IMG/VR virus record: IMGVR_UViG_3300021364_000055
Coordinates: 1-40,848 of that record
Source of the DNA: a virus
Direction: 5' to 3' (one strand)
Length of the DNA: 40,848 nt
Part shown: piece after piece, positions 1 to 40,848 of the stretch
How the letters are laid out: the number at the start of each line of letters is the position of its first letter
How positions within the stretch are numbered: position 1 is the stretch's first letter
Position numbers and translations under genes: made by a program
The notes under the pieces: generated by a model
Database searches by the model: none
What the model saw: the letters and a program-made list of their open reading frames with translations, nothing else
What the model was told of the DNA's origin: nothing

Positions 1-28
1 TAAAATAGGGCTAAGCGTTGCCAGATCC

Positions 29-199
29 ATGCCTAAGAAACGCGGCCTATACGCAAACATTCAAGCAAAGCGTAAGCGCATCGCTGCTGGATCTGGCGAA
101 AAGATGCGCAAACCTGGAGCTAAGGGCGCTCCAAGCGCCCAAAACTTCAAGGACGCCGCCAAAACCGCCAAGAAGCGCAAGCCCAAAGGTAAGAAGTAA
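29..199 (+). CDS. Small lysine/arginine-rich protein, 56 aa
   Basis: A short ORF begins with ATG at 29 (MPKKRGLYANIQAKRKRI) and ends in KPKGKK. Its TAA overlaps the ATG of the next gene (TAATG at 197-201), a typical phage translational coupling. Roughly a third of the residues are Lys or Arg and there is no membrane segment, so it is probably a soluble nucleic-acid- or virion-associated protein. I recall similar tiny basic proteins with a GLYANI..KRKRI..GSGEKMR pattern in marine cyanophages, which supports it being real, but the function is unknown. Its place just before the portal suggests a virion or packaging role (inference). Confidence 0.75.
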   Translation: MPKKRGLYANIQAKRKRIAAGSGEKMRKPGAKGAPSAQNFKDAAKTAKKRKPKGKK

Positions 200-549
200 T
201 GGCAATAGTCAACGTCACCGACACCAAGCGATACACCAACGTCGTTGAATACACGGGTGGCACGATGACCGCCGTGGACGACGAGATGCGTATCCACGCG
301 CACGCGTCAGAGTTCACTTTCGCCGTGGAAGTTACTGGTTCGGCGAACTTCAAGCTCGCTTTCGAGGCGAGCTTCAACGGCGGCACCAGCTGGTACGAAA
401 TCGACACCAGCAAAACCATTAACGAAGCAGGCGAATACGTGTACTACTACAGCGGTAAAAGCACCTCAACTATCCGCTGCCGCATCGGACAAATCACAAG
501 TGGCACGCCAAGCGTTGTGCCGCACATCGCAGTCACGTTTAACGGCTAA
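199..549 (+). CDS. Hypothetical virion-module protein, 116 aa
   Basis: The ATG at 199 overlaps the stop of the preceding small gene. The protein is rich in Thr, Val and aromatic residues with alternating hydrophobic stretches, suggesting an all-beta sandwich, and has no signal peptide or coiled coil. Features such as NGGTSWYEIDTS and a C-terminal HIAVTFNG strand resemble small decoration or head-fibre-like proteins, but I cannot assign it to a family. Its position immediately before the portal makes a structural role plausible. It could equally be a capsid decoration, a packaging accessory or a non-virion protein. Confidence 0.7.
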   Translation: MAIVNVTDTKRYTNVVEYTGGTMTAVDDEMRIHAHASEFTFAVEVTGSANFKLAFEASFNGGTSWYEIDTSKTINEAGEYVYYYSGKSTSTIRCRIGQITSGTPSVVPHIAVTFNG

Positions 550-586
550 AGATCTGTCAAAATAAAACTAAAGTAGGCAACTGACC

Positions 587-2008
587 GTGGTTTACAGCGC
601 AAACGTCCCACCCACTGGCGCTTCGGTCAGCGAGTCACCTTTTGTCCGCGATTTAGATGTAATCGCAATGATGGCGGACTGGGAAATTATGGCCGCAGTT
701 ACACGCGGCACCAATTACATCCGTGACTTGTGCGAAAAATACTTGCCACAAGAACCGCGTGAGGACGATACGGCATACGAAACCCGAGTAGATCGCTCAG
801 TTTTATCTCCTTACACAAGCCGCCTAATTGAAACTGCCGCCGGAGCAATTCTTCGCAAACCAATCCATATTGAAGGCGATGATTATTGGCTTGAGCTAAG
901 CGAAAACATCGACGGCCTTGGCTCAAACATCAATGAGTATGCACGCCGCGCGCTAGTCAGCAGCCTTACCTACGGCCACAGCGCCGTACTTGTTGACTAC
1001 CCCGCTGCAACAGCCGCCCGAAATTTGGCGGAAGAGCGTGCAATGGGCCGCCGCCCTTATTTCGTGCATGTTGACGCCCCACAAATCTGGGGATGGCGGC
1101 AAGCTGATTACACGATGCCCGGCAGCCCCCTTACCCAAATTCGAATTCACGAGTACGTCACCCGTCCTCTGAATGACTTTGGTGAGGAGCAAGTCGAGCA
1201 AATGCGGGTCATCTACCCAGGCCGTTATGACTTGTACACGTTGGGCGAAGACATCGTCGAATTTTCCCAAACCGGGGGCTTCAGCCTGGATGAAATTCCA
1301 GTGGTGCCCATTTACAGCAACCGCCGGGGCATGTTGCGCTCTCAACCGCCGCTGCTCGACATCGCCAACCTCAACATCACGCACTACCAACGCCAAGCCG
1401 ACCTAATCCACGCGCTCCACATCGCCGCAATGCCGACTTTGGTGCTGGAAGGCTGGGATGATGCGCTTAGCCCGGCATCAATGGGCGTGAACTACGCAAT
1501 TGCGATGACGCCTGGCAACAAAGCGTATTACGTGCAGGCTGACGCCACCAGTTTTGGCGCACAAATGGAAGAGTTGCAGTCTCTAGAGGGGCAGATGTCC
1601 ACATTGGGCGTCACCAAGCTCTTCGGGCAAAAATTTGTCGCTGAATCTGCAGAAGCCAAGCGCATTGACCAAGCACAAGGCAACTCTGTGTTGTCCATCA
1701 TTAGTCAAGAGTTGGAAAGTGCTCTGAAACAGGCATTTGAGCTTGCAGCCAAGTACGTGGGCATCGAACCACCGGAAGTACGCATTGACCGCGATTTTGA
1801 CTACTACCGTTTGATCGGCCAAGACATTTCGGTGCTTTCAGAACTGAACAGCAACGGCAAAATTACCGATGAAATGCTGCTTGAGATTCTGCGTCGTGGC
1901 GAAATCCTGCCTGACGACACAAACATCCAAGAAGAAGCCGCTAAAGTAGTACAACCAGAACCTGAACCTGTTGCACCTGTTGTAGTTAATGAGAACCCTG
2001 TAGACTAA
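587..2008 (+). CDS. Portal protein (DUF4055-like)
   Basis: This 473-residue protein has the length and layout of DUF4055-type phage portal proteins, which form the dodecameric ring at the capsid vertex through which DNA is packaged and ejected. Family-like segments include the YIRDLCEKYLPQ region near the N-terminus, SLTYGHSAVLVDYP around residue 130, and the helical domain with KLFGQKFVAESAEAKRIDQA around 340-360. The C-terminus is an acidic, proline-rich tail (PEPEPVAPVV). The start is a GTG at 587; an AAAGTAGG stretch just upstream may act as ribosome binding site. The scaffold and capsid genes follow directly, as expected. Confidence 0.88.
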   Translation: MVYSANVPPTGASVSESPFVRDLDVIAMMADWEIMAAVTRGTNYIRDLCEKYLPQEPREDDTAYETRVDRSVLSPYTSRLIETAAGAILRKPIHIEGDDYWLELSENIDGLGSNINEYARRALVSSLTYGHSAVLVDYPAATAARNLAEERAMGRRPYFVHVDAPQIWGWRQADYTMPGSPLTQIRIHEYVTRPLNDFGEEQVEQMRVIYPGRYDLYTLGEDIVEFSQTGGFSLDEIPVVPIYSNRRGMLRSQPPLLDIANLNITHYQRQADLIHALHIAAMPTLVLEGWDDALSPASMGVNYAIAMTPGNKAYYVQADATSFGAQMEELQSLEGQMSTLGVTKLFGQKFVAESAEAKRIDQAQGNSVLSIISQELESALKQAFELAAKYVGIEPPEVRIDRDFDYYRLIGQDISVLSELNSNGKITDEMLLEILRRGEILPDDTNIQEEAAKVVQPEPEPVAPVVVNENPVD

Positions 2009-2031
2009 TACTGTTTAACTAACATTTTCCT

Positions 2032-2736
2032 GTGGCCGAAGAACAGCAAGCAAATTCTCCTGTGGAGAGTGCAGCTGATCAGCCTGTGGCTGACACCAAC
2101 AACCTTCTGCTTCAGCTCGACGCGCTCAAAGCAAAAAACGCCGAGCTAATTAGCGAACGTCGTAAAGACAAAGAGAACCGCGACAAGCTCCAGCAGCAAC
2201 TGAGTGAGATTGAGTCCGCAAAGAAACAAGCGGAAGAAGCACGCTTGGCTGAATCCGGCGAGTACAAAACGCTGTGGGACGACGCTCAAACTACAATCTC
2301 CTCGCTAAAAGCAAGTCTGGCCGAAAAAGAAACCGAAGTAGAGCAAATTAAGCAAGGGTATTCGAAAGAACAATTACGTTCAAATATGCTCTCCCAGTTA
2401 TCAACGGCTGGTGCGCTTGCACCTGATCAGCTGTATCGTTTACTAGAGGACACTCTTCGCAGCAAAGACGGTCAGCCTGTGGCTGTTGTCGGCGGCGTCG
2501 AGACTCCGGTGGCGGAATACGTCGCCAACCTGAAAAATCCCGGCAGCGGTTACGAGCACCATTTTGCAGCTAGTAACACTGCCGGAATGGGTGTTACGGG
2601 CAGTGCCCGCGCCACCTCCCTTCCCGGCCAATCCAACCCGTGGTTGAAAGACAGCTTTAACATCACCGAGCAAATGATTCTTCTTGCTAAGGATCCAGAC
2701 AAAGCTCGAATTCTTAAAGCTGAAGCCGGGAAATAA
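2032..2736 (+). CDS. Capsid scaffold-like protein
   Basis: This 234-residue protein starts with GTG at 2032. A disordered acidic N-terminus is followed by a long heptad-rich coiled coil (about residues 25-120, rich in Lys, Glu, Gln and Ala) and a compact C-terminal part with SNPWLKDSFNITEQ and KDPDKARILK. Coiled-coil proteins of this size between portal and major capsid genes are usually scaffolding proteins that guide procapsid assembly and then leave or are cleaved. The SNPW..FN(I/L)T C-terminal signature also occurs in other phage scaffolds I recall. No protease domain is visible, so a separate maturation protease would be elsewhere or not needed. Confidence 0.78.
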   Translation: MAEEQQANSPVESAADQPVADTNNLLLQLDALKAKNAELISERRKDKENRDKLQQQLSEIESAKKQAEEARLAESGEYKTLWDDAQTTISSLKASLAEKETEVEQIKQGYSKEQLRSNMLSQLSTAGALAPDQLYRLLEDTLRSKDGQPVAVVGGVETPVAEYVANLKNPGSGYEHHFAASNTAGMGVTGSARATSLPGQSNPWLKDSFNITEQMILLAKDPDKARILKAEAGK

Positions 2737-2781
2737 GTCCTAGTGGGACTAAACCCGTAAACCCGTTTTTAGGAGCCCATC
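2736..2781 (+). promoter_or_regulatory. Leader of the capsid gene: short hairpin, direct repeat, strong RBS
   Basis: AGTCC (2736-2740) can pair with GGACT (2746-2750). An AAACCCGT direct repeat follows, then TTTTTAGGAG, a good Shine-Dalgarno sequence seven bases before the capsid ATG at 2782. The strong RBS fits a very highly expressed capsid gene. The weak hairpin may stabilise the message or partly terminate; I cannot tell which. Confidence 0.45.
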
Positions 2782-3891
2782 ATGGCTGCCATCTCTGAAA
2801 ATTATTCCGGCGGAACATTTCTGTCGGATCTCGTCACGCGCCCCGAATTCCTTCAGTACACCTCTGAAGGTATTTTTGAGCAATCCAAGTGGGTGCAAAG
2901 CGGCATCATCCAGCGCAACGGTGCCCTGGATGCCCGTGCCGGTGGTACTCGCGTGCGCGTGCCGTTCCATGACCCCATCAACCCCGGTGAGGAGCAAATC
3001 CTCAGCAACGCCACTTGGGGCACCTCTGGCGCTGGTTACTTGACTCCTCAAGGCACCACGGCAGACGAGCAGATCATGACGATTCTGCACCGTGGCTTCA
3101 GCTACGCCGCTGATGACCTCAGCAAGCTTGGCTCCGGCGCTGACCCCCTCGCCCATGTGCGTAATCAGCTGACCGCCGCCATCAACAAGCTGAAGACTTC
3201 CACCCTGAAGTCCCACCTGCTGGGTCTGTTTGGTGGCATCACCGCTGCTGGCGTCCTTGGCGCTAACCAGTACGACGCATCAGTGGCTGGCACTACTGCC
3301 ACCGAAGCCAACTATCTGAGCGTTGGCAACGTGATGCAGGCCAAAAACCTGCTGGGTGAGCGTGGTGAAGAGATCGACACCATCGCAATGCACTCCGCTG
3401 TTGCTTATTACCTGCAACAAATCGGAATGCTGACCTTCAGCACCTCCGCACTGGCCGCTTCTGGCGCAGTGACCTGGGGCGCTGGTGGTGTTGGCGTCAC
3501 CCAACCCGAAGTTGCAACCTTCGCAGGTCTGCGCGTCGTTATCGACGACCAGCTGAGCTTCCTGGCTGGCGGTACTGCCACCCATGTGGTGAAGTACCCC
3601 ATCTACATGTTCAAGTCTGGCGTTGTTTCCGAGGGCATCCAACAGGATCTGCGCCTCGCCGCCGACCGCAACATCCTGTCCATGCAGGACGTGCTGGCTG
3701 TGGACTACCACTACGGTTTCCACATCACCGGCACCAAGTGGGCCGCCGCTGGCGACAACCCCACCAACGCTGCAACCACCGGCAACCTTGCCGATACCAG
3801 CAGCTGGAACTTGGTGTTTTCAACCACCAAGATGGTGCCCATCGTGCGCCTGCTGGTCAACACCCCGTTCGACACCACCGCTTATTCCTGA
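2782..3891 (+). CDS. Major capsid protein
   Basis: This 369-residue protein lies directly after the scaffold, has a strong RBS, and shows the codon polish (mostly C or G third positions) of the most expressed phage gene. It contains NYSGGTFLSDLVTRPEF near the N-terminus, a GGTRVRVPFHDP stretch, and a long central domain rich in Ala and Gly. It ends with surface-like Thr/Ser-rich sequence. These match the coat proteins found after portal and scaffold in siphoviruses (HK97-type fold expected, inferred from context). A Rho-independent terminator follows immediately, consistent with a strongly expressed, separately terminated transcript. Confidence 0.86.
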   Translation: MAAISENYSGGTFLSDLVTRPEFLQYTSEGIFEQSKWVQSGIIQRNGALDARAGGTRVRVPFHDPINPGEEQILSNATWGTSGAGYLTPQGTTADEQIMTILHRGFSYAADDLSKLGSGADPLAHVRNQLTAAINKLKTSTLKSHLLGLFGGITAAGVLGANQYDASVAGTTATEANYLSVGNVMQAKNLLGERGEEIDTIAMHSAVAYYLQQIGMLTFSTSALAASGAVTWGAGGVGVTQPEVATFAGLRVVIDDQLSFLAGGTATHVVKYPIYMFKSGVVSEGIQQDLRLAADRNILSMQDVLAVDYHYGFHITGTKWAAAGDNPTNAATTGNLADTSSWNLVFSTTKMVPIVRLLVNTPFDTTAYS

Positions 3892-3918
3892 TAAGCTGCA
3901 CTTGGTATTGGACGATCG

Positions 3919-3940
3919 GCCCCCGAAAGGGGGCTTTTTT
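3919..3940 (+). terminator. Rho-independent terminator after the capsid gene
   Basis: A perfect 6-bp GC stem, GCCCCC (3919-3924) and GGGGGC (3929-3934), with a GAAA tetraloop is followed by six T residues (3935-3940). It ends the capsid transcript on the plus strand and sits between the convergent capsid and HTH genes. Confidence 0.93.
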
Positions 3941-3945
3941 GTGCC

Positions 3946-4230
3946 TTACAGCAAGCCAAGGCGCATTTGTTCTTGGCGATTAAAGACTTCTTCAGTTCGC
4001 GCCACCATTTTGTAAGACCTCAGCACAAGCTGATTAACGATGGTGTAGCTGAGCTTAAGTTCAGCGGCGATAACCGGCACAGTTTTGCCGCCATCGCGCA
4101 TTTTCTTAACTTCCTTGACGACATCCGCAAACTTCCGTGGCTTTTCCGCCTTCGGCTCCTCCACTTTCTTTAGGCTAGTACCCGAGACTTCGCTTTTACG
4201 AACCGGCATGGATTTGGTGCGGCTTTTCAT
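3946..4230 (-). CDS. Small HTH-type DNA-binding protein on the opposite strand of the head module
   Basis: This 94-residue protein has a basic N-terminus (KSRTKSMPVRK), a KPRKFADVVKEVKKMRDGGKT helix and a helix-turn-helix-like segment, VPVIAAELKLSYTIVNQLV, at about residues 52-70. It probably binds DNA. It is the only leftward gene in the head module and is convergent with the capsid gene across the terminator. Upstream of its ATG at 4230, TTTGTACTATCC on the minus strand resembles the TGTACTA motif found before early leftward genes, suggesting its own promoter. It could be a repressor, an early regulator or a moron-type insertion. An internal Met at residue 8 is an alternative start. Confidence 0.68.
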   Translation of the reverse strand: MKSRTKSMPVRKSEVSGTSLKKVEEPKAEKPRKFADVVKEVKKMRDGGKTVPVIAAELKLSYTIVNQLVLRSYKMVARTEEVFNRQEQMRLGLL

Positions 4231-4255
4231 TACTCAGGATAGTACAAAGAAATTT

Positions 4256-4390
4256 ATGGACATTCCTGCAAACACAATCAGCGAAACACAGGCACAAATC
4301 GAACTAAACGGCGGCACGGTTTACCACGCTTGTGTATTACCTAAACCAAGACGACGTACCAGAGCTAAACTCAGACAAAGGTGGTATTAA
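4256..4390 (+). CDS. Small ORF of uncertain frame, 44 aa, possibly frameshifted
   Basis: ATG at 4256 gives MDIPANTISETQAQIELNGG and then TVYHAC, followed by an Arg-rich end (KPRRRTRAKLRQRWY) that looks like out-of-frame translation. In the +1 frame from 4332 the same DNA reads VYYLNQDDVPELNSDKGG, which looks far more like natural protein and runs to a TGA at 4446-4448. The true gene may therefore be a fusion of the two frames, through a +1 frameshift or a one-base indel, or two tiny ORFs. It lies divergently from the HTH gene and just before the head-tail adaptor gene. Function unknown. Confidence 0.4.
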   Translation: MDIPANTISETQAQIELNGGTVYHACVLPKPRRRTRAKLRQRWY

Positions 4391-4393
4391 ACC

Positions 4394-4924
4394 GTGGCCG
4401 CAACAATTGACGCCACTCTTCAAGGAGCATCAGCCAACAGCTATGTGACGCTGGCTGAGGCAAACGCATATTTTGAGACAACACCTGACGATTCGACGTG
4501 GGTAAATAAAACAGACGACCAAAAAAATCGTGCAATTATTTCCGCGACTCGTTTTATTGATGATTTTGAGTTTTACGGAGACCGCTGCACTACCACCCAA
4601 GCGCTCAAATGGCCTCGCGACAACTACACAGTCGATGGCATCAAACTTGAGTGCACGCTTATCCCAGACGAAGTAAAAGTCGGCACTTTTGAACTGGCTC
4701 GTGCTCTTGCCAACAACCCAGACGCTCTAACCGGCAGCAAAGGCACTGACGGCACCTACGAAGAGGTCAAACTTGGCGACCTCGAAGTCAAGTACAACAC
4801 CATGTCCCAAAACCCCGGCATGGTAAACACCATTCTCGACGTATTTCCTTGGGTTGCCACCTACATCGGCCCCTACACAATGGCGGGTGCCAGCAGCCGC
4901 ATGATAAAGCTGGAGCGCGGCTGA
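4394..4924 (+). CDS. Head-tail adaptor-like protein (DnaT-like family)
   Basis: This 176-residue protein begins with GTG at 4394 (AAAGGTGG upstream as RBS) and has the layout ASANSYVTLAEANAYFET, then RAIISATRFIDDFEFYGDR, then ALKWPRD, then IPDEVKVGTFELA. This is the head-completion family often labelled DnaT-like ssDNA-binding in phage annotations. In head-neck modules such proteins act as the first adaptor below the portal; the DnaT label reflects distant similarity and should not be read as a replication role. It sits directly upstream of the head closure, neck and tail-terminator genes, which agrees with the adaptor role. Confidence 0.78.
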   Translation: MAATIDATLQGASANSYVTLAEANAYFETTPDDSTWVNKTDDQKNRAIISATRFIDDFEFYGDRCTTTQALKWPRDNYTVDGIKLECTLIPDEVKVGTFELARALANNPDALTGSKGTDGTYEEVKLGDLEVKYNTMSQNPGMVNTILDVFPWVATYIGPYTMAGASSRMIKLERG

Positions 4925-4925
4925 A

Positions 4926-5303
4926 ATGGCACTAATTGACGACGTTTTTGGCGGCATCCCAGCGCAAATCATGGCTGACTGGGGCCAAGACATTACGTAC
5001 ATCAAAACCAGCCTGCCCAGCAACTACAACCCAACGACTGGGACGGTTTATCAGTCCCAGACCGAAGTGACTGTGAAAGCAGTCATCACAAACGTAAACC
5101 CAAGCGAGTACGAGGGTCTGTACCAGACAACCGACTTGAAGGTAATTTTTGGTGCGGCAGAACTTGGGGATTACTACCCAACGCAAGCTGACCGCATCCA
5201 GTACACGCAAGCAGGCGAAACCCGCGAAGCCAAACTGATTAACATCAACAGCAAGCGCGGTGCCGAGCCAGTGCTGCACACCGTCATTGCGAGGCCCCAG
5301 TAA
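4926..5303 (+). CDS. Head closure (stopper)-like protein
   Basis: This 125-residue protein follows the adaptor after one base and ends in an overlap with the next ATG. It is beta-rich with no coiled coil: an N-terminal FGGIPAQIMADWGQDITYIK segment, then a TDLKVIFGAAELGDYYPTQADRIQY core and a terminal HTVIARPQ strand. Size, predicted all-beta character and position (adaptor, closure, neck, tail terminator) match siphovirus head-closure proteins, which seal the connector after packaging. The call rests mainly on synteny. Confidence 0.66.
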   Translation: MALIDDVFGGIPAQIMADWGQDITYIKTSLPSNYNPTTGTVYQSQTEVTVKAVITNVNPSEYEGLYQTTDLKVIFGAAELGDYYPTQADRIQYTQAGETREAKLININSKRGAEPVLHTVIARPQ

Positions 5304-5854
5304 TGGCAAAAAACGGTTTCGACGAGCTTGCTAGGTGGGCCGATAGAGCGGCTGTAAATTTGCTGTACAAAGGCAGAGCTAAAGCAGCAGAAGCTGTAAT
5401 TTCAGATTTACAAGAAATAGGCCCCCGTTGGAGTGGCAGATTTTCTAATTCTTGGCGTATAAGCACCCCAACCGGAACCCAAAGCGGTGGTTCTGGTCAG
5501 AAAGGAAATCCTGTTCCAGTAAAAGCACCCAGTTTGACTGGAGCAGATGTGCGAACTAAACTTCTTGGTTCTCCTTTTAAAATTGATAACACAGCAAGTT
5601 ATGCAGGAGTTGCGACAGATAAAGAGACAGGAAAATTTGAAAACCCAAAAGAAAAACCTTTAAAAGAAATTTCTTACGGAGACAGAAAAGAAGGAATTCG
5701 TGGTGAGCCATACCCAAATCCCGGTAGTCCTGGGGTCTCTGGCCCTAACCGAGCAACAGCTCCTTTGGATTGGTTCAGCACTTATGTAGATGGTGGTGCA
5801 TTAGATAAAACGGTAGAAAAGGCTATGGGTAAAGCAGAAAAAGGTTTTAAATGA
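5303..5854 (+). CDS. Neck protein, HK97 gp10-like
   Basis: This 183-residue protein begins with FDELARWADRAAVNLLYKGR and contains AAEAVISDLQEIGPRWSGRFSNSW, the amphipathic-helix plus W(S/T)G.(F/L)..SW arrangement common in gp10-like neck or tail-completion proteins that join head and tail. The rest is Gly/Pro/Lys-rich and probably loops around the connector. The DNA is noticeably richer in A and T than its neighbours, with AGA codons for Arg and more A/T-ending codons, suggesting a module acquired by recombination. It overlaps the next gene by four bases (ATGA). Confidence 0.66.
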   Translation: MAKNGFDELARWADRAAVNLLYKGRAKAAEAVISDLQEIGPRWSGRFSNSWRISTPTGTQSGGSGQKGNPVPVKAPSLTGADVRTKLLGSPFKIDNTASYAGVATDKETGKFENPKEKPLKEISYGDRKEGIRGEPYPNPGSPGVSGPNRATAPLDWFSTYVDGGALDKTVEKAMGKAEKGFK

Positions 5855-6282
5855 ATTACCAAGCCATTCGCGCCGCTATCGAAAACCCGCTGCTGACGGC
5901 GTTTAATAACCTGACACCGTCAGTACCGGTTTACTTCGACAACATTACGGCCGTACCACCAAACACCACTACTGAGTACGTCCGTGTCAATGTGACCTTT
6001 GGGATTACCAATGAAGCAACACTAACTAGCAGCGTAGATTTTGCCCGTGGCGCGGTGGTTATCCGCGTTTTTACGGAAAAAGGTCGCGGCCCTGCGCGTA
6101 ATCAAACGCTTCTAACTACTGCGGTTGACGTTTTAGAGACATTGAACAACACAGCAAAAACAAACACTGGTGTATTTTTTCGTGTAGGCGATATTGAAGG
6201 CCCAACATTTTCCGCCGACGAAAATTCGCCACATTTTATGGGTCGTATTGAGACGGGCTATAAGGCGACCGTATTAAGTTAA
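5851..6282 (+). CDS. Tail terminator-like protein (DUF4128-like)
   Basis: This 143-residue protein starts in an ATGA overlap at 5851. The N-terminal helix (YQAIRAAIENPLLTAFN), the ensuing VPVYFDNI, the YVRVNVTFG strand and the R..VVIRVFTEKGRG segment are typical of siphovirus tail-terminator proteins (gpU/DUF4128 group). These cap the growing tail tube, fix its length and make the head-joining surface. It is immediately followed by the major tail protein gene, as expected. Confidence 0.75.
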   Translation: MNYQAIRAAIENPLLTAFNNLTPSVPVYFDNITAVPPNTTTEYVRVNVTFGITNEATLTSSVDFARGAVVIRVFTEKGRGPARNQTLLTTAVDVLETLNNTAKTNTGVFFRVGDIEGPTFSADENSPHFMGRIETGYKATVLS

Positions 6283-6307
6283 TAACAAGAGCTATCCTGT
6301 AAGAAGC

Positions 6308-6320
6308 CGGGCAGTGCCCG
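6308..6320 (+). promoter_or_regulatory. Hairpin in the leader of the major tail protein gene
   Basis: CGGGC (6308-6312) pairs with GCCCG (6316-6320) around an AGT loop and is followed by CAG and an A/T-rich stretch before the ATG at 6349. A related CGGGC...GCCCGCAG hairpin precedes the SSB-like gene at 40098-40117. It is probably an mRNA 5' structure; no T-run follows, so it is not a terminator. Confidence 0.4.
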
Positions 6321-6348
6321 CAGAAAACCTTTATTCTTCGGTGCTTCC

Positions 6349-7119
6349 ATGGCCGCTACCGTTCTGTCCGGCACTTCAGGTGCCCTGTATTACAAACCTG
6401 CTGGCACTTTGGGCCAGTTTGATTCCACTGGTGTGAATACCACCAGCGATGAAATCACCGTCGCACCTTTCCTGAACTTCAAGGTTGGTGATCCCGTCGT
6501 CTTTAGTGTTGTCGATACCACTGACGGCAGCGCCGGAACCGGCACTCTGCCTGCTGGCATCACTACAGCAACGACTTATTACGTCATTGCTTACGCCAAC
6601 ACGACCGGTGTAATGCAAGTGTCTGCCACCTCCGGTGGTGCGACCATCACGATCACCGACACCGGTACTGTTTCAGCGCCCAACAAGTTCCAAGTTGAGT
6701 ACGCAGCGTTTGCTTCAGTGGCGCAAGTACGTGAGTGGAGCTTCGAAATTACTCGTGACGAAATTGACGTTACCACCATTGGTAATGCCCCTGGTCAGTA
6801 CGTTCCCTTCCGTACCTTCATCGCAGGCTTTGCGGATGGTTCAGGAAGCGCAACAGTGTACTTCACTGACACCGACGACACCCTAGGCAACCGGATGGTT
6901 GAGGACGTGGTGCTGCGTATCCAAACTGGCGCAAAATTCAAGCTCTACACCGACCAAGTGTTCACCAGTGGCACGCTGGATGAAACCCTGAGCCGTTCCA
7001 TCGAGTTTGAAGCCAACCTGACTTCTGCAAACCTGGCTATCAACCCTGACGACGCACAGGCCGTGGAAATCAACTTCCGCCCAACCACCACCCCGACTTT
7101 CGACTTCGCTAAGTCCTGA
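6349..7119 (+). CDS. Major tail (tube) protein
   Basis: This 256-residue protein is almost entirely beta-strand and loop, rich in Thr, Ala, Gly and Val. Its codon usage is as polished as that of the capsid gene, and its own terminator follows. The C-terminal half (VREWSFEITRDEIDVTTIGN, then ETLSRSIEFEANL) is typical of siphovirus tail-tube subunits, where W.(I/F)..t...i..t.l is a common pattern. The N-terminal 100 residues (GTGTLPAGITTATTYYVIAY) look like an inserted Ig-like surface domain. It should form hexameric rings around the tape measure protein. Tail terminator upstream and tail chaperones downstream confirm the assignment. Confidence 0.85.
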   Translation: MAATVLSGTSGALYYKPAGTLGQFDSTGVNTTSDEITVAPFLNFKVGDPVVFSVVDTTDGSAGTGTLPAGITTATTYYVIAYANTTGVMQVSATSGGATITITDTGTVSAPNKFQVEYAAFASVAQVREWSFEITRDEIDVTTIGNAPGQYVPFRTFIAGFADGSGSATVYFTDTDDTLGNRMVEDVVLRIQTGAKFKLYTDQVFTSGTLDETLSRSIEFEANLTSANLAINPDDAQAVEINFRPTTTPTFDFAKS

Positions 7120-7146
7120 TACTTTAGAATCAAAGTAAGGGTGCTG

Positions 7147-7172
7147 ACCCCGGTTATCCGCCGGGGTTTTTT
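7147..7172 (+). terminator. Rho-independent terminator after the major tail protein
   Basis: ACCCCGG (7147-7153) pairs with CCGGGGT (7161-7167), enclosing a 7-base loop and followed by a run of T to 7172. It ends the tail tube transcript. A GCTACATTAGAC motif (7185-7196) follows and may belong to the next transcription start. Confidence 0.92.
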
Positions 7173-7215
7173 CATGGCTAGTCCGCTACATTAGACGCAT
7201 ACATCTGTAATTCAA

Positions 7216-7563
7216 ATGCCCGCCAGCAATCTGCGTGCAATCGACAAACTGCGTAAGGCAGCCAATCTCGAACCAGTCAAAAAAGAAATTGAGTTGTCTG
7301 ATGGGACGATGTTTGAGATGTACGTGACGCCACTGACGATGGCCGAGCGTGAGCGTGCTCAACGCAACGCTAAGTCTGACGACGCCAACGCATTTGCACT
7401 ACAACTTTTGATTTCTAAAGCACAGGATGCAAACGGCCAAAAGCTGTTCAGCGCAGGCGAAATTGACGTTTTGAAAAATGAAGTCAAGGACAAAGATTTG
7501 CAAGCACTGATGCTGGGAATCCTGACCGACGACGAAGCCGTTGAAATGGACCCAAACTCCTAA
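7216..7563 (+). CDS. Tail assembly chaperone, short (G-type) product
   Basis: This 115-residue protein lies between the major tail protein and the tape measure, where lambda has gene G. It is a small, acidic, mostly helical protein (LRAIDKLRKAANLEPVKKEIELSDG, then PLTMAERERAQRNAK, then a helical C-terminal part ending AVEMDPNS). G-type chaperones bind the tape measure and prevent premature tube polymerisation. Its last codons contain a CCCAAAC slip site, so a minority of ribosomes should continue into the -1 frame to make the longer G-T product. Confidence 0.85.
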   Translation: MPASNLRAIDKLRKAANLEPVKKEIELSDGTMFEMYVTPLTMAERERAQRNAKSDDANAFALQLLISKAQDANGQKLFSAGEIDVLKNEVKDKDLQALMLGILTDDEAVEMDPNS

Positions 7564-7748
7564 GCGCTGAACTTCGCAAGGACAACTGGCTCATGCTGCA
7601 ATTTGGCGTTGCCAAAGAGCTAGGCATGAGTCTGTCCGAAGTTCGCGCCACCATGACCCCAGAGGAACTCATCGGCTGGAGCGCCTACTTCAAGGTGATC
7701 AACGACGAGCAGCAAAAGGAAATGGATAAGGCCAAACGCCGCCGCTAA
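7216..7748 (+). CDS. Tail assembly chaperone G-T fusion made by -1 frameshifting
   Basis: Reading shifts from frame 0 to -1 at C-CCA-AAC (7551-7557), changing CCA-AAC to CCC-AAA, and continues as LLSAELRKDNWLMLQFGV, then AKELGMSLSEVRATMTPEEL and KVINDEQQKEMDKAKRRR, to TAA at 7746-7748, giving about 177 residues. The -1 frame has a TGA just upstream of the slip site and needs the shift to be joined to G. The T-type part recruits tail tube subunits to the chaperone-tape measure complex. A G/GT frameshift at this exact place is a near-universal feature of long-tailed phages, so the inference is strong. Confidence 0.85.
7551..7557 (+). other. -1 ribosomal slippery heptamer CCCAAAC
   Basis: This canonical X-XXY-YYZ heptamer (C CCA AAC) lies four bases before the frame-0 stop at 7561-7563. 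It matches the position of the lambda G/T slip site. Confidence 0.85.
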
Positions 7749-7777
7749 AGTAGGTAAACAGGTATGCCGGTCTAGTT

Positions 7778-10700
7778 GTGGCTTACAGAGCTGAAATTGA
7801 GATCGGCGTAAAGGGCGCGGAAAAACTAGCGGCGTTCCAGAAAAGCCTTAAAGAAGCTAATAAAGTTCTTGAGATTATTGATGGGTACAGCGATGTTTTT
7901 AGTGCCCCCGTCAACAGTCTAAAAAACTATACTAAAAATCTCCAAGAAGCAGCTAGAGCCCTTCAACTTGTTGAAATAGGTACTGAAGAAGAAACTACCG
8001 CCATCCGTAATTACGTCCAAGCAGCAGCACAAGCTGCAACTGTTCGTAACAGACAAAACAAACTTATGGATGAGGAGGCCCAAAAACTCGGTCTGCTCAG
8101 TCAAAAACTTCGAGAATATAACGCCGCCGGAGTTCCTCCAACACAACGGGGGGCGCAGACAACAATGACTGGCGCGTACCTTCGCGGCCAACCCAGCTTT
8201 GGGCCTGAAACTGCACCGGACTTTAACCCTGTAGCTGCCGCTGGAAGGGCTAGAGCATCAGGTTTAGCTGCGGAGGCTATTAAAAAAGGGCAAGGAGCAC
8301 AGGAAGCTATTCAAATTATTAATGAAATAACTGAATACCAACGCCGCAAATTTATTGACATTACTAACACAAAAATACAACTCACGCAAAAACAATTAGA
8401 CGCAGAACTTGATAGCATTCAAACGGTTTTAGATGCTTCTATAAGGGCGGACAAACAAAAACAGGCAGATTTTGATCGTAGGTTAAGCGCTAAAACAAAA
8501 GCAAATACAGAGGTTGAAGACTTATATTTAAAAATCAGGCAAGACAGCGAAAAACGCATTGAAGCTCAACGTAGAGCCGGGTTAGAGCGCGTTAAAAAAC
8601 TTGAACAAGATATAGCTAGGCAAAGAGAAGAAAGGGCTAGACGGCGCAAAGACGCAATTAGTAGCGGTATCATTGGTGGTGCGTTTCCACTGTTGTTCGG
8701 TCAAGGATTAGGCAGTTCTGTAGGCGGCGGGTTAGGAGGATTTGCTGGTGGTTTGGCTGGAGGGCAATTAGGTTTTGGACTTTCTCTCGTAGGCACGGCT
8801 CTTGGAGCACAGTTTGACGCACTCGCACAAAAAGCTGGTGATTTAGGTAAAGCACTAAACCCTTTAACCGCAGATATTGATTTACTAATTGAAAGTACAG
8901 GACTTGCAGGCACAAAAACTGGTGCTTTAATTGCCTCATTAGAAGAATACGCTGGTGCCCAAGAAGCACAGAAGGCAGCCACAGAACAACTAGCTGTAAT
9001 TGTCGGTCAAGATGGTGTTAATGCTTTAACTGAGTACGGAGAAGCCACAACGCGATTAGGTAATGAAGCTGCTAAAGCGTTTACGGCATTGTCTGCGGCG
9101 CTTGCACCTGCACTCGCAAGTATTGCAAACTTCCTAGCAACCCAGCTGGAACGTACCAGGGTAATAAGTAGGGTTGCAGTTAATACAGGCACAGGGGTTG
9201 CAGTTCGTGACGAGTTTAAGGGCGATAAAAACGTAACTAAAGCTGTTGAACAATTTAACCAGTTTAAAATTAGCGAAGAGGAACTCCAAAAAGTCTTACT
9301 TGAAGCGGGGCGCAAACGAGAGCAAGCTGAAAAAGCAGCAGCAGATGCAAGATTACAAGGCGTAAAAGGCTCTCAACTTGAAAACAAAGTTGCTCGTCTT
9401 AACCAAACAATACTTGAAAATAAAGTAGATCTTACTAACAAAGCAGTAGTAAACGCCAAAAAAGAAATACTCACTATAGAAAGAGGCGCAGAGCTGCTTA
9501 AAGTTTACAATGATCAAAAATTAACAGCTGCCGAAAAGGATCGCCGAATAAATTTAATCAATCAAAATTACATTAACGAGGAACTAAAACTTACAAATGG
9601 CGTAAACAAGGCGATTGAAAGAAAAAATAAATTAAATAGATCTGGGAATAAGGGGGCAAATAAAGCCGCACGTGAAAGACAAAGAGCTGAAGAGCTGCTT
9701 CAAAAATTACAGCAGCAGCTAAAGGCAACTAAAGTTACCGGAAGTTCAGAAGAAAAACGACTGAAAATTGAAACTGAATACTTAAACACCGTAAATTCTA
9801 TAGATAAATTAAAAGACAAAACTTATGATACAGAACTTAGATCTACCGCAGAAAGCATTAAGAAAAATAAAGAAGAACAATTAACTGCAAGACTTGCAGG
9901 TGAACGTACAGAAGCAATTCGGCAGGCCGTAGCACCTATTGTCAAGATTAGAGAAGCACAAGAAATAAGCGCAGAAAAAATTAAAGAATACAACAGGCTT
10001 CTCATGGAAGGCGTATTGCCGTCCGAAGCAGAAAGGATTAGCAGCTTTAACGAGCAAGTTCGGCTTTCTCTCAAACTAATTGATTTAGAGATTGAAAGAG
10101 CAAAAGCTGCTGGTTTAAATAGCACAGCGTTGCAAGAAGAACTTGAAAAACTTGAAGCACAAAAAGCTGCAATTGAAAGTGAAGCACTTAAAGGCCCAGG
10201 TGAAGCTGTTGGAACAACACCACGAGAAAAAATTGAAAGTCGAGTAGCAGAACTTCGAGGAGAACTAACCGAACTAGCTAATCTAGGAAACTTTGCAGTT
10301 ACCGTCGCTGACAATATCGGTGGTGCGTTCCAATCTGCATTCCGCGACGTAATTACTGGAAGTAAATCAGCGCAAGAAGCACTGGCTGATATGTTTGGCA
10401 ACATAGCCGAAGCTTTTGCTTCTATGGCAGCAGAAATTATTGCAAAACAACTAGTTATGATTGCTTTGCAGGGCATACTCAAAGCCCTAGGTGCCGTTTC
10501 TGCCGCAGCTGCCCCATCTGCTCCTGTACCTAAAGACGGTGCAGCCTTCCAAGGAATCGGCACTAGTACTTTAGATAGTCTTGGAGGTGCAGGACCGATT
10601 TCTGATCCAAAAGGTTTATTCACTCCGCCAACACTTGTATCTGGAAGAGCAGCCGGTGGCCCTGTTGCAAATAACGTTCCTTATCTTGTTGGTGAGGAAG

Positions 10701-11155
10701 GCCCGGAGCTATTTGTTCCCTTCCAAAACGGAACCATTGTTCCAAACGGGCAAACACAGCAAATGATGAATGGTGCCTTCCAAAGTGGCGGCAACTCCAG
10801 CAATGTTGTTAACAGTGGCGGCAACTCCAGCACTGTTAACAATAACGCTTTCCAAAATGGCGGCAATTCCAGCGCTGTTAAAAACAGTTTCCAGCAGATG
10901 CAGGTAACTAACGTGCCCTTTACCCGAAGCGCAGAACAAGCTTCAGTTATTGCAGCAGAACAAGAGACAGCCAAGGCAATCCGTAACCCTGGTCCGATTG
11001 ATGTCCGCTACGAATCTCAAGTCATCAACGGCGTTGAATACGTCACAGCCGAGCAACACCAGAAAGGTATGGCGCAAGCTGCAGATCGTGGCCGTGCATT
11101 GACTCTTGCTTCACTACAAAATAGTGTGAAGGCACGGCGAAGGATCGGGTTATGA
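7778..11155 (+). CDS. Tail tape measure protein
   Basis: This 1125-residue protein starts with GTG at 7778, directly after the chaperones. Long Lys/Glu/Ala/Gln-rich helices with coiled-coil character fill residues about 15-290 and 480-850. A glycine-rich hydrophobic segment (SSGIIGGAFPLLFGQGLG and following) lies around 293-345 and is a likely membrane-interacting part for DNA entry. The C-terminal region contains NNVPYLVGEEGPELFVPF, the GEEGPE..VP motif of tape measure C-termini, then three GGNSS repeats. At about 1.5 angstrom per residue the tail would be near 170 nm (rule of thumb). The gene is AT-richer than the capsid and tube genes. Confidence 0.92.
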   Translation: MAYRAEIEIGVKGAEKLAAFQKSLKEANKVLEIIDGYSDVFSAPVNSLKNYTKNLQEAARALQLVEIGTEEETTAIRNYVQAAAQAATVRNRQNKLMDEEAQKLGLLSQKLREYNAAGVPPTQRGAQTTMTGAYLRGQPSFGPETAPDFNPVAAAGRARASGLAAEAIKKGQGAQEAIQIINEITEYQRRKFIDITNTKIQLTQKQLDAELDSIQTVLDASIRADKQKQADFDRRLSAKTKANTEVEDLYLKIRQDSEKRIEAQRRAGLERVKKLEQDIARQREERARRRKDAISSGIIGGAFPLLFGQGLGSSVGGGLGGFAGGLAGGQLGFGLSLVGTALGAQFDALAQKAGDLGKALNPLTADIDLLIESTGLAGTKTGALIASLEEYAGAQEAQKAATEQLAVIVGQDGVNALTEYGEATTRLGNEAAKAFTALSAALAPALASIANFLATQLERTRVISRVAVNTGTGVAVRDEFKGDKNVTKAVEQFNQFKISEEELQKVLLEAGRKREQAEKAAADARLQGVKGSQLENKVARLNQTILENKVDLTNKAVVNAKKEILTIERGAELLKVYNDQKLTAAEKDRRINLINQNYINEELKLTNGVNKAIERKNKLNRSGNKGANKAARERQRAEELLQKLQQQLKATKVTGSSEEKRLKIETEYLNTVNSIDKLKDKTYDTELRSTAESIKKNKEEQLTARLAGERTEAIRQAVAPIVKIREAQEISAEKIKEYNRLLMEGVLPSEAERISSFNEQVRLSLKLIDLEIERAKAAGLNSTALQEELEKLEAQKAAIESEALKGPGEAVGTTPREKIESRVAELRGELTELANLGNFAVTVADNIGGAFQSAFRDVITGSKSAQEALADMFGNIAEAFASMAAEIIAKQLVMIALQGILKALGAVSAAAAPSAPVPKDGAAFQGIGTSTLDSLGGAGPISDPKGLFTPPTLVSGRAAGGPVANNVPYLVGEEGPELFVPFQNGTIVPNGQTQQMMNGAFQSGGNSSNVVNSGGNSSTVNNNAFQNGGNSSAVKNSFQQMQVTNVPFTRSAEQASVIAAEQETAKAIRNPGPIDVRYESQVINGVEYVTAEQHQKGMAQAADRGRALTLASLQNSVKARRRIGL

Positions 11156-11646
11156 GTGGCTACGCATTCTGTAACTACGTCAAATTTTTGGAGCCATCGG
11201 GTTCCAGCTATGTAGACACAGCCTACTACTTTCAAAATTTCACAGTCAACAACACTCGAAGTCGAGGCGGTAACACTTACGTTTTCGCACCATTTGCAGT
11301 AGCAACTGGTGGCGGCGAAAAGAGCGGAGACCGCAGCTCCAGTGTTTTAGGCATTGGCGCGTCAACGCAAGCTGGCTCGACAATCATTCTCAACCTGTTC
11401 AAACAAGCAGTTGAACAGCGCTGGATTCTTGTTGTCGAAACCGTCAGCCTAAACATCAACACTTATGACGACGACCTGCTGGTTTCAACAGAAAACTGGC
11501 GCGTTGCCTCTTACGAAATGGATACGAGCGTAATTAAGTTACGTCTCATCTCCCCATTAGATGCAGTCAAGGGGGAAGTACCCAGAAGAAAACTAAGTGA
11601 AGAGCTGGTTGGCGCGTTACCGACAACCGGTCAAATCTCAATATGA
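11152..11646 (+). CDS. Minor tail protein, gpL-like
   Basis: This 164-residue protein starts in an ATGA overlap with the tape measure stop. Beta-rich sequence leads to RLISPLDAVKGEVPRRKLSE and a short GALPTTGQISI tail. The strand-SPLDAV..EVPRR.L arrangement is typical of lambda gpL-like minor tail proteins that form the distal tail ring between tube and tip. The next two genes look like gpK/NlpC-P60 and gpJ-type tip proteins, which reproduces the lambda order (tape measure, L, K, I/J) and supports the call. Confidence 0.66.
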   Translation: MSGYAFCNYVKFLEPSGSSYVDTAYYFQNFTVNNTRSRGGNTYVFAPFAVATGGGEKSGDRSSSVLGIGASTQAGSTIILNLFKQAVEQRWILVVETVSLNINTYDDDLLVSTENWRVASYEMDTSVIKLRLISPLDAVKGEVPRRKLSEELVGALPTTGQISI

Positions 11647-12014
11647 AACGCTGGCACCATTATTTGAGCTTGCCGCACCAGTTTGGCGCTGATCCGGATG
11701 ACGGCGTTGCCTGCGACTGCGTAATTATGACCTGGAACGTGCTGCGTGATGCAGGTGTTGAGCACCCGCCGTACGACCCAAATTGGCTAAAGATGGCATC
11801 CCGTGGAGAGTGGGCAGAACTAAAAACCCAATGGTTGGACCGTACGGTTGTATGTCCTCAGCAAGAGTATGCGCTGACTTTATTTGAAGAACCGGGTCAT
11901 TTGGGCTTAGGTATTATTGTGGATAACGGGCTTCTGTTTCCGCACCACAAACGTGGTGTGCATTGGCTGCCCAGCAAAAAAGTTGCAAATCTGGAGTACA
12001 GGACGTTTCGATGA
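11643..12014 (+). CDS. NlpC/P60-like tail protein (gpK-like)
   Basis: This 123-residue protein starts in an ATGA overlap. DDGVACDCVIMTWNVLRDAG contains the candidate catalytic Cys of an NlpC/P60-type cysteine peptidase. PGHLGLGIIVDNGLLFPHH supplies the His in the expected GH.G(L/I).. context, followed by HWLPSKK. In lambda-like tails such a domain (gpK) may trim peptidoglycan or help assemble the tip. It is short, with only the peptidase core and no JAB1/MPN domain. It overlaps the tail-tip gene by four bases. Confidence 0.68.
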   Translation: MKRWHHYLSLPHQFGADPDDGVACDCVIMTWNVLRDAGVEHPPYDPNWLKMASRGEWAELKTQWLDRTVVCPQQEYALTLFEEPGHLGLGIIVDNGLLFPHHKRGVHWLPSKKVANLEYRTFR

Positions 12015-15000
12015 CCATGCTCCCCTCTGACCGCTATCTTTGCAGCCTGCTTGGACTAACAGAAAAAGAGTTTCAATCGTTTCAAGCAGAGGCAAGACAA
12101 TATTTAAAGGAAAACCCAATTGAAGGACCAGTTGCTGGGCCTGAGACAGGAATTGTTCTTGCAATTGTCAGTATTGTGCTCAGTGTTGGTGCGACGGCAC
12201 TTTCTCTTTTACTTAGGCCGAGTCTGCCTGACACACGCGGGCCAAATGCAATTAGACGTACTGAAAATGTAGATGACCCGGTAGTTACAAATCAAAGTTT
12301 TTCGCCGCGTTACGGTTTTGATTCCGTACAAAACGTAGTCAAGATCGGCAGCACAGTGCCTTTGGTATATGCAGAGAGAACTGTAGATGGCGTAAAAGTC
12401 GGCGGCGTTCGTGTAAACATGCCGCTTGTTTGGTCACAGATGCTGTCGTTTGGCACGTCCCAGATGCTGCGAGCTGTGTTTCTTGCAGGAGAAGGCGAGA
12501 TTGAATCATTCGACAATGACCTGTGGGCTGTCGGTTCTAATCTCTTAAAAAACTACAAGTACACTACAAACGCTGCTACTCAAGCCGCATCACGCGCAAC
12601 GATCTACACAAGTCTGGATAGCGGACCAGTCATTGAAAGTGACCGCGTTTTTGGCAGAAGTGGCGTTAATGACCGCAGGGTTAACGGGGGAGGTTCATCC
12701 GCAACTTCATCTACAGGGCAAGTTTTTAAAGTCCACTCCGGTGGATCGCCAACAGAAACTGCTGCTTTTTGCTCTGTTCACACACCTTCTTCAAGCACTA
12801 AGTTCGGGGTCTATTCCCTAATTGGAAATGACCTAGCTTATAAAGTAAACCCTGTTGTAAGACCCGGCGTCAAAGTAAACCAAAGACAGACAGGTAGTAG
12901 CCAGTTTGAAGTACGTTGTCCAAAAGACGGACCTCAAATTGCTATACGCAGAAAATTTGCATATAACTATGCAAGCTTTAGTGGTATTACCAAAAAGAAC
13001 GGTTCTAACGTCAGTGGAACTACATCACTAGCTGTAGGAGATACAGTTACATATGTTTTGCTAAAAGAATCAGAAAAAGAAATTACATTTACTGAAAACA
13101 ACACTGCAGAAGAAAGCAGGGACGTTGCCTCAAGCGTTGCCTCTAGGCAGACATATTATGACCAAAACTTAATTATTGGCGAGCTGTACAAGATTGGCAG
13201 CGCAATTGGTGTTTGCATTTCGCGCAGCCCTTCTGATTCAGTTTTTAGATCAGAAGCCGACGAGGTAGGTGACGAGCAACAAATTGACGTAGTTTTCGAA
13301 ATTGTCGAGCCTGGCTCTGTTGAAACATATACAGAATCCCATTTAAAGGGCGCATACACCGGCTCAACAGTAGACAACCCAAGCGCAGTGGATCGTGCAG
13401 TAGCTACAAGCAAAGGGCACATTTTGCGTTATGCACAGGCAGTAGTTACCAACACTCGCGCTTGCGATATTACTGAAATCGGAATTACCTCTACGCTAGG
13501 CCACAGAATCAACGGACTGTGTAATTTTAAAGATGCAAAAACTTATGAAGATGCGGACAACCTGTTTTGCGAAACTTTTGCAAATACAGATGATTATGAA
13601 AGCGAATTTTACCAGAGCGGTACACTAAGCATTTCAGTCAAGCGGTTTGCATTTTTTACGCTCCAATACAAAGAGATGGCGGCTGACAGTGATAACGACT
13701 GGGTCGATAGCGGTAAAACATTTGCTGTGCAAAGCGAAACGATGCAGCAAGTATTTAACTTTTTAAGAATTGAATTTACGACAGCAAAGCTTCGAATTTT
13801 TAGGCTTAGGCCGATTACAGGCTTTGAATTTAGGCAAAAGACATCGGGACAGTTTTACCTGCTAGACGCAAACGAAGGTTTCCAGTACCAAACAATAACT
13901 TCGTACGGCGGCGCTGCTGTAAGGGTGGCGTTTAACGGAAGAATTTATAGTTATCCATTCCATAACGATGTCAGATCAAAGTTTGCTGAAGGCTTAAATG
14001 GTCTTACAGCTTCCTACACAAAAAATACACAAAACGGTGAACCTAATGATACTTTTCAATCCCTCACAGCTGTAGACACAGAAGTAGGTTCAAATTATTC
14101 AGCAATGATTGATGAGTACATGACTTGTGCTGAAGACTTTGTGTACGAGGAAATTTCTACAACTGCTGAAAACGGACCAGAGCATAACGTGTCGTATGTA
14201 AACGAAATTGTAACCAACCAAACTGGCAGTTATGACGATCTTGCTCTAGTCGGCATTAACATAAGGTCTTCAACTGAATGGCAGCAATTTACGCAGTTTT
14301 CCGGCTATGTAGACTGTGGTCTTAAATCTAGACCGCTAAGTGCGTACACAGGAGTGCCGTTTAACCCAACTCCGTCAAGTCTCCACTATTTTCCGGAGAT
14401 TTTGTTGGACTTAATGACCAACGCCAGATACGGAATGGGAGAACTAATTAAAGACGAAATGATTGACCTAGCAGGTTTTAAGGAAGCCAATGATTGGTGC
14501 GACAGTCGTGGTTATTATTTTAATGGCGTCATAGCAGACCAAACAAATATCAGGCAATATGCCGCAGACCTTGCTGCAACTCACCTGCTTTACTTTGCTG
14601 AGATAAACGGCAGGTTTACGCTTAAACCAGCGTTGCCTGTGACTGGTTCGTCATTTGCTGCTGTTGATATTAAAGGTCTGTTTACCATAGGAAACATCCT
14701 AGAAGATAGTTACCAAGTAGAGTATTTGAACCCTGAAGATAGAGAACCAATTGAAGTTAGTGTAACTTATCGAGAAGAACGCTCTTCCGCTGATAGCACA
14801 GGCGAAGGTGCTTTTGCAACAGTCAAAGAAATTCTTGTTAAAGAGTCAGCTTACTCTCCTTTGGATACTGTCTCATTGGATATGACTGATTACTGTACCC
14901 AGCGTGATCACGCAATTGACGCAGCAAAATTTATTATTCGAATGCGTAGGCTGACAGATCACCTTGTCAAATTTAAGGTTACGCACGAGTCCATATACAA

Positions 15001-15397
15001 CAACATTTCGCCTGGCGATTACATCAACGTTGCAATGGACGCAACTGAGTACGCCGACTTCAACAACGGCGTTGTGACTGGAGCGGGGGATCTGGTTTCA
15101 TCAGAAGGTTTTGCTGATGGCAGTTATTCAGTGTTTGCTTGGGATCCAGAGTCCGGCAATGACCCAGCGGCAGAGACCTTGGTAGTTACAGGTAGCGGGA
15201 CCAAGGCAACACCTACTGGAATTATTTTTACCGAAATTAAAGCAAGCCAAGAGTCAAGGACTTATCAAGTTGAGCGCATAGCTGCAGAGCAGGATGGGAC
15301 GTTTACAATAGAAGCACTGCACATGCCAGTTACTGGAGCTGGTATTCCGTTGGTCGCTGACGGTTTTGATACAGCCTCAAACTGGACCATCACCTAA
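12011..15397 (+). CDS. Tail tip / host-specificity protein (gpJ-like)
   Basis: I place the start at the ATG at 12011, which overlaps the upstream TGA (ATGA) and removes 16 residues from the longest reading frame; the protein is then 1128 residues. The N-terminus has an amphipathic part and a hydrophobic segment (GIVLAIVSIVLSVGATALSL, about residues 46-65), as in fused gpI-gpJ type proteins. The body resembles gpJ central tip proteins: IGSTVPLVYAERTVDGVKVG, then MLRAVFLAGEGEIESF, a large central domain, then PPARYGMGE-like LMTNARYGMGE near residue 800 and a strand-rich C-terminus. It would form the trimeric tail hub onto which the spike and fibres attach. Confidence 0.82.
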   Translation: MTMLPSDRYLCSLLGLTEKEFQSFQAEARQYLKENPIEGPVAGPETGIVLAIVSIVLSVGATALSLLLRPSLPDTRGPNAIRRTENVDDPVVTNQSFSPRYGFDSVQNVVKIGSTVPLVYAERTVDGVKVGGVRVNMPLVWSQMLSFGTSQMLRAVFLAGEGEIESFDNDLWAVGSNLLKNYKYTTNAATQAASRATIYTSLDSGPVIESDRVFGRSGVNDRRVNGGGSSATSSTGQVFKVHSGGSPTETAAFCSVHTPSSSTKFGVYSLIGNDLAYKVNPVVRPGVKVNQRQTGSSQFEVRCPKDGPQIAIRRKFAYNYASFSGITKKNGSNVSGTTSLAVGDTVTYVLLKESEKEITFTENNTAEESRDVASSVASRQTYYDQNLIIGELYKIGSAIGVCISRSPSDSVFRSEADEVGDEQQIDVVFEIVEPGSVETYTESHLKGAYTGSTVDNPSAVDRAVATSKGHILRYAQAVVTNTRACDITEIGITSTLGHRINGLCNFKDAKTYEDADNLFCETFANTDDYESEFYQSGTLSISVKRFAFFTLQYKEMAADSDNDWVDSGKTFAVQSETMQQVFNFLRIEFTTAKLRIFRLRPITGFEFRQKTSGQFYLLDANEGFQYQTITSYGGAAVRVAFNGRIYSYPFHNDVRSKFAEGLNGLTASYTKNTQNGEPNDTFQSLTAVDTEVGSNYSAMIDEYMTCAEDFVYEEISTTAENGPEHNVSYVNEIVTNQTGSYDDLALVGINIRSSTEWQQFTQFSGYVDCGLKSRPLSAYTGVPFNPTPSSLHYFPEILLDLMTNARYGMGELIKDEMIDLAGFKEANDWCDSRGYYFNGVIADQTNIRQYAADLAATHLLYFAEINGRFTLKPALPVTGSSFAAVDIKGLFTIGNILEDSYQVEYLNPEDREPIEVSVTYREERSSADSTGEGAFATVKEILVKESAYSPLDTVSLDMTDYCTQRDHAIDAAKFIIRMRRLTDHLVKFKVTHESIYNNISPGDYINVAMDATEYADFNNGVVTGAGDLVSSEGFADGSYSVFAWDPESGNDPAAETLVVTGSGTKATPTGIIFTEIKASQESRTYQVERIAAEQDGTFTIEALHMPVTGAGIPLVADGFDTASNWTIT

Positions 15398-15402
15398 GGG
15401 TT

Positions 15403-15810
15403 ATGCCAACTTCGTTTCCAGCAATCGAACCAAGCAGCCGACGTTTTAAAACGGCTGAGTTTGCTACTACATCGCAAACATCTCAATCAGGGGTGACGAC
15501 TCGTAGGTTGTGGGCCGATCGTCCCAGCAATGCAACGTTGGATTTGCAATTTAGAAATATCAGTGACACCAACACTTCTGCAATTTTGAGCGCGTATAAC
15601 GCAGCAAAGGGACCGGTAGACGAACTAAGTTTGCCTGTTGTTCTGTTTAACGGTGCCGATTCAACACTGAAAACCTACTTAAACACGACTGCCACAGGCG
15701 CTGATTTGATTTGGTCTTTTGCAGAAGACTCACCGCCTGTAGTGGAGAGCGTTGCGCCTAACAGATCCACAGTGACTGTAAAACTTGTTGCAGAGCTTAG
15801 AATGAGTTAA
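15403..15810 (+). CDS. Minor tail protein, 135 aa
   Basis: The N-terminal PTSFPAIEPSSRRFKTAEFA and the following SQSGVTTRRLWADRPSNATL, then LQFRNISDTNTSAILSAYN, form a conserved-looking tail-tip pattern. I recall the same pattern in small minor tail proteins of cyanophages and other marine siphoviruses, in some cases labelled gpM-like. It is a beta-rich protein with a terminal VTVKLVAELRMS strand. It sits six bases after the tip gene and just before a second tube-like protein, so it is probably part of the baseplate or tip complex. Exact role unknown. Confidence 0.66.
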   Translation: MPTSFPAIEPSSRRFKTAEFATTSQTSQSGVTTRRLWADRPSNATLDLQFRNISDTNTSAILSAYNAAKGPVDELSLPVVLFNGADSTLKTYLNTTATGADLIWSFAEDSPPVVESVAPNRSTVTVKLVAELRMS

Positions 15811-15823
15811 AAAGGTCCTTCCA

Positions 15824-16222
15824 ATGGCTACAAAAACTAGCGCTACCGCTGAGCTACGCATAGACGGTGCTGCGATAGCCAAGGTTCGTGACGTATCAAT
15901 CACGTTTGCCCGTGATGCCCTGGAAGATACAGGCATCGGACAGTTTGACCGGACTTACGTTTACGGTGTCCGCAACACCACCGGCACTGGTACGTTGCTT
16001 TATGACGCAGCCGACGCAGCAACAAAAACCGTAATCAACAGGTTGCTGAACGATTCCGAAAGCACTAACAGCATTTCGATGGTCTTGGACACCAACGTTG
16101 CTGAAGGTACGCTGACGGGTGACGCCCTGCTTACTCAGGCTGGAACGAGTGTCAGTGTTGGGGATGTGGTAAGTATCCCCATTTCCTTCACCTTTACCGG
16201 TAAGCCTAACGGTACTTACTAA
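15824..16222 (+). CDS. Tail-tube-like minor tail protein, 132 aa
   Basis: The start is ATG at 15824, with AAAAAGG about ten bases upstream. The protein is almost entirely beta (SATAELRIDGAAIAKVRDVS, then ITFARDALEDTGIG). It ends in VGDVVSIPISFTFTGKPNGT, similar in layout to tube-type proteins that have a terminal strand and a C-terminal arm. It may be a minor tube or distal-tail subunit. It ends in an ATG overlap (TAATG) with the next tail gene. Confidence 0.62.
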   Translation: MATKTSATAELRIDGAAIAKVRDVSITFARDALEDTGIGQFDRTYVYGVRNTTGTGTLLYDAADAATKTVINRLLNDSESTNSISMVLDTNVAEGTLTGDALLTQAGTSVSVGDVVSIPISFTFTGKPNGTY

Positions 16223-17346
16223 TGGCAATTCTCGGCAATGGAGGCGTTCTCGAAATTAGCCGAGAAGTACCTAACGCTATGGCGCTGTCTTGGCAGCGCC
16301 TGAACATTGGTTCGACTCCCTACACTATTACATTTGCCAGTCCAAGCTATTGGCCTGGTGATCGAATTATTTTGGCGGCAGACGGAGGTTTGCCTATTGA
16401 TTTAAATGGCGACGGATATGCGGATTGCCCTGATGGGCATGGGATTTACCGTGGCTCGATTTGGCAAACCGGACCAAGCAGAGCTTTTTACACAGGCAGC
16501 GATACCGACGCTAGTCCTTGGTACGACGAAGTCAATGAGTTTATTGAGCTGGTAACTCAAAACGGTGACAACCTGATCACGCAGTCGGGTGACACCATTT
16601 TTGCTGTGCTAGGGGATGACTCAGATTTCTACAACACGGCTGCAACAACCGGTTTAACAGAACAGACCGATGCGTACATGAGCCGTGACGTTTTAGATCG
16701 GATACGCCTTTGGACAACTGAACAAGCTGGTCATGCAGGTGTTGGGACGGAAAAAGAGCTTATAAATGTCAAGCCAAAAAATCTTGTAGTTGCCAAGTAC
16801 AGTGCTGACTCTGCTTACGTTGCAGCTATCGACTCGGCTATCGCTTCCATAGCCGACTTGACCATTAACGGAGAAGTAAAACTTTCAGGGCTAATTACCC
16901 TGCCAGACGGTTTCCACGTTGTTTGCCAAGACGAAAACCGTGAATGGAAAATCCAATGCGACCTTGAAGAATGGATTTTGTCAATTGACGCCGACAACTT
17001 GGACATCACCGCCATCGGCCAAACCTTTGGCGAGTCAGTCAAGGCGTTGGTACGTGGTGCGGGAAGTCTCCAATTCTTTGCTGACCACCGACAAATCGAC
17101 GTACAACAGGACAGCTTGGCAATACTGCGGCTAGTTTTGCTTACGCAGAACCAGTGCAACACGAAAGCAAAGTTCTACCTGTACGAAGACAGGGAAGTTA
17201 CGGGCAATCAAATTAAAGGATCTGTCTACTACGAATTTGAATTGCTGCTAACCAACACAAGACTGAACACAAGACCAACAGAAGTAATCGAGGGCACAGC
17301 CGACTTTGTAGCTACGTCAGAAATCGAGCTGCGAGCTTTGGCCTAA
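16222..17346 (+). CDS. Tail/baseplate protein of unknown function, 374 aa
   Basis: Starting at the overlapping ATG at 16222, the protein begins AILGNGGVLEISREVPNAMA and is beta-rich. It has a distinctive LIDLNGDGYADCPDG-like stretch at about residues 58-72 (LPIDLNGDGYADCPDG) that resembles a calcium-binding D.NGDG.AD loop. The second half (DLTINGEVKLSGLITLPDGF, and a C-terminal TEVIEGTADFVATSEIELRA) is again tube- or baseplate-like. It lies between the tail-tip genes and the giant spike, so it may connect spike and tip. I do not recognise a family. Confidence 0.62.
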   Translation: MAILGNGGVLEISREVPNAMALSWQRLNIGSTPYTITFASPSYWPGDRIILAADGGLPIDLNGDGYADCPDGHGIYRGSIWQTGPSRAFYTGSDTDASPWYDEVNEFIELVTQNGDNLITQSGDTIFAVLGDDSDFYNTAATTGLTEQTDAYMSRDVLDRIRLWTTEQAGHAGVGTEKELINVKPKNLVVAKYSADSAYVAAIDSAIASIADLTINGEVKLSGLITLPDGFHVVCQDENREWKIQCDLEEWILSIDADNLDITAIGQTFGESVKALVRGAGSLQFFADHRQIDVQQDSLAILRLVLLTQNQCNTKAKFYLYEDREVTGNQIKGSVYYEFELLLTNTRLNTRPTEVIEGTADFVATSEIELRALA

Positions 17347-17404
17347 AACGTTTGGTTGGGTCGTTTCAGCTAGACTCAAACGAGCATCTTAGACTTGAAA
17401 GGAA

Positions 17405-20400
17405 GTGACTGAGATCAACCGCGCAGGTGAAGCTGCTTCCCTAGGTGACATAAACACAACGCAAGGGGAGTTTCGCGAGCAGATTAACGCACTCACAGAT
17501 GCTGTCCGCCAACTTGGCGGTAAGGCTGAGATTGCACCTGGCAGCACGGTTATCAATGACCCCCTTAGTGCTCCGTACGTTTTATATGTAAATAGCTATA
17601 CCGGCAAAGACACTTTTGTTGCCGGTGACTACGCCAGTGCGGATGATGGCACGTTCGAAGCCAAGATGCGCCGCATCAGCCAGCAGCGTTTGGAATGTGG
17701 TTATACCGAAGCACGTCCATTTAAAACGATAAACCGTGCAATTATTGAAGCTGGCATTATCACCAGTCGAGATTATTTAAATCTTCCTGGAAACATTTGC
17801 GGCGATCTAGTTTCAATCGTCGTGATGCCTGGAATGCACACGGCAATCAACGGCCAAGGACTCGCTGATAACACGACAAATTTCCCTGAGTATGGAACGA
17901 CTAAAGAATTTACGGATGCAGAGCTGCAAAGCTTCAACCCCGAAGGCAGTGCTGGAATTATTCTTCCTCGCGGTTGCAGTCTTGTAAGTCTCGACCTGCG
18001 AAAGTGCAACATCCGTCCTGATTTTGTTCCTGGCGGCACTAACGCACAAGATGAAGCTGCTGACTACAGCAACCGTGGCAGTATTTTCCTTGTAACCGGC
18101 ACCGGTTTCTACTACGGCTTTACTTTCCTAGACAAAGAAAACTACCCATACACGCACCACCTGCTGCACACATTTGAGTTTGCAGGCCGTGATCGTGTTG
18201 ACGAGTTTTACAGCAAAATCCTCAAGGCCTTTGGTGGTGTCTCTGACATCAGCAGCAATTACACCAAAACCAGAAACAGCGAAGTCGAAATTGTCGGACC
18301 TGCGCCTGCACCTGGAACGCAGACCGAAGCAACTGACAGCGTAAGTTCCGCATCCCCTTACATCTTTAACTGCTCGATCCGAAGCCTTTATGGCATGGGC
18401 GGCATCTTTGCAAACGGTGCAAATGCCGAAGGCTTTAAGTCAATGGTGACGGCGCAATACACATCAATTGCGCTACAAAAAGATATGCGCTGCTGGCAGC
18501 GTTATACCGGTGGGTCATGGGTAGACATCAGCACGACTGCTGCAGGTAACTATGAAGATTACATTGACGAGTCACCGGACAGCGTCCGGATGGATCCAAA
18601 CAAGCGAAGCTTTCATATTCGCTGTGTCAACCGCGCAATTATTCAAGAAGTTAGCGTCTTCGCTATTGGACAGGGTATCCACCACTGGGTCCAATCAGGT
18701 GGTGAGCTTACTGTTACCAACAGCAACTCTAACTTTGGTGGTTGCGCTTCTCTAGCAGAAGGATTTGTAGCAGACAGTTTCATAACCGATAAGAACTGGA
18801 ACGTCTCAACCATTAACGTTGCTCGCGGCATTTCAGGTCTTGCCAATAAGTGGCAACGCACTGACATTGGTGAACTGGACGTAAGTGTTTCCAACACTGC
18901 GACCACGATTACGTTGACAACTGATCTTGAAGGCAGTGAGGACAACAAGCCCACAGTCCTGGATCGTAACGGGTACTCACTGGATAACTACGGTGGCACG
19001 TCTTATATCTGGATCGAAAACCCAAATGGCGTTGATTACTACGCACCACTTGCGGATACTGCTTGGGACCCTCTTAACCCAAATCAAATCGTTGTAAACA
19101 CTGCATTTGTTAGTGCTGACGGTGACACGCCTCCATCAACAGATGCGGGCAGCGCGTTCCCACCGCTTGCCGGTAAAACAATGTATGTCCGTCGTCTGCA
19201 AGACGTTCGGACCTTGGATGAACGGACGTACTCGCTGACTTGCAGCAACACTTCAGCCGATTCACGCAACATCATCCGTGATTACGGCCTGCAGACGGAC
19301 ACGCTTGGATCGACAATCGATACTGAGATTGCAGCATCCGAACCAATTATTGCCGGTTCTGTTACTACGCTTCCCTCTACTACCGGTGTTTTCAGGGTCA
19401 ATAAAATTGAAGTTCGCCGTGCCGCCGCTTCAGCAGATTGGGATAACAAAGGCGAATATCGCAGTGGGTATCACCTTACCAACAACTACTACAGGCCTGG
19501 GGATGTTGTTCGCTACCAAAACAAGCACTACAAGTGCATTGTTGAGCACATTGCTGAAACCACATTTAACAGCAACTACTGGGACGAAGCTTTTGTCCAC
19601 ATGGACGAAACCTACCCAGCCGAAGACTTCTTCAAAAACTCAAAACCGGTTCTGATTTTTGACCGCGACAAAGACAACAACGTTATTAGTGACTTTCTGG
19701 GTTACACCAATGCGCAGTTGGGTACTGATGCGCAACTTACGCGCCAGCTCAGAACTTCAACTGATTATCTAGGCGTTTATTCGTTCTTGCGCAGTCTGGG
19801 TTTCAACGACGCAGATGCCCACACGATTCTGCTGCCTAAAGCACCAGAAGAAAGAGAGCGCAATCCAAACAGTGCGCTTGACGGCATTGGCAATCCATTG
19901 GGTGCCGCAAACGCTTGGGACAACTGGCCGCTGGTTATGCGCCGCCCCAGTCAAATCCGTTTGTTCGGCCATGCAATGGAGTGGGCCGGATACCTCAACT
20001 ACTCAAAAGCGCTTCCGCAATATCAGCGTGACCTTACGCCCAGCAACAAGTTTAGTTTCTACTTCACCAACCAACTTGGTGGCCGCGTTTACATCTCTGC
20101 TTTTAACGAAGAAGGGTTCCAAATCACTGCTGCTGGTCTGACTGACCTTGCAACAGGGCAAACATTGTCGCCTGAAGGTCTTGGCGGTGTGGACGCCGAA
20201 ACTGGCGTAAACATTTTCAATGGCGACGTTGTCGTCAATGGCGATTTGATTGCCAACAACATCGACAGCACGCAAGAATCCCTTGTTTTCCTAAAAGATG
20301 ACAATAAAAATAAAGTTAGCCAAGGCCGTGGCATGTCTTGGATCGCACCAGCCGAAGCGATTCCTGATGTCAGTGTTTCTGAAGCAGCCACGTTTAACAC

Positions 20401-22246
20401 AGAGAACCAAGAAGGAACTGCTTCCGGCCCAACAAACATTGGCAGCAACGGTTATAGCGGTCCACACTTTGTAACGCCTTACTTCCTTGATCTATGGAAA
20501 GCTAAGAATGGCCTGCTTGGCAAAGTTCCTGGAACGGTCAAAATTTACATCAACCCAAGAGCAGTACAAAAAAGCGGGCAGTTCCCCAACCCTGCGTTGA
20601 ACGAAAGCTACAACTACAACGCATCAATTAGCGATTTGCTGAGCCGCCCACCAACAAGCCCTGACGCAGCAGTTAAAACGCTGTCACTCGCTATTCAGTA
20701 TGCAGATCTTTCAGTTGCAACTACAACTACAATTGTTTATTACCTTGGACCCGGCATTTATACAGACACTGGTACGCGCACTTTTACGCATCCAGTACAG
20801 CTTATTTCCTATGACTACGCAACAAACACTTTGCTAACTGATGGCGTTGGCGGAGGTCAAGTTCCATTCTTAGGTACAACAAATAGCGGCCGTGGCCCAA
20901 GCAACAGCGGCAAGAGCGCATTGACAGGTTCAAGCCTTGAGTCGCACATTAAAAACGCAGATAACCATCCAGTGTTCTTGACTAGTGTTAGCCATGTAGC
21001 ACGAAATGCTGGAACGCAAAACGGCATTCGTTTTGATCCTCTTACGCTGGTTTTTCTCAAAGACGCAATTCTTCAAGGAGTTGTGTGGTGGGGAGCTACA
21101 ACAACATTAGAAAAATTACAAGGAACTTTAACTCTAACAGATCAGTTAGTTCCTAATAGTTTGTTTAGTCAACTTAATAATGCCCAGCTGCAAACTGTAG
21201 CAACACAAACTAACCGTGGACAAGTATTTAATGCACTTGCTTATCAACTAATTTCCGCTCAATCAAGCACAAATAACATTGATTTTACTTCTGGGACGTC
21301 GTGCATAATTGCATACGACCAATTAAGAATGCGCGACGTTGCAATGACTGCAATAAAACTGCCTTTCTTTAACGTTGGACCTAACAGCAACCAGCCTGTT
21401 ATCGAGTTAAGAGATAACGGCACGCTTCGCATGAATGGAACGTATTTTATTGGTAATAACGTTCTTGATAACACTGGTTATGCAGGTCAAGGTGCTGTTA
21501 CTACGCCGACTTTTAGAGGAGAAACGAACTATAAACATTTTGGTTTTGCTCCAAGCATGATTTCGATGTCTAATACGTCTTCAAACGGTGTTGGTACGAT
21601 CCAGTTCTGTGGCTGGGGAAGTCCAGTTATTGCTGGTCCTAGCAACTATGTATGGAACACAACTTATATGAATATTCACTTGATGACTAGGGAATATCAA
21701 TACATGGCTGATTCGGATACCCAATACGGTGGAACGATTACTGAAGCTGACGCAAATCAAGGACCTGCTTTTGAAGCAATTATTGGAAGTCTGATGAGAA
21801 ATCGTAGGACGCTTCGCAACCACTTTACTGATTTTCGAACTAACTCAAACGCATCTAAGAGTGGGTTTGCTGGTAACTTTGGTCGCTATCAGCGAGGGTA
21901 CGGAACTACTACAACAGGTTGGCGTTCTGTTGGTGTAACAACTCTTCCTGACGCGGCTAAAACCAACCCGGACCCAGCTGCTGGTACGCCATCTGATGGA
22001 ATTCCATCTGGCAGTTCTTTCGACTATGAAAGTAGTGCAATGATTATGCGCCGCAATGGAGCAGGAAATGAAACGCCGTCAGGCGCTACATTTGCAAATC
22101 CTGGATACCCAGTGTCACCTGAAATTGTCTCAGGTAACTACACTTACGGAACTGGTTCTGCTCAGTTGAATTGCAAATATGCGGTTGTCAACGTAGGCAT
22201 CGACTACACTAAGAACTACCGTAGTAACAGGCTGCTGTTCGGCTAA
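17405..22246 (+). CDS. Giant tail spike with predicted beta-helix
   Basis: This 1613-residue protein begins with GTG at 17405 after GAAAGG. The N-terminus has a helical segment (GDINTTQGEFREQINALTDA) likely to trimerise or attach, then PLSAPYVLYVNSYTGKDTFV and RPFKTINRAIIEAGIITSRD. The latter is a hallmark of the right-handed beta-helix spikes seen in cyanophages. A middle region contains several ricin/insert-like segments. The second half repeats the helix theme (RPPTSPDAAVKTLSLAIQYA, then TIVYYLGPGIYTDTGTR). The C-terminal part, from about 21,080, is more AT-rich and may be a swapped receptor-binding domain. It probably binds or degrades host surface polysaccharide; no catalytic residues can be assigned with confidence. 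Confidence 0.8.
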   Translation: MTEINRAGEAASLGDINTTQGEFREQINALTDAVRQLGGKAEIAPGSTVINDPLSAPYVLYVNSYTGKDTFVAGDYASADDGTFEAKMRRISQQRLECGYTEARPFKTINRAIIEAGIITSRDYLNLPGNICGDLVSIVVMPGMHTAINGQGLADNTTNFPEYGTTKEFTDAELQSFNPEGSAGIILPRGCSLVSLDLRKCNIRPDFVPGGTNAQDEAADYSNRGSIFLVTGTGFYYGFTFLDKENYPYTHHLLHTFEFAGRDRVDEFYSKILKAFGGVSDISSNYTKTRNSEVEIVGPAPAPGTQTEATDSVSSASPYIFNCSIRSLYGMGGIFANGANAEGFKSMVTAQYTSIALQKDMRCWQRYTGGSWVDISTTAAGNYEDYIDESPDSVRMDPNKRSFHIRCVNRAIIQEVSVFAIGQGIHHWVQSGGELTVTNSNSNFGGCASLAEGFVADSFITDKNWNVSTINVARGISGLANKWQRTDIGELDVSVSNTATTITLTTDLEGSEDNKPTVLDRNGYSLDNYGGTSYIWIENPNGVDYYAPLADTAWDPLNPNQIVVNTAFVSADGDTPPSTDAGSAFPPLAGKTMYVRRLQDVRTLDERTYSLTCSNTSADSRNIIRDYGLQTDTLGSTIDTEIAASEPIIAGSVTTLPSTTGVFRVNKIEVRRAAASADWDNKGEYRSGYHLTNNYYRPGDVVRYQNKHYKCIVEHIAETTFNSNYWDEAFVHMDETYPAEDFFKNSKPVLIFDRDKDNNVISDFLGYTNAQLGTDAQLTRQLRTSTDYLGVYSFLRSLGFNDADAHTILLPKAPEERERNPNSALDGIGNPLGAANAWDNWPLVMRRPSQIRLFGHAMEWAGYLNYSKALPQYQRDLTPSNKFSFYFTNQLGGRVYISAFNEEGFQITAAGLTDLATGQTLSPEGLGGVDAETGVNIFNGDVVVNGDLIANNIDSTQESLVFLKDDNKNKVSQGRGMSWIAPAEAIPDVSVSEAATFNTENQEGTASGPTNIGSNGYSGPHFVTPYFLDLWKAKNGLLGKVPGTVKIYINPRAVQKSGQFPNPALNESYNYNASISDLLSRPPTSPDAAVKTLSLAIQYADLSVATTTTIVYYLGPGIYTDTGTRTFTHPVQLISYDYATNTLLTDGVGGGQVPFLGTTNSGRGPSNSGKSALTGSSLESHIKNADNHPVFLTSVSHVARNAGTQNGIRFDPLTLVFLKDAILQGVVWWGATTTLEKLQGTLTLTDQLVPNSLFSQLNNAQLQTVATQTNRGQVFNALAYQLISAQSSTNNIDFTSGTSCIIAYDQLRMRDVAMTAIKLPFFNVGPNSNQPVIELRDNGTLRMNGTYFIGNNVLDNTGYAGQGAVTTPTFRGETNYKHFGFAPSMISMSNTSSNGVGTIQFCGWGSPVIAGPSNYVWNTTYMNIHLMTREYQYMADSDTQYGGTITEADANQGPAFEAIIGSLMRNRRTLRNHFTDFRTNSNASKSGFAGNFGRYQRGYGTTTTGWRSVGVTTLPDAAKTNPDPAAGTPSDGIPSGSSFDYESSAMIMRRNGAGNETPSGATFANPGYPVSPEIVSGNYTYGTGSAQLNCKYAVVNVGIDYTKNYRSNRLLFG

Positions 22247-22395
22247 TGACTGTTTACACGACACCGGATCCCGTATATCCAGACGAAGACGAGTTCCTGG
22301 CTGACGGGGACTCGTACTTCACTGGAAACAAAGAGCTTGTGTGGAACGAGGCTGAAGGTTACTACGAGGAACTGACTCAGCCTCCCGGCACTTAA
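22246..22395 (+). CDS. Small acidic protein, 49 aa
   Basis: The ATG at 22246 overlaps the spike stop (TAATG). The protein (MTVYTTPDPVYPDEDEFLAD, then GDSYFTGNKELVWNEAEG and YYEELTQPPGT) is acidic and aromatic-rich with no membrane segment. Coupled translation with the spike suggests it is a small accessory of that protein, for example a folding or attachment factor (inference). No family recognised. Confidence 0.6.
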   Translation: MTVYTTPDPVYPDEDEFLADGDSYFTGNKELVWNEAEGYYEELTQPPGT

Positions 22396-22422
22396 TATGA
22401 CGCTCTATAGGCAAACCGGTAA

Positions 22423-22444
22423 ACTCTAAATACGCATTTAGAGT
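22423..22444. repeat. Perfect 9-bp inverted repeat before the tail fibre gene
   Basis: CTCTAAATACGCATTTAGAG (22424-22443), flanked by A and T, is a perfect palindrome with a 4-base centre. It contains CTAAATA, which resembles the late promoter core described in T4-like cyanophages. It lies nine bases before the GTG start at 22453, so it may be an mRNA hairpin that controls fibre translation, an operator, or a promoter element. Confidence 0.55.
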
Positions 22445-22452
22445 CCGTTGCC

Positions 22453-24459
22453 GTGGCAAACGTCAAGATTGATGATCTAGTTGCTATCACCGATCCGGCA
22501 AGCACCGACGTGTTGCCGATTGTCGATCTTCTGGCGGACGTAACTAAAAAAGTAAGCATTGAGAACATCCTCAAGAACGCAGCTAACGGCACGGCTGCCG
22601 CTCCATCGCTTACTTTTGATACCGACCAAACCACGGGAATTTTTCTAGAGAGTGTTTCCGAACTAGGTTTTTCAACAAATGGCGTGGGACGACTGTATAT
22701 CGACGAAAACGGCAACGTCGGTATCGGTACTGCAACCCCTACTCAAACGCTGGATGTTGTAGGCACTGGTTCGTTTTCCGCAGGGCCGCTGACTGTAGGC
22801 GGTTTTAACGTTGTAACTGTCGGTGACACAGGAACCGTCACCAGCACGATGATTGCTGATGGAACAATTGTTGACGCTGATGTAAATGCAAGTGCTGCTA
22901 TTGGGCTCAGTAAGTTGGCGACAGGTGCACTGCCTACTGGTATCACTGTTGCGTCAGCGAATATTGTTGACGGCACGATTGTTGATGCTGATGTTAATGC
23001 AAGTGCTGCTATTGGATTGAGCAAACTTGCAACTGGTGCTCTTCCTACGGGTATTACGGTTGCATCTGCAAACATTGTTGACGGAACAATTGTTGATGCT
23101 GATGTCAGTGCAACGGCTGAAATTGCAGTTAGCAAGCTTGCGAACGGCACTGCACGTCAACTCCTGCAAACTGACGCTGCTGGAACGGGCGTTGAATTCA
23201 CCAGCAATGTTGACGTCCCTGGAACGCTTGACGTAACTGGTGTAGCTGTATTCGACAACAACGTTGGTATTGGTACGAATAGTCCTGCAGCAGTTTTGCA
23301 TCTCAACTCTAGTGGAAGTGCATGCAGTCAAGTAATCTCTTGCGGCACCAACACCGGCACAAGTAACATCTATTTTGGAGATTCTGACGGCTTCTTCCGT
23401 AGTTCAATTAGCTACCTTCACACAGATGATGCACTTACGTTCAGTGCCAACGGAATTAGCAATGAGGGTATGCGTATCGATTCCGACGGCAACGTTGGCA
23501 TCGGGACAAGTAATCCTCAAAGCCTGTTGTCTGTCCAGGACAATCTTCAATCACCGCCAACATCAACTTGGAACACAGGGTCGCAATTCACAGTTGGTGA
23601 TGCTGCTAACCAGCTTGCATTTGGTCGGTCAAACGTTTCTCCTTTCCCGCTTTGGATGCAAGGAAGGGCTTCAAACAATGCTACAAGAAGCATTTTAATC
23701 AATCCCGTCGGCGGCAACGTTGGTATTGGGACGAGTAGTCCTGCGCAAGAATTGGAAGTATCGGGAACCGCTCCAAGAATAAGAATCACGGATAACGATA
23801 CTGCTGCTGCTTCTGGGTCAAGTTCTTTCCTTGAATTTTATGGCAGTGACGCAAGGGCTGGGATCATCTATACAGACGCAACTGGATTAAACATTTGGGC
23901 TGACTCTACTGGTGGAGGCAATCTTGCTTTAAGGACAGAAACAAGCGAAAAAATGCGCATCGATTCCAACGGCAACGTTGGTATTGGGACGAGTTCTCCA
24001 ACTGGAAAGCTAGAAATTGCTGGCAACAGCAGCTCGCAAGAAATTCGATATGGCGACGGCACTACAACTGGATACTTTATATCAATAACAGATGTTGTTC
24101 GACCCGCAGCCGACCAACTCATCCACCAACATGATTTCCGCTGGAACGGTACTTCAGTTGCACAAATTAAAGCGCTGACGGGTGATGATATTATCAACAA
24201 AGACAACGGTTATTTAACATTTGAAACCAACAATGGCGCAGGCTTAAATGAAAGAATGCGCATCGACGGCAACGGCAACGTTGGTATTGGGACGAGTAGT
24301 CCTGGGGAGAAGTTAGAAGTTAATGGCACAATCAAAGCCACCGACATCAATTTCACTGGACTTGCTACCTACGCTGACGACACTGCCGCCGGTACTGGTG
24401 GTCTTGTTGCTGGTGATGTTTACAAAACCTCTACTGGCGAACTGCGCATCAAGCTCTAA
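22453..24459 (+). CDS. Tail fibre with GNVGIGT repeats
   Basis: This 668-residue protein starts with GTG at 22453 (ANVKIDDLVAITDPASTDVL, a typical fibre-attachment N-terminus). Residues about 135-245 carry three copies of a 37-residue repeat around NIVDGTIVDADVNASAAIGL, matching a 111-bp DNA period. Six GNVGIGT.(S/T)P motifs (first at about residue 80, last near 610) occur between beta-rich segments and are the signature of long cyanophage fibres. MRIDS(D/N)GNVGIGT blocks alternate with structural domains. The C-terminus (TYADDTAAGTGGLVAGDVYK, then TSTGELRIKL) resembles the trimerising end of cyanophage fibres. It is probably a side tail fibre. Confidence 0.78.
   Translation: MANVKIDDLVAITDPASTDVLPIVDLLADVTKKVSIENILKNAANGTAAAPSLTFDTDQTTGIFLESVSELGFSTNGVGRLYIDENGNVGIGTATPTQTLDVVGTGSFSAGPLTVGGFNVVTVGDTGTVTSTMIADGTIVDADVNASAAIGLSKLATGALPTGITVASANIVDGTIVDADVNASAAIGLSKLATGALPTGITVASANIVDGTIVDADVSATAEIAVSKLANGTARQLLQTDAAGTGVEFTSNVDVPGTLDVTGVAVFDNNVGIGTNSPAAVLHLNSSGSACSQVISCGTNTGTSNIYFGDSDGFFRSSISYLHTDDALTFSANGISNEGMRIDSDGNVGIGTSNPQSLLSVQDNLQSPPTSTWNTGSQFTVGDAANQLAFGRSNVSPFPLWMQGRASNNATRSILINPVGGNVGIGTSSPAQELEVSGTAPRIRITDNDTAAASGSSSFLEFYGSDARAGIIYTDATGLNIWADSTGGGNLALRTETSEKMRIDSNGNVGIGTSSPTGKLEIAGNSSSQEIRYGDGTTTGYFISITDVVRPAADQLIHQHDFRWNGTSVAQIKALTGDDIINKDNGYLTFETNNGAGLNERMRIDGNGNVGIGTSSPGEKLEVNGTIKATDINFTGLATYADDTAAGTGGLVAGDVYKTSTGELRIKL
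22870..23150 (+). repeat. Tandem 111-bp repeats inside the fibre gene
   Basis: The sequence around GTTGA(C/T)GCTGATGT recurs at 22870, 22981 and 23092, a spacing of exactly 111 bp (37 codons). Copies one and two are nearly identical; copy three is diverged and partial. Length changes by recombination would stay in frame. Confidence 0.85.
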
Positions 24460-24525
24460 TAAGAAAACCGTACAGTGCTTTAAATGGGCGCTTCTACTAC
24501 AATTCTTCTTGACGAACTTCTTGTT

Positions 24526-24834
24526 ATGGCAACCACCACTGTCTGGAGCATTAACACCCTGGAGCGTGAAACTTCAGATGGTTATGTCTACACGGCTCAC
24601 TACCGTGTAGACGCTGCCGACGAAAGCTACACCGCCGGAGCTTACGGCAGCGTTAGCTTCGAACGCCCCGAAACACTTATTCCTTACGACGACCTGACTG
24701 AAGAAATGGTCATTGGTTGGGTAAAGGAAAGCATCGGCGGTGACGAAAAAGTCGCTGAAGTTGAAGCTGCTCTTCAAGCACAACTTGATGAAAAGCACGC
24801 ACCAAGCAAAGCTAACGGTAAGCCTTGGGGCTAG
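24526..24834 (+). CDS. Small conserved cyanophage-type protein, 102 aa
   Basis: I prefer the ATG at 24526 (MATTTVWSINTLERETSDGY) over the upstream ATG at 24484, because MATTT..W.I..LERET.DGYV is the natural N-terminus of this type of protein. The extra 14 residues look hydrophobic and unrelated. Neither start has a good RBS. The body (ERPETLIPYDDLTEEMVIGW, then VKESIGGDEKVAEVEAALQA) is typical of small tail-region proteins I recall from cyanophages, sometimes suggested to help fibre assembly. It has no known enzymatic motif. It sits between two fibre-type genes. Confidence 0.66.
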   Translation: MATTTVWSINTLERETSDGYVYTAHYRVDAADESYTAGAYGSVSFERPETLIPYDDLTEEMVIGWVKESIGGDEKVAEVEAALQAQLDEKHAPSKANGKPWG

Positions 24835-24874
24835 TAACACAGACCCGCTAAAGTTGGGTTAATGGGTTGCAGCC

Positions 24875-25216
24875 ATGACCGTTCAACCTGGCACGTATAA
24901 CATTACGCTGCAGCGGCGAGCTGATTACAACTTGCTGCTGCAGTTTAAAGATAGTACGAGCAGCGCGATTGATTTAAGTGGTTACACCGTATATGCACAA
25001 GCTTGGGACAAGGACCGCGCTACAAAATACGCTGACTTTACGGTCGCCTATATCGACCGCGCTAACGGTCAGGTCAAAATCAGCCTTACTGACACACAGA
25101 CAACCAGTTTTCCGAACGAGTTGTACTACGACGTGCTTTTAGAAAGCGGAAGCGGTCTGCGTGAGTACTACTTAGAAGGCGTGATATATGTAAGCCAAGG
25201 CTACACAGCACCGTGA
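24875..25216 (+). CDS. Baseplate/fibre connector-like protein, 113 aa
   Basis: The ATG at 24875 starts MTVQPGTYNITLQRRADYNL, then DLSGYTVYAQAWDKDRATKYA and ANGQVKISLTDTQTTSFPNE. This is the beta-sandwich pattern of phage baseplate upper-protein (BppU) N-terminal domains, which anchor receptor-binding proteins. The ORF has a TGA that overlaps the GTG of the next gene (GTGA at 25213). Functionally it probably plugs a fibre into the tail tip; this is inferred from pattern and position. Confidence 0.62.
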   Translation: MTVQPGTYNITLQRRADYNLLLQFKDSTSSAIDLSGYTVYAQAWDKDRATKYADFTVAYIDRANGQVKISLTDTQTTSFPNELYYDVLLESGSGLREYYLEGVIYVSQGYTAP

Positions 25217-25473
25217 CATCAGTAAACACCGGAACTACAACCAACACCGTAGTCGTCACCGAAAATGGTACGTCAACGGTTGTTCAAAGCCCGGTAACTA
25301 CAACTGTTACTGCTACAACTGCCGGTCCTCAAGGGCCGATAAGTCAGGGCTTTGTTTTAGACAGCACCGCTAAAGTGGATAAAAGCGTCATATATTACGA
25401 CTCGGCAACCAACGAGTTTAAAGCTGACGCAACTTGGACGATCGAGTCCATTGTCCTTGGAGGCAACTTCTAA
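25213..25473 (+). CDS. Small tail protein with fibre linker, 86 aa
   Basis: It begins with GTG at 25213 in a GTGA overlap. A Thr/Val-rich region (NTGTTTNTVVVTENGTSTVV) leads to TAGPQGPISQGFVLDSTAKV, a short collagen-like GPQGP and then a compact end (DSATNEFKADATWTIESIV). This arrangement appears in short attachment proteins in phage fibre clusters. It is translationally coupled to the connector-like gene and lies just before a fibre gene, so it is likely a linker or attachment subunit. Confidence 0.58.
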   Translation: MTSVNTGTTTNTVVVTENGTSTVVQSPVTTTVTATTAGPQGPISQGFVLDSTAKVDKSVIYYDSATNEFKADATWTIESIVLGGNF

Positions 25474-25476
25474 GCC

Positions 25477-26700
25477 ATGGCCAACACCATCCGACTGAAA
25501 AAGCGTGCAGCTGGTGGTGCGTCTGGCGCTCCAAGCAGCCTGGCTCCATCGGAACCCGCCTATTCAGAAGTTGACAATATTTTGTACTATGGCTTTGGTG
25601 ATGCCGGAGGCAACGCCGCTAGCTCTGTTATCGCCATTGCTGGCTCTGGAGCGTATTGCTCGCTGACCGGCAACCAGACTCTTTCTGGCAACAAGACTTT
25701 CACTGGAACGGTTGACCTGAGCGGTGCAACGCTTTCAGGCAACACAACTTTCAGTAACAACCTGACGGTAACGGGCAACCTGACGGTTTCCGGAACTACG
25801 ACCACGGTCAACAGCACCACTGTGACTGTTGACGATAAAAATCTAGAGCTTGGTTCAGTTGCTACGCCGACCGACACCACTGCAGATGGCGGTGGCATCA
25901 CGCTCAAAGGCGCAACAGACAAAACTTTCAACTGGGTCAATAGCACCGACAGCTGGACGGCAAGCGAGCACATTGATCTCGCTTCTGGCAAAGAATTCAA
26001 GATCAACAACACCAGCGTGTTGTCGGGTTCAACGCTTGGCTCTGGCGTAACCAGTTCCAGCCTTACTTCTGTTGGCACTATCGCCACTGGCGTTTGGAAC
26101 GGCACTGCAATCGGTCGTGCCTACGGCGGCACCGGTTTGACTGCTGCGCCTAGCAACGGTCAACTGCTAATTGGTAACGGCACTGGATATACGCTTGCAA
26201 CGCTGACGGCTGGCAGCAATGTCACCATCACTGAAGGCAGCGGATCAATCACGATTGCTGCTACCGGTGGTGCAAGTGTTGCTGCTGGCGATGGTATCGA
26301 TGTCACCGGCTCAACCGTAAGCGTTGATTTAAAAGCCAACGGCGGATTGGTCATTGAATCAACTGAGCTTGCAGTTGATCTCGGCGCTTCGGGTATCACC
26401 GGAACGCTTGCAATTACTGATGGCGGCACGGGTTCCACCACTGCTTCTGGTGCGCTTACGAATTTGGGCCTGACTGCAACTGCAGCTGAGCTGAACATTC
26501 TTGATGGTGCGACAGTTACTACCACCGAACTGAACATCATTGATGGTGGAACGTCTGCAACCTCAACCACGCTGGCGACTGCTGATCGCATGGTGATGAA
26601 TGACGCTGGGACGATGAAGCAAGTCGCCCTATCAGATTTGGTCACATTTTTGGAAGACGGAGCCACTTCTGGGTTTGATATCGACGGCGGCACGTTCTAA
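25477..26700 (+). CDS. Tail fibre protein, 407 aa
   Basis: The N-terminus MANTIRLKKRAAGGASGAPS is a tail-attachment domain related to that of the next gene (MANVIRHKRG), indicating two fibres that compete for or share a docking site. The stalk is a beta-rich, Ser/Thr/Gly-rich region (GNQTLSGNKTFTGTVDLSGA, then NNLTVTGNLTVSGTTTTVNS) with repeating TLSGN and LTV(T/S)G units. The C-terminal part contains TAAELNILDGATVTTTELNI, the AELN(I/Y)(I/L)DG repeats seen in cyanophage fibres. ATG 25477 follows the previous gene by three bases. It ends in a TAATG overlap. Confidence 0.75.
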   Translation: MANTIRLKKRAAGGASGAPSSLAPSEPAYSEVDNILYYGFGDAGGNAASSVIAIAGSGAYCSLTGNQTLSGNKTFTGTVDLSGATLSGNTTFSNNLTVTGNLTVSGTTTTVNSTTVTVDDKNLELGSVATPTDTTADGGGITLKGATDKTFNWVNSTDSWTASEHIDLASGKEFKINNTSVLSGSTLGSGVTSSSLTSVGTIATGVWNGTAIGRAYGGTGLTAAPSNGQLLIGNGTGYTLATLTAGSNVTITEGSGSITIAATGGASVAAGDGIDVTGSTVSVDLKANGGLVIESTELAVDLGASGITGTLAITDGGTGSTTASGALTNLGLTATAAELNILDGATVTTTELNIIDGGTSATSTTLATADRMVMNDAGTMKQVALSDLVTFLEDGATSGFDIDGGTF

Positions 26701-27638
26701 TGGCGAATGTAATTCGGCACAAGCGGGGCACATCTGACCCTGCCGCCGGGAATTTTACAGGTACAGGCGAGCTGTTAGTCAACACGACTGACGGCGGCCT
26801 GTTTACGCTTACCGACGGCAATTCAGTTGTCGAGATTGGTGCGGGAGGCGGTGGCGGTTCAGATGCCAAGTACATCCACACGGATGGGACTGGCACGCAA
26901 GAAATTACAACAGCAGGTGTAACGCTTGATTTTGACACCACAGTGCTGAGCACTGGAACTGGTGATTTTACTGTTAGCGCAACTGGTGTTATCACCATCA
27001 TCAATGGTGGGAATTACTTTGTTGAGTACAGCGTCGATGGCGATCAAACTGCTGGCAATAACAGGGTTATCACCGAGTGCAGCATTCAACAAAATGGAAG
27101 TACAGTTTCTGGTTCATTTTCGTCTGCTTACTCAAGAAACACAACTGACGGTGATTTCACTTGTGTCGGCTCAGCTTTAATCACTGCATCAGCAAATGAC
27201 ACAATCTCTGTGTTTGCGACAAGAAATGACGCTGCAATCACATCAACAGCAGAACTAGCCAAGTCTGGGATTACTATTTTTAGCCTTAGCGGCGCGGGAC
27301 CACAGGGCGCAACAGGCGCAACAGGTCCGCAAGGCCCAACTGACGTCCCACAAAATGCGCAAACGTCTGCATATACCTTGGTTGCAAGCGACAACGGCAA
27401 GCACGTCAGCATCACGACTGGCGGCGTAACCGTTCCAAGTGGTGTTTTCAGCGCAGGCAACATCATCACCATCTACAACAACAGCGGTTCAAACCAGACC
27501 ATCACCCAAGGTGCAAGCGTGACTCTTCGCGAGGCAGGCACTGCAAACACTGGCAACAGAACTTTGGGCCAGCGAGGTTTGGCGACTATTCTCTGCGTTG
27601 CTTCTAACGAGTTTGTCGTCACTGGAACGATTACTTAA
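26700..27638 (+). CDS. Tail fibre with C1q-like and collagen-like parts, 312 aa
   Basis: The gene starts in the TAATG overlap at 26700. The N-terminal MANVIRHKRGTSDPAAGNFT shares the attachment pattern of the preceding fibre. A central beta domain (GVITIINGGNYFVEYSVDGD, then a SSAYSRNT...FTCVGSALI stretch) looks like a C1q/TNF-type trimeric binding head. A short collagen-like stretch (GPQGATGATGPQGPT) follows, then a second compact domain (YTLVASDNGKHVSITTGGVT). This modular composition suggests a receptor-binding fibre. Overlapping translation with the next adhesin gene suggests joint assembly. Confidence 0.7.
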   Translation: MANVIRHKRGTSDPAAGNFTGTGELLVNTTDGGLFTLTDGNSVVEIGAGGGGGSDAKYIHTDGTGTQEITTAGVTLDFDTTVLSTGTGDFTVSATGVITIINGGNYFVEYSVDGDQTAGNNRVITECSIQQNGSTVSGSFSSAYSRNTTDGDFTCVGSALITASANDTISVFATRNDAAITSTAELAKSGITIFSLSGAGPQGATGATGPQGPTDVPQNAQTSAYTLVASDNGKHVSITTGGVTVPSGVFSAGNIITIYNNSGSNQTITQGASVTLREAGTANTGNRTLGQRGLATILCVASNEFVVTGTIT

Positions 27639-28489
27639 TGGCAATCCACCAAGCGCTAATCACAAACATTTTTAACTCGCCTGTTGATGTTGCCAGCCCA
27701 AATCATGTGATTTTTACGTCATCGCAGAGCTGGACCGTACCAAGTGGAGTTAGCAGTGTTGCTGTGCTTTGCATTGGGGGCGGTGGAGGTGGAGGTGGTT
27801 CAGAAGATGGTGATGAAACTGGTGGTGGCGGAGGCGGTGGTGGCCTTGCCTACGTGAACAACTTGTCAGTTACTGCTGGCGAATCACTGACTGTGACTGT
27901 TGGTGGAGCGGGAGGCGGTGGTGGCTCTGGCAATAACGGAGCAGCAGGTGGTACGTCAAGCCTTGCTCGTGGTGTGACAATTCTTGCCGCTGCAAGTGGT
28001 GGTGGCGGTGGTATAAACCGTGGCAATGGTGGTGCGGGTGGCAGCAATACAACCGGAACGGGTGGTTCTGGCGGTCAAGGTGGTTCTGGCTCTGACCGTA
28101 ATAACAACAACGGTGGTGGCGGTGGTGGCGCTGCCGGTTATTCAGGCAATGGCGGTCGTGGTTCTGACCACAATGCTGCAAACAACGCTGCCGGTTCTGG
28201 TGGCGGTGGTGGAGGCGGTAACGACGGAACGCGCACTTCCGGCTCAGGTGCTGGCGGTGGTGTAGGCAATTTGGGTCAAGGATCTAATGGTGCAGCAGGC
28301 GCATCAGGTGGTGGTGGATCAGGTGGAGCAGCTGGAACGTATTCAGGTGGATCTTTTGGCGGTGGCGGTGCCGGAGCTGGTGGTGCGTCTAATGCGTCTG
28401 GTGGTTCTGGCGCTGCAGGTTGTGTGCGTGTTTTGTGGGGAGCTGGAAGATCTTTCCCGTCAACGAACGTAGGTAGCGCGACTAATTAA
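27638..28489 (+). CDS. Glycine-rich adhesin, 283 aa
   Basis: The gene begins at the TAATG overlap at 27638. After a short beta N-terminus (SSQSWTVPSGVSSVAVLCIG), which resembles the entry strand of glycine-rich phage adhesins, the protein is a long array of Gly runs interrupted by Asn, Ser and Ala loops. It ends CVRVLWGAGRSFPSTN, a tail motif that I recall from cyanophage adhesins. Polyglycine-II sandwiches of T-even gp38 type use such loops to bind receptors. It lies at the end of the fibre cassette, where tip adhesins usually are, so a role in receptor recognition is likely. Confidence 0.74.
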   Translation: MAIHQALITNIFNSPVDVASPNHVIFTSSQSWTVPSGVSSVAVLCIGGGGGGGGSEDGDETGGGGGGGGLAYVNNLSVTAGESLTVTVGGAGGGGGSGNNGAAGGTSSLARGVTILAAASGGGGGINRGNGGAGGSNTTGTGGSGGQGGSGSDRNNNNGGGGGGAAGYSGNGGRGSDHNAANNAAGSGGGGGGGNDGTRTSGSGAGGGVGNLGQGSNGAAGASGGGGSGGAAGTYSGGSFGGGGAGAGGASNASGGSGAAGCVRVLWGAGRSFPSTNVGSATN

Positions 28490-28562
28490 ACTGGCCATGA
28501 TCGGCTTTGTTTTTGATGTCACGCCCTGACCCAATGATTGCGTCTAAGCCTGGAGCGCAGTA

Positions 28563-28694
28563 ATGGCCGTAAAATCACGCACCACTCTTGGTAAAACCTT
28601 TGTCAAGGGAAAACCTAAAAAAAGTAGGCAAGGCGAAGGCAGAAATTCAGTTCCGCGACACAATAAGAAAAAGTATCGCGGTCAAGGGAAGTGA
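28563..28694 (+). CDS. Very small basic protein, 43 aa
   Basis: The ATG at 28563 gives MAVKSRTTLGKTFVKGKPKK and ends RHNKKKYRGQGK. It is about 40% Lys plus Arg, with a repeated-looking TLGK.FVKG.PKK core. I recall closely similar tiny proteins in T4-like and other cyanophages, which supports expression. A short upstream ORF (28516-28563, 15 codons) ends in the overlapping TAATG. Its TGA overlaps the next ATG (TGATG). Probably nucleic-acid binding; function unknown. Confidence 0.66.
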   Translation: MAVKSRTTLGKTFVKGKPKKSRQGEGRNSVPRHNKKKYRGQGK

Positions 28695-28822
28695 TGGACA
28701 AGCACACCCTTGAGAACTGGAAGAAGATAAAGGAGTTAATGGAACAACAAGGTCGCACTGATACATTCTTCTACAAGCGAGCAGTGGCAATTCTTGCTGG
28801 TAGAAAAGACCCACTTCAGTAA
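28694..28822 (+). CDS. Very small helical protein, 42 aa
   Basis: The ATG at 28694 overlaps the preceding stop. The protein MDKHTLENWKKIKELMEQQG, then RTDTFFYKRAVAILAGRKDP, is predicted to be two amphipathic helices. I recall similar proteins in cyanophages (a D.HTLE.W.K..E pattern), so it is probably real. No membrane segment. It lies between the fibre cassette and the lysis genes. Function unknown. Confidence 0.64.
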   Translation: MDKHTLENWKKIKELMEQQGRTDTFFYKRAVAILAGRKDPLQ

Positions 28823-28852
28823 AATGAACTGAGAGTTCACTGAGCTGCCGCC

Positions 28853-29098
28853 GTGAGAATCGAAATTGTGGCAGCCTTGGTGGCAACCGGCTTTGGGCTA
28901 GGTGGTACGGCGTTGTTTGCCCAGATAGAAGAAAGTCAAAAAGCAAAAGAAAGTATTGTCAGGCTTAGTACAGCAGCAGAAAGCATAAATAAACAATTAG
29001 TTCACATGCGCGAAGAGATGAAAGCCGACCGCAAGATGGTTATAGAAATGATGGTGGACCATAACGCACGCCTAAAGGTGCTGGAATCGCGTCCATAA
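28853..29098 (+). CDS. Small membrane-anchored coiled-coil protein, 81 aa
   Basis: It starts with GTG at 28853. One N-terminal hydrophobic segment (IVAALVATGFGLGGTALFAQ, about residues 5-24) is followed by a charged, heptad-like helix (ESQKAKESIVRLSTAAESIN, then HMREEMKADRKMVIEMM). A single membrane span plus coiled coil just before the holin-like and endolysin genes suggests a lysis role, such as a holin, antiholin or spanin-like component. No cysteine lipobox is present, so a spanin o-subunit is unlikely. Confidence 0.62.
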   Translation: MRIEIVAALVATGFGLGGTALFAQIEESQKAKESIVRLSTAAESINKQLVHMREEMKADRKMVIEMMVDHNARLKVLESRP

Positions 29099-29134
29099 GT
29101 AGTATTAGACTGTTTGTAATCCGTTCCATCGCCA

Positions 29135-29272
29135 ATGGATCCCGCAACCACCGCAATGATTGCAATCGGTCTTGCCGCTGCATCTGAAATCATTGCACTC
29201 TCTCCCCTGCGCTCCAACAGCATCATTCAAATTGTGATGGAAGTGCTGACCCGGGTTTTCCCAAAAAAGTAA
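29135..29272 (+). CDS. Holin-like small membrane peptide, 45 aa
   Basis: ATG at 29135 gives MDPATTAMIAIGLAAASEII, then ALSPLRSNSIIQIVMEVLTR and VFPKK. A hydrophobic helix with SEII.(L/M)SPL.SNS is the pattern of small proteins preceding endolysins in cyanophages that I recall, likely holins. The last codons contain A-AAA-AAG before the TAA, so a share of ribosomes may shift to the -1 frame and make a longer product (29135-29544). Note that one hydrophobic helix alone would make a minimal holin. Confidence 0.68.
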   Translation: MDPATTAMIAIGLAAASEIIALSPLRSNSIIQIVMEVLTRVFPKK

Positions 29273-29544
29273 GCGGCGTCCCTGAAGATGCAGAATGGCT
29301 GGTTCGGTTTGGTGATAAGCACTGGACCGATCACCTCAAAAAAGCCGCGCAGGATTTCAAGTTTCACGCAACGCTAAAGCCCCGTCTCGACAACGAGATT
29401 GAGGACTGGCACGCCGCGCAACCTGGCGACAAACCACGCACCGTCGTGACGCACCACCCTGGTACGGACACGACTGGCTTGGGTCCACCCCTCAGCATTC
29501 GCTACGACTGGCTCGATGAGCAAGACCCCGATTCGTCTACTTGA
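29135..29544 (+). CDS. Predicted -1 frameshift fusion: holin-like helix plus 91-residue soluble domain
   Basis: A shift at A-AAA-AAG (29263-29269) joins the 45-residue membrane peptide to VSGVPEDAEWLVRFGDKHWT, then DHLKKAAQDFKFHATLKPRL, and DNEIEDWHAAQPGDKPRTVV, ending at TGA 29542-29544. The total is about 136 residues. The downstream frame looks like real protein (Trp, Asp, His-rich, balanced composition). It has no ATG, GTG or TTG start upstream of it after its preceding stop at 29185; its first in-frame GTG is only at 29446. It overlaps the endolysin start by 29 bases. The alternative explanation is a sequencing or assembly indel at the six-A run. Confidence 0.55.
29263..29269 (+). other. 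dnaX-type slippery heptamer AAAAAAG with downstream hairpin
   Basis: A-AAA-AAG is in the correct phase for tandem -1 slippage. Six bases downstream, GCGTC (29276-29280) can pair with GATGC (29287-29291, one G-U pair) around a 6-base loop, the usual stimulator distance. A second pair, GGTGAT/ATCACC, occurs at 29311-29335. Confidence 0.55.
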
Positions 29545-30250
29545 CCTGATCAAGTATTACAAAAAGCTTGGGCACCAAACGGCTGGTTTACTAGAGCTGG
29601 AAGCAAAAATTCTGCAGGTTTGCCCTGACTGTTTTGACCGTGACCAGCAGTGGTACAAAACTTGGTCAACTGCCGTAGCACCAAAAGAAGGCAAGTGGCT
29701 CGTCAGTGCCGAGCAAGTTGCCCATGTGTCTGGCTGGAAAGCTTTCCAGTTTGACGACAAGTTTATGAGTGATCTCAACAAGCTCATTTACAGCACCGGC
29801 ATGACTAGTGTGCAACAACGCCGTCATCTTGTTTCACAAACAGCGCATGAAACAGGCCGTTACCGCTGGATGAAAGAGCTTGGCGACACCGAGTATTTCA
29901 CCCGCATGTATGACAACCGCAGCGACCTTGGCAACGGTCCAGGCGACGGAGAAAAATTTTCAGGTGCAGGCTGCATCATGCTGACTGGCCGTTACAACTA
30001 CCAACGCTTCAGCAACTGGCTGGAACGTAACGGCATGGCCGACGACAAAGTAATGCAAGAAGGCGTCGATTATGTGGCAAACCAATACCCATTTTTGTGC
30101 GCAGTTTGCTGGATTGAAGAAAACAACTGGGCAGCAGTGTGTGAGGGCACTGATGTATATCAAGTCACTCGTGTACTAAATGGCGGCTACAACGGAATCG
30201 AAGATCGCCTTGCTTTATATAAACGAGCCTGTGAAATTATAAAGGAATAG
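29516..30250 (+). CDS. Endolysin, GH19 chitinase/lysozyme-like
   Basis: This 244-residue protein opens with PIRLLDLIKYYKKLGHQTAG, a short N-terminal module I recall from cyanophage lysins. The catalytic part starts about residue 75. LVSQTAHETGRYRWMKELGD provides the expected His-Glu of GH19-type enzymes. YDNRSDLGNGPGDGEKFSGAG, here split as YDNRSDLGNG and PGDGEKFSGAG, followed by CIMLTGRYNYQRFSNWL, and VTRVLNGGYNGIEDRLALYK match the GDG.(K/R)F.GRG.(I/M)(Q/L)LTGR.NY and LNGG.NG..DR motifs. It degrades peptidoglycan and follows the holin-like gene. SGAG replaces the usual GRG, a mild deviation. Confidence 0.86.
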   Translation: MSKTPIRLLDLIKYYKKLGHQTAGLLELEAKILQVCPDCFDRDQQWYKTWSTAVAPKEGKWLVSAEQVAHVSGWKAFQFDDKFMSDLNKLIYSTGMTSVQQRRHLVSQTAHETGRYRWMKELGDTEYFTRMYDNRSDLGNGPGDGEKFSGAGCIMLTGRYNYQRFSNWLERNGMADDKVMQEGVDYVANQYPFLCAVCWIEENNWAAVCEGTDVYQVTRVLNGGYNGIEDRLALYKRACEIIKE

Positions 30251-30313
30251 TAAAGCTAGTTACACTGATTACAGCTGGGACGTTGATCTTGCAGACCTTA
30301 AAAGGGCTACTGC

Positions 30314-30622
30314 ATGGATCATCAAATTGACGGCACTGAGTTAGTACCTCGGAAGCAAGCAAAGATACGCTTCCGAGACAGAATACTCAAAGAGTGGAAT
30401 TACTGTTGCGCGTACTGCGCCGAACCACTGGGCAAAAATGCCACCCTTGACCACGTCATTCCAAAATGGAAAGGCGGCCTAACCGAACAGAGGAATATGG
30501 TTGGCTGCTGTTTCTCCTGCAATAGTCATAAATCAGGCCACGACTGGAAAGCGTGGTTTCTGGGTCAAGATTTTTGGACGGAGGCACGGGAGGCTCGCAT
30601 TGCTGAATGGCTTGAACAGTGA
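30314..30622 (+). CDS. HNH endonuclease
   Basis: This 102-residue protein has the full HNH/zinc layout: CCAYCAEPLGKNATLDHVIP, then KWKGGLTEQRNMVGCCFSCN and SHKSG. The CxxC pairs bind zinc, DHV.P supplies the catalytic His, and N in the third motif completes the fold. It may be a free-standing homing endonuclease or a late nuclease aiding packaging or host DNA breakdown. It is the last plus-strand gene before the leftward block and faces the minus-strand gene at 30565, with which its 3' end overlaps. Confidence 0.86.
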   Translation: MDHQIDGTELVPRKQAKIRFRDRILKEWNYCCAYCAEPLGKNATLDHVIPKWKGGLTEQRNMVGCCFSCNSHKSGHDWKAWFLGQDFWTEAREARIAEWLEQ

Positions 30623-30750
30623 TGCAACGTTGCCCCGATGGAGTAGGCACGCAATTCACAAAAACTATCAATACACATTCCACCACTAGGGCTGCAGACC
30701 CGATACCAACCATCAGGCAATCGTTCTACCTGGAACGTCAAATCATCCAT
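30565..30750 (-). CDS. Hypothetical protein, 61 aa
   Basis: I use the ATG at 30750 (MDDLTFQVERLPDGWYRVCS), which looks like a natural start, instead of the TTG at 30756. The first 45 residues (WYRVCSPSGGMCIDSFCE follows the start) look protein-like, with several Cys. The last part runs antisense to the HNH gene and is less convincing (RASRASVQKS). There is no good RBS. It is the last gene of the leftward operon below the zinc-ribbon gene. Real gene status is uncertain. Confidence 0.45.
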   Translation of the reverse strand: MDDLTFQVERLPDGWYRVCSPSGGMCIDSFCELRAYSIGATLHHCSSHSAMRASRASVQKS

Positions 30751-30766
30751 TCCCAAACAATAGGGA

Positions 30767-31030
30767 TTAAGAAGAACTATCCACGGGTTTAATTTTGATT
30801 TGCTTACGCCGTTTTTCTTGAGTAGTGCCCCATTTAGGTATTACAATTCGATAATGTACGAGGTCAAGAGTCTGTTCCGGGTACTGCACTGTGTACCACT
30901 TCCACTCGCAATCATCACACATTCTGTGACGAGCAATGCGGCCATCTGTAGTGTAGTACGTGTTTTTAACCCAACTTCTAGTGTTGCCACATTTAGGGCA
31001 GGGTGGCCGTGGGTAATTTAATCGTTCCAT
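30767..31030 (-). CDS. Zinc-ribbon protein, 87 aa
   Basis: The start is the ATG at 31030, overlapping the sigma factor stop (TGATG). An N-terminal zinc ribbon is formed by PPCPKCGNTRSWV and HRMCDDCEWKWYTVQ, four Cys in two CxxC pairs spaced about 25 residues. A short basic C-terminus (TQEKRRKQIKIKP) follows. Such four-Cys ribbons bind nucleic acids or RNA polymerase and are frequent in phage transcription factors. Coupling to the sigma factor suggests joint expression and perhaps a joint role in transcription control (inference). Confidence 0.74.
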   Translation of the reverse strand: MERLNYPRPPCPKCGNTRSWVKNTYYTTDGRIARHRMCDDCEWKWYTVQYPEQTLDLVHYRIVIPKWGTTQEKRRKQIKIKPVDSSS

Positions 31031-31881
31031 CAAACTGAATCAATTTTTCGGAAGTACATCCGCAGCTTGCGGACAGAGCTATGAAAGATATTGCGCGTTC
31101 GTTCCCTTGATATTCCAAGCTCTTTGGAAATTGCCTGGAACGTCATTGGAGGTTGCGTACCAAGGCCAAAAGAGCACTCGACAACATACCTTTCCCTAGG
31201 TTGCAGTCTAGAAAGCAACCCTTCAATCTTTTCCAAATCAATGCCCCAACAAACGTCATCAAACACGTCTAAGTCAGAAGAAACACTATCGATAAGCATT
31301 ACATCGTCATCTGTGCTTTTGACACGAGCATCAAGGCTTATAGCGTCATTGGACCTATCAAGGTACTCCTGTAACCGCGACGGATTGATCTTGCAGTATT
31401 CAGCGCACTCTTCAATGGTGGGTTTGCGGTGGTGCGTATTCTCAAAAACCGGAGTCCAGTTGCGCAGCTTAGTCAAAAGCTCAACTGCGTGGGACGGCAA
31501 CCGGATAACGCGGTCATAGGTTGCCAGGTAACGTGTAATACTTTGCCTAATCCACCAATACACATAAGTTGAAAGCGCATAACCACGCTCTGGATCGAAC
31601 TTTTTAACGCCATGAGCGAGACCCATCGTGCCTTCCTGCACCAAGTCAGAAAGCTCACTGCGCTTGCACTTATTTGTGTACCGCTTGGCAATGGAAACCA
31701 CCAACCGCAAGTTGCAGTTGACAAGTTTCTGGTACGCACGCTGCCCCCGCTTGATGGTTCGCGGCGAAGGGTTTTCACCCTCGATCCACTCTTTTACTTG
31801 ACGCGCCAGGATGATTTCTTGGTCTTTGGTGAGCAGCGGATACCTACCGATGTCTCTTAAGTAGGTGCTAAAACTCTCCAT
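31030..31881 (-). CDS. Phage-encoded sigma-70 family RNA polymerase sigma factor
   Basis: This 283-residue protein contains region 1.2 (SFSTYLRDIGRYPLLTKDQE), region 2 with the core-binding and -10 recognition helices (LVVSIAKRYTNKCKRSELSD, LVQEGTMGLAHGVKKFDPER, LSTYVYWWIRQSITRYLA), region 3 (HRKPTIEECAEYCKINPSRL) and region 4.2 HTH (MTFQAISKELGISRERTRNI). It is a full sigma-70 type with all DNA-binding regions, resembling cyanobacterial group 2/alternative sigma factors, and has no region 1.1. It probably directs host RNA polymerase to phage promoters. The YLRDIGR.PLL start is typical of cyanobacterial proteins. Confidence 0.93.
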   Translation of the reverse strand: MESFSTYLRDIGRYPLLTKDQEIILARQVKEWIEGENPSPRTIKRGQRAYQKLVNCNLRLVVSIAKRYTNKCKRSELSDLVQEGTMGLAHGVKKFDPERGYALSTYVYWWIRQSITRYLATYDRVIRLPSHAVELLTKLRNWTPVFENTHHRKPTIEECAEYCKINPSRLQEYLDRSNDAISLDARVKSTDDDVMLIDSVSSDLDVFDDVCWGIDLEKIEGLLSRLQPRERYVVECSFGLGTQPPMTFQAISKELGISRERTRNIFHSSVRKLRMYFRKIDSV

Positions 31882-31882
31882 T

Positions 31883-32077
31883 TCAGTAGCTCACTTCGAT
31901 CACTGAAGGTATTTGACCAATGCTTCCGCTAACTGCTTGAGCCACAGCCATCGCTTTTTCAAGCGTGACGTAAGAGCAGGCATCTTCAGCATTTTTCGTG
32001 AGCATAATTCCGCTGCCAGTTGCTTCGTAGCAAGCAGCAAGAAACGTGTCGTTTTGAATTAAAAGAGCGTACCGCAT
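31883..32077 (-). CDS. Hypothetical protein, 64 aa
   Basis: I choose the ATG at 32077 (MRYALLIQNDTFLAACYEAT) because the upstream part of the longer frame is Arg/Gln-rich and overlaps the region before the RHH gene. The protein is small, acidic to neutral, with VTLEKAMAVAQAVSGSIGQI forming a probable helix. It ends one base before the sigma factor start, so the two are co-transcribed and probably coupled. No family recognised. Confidence 0.6.
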   Translation of the reverse strand: MRYALLIQNDTFLAACYEATGSGIMLTKNAEDACSYVTLEKAMAVAQAVSGSIGQIPSVIEVSY

Positions 32078-32133
32078 GGGACGTTGTGAGTACCCATGAA
32101 AAATATCACAATAGACAGTGCCTGCAACCGTTT

Positions 32134-32397
32134 TTAAGAGTCTTTGACTTCTTTTTTGAGTCTTGCTCGTCCCTCGACACGGCGCTGGATCGACTCGTCC
32201 CACACCTTCTTGTCTGCTTCAAAAGCCTCCTTGTATTGTGCTTCAGGCACACACAGTTCCAACTGCTTGTAAACCATGTCCCGAATCCAAGCGGTGGGAC
32301 GTACCTTCTGTGACTCAGCCAACTGCATCAACAGCTGAGCACGATTAGGGTCAAGCAAAATCTGCAGGTACGTCTTATTGCCGTGCCGAATCGCCAT
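32134..32397 (-). CDS. Ribbon-helix-helix-like DNA-binding protein, 87 aa
   Basis: The ATG at 32397 gives MAIRHGNKTYLQILLDPNRA; a TTG lies one codon upstream. The strand KTYLQILLD, helix PNRAQLLMQLAESQ and helix RPTAWIRDMVYKQLE match the Arc/MetJ ribbon-helix-helix fold, which binds DNA as a dimer through its strand pair. A charged C-terminal helix (QRRVEGRARLKKEVKDS) may multimerise. It is likely an early regulator. On the minus strand, GGTAGCACATTGT and GCTGTACTAAAG in the 36 bases upstream are candidate promoter or operator motifs. Confidence 0.66.
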   Translation of the reverse strand: MAIRHGNKTYLQILLDPNRAQLLMQLAESQKVRPTAWIRDMVYKQLELCVPEAQYKEAFEADKKVWDESIQRRVEGRARLKKEVKDS

Positions 32398-32435
32398 CAA
32401 CCTTACTCTTTAGTACAGCGCAGTCTAACAATGTG

Positions 32436-32651
32436 CTACCAGTTAATTGAATCATCCACGTGTTTTCGCCACCCCTGCGCCTGAGACTTACGAGACTCAC
32501 GCCGTTGCTTCGTGCAACCTTCTCGTATATGTCTGGCACCCTCTAAAAACTCAGCCGCCCGCTGTAGATCCGCTGTGGTGGCACGTTTGATTTCGTACTG
32601 CAGATAACGCAGCATTATTTCCCGCCCCGTTAGTGGCCGCATAAGCCGCAT
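32436..32651 (-). CDS. Small basic protein, 71 aa
   Basis: ATG at 32651 starts MRLMRPLTGREIMLRYLQYE, followed by a long Arg/Lys/Glu-rich helix (IKRATTADLQRAAEFLEGAR) and a basic end. It has no recognised motif. It overlaps the 3' part of the preceding small gene (32551-32739) by about 100 bases in another frame; such overlap is larger than typical here and lowers certainty for one of the two. May be nucleic-acid binding. Confidence 0.5.
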   Translation of the reverse strand: MRLMRPLTGREIMLRYLQYEIKRATTADLQRAAEFLEGARHIREGCTKQRRESRKSQAQGWRKHVDDSINW

Positions 32652-32739
32652 CCATCACATCCCCAAGCGAAGTGTAGTAGCCCAAGTTTTCTGAGCGCAC
32701 CAAAGTCCAACCCTGGGGCGTGTGATGAATGCTGACCAT
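32551..32739 (-). CDS. Small hypothetical protein, 62 aa
   Basis: I place the start at ATG 32739, one base after the polymerase stop, giving MVSIHHTPQGWTLVRSENLG, then YYTSLGDVMDAAYAATNGAG. The first 40 residues look like a small alpha/beta domain; the tail (QTCHHSGSTAGG) is low complexity. Tight spacing after the polymerase suggests co-translation. The 3' end overlaps the next gene. No family recognised. Confidence 0.52.
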   Translation of the reverse strand: MVSIHHTPQGWTLVRSENLGYYTSLGDVMDAAYAATNGAGNNAALSAVRNQTCHHSGSTAGG

Positions 32740-32740
32740 G

Positions 32741-34669
32741 TCAGTGAATCTCCGACCAACGTTTACCGATAGACGGCTCAGCAAGCGGCGGAATATCGCC
32801 TAGCCACATTGCTTCCGCGTCCTCCATTATTCGTTTTAGCTTCGCGGCCCATTCCTCAGCCTTGTCTTCCTTGACAAGCAACAAAATTTCGTCATGGACG
32901 CAGGCAGCAATTTTGGCCTCGACCTCACCAACTTTCACCAGCTCAGCCCATAAGTTGCCAAGAGCGCATTTCAAAATGGCCGCACCAGCACCTTGGATCG
33001 GCGTGTTGCACCTCACCGTCAGCCGATTCATTTCACCCGGCAAAAACCGCCGCATGTTCGACTTGGGGATACGAATGTGCGCCCATTGATTGCCTTCAGT
33101 CGCTTCAGCAAGACGGCCATTTTCCTGCTGCCACGCGGCAATGCCTTGGTACGTGCCAAGCCACTGCTTACGAATTTCAGCTGCCTCTTCAACCGGCATA
33201 GTGACGCCAACACCGGCTGCGTAATTCCGCAAGCCATTCGCACCACTGCCGTAAAGCAGGCCAAAGTTTGCTGACTTAGCAATCTGCCGACTGCAACCGA
33301 TGGCTTCAGCTGTAACCGTGTGCAGGTCTTCGCCGTCCTGGAACGCCTTGATCATGCGCTCGTCTTTCGCGACCGCAGCAGCCAGTCGAAGTTCCATCTG
33401 ACCAAAATCAGCATCCACAAGAAGCCAACCATCAGGAGCCTCCACACACTGGCGGAAGGCTTCGTCTCTTGGGATTTGCTGGTTGTTGGGTTTGATGCAG
33501 GACATTCGGCCACTTTCGGCTCCGAGCTGCAAATAGCTGGCACGAACAAAACCATCGGAATCAAGTTTTTCAAAGATTGAATCCACCATTTGGCGGCGTT
33601 TCTCAGCTTTCTTCCAAGCCAAGTAGGTCTGAACAACGTGGTGATCAGCGGCATAAGCCTGGAGCGCAACACGACTAGCACTCGGTTTGCCGGTCTTTGC
33701 GTCGATTGGTTGCTCACCGAGCAAGGCGGTGAATTTCTCCAGAAGCTGTTTTGGCGAACTGATATTAAAGCCCTTATACTTTTTGGTTCCCAACCTAATG
33801 CTGCCTTCATCCTTGGGTCGTAAGTTAAATACCGCTGGGGAAGTCTCAATATCTTCAATTTCCTTGAACCATTTATCTCTGAGTACGTCATCATTACCCA
33901 TCTCCGTGAGTTTCTCTTTGAGATAAGCCATTCGACCATCTGTTTCTCTTGGCAACTTGTGTTCCGCCGGAAGGGCTTCGTCAAGTTCGTAGAGAAAGTC
34001 CTTAGAAAGTGCAGCAATGTCATGCTCGTAATCCTTACGAAGTTGTTCAAGGCTGGAACGATTCCACGGCAAACCTGTGCGCCACATGTGGGCCATTGCC
34101 GGAAGAGCTTTGCATTCGAGCGAGTAAGCAGGATCTAAACCTGCGGCAGCAATCTTTCCAGGAAGGATTGCATCAAGCTCCAGCAAGATCTCAACGTCTT
34201 TAGCAGCATATTCAAGCTGCTCTTTCGAGAGGACTGGTGCGCCCCAATCAGACGCCTGCTGTTCTTTTGAGATGTCTTTATCTAAATACCGCTTAGCTAA
34301 GTGGGCTAAGCCGTGTTTCAGGTTTGGGATGCCGTTGTTCAGCAGCTTGCTAGCAAGCATGGTGCAATAAATGCGGCCATACGGCTTAAACCCGCTTTCC
34401 TGCAACCAAGCCAAATCGAAGACGGCATTATGCGCGATCCAGTGACGGTCACCATTCTCAAAAAAGCTATCGAGTTTGTGGTTTGCTTCTTCGTCGCAAT
34501 CAAACAGGTCGATGACAACGATTGACTTAGTCGATTCAGCACCTAACTGAAGCAACCGAAGCTTTCCAATTTCAGGCTGTAGCTGGAGCGTCTCTGTATC
34601 AAACGCAATTGTGGTGGCACGAAAAACCTTGTCGAGATGCTCGACGCCGAAATACGTTGTGTAGGTCAT
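32741..34669 (-). CDS. DNA polymerase I-type (family A) with 3'-5' exonuclease
   Basis: This 642-residue protein has a DEDD exonuclease domain (FDTETLQL, D24 and E26; AHNAVFDLAWL near 79-89; EYAAKDVEILLEL near 153-165) and a family A polymerase domain. Motif A is VDADFGQMELRLA (418-430), motif B RQIAKSANFGLLYG (461-474), and motif C VHDEILL (591-597). No 5'-3' exonuclease domain is present, as usual in phages. F469 aligns with E. coli F762, a residue linked in viral ecology to fast, mostly lytic replication. It is probably the replicative polymerase, working with the prim-pol/helicase encoded upstream in the same leftward block. Confidence 0.95.
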   Translation of the reverse strand: MTYTTYFGVEHLDKVFRATTIAFDTETLQLQPEIGKLRLLQLGAESTKSIVVIDLFDCDEEANHKLDSFFENGDRHWIAHNAVFDLAWLQESGFKPYGRIYCTMLASKLLNNGIPNLKHGLAHLAKRYLDKDISKEQQASDWGAPVLSKEQLEYAAKDVEILLELDAILPGKIAAAGLDPAYSLECKALPAMAHMWRTGLPWNRSSLEQLRKDYEHDIAALSKDFLYELDEALPAEHKLPRETDGRMAYLKEKLTEMGNDDVLRDKWFKEIEDIETSPAVFNLRPKDEGSIRLGTKKYKGFNISSPKQLLEKFTALLGEQPIDAKTGKPSASRVALQAYAADHHVVQTYLAWKKAEKRRQMVDSIFEKLDSDGFVRASYLQLGAESGRMSCIKPNNQQIPRDEAFRQCVEAPDGWLLVDADFGQMELRLAAAVAKDERMIKAFQDGEDLHTVTAEAIGCSRQIAKSANFGLLYGSGANGLRNYAAGVGVTMPVEEAAEIRKQWLGTYQGIAAWQQENGRLAEATEGNQWAHIRIPKSNMRRFLPGEMNRLTVRCNTPIQGAGAAILKCALGNLWAELVKVGEVEAKIAACVHDEILLLVKEDKAEEWAAKLKRIMEDAEAMWLGDIPPLAEPSIGKRWSEIH

Positions 34670-34840
34670 TTAAAAGAGGTGTTCTTCAGGAAATACGCCA
34701 TCCCAGTTGGACTCGTGAGTCCCATCTGGTGCATACCAGCCGGAGTCATCGAGATACCAACCAGCTTCAGTGCGTGCGTAAAAGATTTTCTTGTCAGCTG
34801 AAAGATCGCCAAGCGAATTGTCGAAGTGTGGAAGAGTCAT
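34670..34840 (-). CDS. Small hypothetical protein, 56 aa
   Basis: The ATG at 34840 lies in an ATGA overlap with the DUF3310 gene stop. The product MTLPHFDNSLGDLSADKKIF, then YARTEAGWYLDDSGWYAPDG, ends THESNWDGVFPEEHLF. It is acidic and aromatic-rich with no Cys and no membrane helix. The TAA is directly before the polymerase ATG (34667-34669), so the three genes form a coupled chain. Function unknown. Confidence 0.68.
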   Translation of the reverse strand: MTLPHFDNSLGDLSADKKIFYARTEAGWYLDDSGWYAPDGTHESNWDGVFPEEHLF

Positions 34841-35148
34841 TGCAGCGGGTCATCAAAGGCAGGAGGATTGTCTTCAGAATGCTTGTACAGCTCAGCCGCT
34901 TCCTCTAATTCCAGATGCTGGATTAGGCGGTCGAGATACCAACGAGCCTTTTTGGCGTCCTGGTGCGGACAAGCTTTAAACCACACGCGAAGCAGATACT
35001 TCAACGTGTTCCCAAGCAACATACCACTAACAGGGTCTGGTGCGTGGCGAATGACATCTTCAATTACATCAATCGCCTCAAACCGGCCCTGTGTGTAGTG
35101 GGCCGGTGAGTTGACTAGGTCACTTGTCGACGAGTCGTTTGAGGACAT
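34837..35148 (-). CDS. DUF3310 / SaV-like nucleotide kinase-type protein
   Basis: This 103-residue protein has VNSPAHYTQGRFEAIDVIED, then the GNTLKYLLRVWFK helix and DAKKARWYLDRLIQHLE. This is the DUF3310 (SaV-like) domain: (V/N).P.HY..G..E.ID(V/I)I......F..GN.(L/I)KY..R...K.....D..KA..Y. The family is widespread in phages; annotations call it a nucleotide kinase-like protein but its activity is not established. It lies just upstream of the polymerase, consistent with a role near DNA metabolism. Confidence 0.85.
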   Translation of the reverse strand: MSSNDSSTSDLVNSPAHYTQGRFEAIDVIEDVIRHAPDPVSGMLLGNTLKYLLRVWFKACPHQDAKKARWYLDRLIQHLELEEAAELYKHSEDNPPAFDDPLQ

Positions 35149-35425
35149 AGTTAAAGCTCCAGCTTTTATTTGGTCGTTCTAGGACGTAGCACTGGTTGAC
35201 GACATACATCACGTCGTAGCACTCACCTTCGCCGTACTCAGCCTCAGCTTCACGGCACCAAATACCTTTGCAGGCACCTTCATCATCAAAGACGCCAACG
35301 TAATCAACGTCTTCTTCCATAGCTTCACGAATGGTATGGATGAACTCAGGCGTACCAGAAACCGTACGTGACCAGCGGGTTGGTGCAAAAAACGGGCAGT
35401 TGTCTTTGTAGGTGGAGATGATCAT
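35120..35425 (-). CDS. Hypothetical protein, 101 aa
   Basis: ATG at 35425 begins MIISTYKDNCPFFAPTRWSR in an ATGA overlap with the upstream gene. The protein is acidic (REAMEEDVDYVGVFDDEGAC, then REAEAEYGEGECYDVMYVVN) with several Cys and aromatic residues, and ends with a basic helix. It overlaps the DUF3310 gene by 29 bases, so the genes are translated together. No family recognised. Confidence 0.6.
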   Translation of the reverse strand: MIISTYKDNCPFFAPTRWSRTVSGTPEFIHTIREAMEEDVDYVGVFDDEGACKGIWCREAEAEYGEGECYDVMYVVNQCYVLERPNKSWSFNYVLKRLVDK

Positions 35426-35670
35426 GATGCTTGAATGGTTTGCTTGTTAGCTGGATCGTCCCAGATAAATTCGTCTGACTCGCAAAAAACCCTGCGGTAC
35501 AAATGAGGTGAACCAGGTTGGCACTTGCGGATTTGCGCAAGACCTCTAATGGCTCTTGCCTCAGAGATGTGGCAGCTGATAACGCACCAGACACCTGCGC
35601 GAAAGCCTTGGACTTGCCAAGGGAAAGCGTCGTAACGGTTTTTGCGGGGAAGGTAGGCGTCAGGGGACAT
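35422..35670 (-). CDS. Hypothetical protein, 82 aa
   Basis: Begins MSPDAYLPRKNRYDAFPWQV and includes CVISCHISEARAIRGLAQIR, then KCQPGSPHLYRRVFCESDEF. It has a mix of basic and aromatic residues and four Cys, three of them spread over about 40 residues, so a metal site is possible but not evident. It starts and ends in ATGA overlaps (35668-35671, 35422-35425) within the coupled chain of small early genes. Confidence 0.58.
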   Translation of the reverse strand: MSPDAYLPRKNRYDAFPWQVQGFRAGVWCVISCHISEARAIRGLAQIRKCQPGSPHLYRRVFCESDEFIWDDPANKQTIQAS

Positions 35671-35930
35671 CAGTAGGTGTCTTCAATGGGTTGCCAGTCA
35701 TCAACCTCGCGTGCCAGGTCAACGAACTGCTGCTCGGTTTTAGGCAGTGGATCGTCGTCACCGATGGAAATCGAGCCACGGCAAGTAGCACTGCCGAACT
35801 CTGGTGGGTCGAAGCGTGTTGCGGGTGACGTTTGGATGACGTCAGCAATAGTGGCGACGAAACGAGCGAAGTAACCGCAAGGGCCTTCGACAAGCTCGTA
35901 GCTTTGAAGCTCAATCAAGGTGTCGGTCAT
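35670..35930 (-). CDS. Hypothetical protein, 86 aa
   Basis: ATG at 35930 gives MTDTLIELQSYELVEGPCGY, then FARFVATIADVIQTSPATRF and DPPEFGSATCRGSISIGDDD. It is acidic and beta-rich and resembles small phage proteins of unknown function with an ELVEGP.G.FA pattern. The upstream region has GTGCTACATTTGAC on the minus strand (35954-35966 on plus), a probable promoter-related motif. It is the first gene of the coupled chain leading to the polymerase. Confidence 0.62.
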   Translation of the reverse strand: MTDTLIELQSYELVEGPCGYFARFVATIADVIQTSPATRFDPPEFGSATCRGSISIGDDDPLPKTEQQFVDLAREVDDWQPIEDTY

Positions 35931-35953
35931 TGCCTAGTCTGGCAGGGACTTGT

Positions 35954-35966
35954 CAAATGTAGCACG
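35954..35966 (-). promoter_or_regulatory. CTACATT-type motif before the leftward small-gene chain
   Basis: On the minus strand the sequence reads CGTGCTACATTTG, 24 bases before the ATG at 35930, followed by a TTGAC-like stretch. Related motifs occur at 36271-36285, 36771-36785 and 37543-37556. It is a candidate early promoter or operator; no experiment supports it. Confidence 0.4.
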
Positions 35967-36221
35967 TCAAAAAGTTAGGTAGCCGGATATGACGGGAAAT
36001 GTTTCTGGTTCGTAAGAACTCATGATAGAAGTGTCGATGCCTCCTGAAAGCGCTTTTTCTACGTCCTCTTCAAGTCTGCAAAACTCTTCAGGTTCGTCGG
36101 AATAAAAATCTTCGCAGATAGCTTCTGGCAAACCATCAGGGTTGTAAGCGGTATAGCGAACCACCGCTAGGAAGCCTTCGATTTCACTAACTTCGTAGTA
36201 GGTAAGGGTTGTTAGCTCCAT
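35967..36221 (-). CDS. Hypothetical acidic protein, 84 aa
   Basis: I choose the ATG at 36221 (MELTTLTYYEVSEIEGFLAV) because GAGGGG lies five bases upstream, a strong Shine-Dalgarno match, instead of the farther ATG at 36272. The protein is acidic (DFYSDEPEEFCRLEEDVEKA) and ends with a hydrophobic ISGYLTF. It is a separate leftward unit with its own CTACATT-type motif upstream (36271-36285). No family recognised. Confidence 0.62.
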   Translation of the reverse strand: MELTTLTYYEVSEIEGFLAVVRYTAYNPDGLPEAICEDFYSDEPEEFCRLEEDVEKALSGGIDTSIMSSYEPETFPVISGYLTF

Positions 36222-36270
36222 TGCACCCCTCAGCCTGTTACCAGTGTGCCCACTATTTGAGAAACTGGTC

Positions 36271-36285
36271 ATAATGTAGTAGTTA
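36271..36285 (-). promoter_or_regulatory. CTACATT-type motif in the divergent region
   Basis: On the minus strand this reads TAACTACTACATTAT, about 50 bases upstream of the leftward ATG at 36221 and 14 bases before the plus-strand ATG at 36299. It is the divergent intergenic region of two small genes, so it could control either. Confidence 0.4.
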
Positions 36286-36298
36286 TTGAGGTGGAACG

Positions 36299-36475
36299 AT
36301 GGAGATGCACCGCAATTTCGCGCTCCAGCGCTTCCGCAACAAGATTGAAGGCTGCACAGATATAGGTGAGCTGCAGCAGATCTCAGTGAAACTGATGCAG
36401 CTTTACCTCCACCAACAGGACACCATCAATCAGATGGTGAAAAAAGGCTGGCTGCCTAAGGAAGCAGAGACTTAA
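36299..36475 (+). CDS. Small helical protein, 58 aa, possibly NblA-like
   Basis: The ATG at 36299 follows a GAGGTGG RBS. The product MEMHRNFALQRFRNKIEGCT, then DIGELQQISVKLMQLYLHQQ, then DTINQMVKKGWLPKEAET, is two predicted helices. Its length and pattern (F.L..F...I then a second long amphipathic helix ending M..K.WL) are similar to NblA, the 55-60-residue adaptor that drives phycobilisome degradation in cyanobacteria and occurs in some cyanophages. The similarity is by eye and is not enough to assign function. It is the only rightward gene within the leftward block and its end overlaps the opposing gene at 36472. Confidence 0.62.
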   Translation: MEMHRNFALQRFRNKIEGCTDIGELQQISVKLMQLYLHQQDTINQMVKKGWLPKEAET

Positions 36476-36765
36476 AACCGTCGCTCTTCCCGTTCTTCAC
36501 GGCGTTCGCGATACAGACGAGCCACCTCATCGAAGCAAGCTTTTCGAGTGTCATAAGGAATGCCTTTGAAGATCTGGTCGATACGGAACATCAAAAACTC
36601 GTCACGCTCATCGGTGACATCCGAAAACTTGTGGAAGTTTTGAATGCCGTTGCCGATCGCACTGATTAAAAAGCACTGGAACGAAGGTGAGTCCAGTAAG
36701 TCTTTCAGTGAGAGCCGCTCAGCAGAAGTCAGGACGCTGTCGGGAACCTTAATGTCGTAGGACAT
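36472..36765 (-). CDS. Hypothetical protein, 97 aa
   Basis: ATG at 36765 starts MSYDIKVPDSVLTSAERLSL, then a helical domain (DLLDSPSFQCFLISAIGNGI) and a very charged terminus (RLYRERREEREERRF). No motif recognised. The upstream TACTACTACATTTT motif (minus strand) sits within 20 bases of the start, which would make a very short mRNA leader. It is convergent with the small plus-strand gene, with overlapping stops at 36472-36475. Confidence 0.6.
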   Translation of the reverse strand: MSYDIKVPDSVLTSAERLSLKDLLDSPSFQCFLISAIGNGIQNFHKFSDVTDERDEFLMFRIDQIFKGIPYDTRKACFDEVARLYRERREEREERRF

Positions 36766-36770
36766 CTTTT

Positions 36771-36785
36771 AAAATGTAGTAGTAC
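36771..36785 (-). promoter_or_regulatory. CTACATT-type motif at the start of a leftward gene
   Basis: The minus strand reads GTACTACTACATTTT, ending five bases before the ATG at 36765. Either a -10-like element with an almost leaderless mRNA, or an operator. It shares CTAC(T)ACATT with three other upstream sites. Confidence 0.4.
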
Positions 36786-36804
36786 AAAAGCAGGCTCAAA
36801 TATA

Positions 36805-37503
36805 TTACCGAGTCTCTTGCTCGGCGCGTTCAGCTTGTTGCCTAGTTAAACGGTTTTGTGCAATTGTGTAGTTAACTGTATCTTCTGTTTTGTAAACTTT
36901 AGAACCAGTGCGATCAAAAATACTTTTACAAACAGGGCATTTAACTAAATTTTCTTCACGGTCTTTTACTTTAACCACGTCGCCGTTTAAAATACCTGAA
37001 AAAGCGTTAAAAGTTCGGGCGTACAATGCTGAATACTTAACCGGAAGTATAGTTTTTCGCTCTTCTAATTTACTAAAAATTTTGTGATCTTCATAATTTT
37101 CCGGAAACAAGTCTTTAATAGGTACGGTGTTGACATAGTGAACTATGTGACCACCAGTCAAACTTTTGTAGTAAGGAAGCCTTAGTAAATCAGGGTCGTT
37201 GATAATCTTAGTTGCGCCTACAGCAAATAAAAAGTAGTAAAAAGGCTGTGCTTTAGTGTTTCTTGGTTTTACGCTTTGTTGCATAGGAGTATCGGAATAA
37301 ACGTTATTAGCATGTTCTCTACCAGCAAGCTGTTTGATATAGCCGTACAAAAGACCTTTGTTGTCCTTTTCGACCCAGTCATACTCTTTGCGTAGATGAT
37401 GAAAGAGCGGGTCGGGAAAATTTTTGAAGCTAGACACCCAGTCTGGGTCTCTCCACTCCGGAGGAACAATGTACTGGCCTGCATGGAAAGTAAGTTTGGT
37501 CAT
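36805..37503 (-). CDS. Hypothetical protein with C-terminal CxxC, 232 aa
   Basis: The product opens MTKLTFHAGQYIVPPEWRDP, followed by PDPLFHHLRKEYDWVEKDNK, then a central domain and a C-terminal part with VKCPVCKSIFDRTGSKVYK, a single CxxC pair typical of half a zinc site. I do not recognise a family. The gene is clearly AT-rich compared with its neighbours and uses many A/T-ending codons, so it may come from another source or be evolving quickly. A hairpin and CTACATT-type motif precede it (37521-37556). It may be a host-takeover protein (speculation). Confidence 0.72.
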   Translation of the reverse strand: MTKLTFHAGQYIVPPEWRDPDWVSSFKNFPDPLFHHLRKEYDWVEKDNKGLLYGYIKQLAGREHANNVYSDTPMQQSVKPRNTKAQPFYYFLFAVGATKIINDPDLLRLPYYKSLTGGHIVHYVNTVPIKDLFPENYEDHKIFSKLEERKTILPVKYSALYARTFNAFSGILNGDVVKVKDREENLVKCPVCKSIFDRTGSKVYKTEDTVNYTIAQNRLTRQQAERAEQETR

Positions 37504-37520
37504 TTTTGTAAATTGAAAAT

Positions 37521-37556
37521 GGGGGCCGTGAAAGACCCCCTCAAATGTAGTACTAG
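37521..37556 (-). promoter_or_regulatory. CTACATT-type motif followed by a GC hairpin upstream of the AT-rich gene
   Basis: On the minus strand, CTAGTACTACATTT (37543-37556) is followed by GGGGG (37536-37540) and CCCCC (37521-37525), a 5-bp stem with a 10-base loop, and then ATTTTCAATTT. The hairpin could terminate transcripts of the primase-helicase gene or attenuate the next gene. The T-stretch is imperfect. Confidence 0.45.
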
Positions 37557-37569
37557 AAAAACGGGGATG

Positions 37570-39966
37570 TCAACCCCACATGTTCCAAGACTGATCACGA
37601 GACTCATTCAACTCATCCTTGGTGCGTTCTTCCTCCCTCGCGCGGGGATATTGCTCAAGCTGTCCACCCTGGGCACTTTCCGCTCCAGCACTGGATTCTG
37701 AGGGTGGACACGGTGCCGTTTCAGCAGGGGGTTGTCCACCCTTAATTGGTTCAACGGCTTCAAGGGTGGACACTTCTCGCTGTCCACCCTGGTTGTCCAC
37801 CCTCACATCCGTTCCAGCAGAAGGGGTTTGCTTACGGTGGACACCTCCCGGCAAGGCCCCGCACGCGAGAACTGCTTGGTACGTCTTGTTTTTATATCTG
37901 GCGTCTCCAGTAGAAACTTCAAGAGAAACCTCAGTAATCAACCCACGCTTGGTAAGCCGCTGGAGCGCCTTGCCAATAGCAGCAACCTTGCCGCCCACCA
38001 ACGGATCAGCGTTGAGCTCAGTCTTAGTTGCCGTCCGTGGGTGAATTACCCGTAGCCGCTGCAAAACACGGTCAGTGATGCTGCTTGGAGCGGTGTTGGC
38101 CGAATCAACCTCAGGCGTGTAATCGCTAATGGAAAAGCTGAGGTCGTCTTCCATCCGCATGACCAGCTGAGTGCCTGAGCGCCCAGAGCGGCTTTTCTCA
38201 ATGGTGATGAGCCTGCAGTGGGACGGAAGGCTCCCAATCGAGTTATCGGGCTTCTTAAGTGACCAAGTCTCATCTACAGCGTCACGGATGGCTGAGGTGC
38301 CCCTAAAGCCGCCCTGCTTGTTGGCGTGGTGAACGATGAGAATTGTGGTCGCCGGGAACAGCACGCCGTTGTTGCGGGTCAGCCAGTACAGCGGCGTAGC
38401 GAAGTCCGACTTGTTCTCGTCAAAAGCACGGCCACCGGAGCAACCGATCAGCGAGTCGATCACCACCAGCTTCGGCTTGATGTCGTGCATCAGCTTCACG
38501 AACTGCGCGTACCGCTGGAGCGCCCAATCGGTCTGAATGAACGTCTCGCTATCTGCCGGGTAGTCAACCTCCTGAAGCTGCTCTTTGAGCTGCACCAGCG
38601 GCTGATCACCATTCAGCAGCAACACCGGACCCTTCTGGACTGGAACGGGCTTACCCCTGACGATGAACGGCGCACCAGTCGCAATGTGTTTCGCAATAGT
38701 CCAAGCCGACATGGACTTGCCATCACCGCCAGCGCCATAAATCAGCACCACAGAGGGATGCGGCAACACATCAGGAATTAAGTAGTTGCGTTCCTGATCG
38801 CTATCCATCAAATCTTGAGCACCCATAAGACCCTTGGCACCCTCAAATTGAATCTGATCAACAATCAGTTTCTCCAGCGAAAGCTGATCTCGATAACCGG
38901 CCTGGAGCGCCAAATTATTGAGGTTGTAATTCATCTCAGCCGGGTTATCCAGCTCCAGATATTTCTTGGCCTTTTCAATGACCTGCTCAAACGGCAGAAC
39001 AGCTTGACGGAACGCAACCGCCATCTGGTTGATCTCTTCAATCACCTGCTTGGCGGCAGGGTCATTCACGAAGCGATTTCTGTCTGGGTCGTAGTGATCA
39101 GCCAGCTGAATCAAGCTGCCGAGACCAAGACCACCGCCTGACTTGAATCCTGACTCCCAGCGATCAGCGCATGGGTCGTTCTTTTGCCAGTCATCGGCAT
39201 ATTCATCGTCACGCTGCGACCACTCACGCCACAGGTCAAGCCCCTCTTCATTGGGAAGCTCAGAGTGAATCATTGCGCCAATACGCCACCACTGGTCTTC
39301 ACTGCCGCGTCCCTGCGGCTGAATAACCGCCAAGCAGTTTTTAACGATTAGGCAAAGCTCCTCGGTGGAGCGCATTCCATAACGAGGATCCTTTTTGCCT
39401 TCGTCAGTCTTCTGCTTGCCGCGAAAAGACTCCTTCATATATGCCAGAAGCCACTCAGGAGCCTCTGGAATGGCCTCAAGGTCGCCTTCCTGCGTATAGA
39501 CACCCTGATCCTTGTAAGCGCCGCCTACAAGCCCCTGACGGCCCCACAGCACCTCCCAGCCCTCTTTGCTGGCACTAAGACTCAGGCCATCAACCTCACC
39601 CCAATACTCCCGTGGGACGTAGAAGAGATATTTAGCCGCATTTTTCTTGGCTGACTTAACGACCGGCGCAGCCTTGAGGTCTTGGCCCCACTTCTTTTTG
39701 AGCTGGTAAAGGTTGGCGTCAATGTCGAGGATGACCAAGCCATTGCTGCGTGGTCCGGTGAAGACACCAACGGCCTTGAACTCATCAGGATTCCGCTCAA
39801 TGTGCAGAGCAGTCTCAGCAGGAGACCAATCTTCGTGGTGCGTCTTACCGAGAGGCGATTTACCGCAAGCCTCTTTACCGGAAGGAAGTTTGACGCCTTT
39901 GGCGTAGATCGGGCAGGTAGCCCATGCGCTTGGAAGCGAGCGAACGAAAGCAGGAAGCTTCGACAT
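37570..39966 (-). CDS. Prim-pol primase fused to RepA-like helicase
   Basis: This 798-residue replication protein has a prim-pol domain (residues about 1-180, with GLVILDIDANLYQ giving the DxD metal site at 81-83 and the PVVKSAKKNAAKYLFYVP stretch), then a PriCT-like linker (about 200-295, WWRIGAMIHSEL and GLGLGSLIQLADHYDP). A RepA/DnaB-like ATPase follows, with Walker A GAGGDGKS (411-418), Walker B LVVIDSL (500-506) and IVHHANKQGGFRGTSAI (544-560). A winged-helix-like domain is at 630-700. The last ~100 residues are low-complexity and contain several QGGQ and related segments. At DNA level they carry the TGTCCACCCT cluster. It should prime and unwind DNA at the phage origin. Confidence 0.92.
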   Translation of the reverse strand: MSKLPAFVRSLPSAWATCPIYAKGVKLPSGKEACGKSPLGKTHHEDWSPAETALHIERNPDEFKAVGVFTGPRSNGLVILDIDANLYQLKKKWGQDLKAAPVVKSAKKNAAKYLFYVPREYWGEVDGLSLSASKEGWEVLWGRQGLVGGAYKDQGVYTQEGDLEAIPEAPEWLLAYMKESFRGKQKTDEGKKDPRYGMRSTEELCLIVKNCLAVIQPQGRGSEDQWWRIGAMIHSELPNEEGLDLWREWSQRDDEYADDWQKNDPCADRWESGFKSGGGLGLGSLIQLADHYDPDRNRFVNDPAAKQVIEEINQMAVAFRQAVLPFEQVIEKAKKYLELDNPAEMNYNLNNLALQAGYRDQLSLEKLIVDQIQFEGAKGLMGAQDLMDSDQERNYLIPDVLPHPSVVLIYGAGGDGKSMSAWTIAKHIATGAPFIVRGKPVPVQKGPVLLLNGDQPLVQLKEQLQEVDYPADSETFIQTDWALQRYAQFVKLMHDIKPKLVVIDSLIGCSGGRAFDENKSDFATPLYWLTRNNGVLFPATTILIVHHANKQGGFRGTSAIRDAVDETWSLKKPDNSIGSLPSHCRLITIEKSRSGRSGTQLVMRMEDDLSFSISDYTPEVDSANTAPSSITDRVLQRLRVIHPRTATKTELNADPLVGGKVAAIGKALQRLTKRGLITEVSLEVSTGDARYKNKTYQAVLACGALPGGVHRKQTPSAGTDVRVDNQGGQREVSTLEAVEPIKGGQPPAETAPCPPSESSAGAESAQGGQLEQYPRAREEERTKDELNESRDQSWNMWG
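37661..37843. repeat. Seven iteron-like repeats TGTCCACCCT within the helicase gene
   Basis: Copies of TGTCCACCCT on the plus strand are at 37661, 37733, 37781 and 37794. Reverse copies (AGGGTGGACA) are at 37701 and 37763, and a reverse 9/10 match is at 37834. Orientation is + - + - + + -. The motif is translated in different frames on the coding strand (QGGQ, CPPS, EVSTL, GVHR), so selection acts on DNA rather than protein. The spacing from 13 to 40 bp and the place inside the replication gene resemble iterons, for instance the lambda O gene origin. It is the best origin candidate in the window. Confidence 0.75.
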
Positions 39967-39992
39967 CTGTTAAAGTTTCAAAGAACTACAAA

Positions 39993-40091
39993 ATGAGTCC
40001 CAAACGGGACTATCCAGATCCCCAGTTGCTTCGACGGGCACTGGGGATTTTTTTATTCTACGAAGATTGTCAAACCTCGCAGAAGTACTAG
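39993..40091 (+). CDS. Possible leader mini-ORF, 32 codons
   Basis: ATG at 39993 gives MSPKRDYPDPQLLRRALGIF and ends TAG at 40089-40091, just before the SSB-like gene. It covers the AGTCCC/GGGACT hairpin (39996-40011) and the terminator hairpin (40018-40048). It could be a leader peptide whose translation affects the terminator, or chance. No RBS is evident (ACTACAAA before the ATG). It has no known homologue that I recognise. Confidence 0.3.
   Translation: MSPKRDYPDPQLLRRALGIFLFYEDCQTSQKY
40018..40054 (+). terminator. Rho-independent terminator/attenuator in the SSB leader
   Basis: ATCCCCAGT (40018-40026) pairs with ACTGGGGAT (40040-40048), with a 13-base loop, followed by seven T residues (40048-40054). 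It acts on plus-strand transcripts. No complete plus-strand gene lies directly upstream, so it is either an attenuator for the SSB-like gene or ends a short leader RNA. Confidence 0.82.
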
Positions 40092-40130
40092 GATGGACGG
40101 GCACTGGGCATAGCCCGCAGCATCTAAACC

Positions 40131-40715
40131 ATGAGCTTCATCCCCAAGGAACACAGTGACGCCTTCAAAGGAGGCGGCAGTCGAAACGACTACCTCAGCC
40201 CCAGCAAAGTGAAGGCTGACGGCCAAGTGCGTTTTGCCATTCTGGCGAACGAGCCCCTCTGCTACTTCGAGGTTTGGGGCGAAGACGAAACCGGCAAAGG
40301 TAAGCCGTTCCGTTTTCCCTCAGAAGCAAGCGCCGACGAGATTGAGCAGGAGATGGGCGCTAACTACCGCCGCCGCTGCAAGGACGATGGAACGGAAGAG
40401 CCGCAGAAGTTTGCCATCGCAATGCCGGTTTACAACTTCGACATCAAGCGCATTCAGGTACTGAGCATCACCCAAAAGGGTCTGCAAAAGGAACTCGACG
40501 AGATTTCACAAGTCGAGGAGTACGGCGACATGACCGAGTGGGACTTCATCATGACGAAGGCCGCCACCGTCTCCCCTGACATGTATGGCCTGCGCCCCGT
40601 GCCCCGCAAGAAGGACACTCAAGCCGCAGTGGATGCAGCCTGGGACGAAGCGGTAAAGAACGGCTTCGACATCACCCGCCTTCTCACTGGCGGCCACCCA
40701 TTCAAGGCTGATTGA
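40131..40715 (+). CDS. Probable single-stranded DNA-binding protein
   Basis: This 194-residue protein begins MSFIPKEHSDAFKGGGSRND and carries KADGQVRFAILANEPLCYFE, then KPFRFPSEASADEIEQEM and VYNFDIKRIQVLSITQKGLQ. These look like the strands of an OB-fold nucleic-acid binding protein, followed by a helix and the DMTEWDFIMTKAAT stretch. The layout is like phage SSBs next to replication genes in cyanophage siphoviruses; no tail of DDDIPF type is visible at the C-terminus (GHPFKAD). It is expressed rightward from a leader with a terminator and hairpin, divergent from the primase-helicase. Confidence 0.7.
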   Translation: MSFIPKEHSDAFKGGGSRNDYLSPSKVKADGQVRFAILANEPLCYFEVWGEDETGKGKPFRFPSEASADEIEQEMGANYRRRCKDDGTEEPQKFAIAMPVYNFDIKRIQVLSITQKGLQKELDEISQVEEYGDMTEWDFIMTKAATVSPDMYGLRPVPRKKDTQAAVDAAWDEAVKNGFDITRLLTGGHPFKAD

Positions 40716-40811
40716 TGTGCTATTCTTTTTAGGCAATTTCGTTGCGGCGGACTCCGTGCCCTTGTGACGCCATTGCCATTAGCGCCAAAGGGGAAACCTG
40801 GAGGTCCACTA

Positions 40812-40848
40812 ATGATCACATACCATCCGCTTCATCACCGGCTGGAAC
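40812..40848 (+). CDS. Start of a further gene, cut by the window end
   Basis: ATG at 40812 has a strong GGAGG eight bases upstream and gives MITYHPLHHRLE before the end of the window. An in-frame GTG at 40764 would add 16 residues (TPLPLAPKGKPGGPL) and cannot be excluded, but the RBS favours 40812. Following the SSB-like gene, it is probably another early or replication gene (inference). Product not identifiable from 12 residues. Confidence 0.5.
   Translation, partial: MITYHPLHHRLE

Follow-up and report, generated by a model that had tools for sequence, protein, structure and literature searches.

A phage primase–helicase gene whose 3′ coding region carries probable iterons for its own winged helix

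In the viral record IMGVR_UViG_3300021364_000055, a predicted replication gene ends in a stretch of low complexity in which one decamer recurs in both orientations. This raises the question of which protein reads the repeats and whether replication starts at them. The window analysed here is the whole 40,848-nucleotide stretch of DNA, and the decamer TGTCCACCCT is clustered between its positions 37661 and 37843. The left part of the cluster contains sites 1 (37834–37843, − strand), 2 (37794–37803, +), 3 (37781–37790, +; optional in relatives) and 4 (37763–37772, −), and the right part contains sites 5 (37733–37742, +), 6 (37701–37710, −) and 7 (37661–37670, +). The two are separated by a central gap (37743–37762) that varies in length among relatives, with a mirror axis near 37752. 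All sites are exact except site 1, which reads TGTCCACCGT on the gene strand and matches at nine of ten positions. This confirms the preliminary description, which had reported seven decamers within 183 bp, six exact and one imperfect, in both orientations and several codon frames. The copies are read in three frames, and the peptides that they encode (RVDN, QGGQ, KGGQ, VSTL, CPPS and GVHR) are unrelated.

Short repeated sites clustered beyond chance, the pattern by which an iteron origin is recognized, are thus present in the window. No exact copy lies outside 37661–37843 in the whole 40.8 kb record, where position 8444 is the sole further site with one mismatch. Allowing up to one mismatch, chance alone would yield 1.87 sites across the window, and the observed number of eight was reached in none of 100 shuffles. 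The repetition score of the tail is 7.2 compared with a null maximum of 4.4, and it was matched by none of 300 codon shuffles. The cluster is situated about 90–275 nt ahead of the stop codon of the gene, in its final third of a kilobase.

The gene itself (37570–39966, − strand; 385 relatives in viral contigs), which we call the initiator gene, encodes a 798-residue primase–helicase that ends in a winged helix followed by a low-complexity tail. Residues 15–172 (39451–39924, −) form a Prim-Pol domain of the archaeo-eukaryotic primase type (Pfam PF09250, E = 5e-5; PHROG 1156, DNA primase), which is followed by a PriCT-2 domain at residues 209–289 (39100–39342, −; PF08707, E = 1.4e-12). Residues 384–552 (38311–38817, −) are a RecA-fold helicase domain (Pfam AAA_25, E = 1.4e-19) that is closest to RSF1010 RepA. 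The AlphaFold model of this domain has a pLDDT of 82 and its top PDB match is again RSF1010 RepA (PDB entry 1nlf, E = 4.8e-10), a fold that predicts a RepA-like hexameric helicase core.

The proposed iteron reader is the winged helix at residues 630–698 (37873–38079, −), and the decamers are housed in the low-complexity tail that follows it. Family searches gave no clear match for this region, and the weak Pfam matches are to TrmB, MarR and GntR. The AlphaFold model, which is of moderate confidence (pLDDT 66.5 overall and 77–80 in the core blocks and helices), has the order H1–H2–H3–strand–wing–strand, with residues 661–674 as the predicted recognition helix. Its matches in the PDB include winged helices of the MarR, Fur and PerR type (E = 0.005–0.05).

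Relatives were taken from the best 80 of the 385 viral-contig loci for one query and from further search sets. After removal of duplicates the comparison comprised 124 distinct genes, including that of the window, and the proteins of the relatives are 50–89% identical to that of the window. A GACA-type repeat consensus was called automatically in 121 of the 124 genes, at the same place just after the winged helix. The three remaining genes are degenerate: L055 and L058 retain three to four TGGACA sites, and L091 retains none. Scores above the 95th percentile of the codon-shuffle null were obtained for 95% of the sampled genes (n = 42), and the 7-mer core belonging to each locus is found at 14.2 per kb in the tail versus 0.12 per kb elsewhere (118 times denser). 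The motif itself differs between lineages. It is AGGGTGGACA in the window group and AAATGCGACA in L075, and other lineages carry AGGTGGGACA, CAATGGGACA, CAATTGGACA, CAGGTGGACA, AGGCTGGACA or CAGTGGGACA. Each locus keeps to one site type, with TGGACA to GGGACA ratios of 398:18 and 24:398 in the two classes.

The array is not confined to coding sequence, as 87 of 776 sites lie past the stop codon. In L015–L018, L093–L105 and L145–L147 the array spans the stop codon, with sites going on for 60–100 bp beyond it. As sites continue beyond the stop codon and the geometry persists while motif and peptide change, it is the DNA array and not the peptide that selection maintains. The earlier suggestion of iteron-like sites in the primase–helicase gene, conserved as DNA and not as peptide, is strongly supported by the 124 genes. 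In the relatives, the tail peptide changes while the array stays and its motif is rewritten in each lineage; the pattern that would have spoken against this suggestion, a kept peptide with lost decamers, is absent. Among cultured phages no nucleotide relatives of the 36.8–40.8 kb stretch were found, and a search by protein returned only five distant records. Three of these records, S-CBS4, MW202711 and Vibrio phage 1.210.O, are cultured or complete phages, and the 3′ ends of their distant helicase genes contain no array above shuffles inside the gene, the exception being one borderline AT-rich stretch downstream of the gene in Vibrio phage 1.210.O. The positive control for this scoring, P4 crr, reached 8.0.

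The spacings between neighbouring sites are constant across lineages: 41–43 bp for divergent pairs (−+), 28–30 or 16–17 bp for convergent pairs (+−), and 12–13 bp for an optional extra direct copy (++). On the gene strand, the array of the window reads − 42 + 13 + 16 − 32 + 30 − 42 +, that is, a module of 42/13/16 bp and its mirror-image counterpart of 30/42 bp on the two sides of the gap of variable length. Mirror symmetry is complete in L098 (43, 13, 17 | 52 | 17, 13, 43) and in L146 (43, 13, 17 | 75 | 17, 13, 43), and the mirrored fraction is 0.72 versus 0.40 after shuffling of spacings and orientations.

Next, every protein column was compared with the fifth motif base, which is either T or G, leaving out the columns that are encoded by the array itself. 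Mutual information with this base is highest for residue 665, located in the predicted recognition helix, followed by residues 648 and 695. The fifth base switches nine times on a tree built from residues 1–610, and in tree-controlled independent pairs residues 695, 648 and 665 are the top three of 567 columns. The winged helix supplies eight of the top ten columns, yet it makes up 11% of all columns. For residue 665 alone the sign test gives a median p of 0.03, a value that is limited by the eight pairs available.

Residue 665 is a glycine in the window (codon 37972–37974, −); across the genes, Gln, His or Gly at this position pairs with TGGACA sites and Arg or Lys with GGGACA sites. TGGACA accompanies Gln in 33 of 33 genes, His in 14 of 15 and Gly in three of three, and GGGACA accompanies Lys in seven of seven and Arg in 61 of 65. 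With Thr included in the first group, Gln, His, Gly or Thr goes with TGGACA in 51 of 52 genes, the remaining gene being L075 with TGCGACA, and Lys or Arg goes with GGGACA in 68 of 72. The four genes that have Arg665 but not GGGACA are L039, L047 and L056, which are true exceptions with TGGACA, and the siteless L091. Column 691, in the wing, ranks first for the third base, which is A or G and belongs to the flank; here Lys or Arg accompanies A (accuracy 0.973; 7.5 of 8 pairs). This flank signal rests mainly on residue 691, because the winged helix holds only three of the top ten flank columns.

Across the sequences compared, reader and array change together between lineages. Between the window and L002, protein identity is 96% for residues 1–570 and 71% for the winged helix, with the motif changing from GTGGACA to TGGGACA. 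The corresponding values for L143 and L144 are 94% against 73%, with motifs GGGGACA and TGGGACA. L075 is the sole lineage with an altered core (TGCGACA), and its recognition helix reads IHKALNRL in comparison with IRKSLQRL. In this lineage, residue 669 is a candidate for a second contact.

We propose that the decamers are iterons for the winged helix of the protein in whose gene they lie and that they form a self-contained origin in the 3′ coding region of the initiator gene, and we put the probability of this reading at roughly three in four. The covarying sequences argue strongly that the winged helix binds its own array, and a start of replication at the array is likely. In this mechanism, priming by Prim-Pol, unwinding by a RepA-like hexameric helicase and DNA reading would be united in a single chain, the winged helix of which would bind the decamers as iterons within the gene that encodes it. 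Several initiator molecules would occupy the two mirror-image modules, the fixed module spacing of which would place helicase rings on either side of the centre, facing each other or apart. The duplex would then open at the centre and the attached primase would start both strands. Physical binding, the loading of two helicases and initiation at the array are what we infer here. The preliminary description had likewise called the array a candidate origin; its iteron-like sites are supported, but the GC-skew switch that it had looked to gives no support, as there is no consistent turn at the array in the window or in related genomes. An AT-rich unwinding element was also not found in the gap or flanks (AT content 0.48 in the gap versus 0.46 in the tail).

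Bacteriophage P4 is an instructive comparison. P4 alpha (X51522) is a primase and helicase in a single polypeptide that reads its origin through a C-terminal winged helix (PMC4234260), an organization like the one that we propose for the initiator described here, and repeats in both orientations lie at the 3′ side of the gene in both cases. In the X51522 sequence, crr is situated directly 3′ of alpha and contains TGTTCACC octamers, the type 1 repeats, in both orientations. This repeat is one base from TGTCCACC of the present array, a resemblance that may be convergence because no homology to P4 was found. In P4 the repeats occur at two places, neither of them within the gene, whereas here they form one cluster inside the initiator gene. 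The P4 primase is of the bacterial type (PMC4234260), whereas the present chain has Prim-Pol and PriCT-2 domains and a RepA-like RecA-fold helicase (AAA_25); no sequence relation to P4 alpha and no homologous bacterial-type primase were found.

The array could instead be bound by the initiator as a control or cis-helper region (copy control or handcuffing, like P4 crr), with replication starting elsewhere. Because P4 has both crr and ori this is a real alternative, if an unlikely one: crr directly 3′ of alpha and the separate ori carry the same repeats about 4.6 kb apart, and the lack of an AT-rich element in the gap or flanks also speaks for it. It is weakened because a second cluster of the own motif, as P4 has in an ori away from the gene, is absent from the window and eight related genomes, of which G004 is uninformative as its array lies at the edge of the examined stretch. 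The two-module design, in addition, resembles the origins of Gram-negative PICIs (PMC6092414).

It is improbable that another phage protein reads the sites, be it a repressor or regulator that uses them as operators or a protein for which they are a partition (centromere) site. Operators and centromeres also contain multiple short inverted and direct sites, but here the site type tracks residues of the initiator's own winged helix, and the sites form a single cluster that occupies the 3′ end of the gene and not the vicinity of a promoter.

Part of the association between sites and winged helix is linkage, that is, joint inheritance by recombination, because wing and array adjoin. That the whole association is due to joint inheritance of a recombining 3′ block, with repeats spread by gene conversion and not read by the winged helix, is very improbable. 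Winged helix and array do switch together between otherwise near-identical genes, and columns 710 and 712, which adjoin the array, also rank high. However, the model places residues 665, 648, 691 and 695 in the recognition helix, helix 2 and the wing. These best columns, which are predicted to contact DNA and lie as far as about 190 bp ahead of the array, outrank 710 and 712 beside it; furthermore, the geometry is constant across lineages with different motifs. A hairpin in RNA or DNA at the 3′ end of the gene (a terminator or mRNA structure) has a negligible chance of being the main function and is rejected because of the spacings across relatives: convergent pairs can pair, and the inverted pair with an 8-nt spacer at 37763–37790 that had been singled out as a possible hairpin is present, but the equivalent pair is 28–30 nt apart in most relatives, pairing distances vary (16–17 or 28–30 nt), the 12–13 nt step between direct copies and the 42 nt divergent spacing are conserved too, and sites are found beyond stop codons. 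The DnaA box TTATCCACA includes TCCAC, which the window motif has in common with it; DnaA boxes were considered for this reason and rejected, as other lineages carry TGTCCCA or TGTCGCA.

As a probable origin with iterons inside the gene of its own initiator, the present array resembles that of lambda O (PMC5043065, PMC7466680). Lambda O has neither helicase nor primase and belongs to initiators that work together with a loader for host DnaB, whereas the present initiator has its own RecA-fold helicase domain. The lambda origin is placed midway along O and includes an AT-rich region, whereas here mirror-image modules lie in the 3′ tail and such a region is lacking. SaPIs and PICIs share a helicase initiator with a C-terminal origin reader and two iteron sets (PMC7581432, PMC6092414). 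In SaPIs the origin comes immediately after rep, and at the origins of Gram-negative PICIs an AT-rich region is invariably bracketed by two sets of iterons (PMC7581432, PMC6092414). Their iterons are thus downstream, noncoding and placed around AT-rich DNA, and their primase is separate, unlike the fused chain described here; in the window two sets are present, but the gap is not AT-rich and the array is inside the gene. RSF1010, the RepA of which is the best fold match of the helicase domain, distributes priming, unwinding and iteron binding over RepB′, RepA and RepC as three separate proteins (PMC4234260) with an origin that is not inside the gene, whereas here a domain set for all three activities is found in one chain. 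ORF904 of pRN1 likewise joins Prim-Pol, helicase and a C-terminal winged helix, with a required origin element 3′ of the gene (PMC4234260), but its helicase is of SF3 type and a 100-nt stem-loop takes the place of iterons.

Each element is therefore already known singly. In the literature searched, which was mostly outside subscription journals, no account turned up of a fused chain that has mirror iterons within the 3′ coding region of its own gene together with dozens of covarying specificities. The distinct new replicon type that had been suggested is rather a variant of known initiator-plus-iteron replicons. Within this frame we lean towards a widespread, undescribed class of one-gene phage replicons, in which primase, RepA-like helicase and reader are fused and mirror iterons lie in the 3′ coding region of the same gene. 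Reader and array would pass between phages as a single specificity module, and the outcome would be a natural recognition code and possibly incompatibility types.

If the proposed origin reading is true, hundreds of uncultured phages gain an identifiable origin and initiator. The approximately 120 natural reader–site pairs would be a test bed for DNA reading by winged helices and would inform how a replicon can change its specificity and stay functional, and mirror modules of fixed spacing would predict that two helicase rings are loaded. In another phage–satellite pair, iterons are known to be the target of an origin-specific attack (PMC8263062), and an attack of this kind would be a reason for the rapid rewriting of the motif.

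The phage group is plausibly cyanobacterial. The best matches of the portal protein are to cyanophages at 33–36% identity, which makes the cyanophage assignment of the preliminary description plausible. Relatives L106, L107, L108 and L109 are on contigs binned as Saprospirales, Planctomycetota, proteobacterium and Microbacteriaceae genomes; these are probably phage contigs placed in bacterial bins and are therefore not host evidence. No terminal direct repeat of at least 15 bases was found at the ends of the window (positions 1 and 40848). The record may be incomplete, and other elements could therefore lie outside it. Directly downstream of the initiator gene is a 232-residue ORF (36805–37503, −) with no Pfam or PHROG match. 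A family A DNA polymerase gene (32741–34669) is close to the gene of a phage-encoded sigma-70-type factor (31030–31881, −) that has regions 1.2, 2, 3 and 4, and a 111-bp tandem repeat is present in 2.6 copies (22852–23141) within a tail-fibre-like gene.
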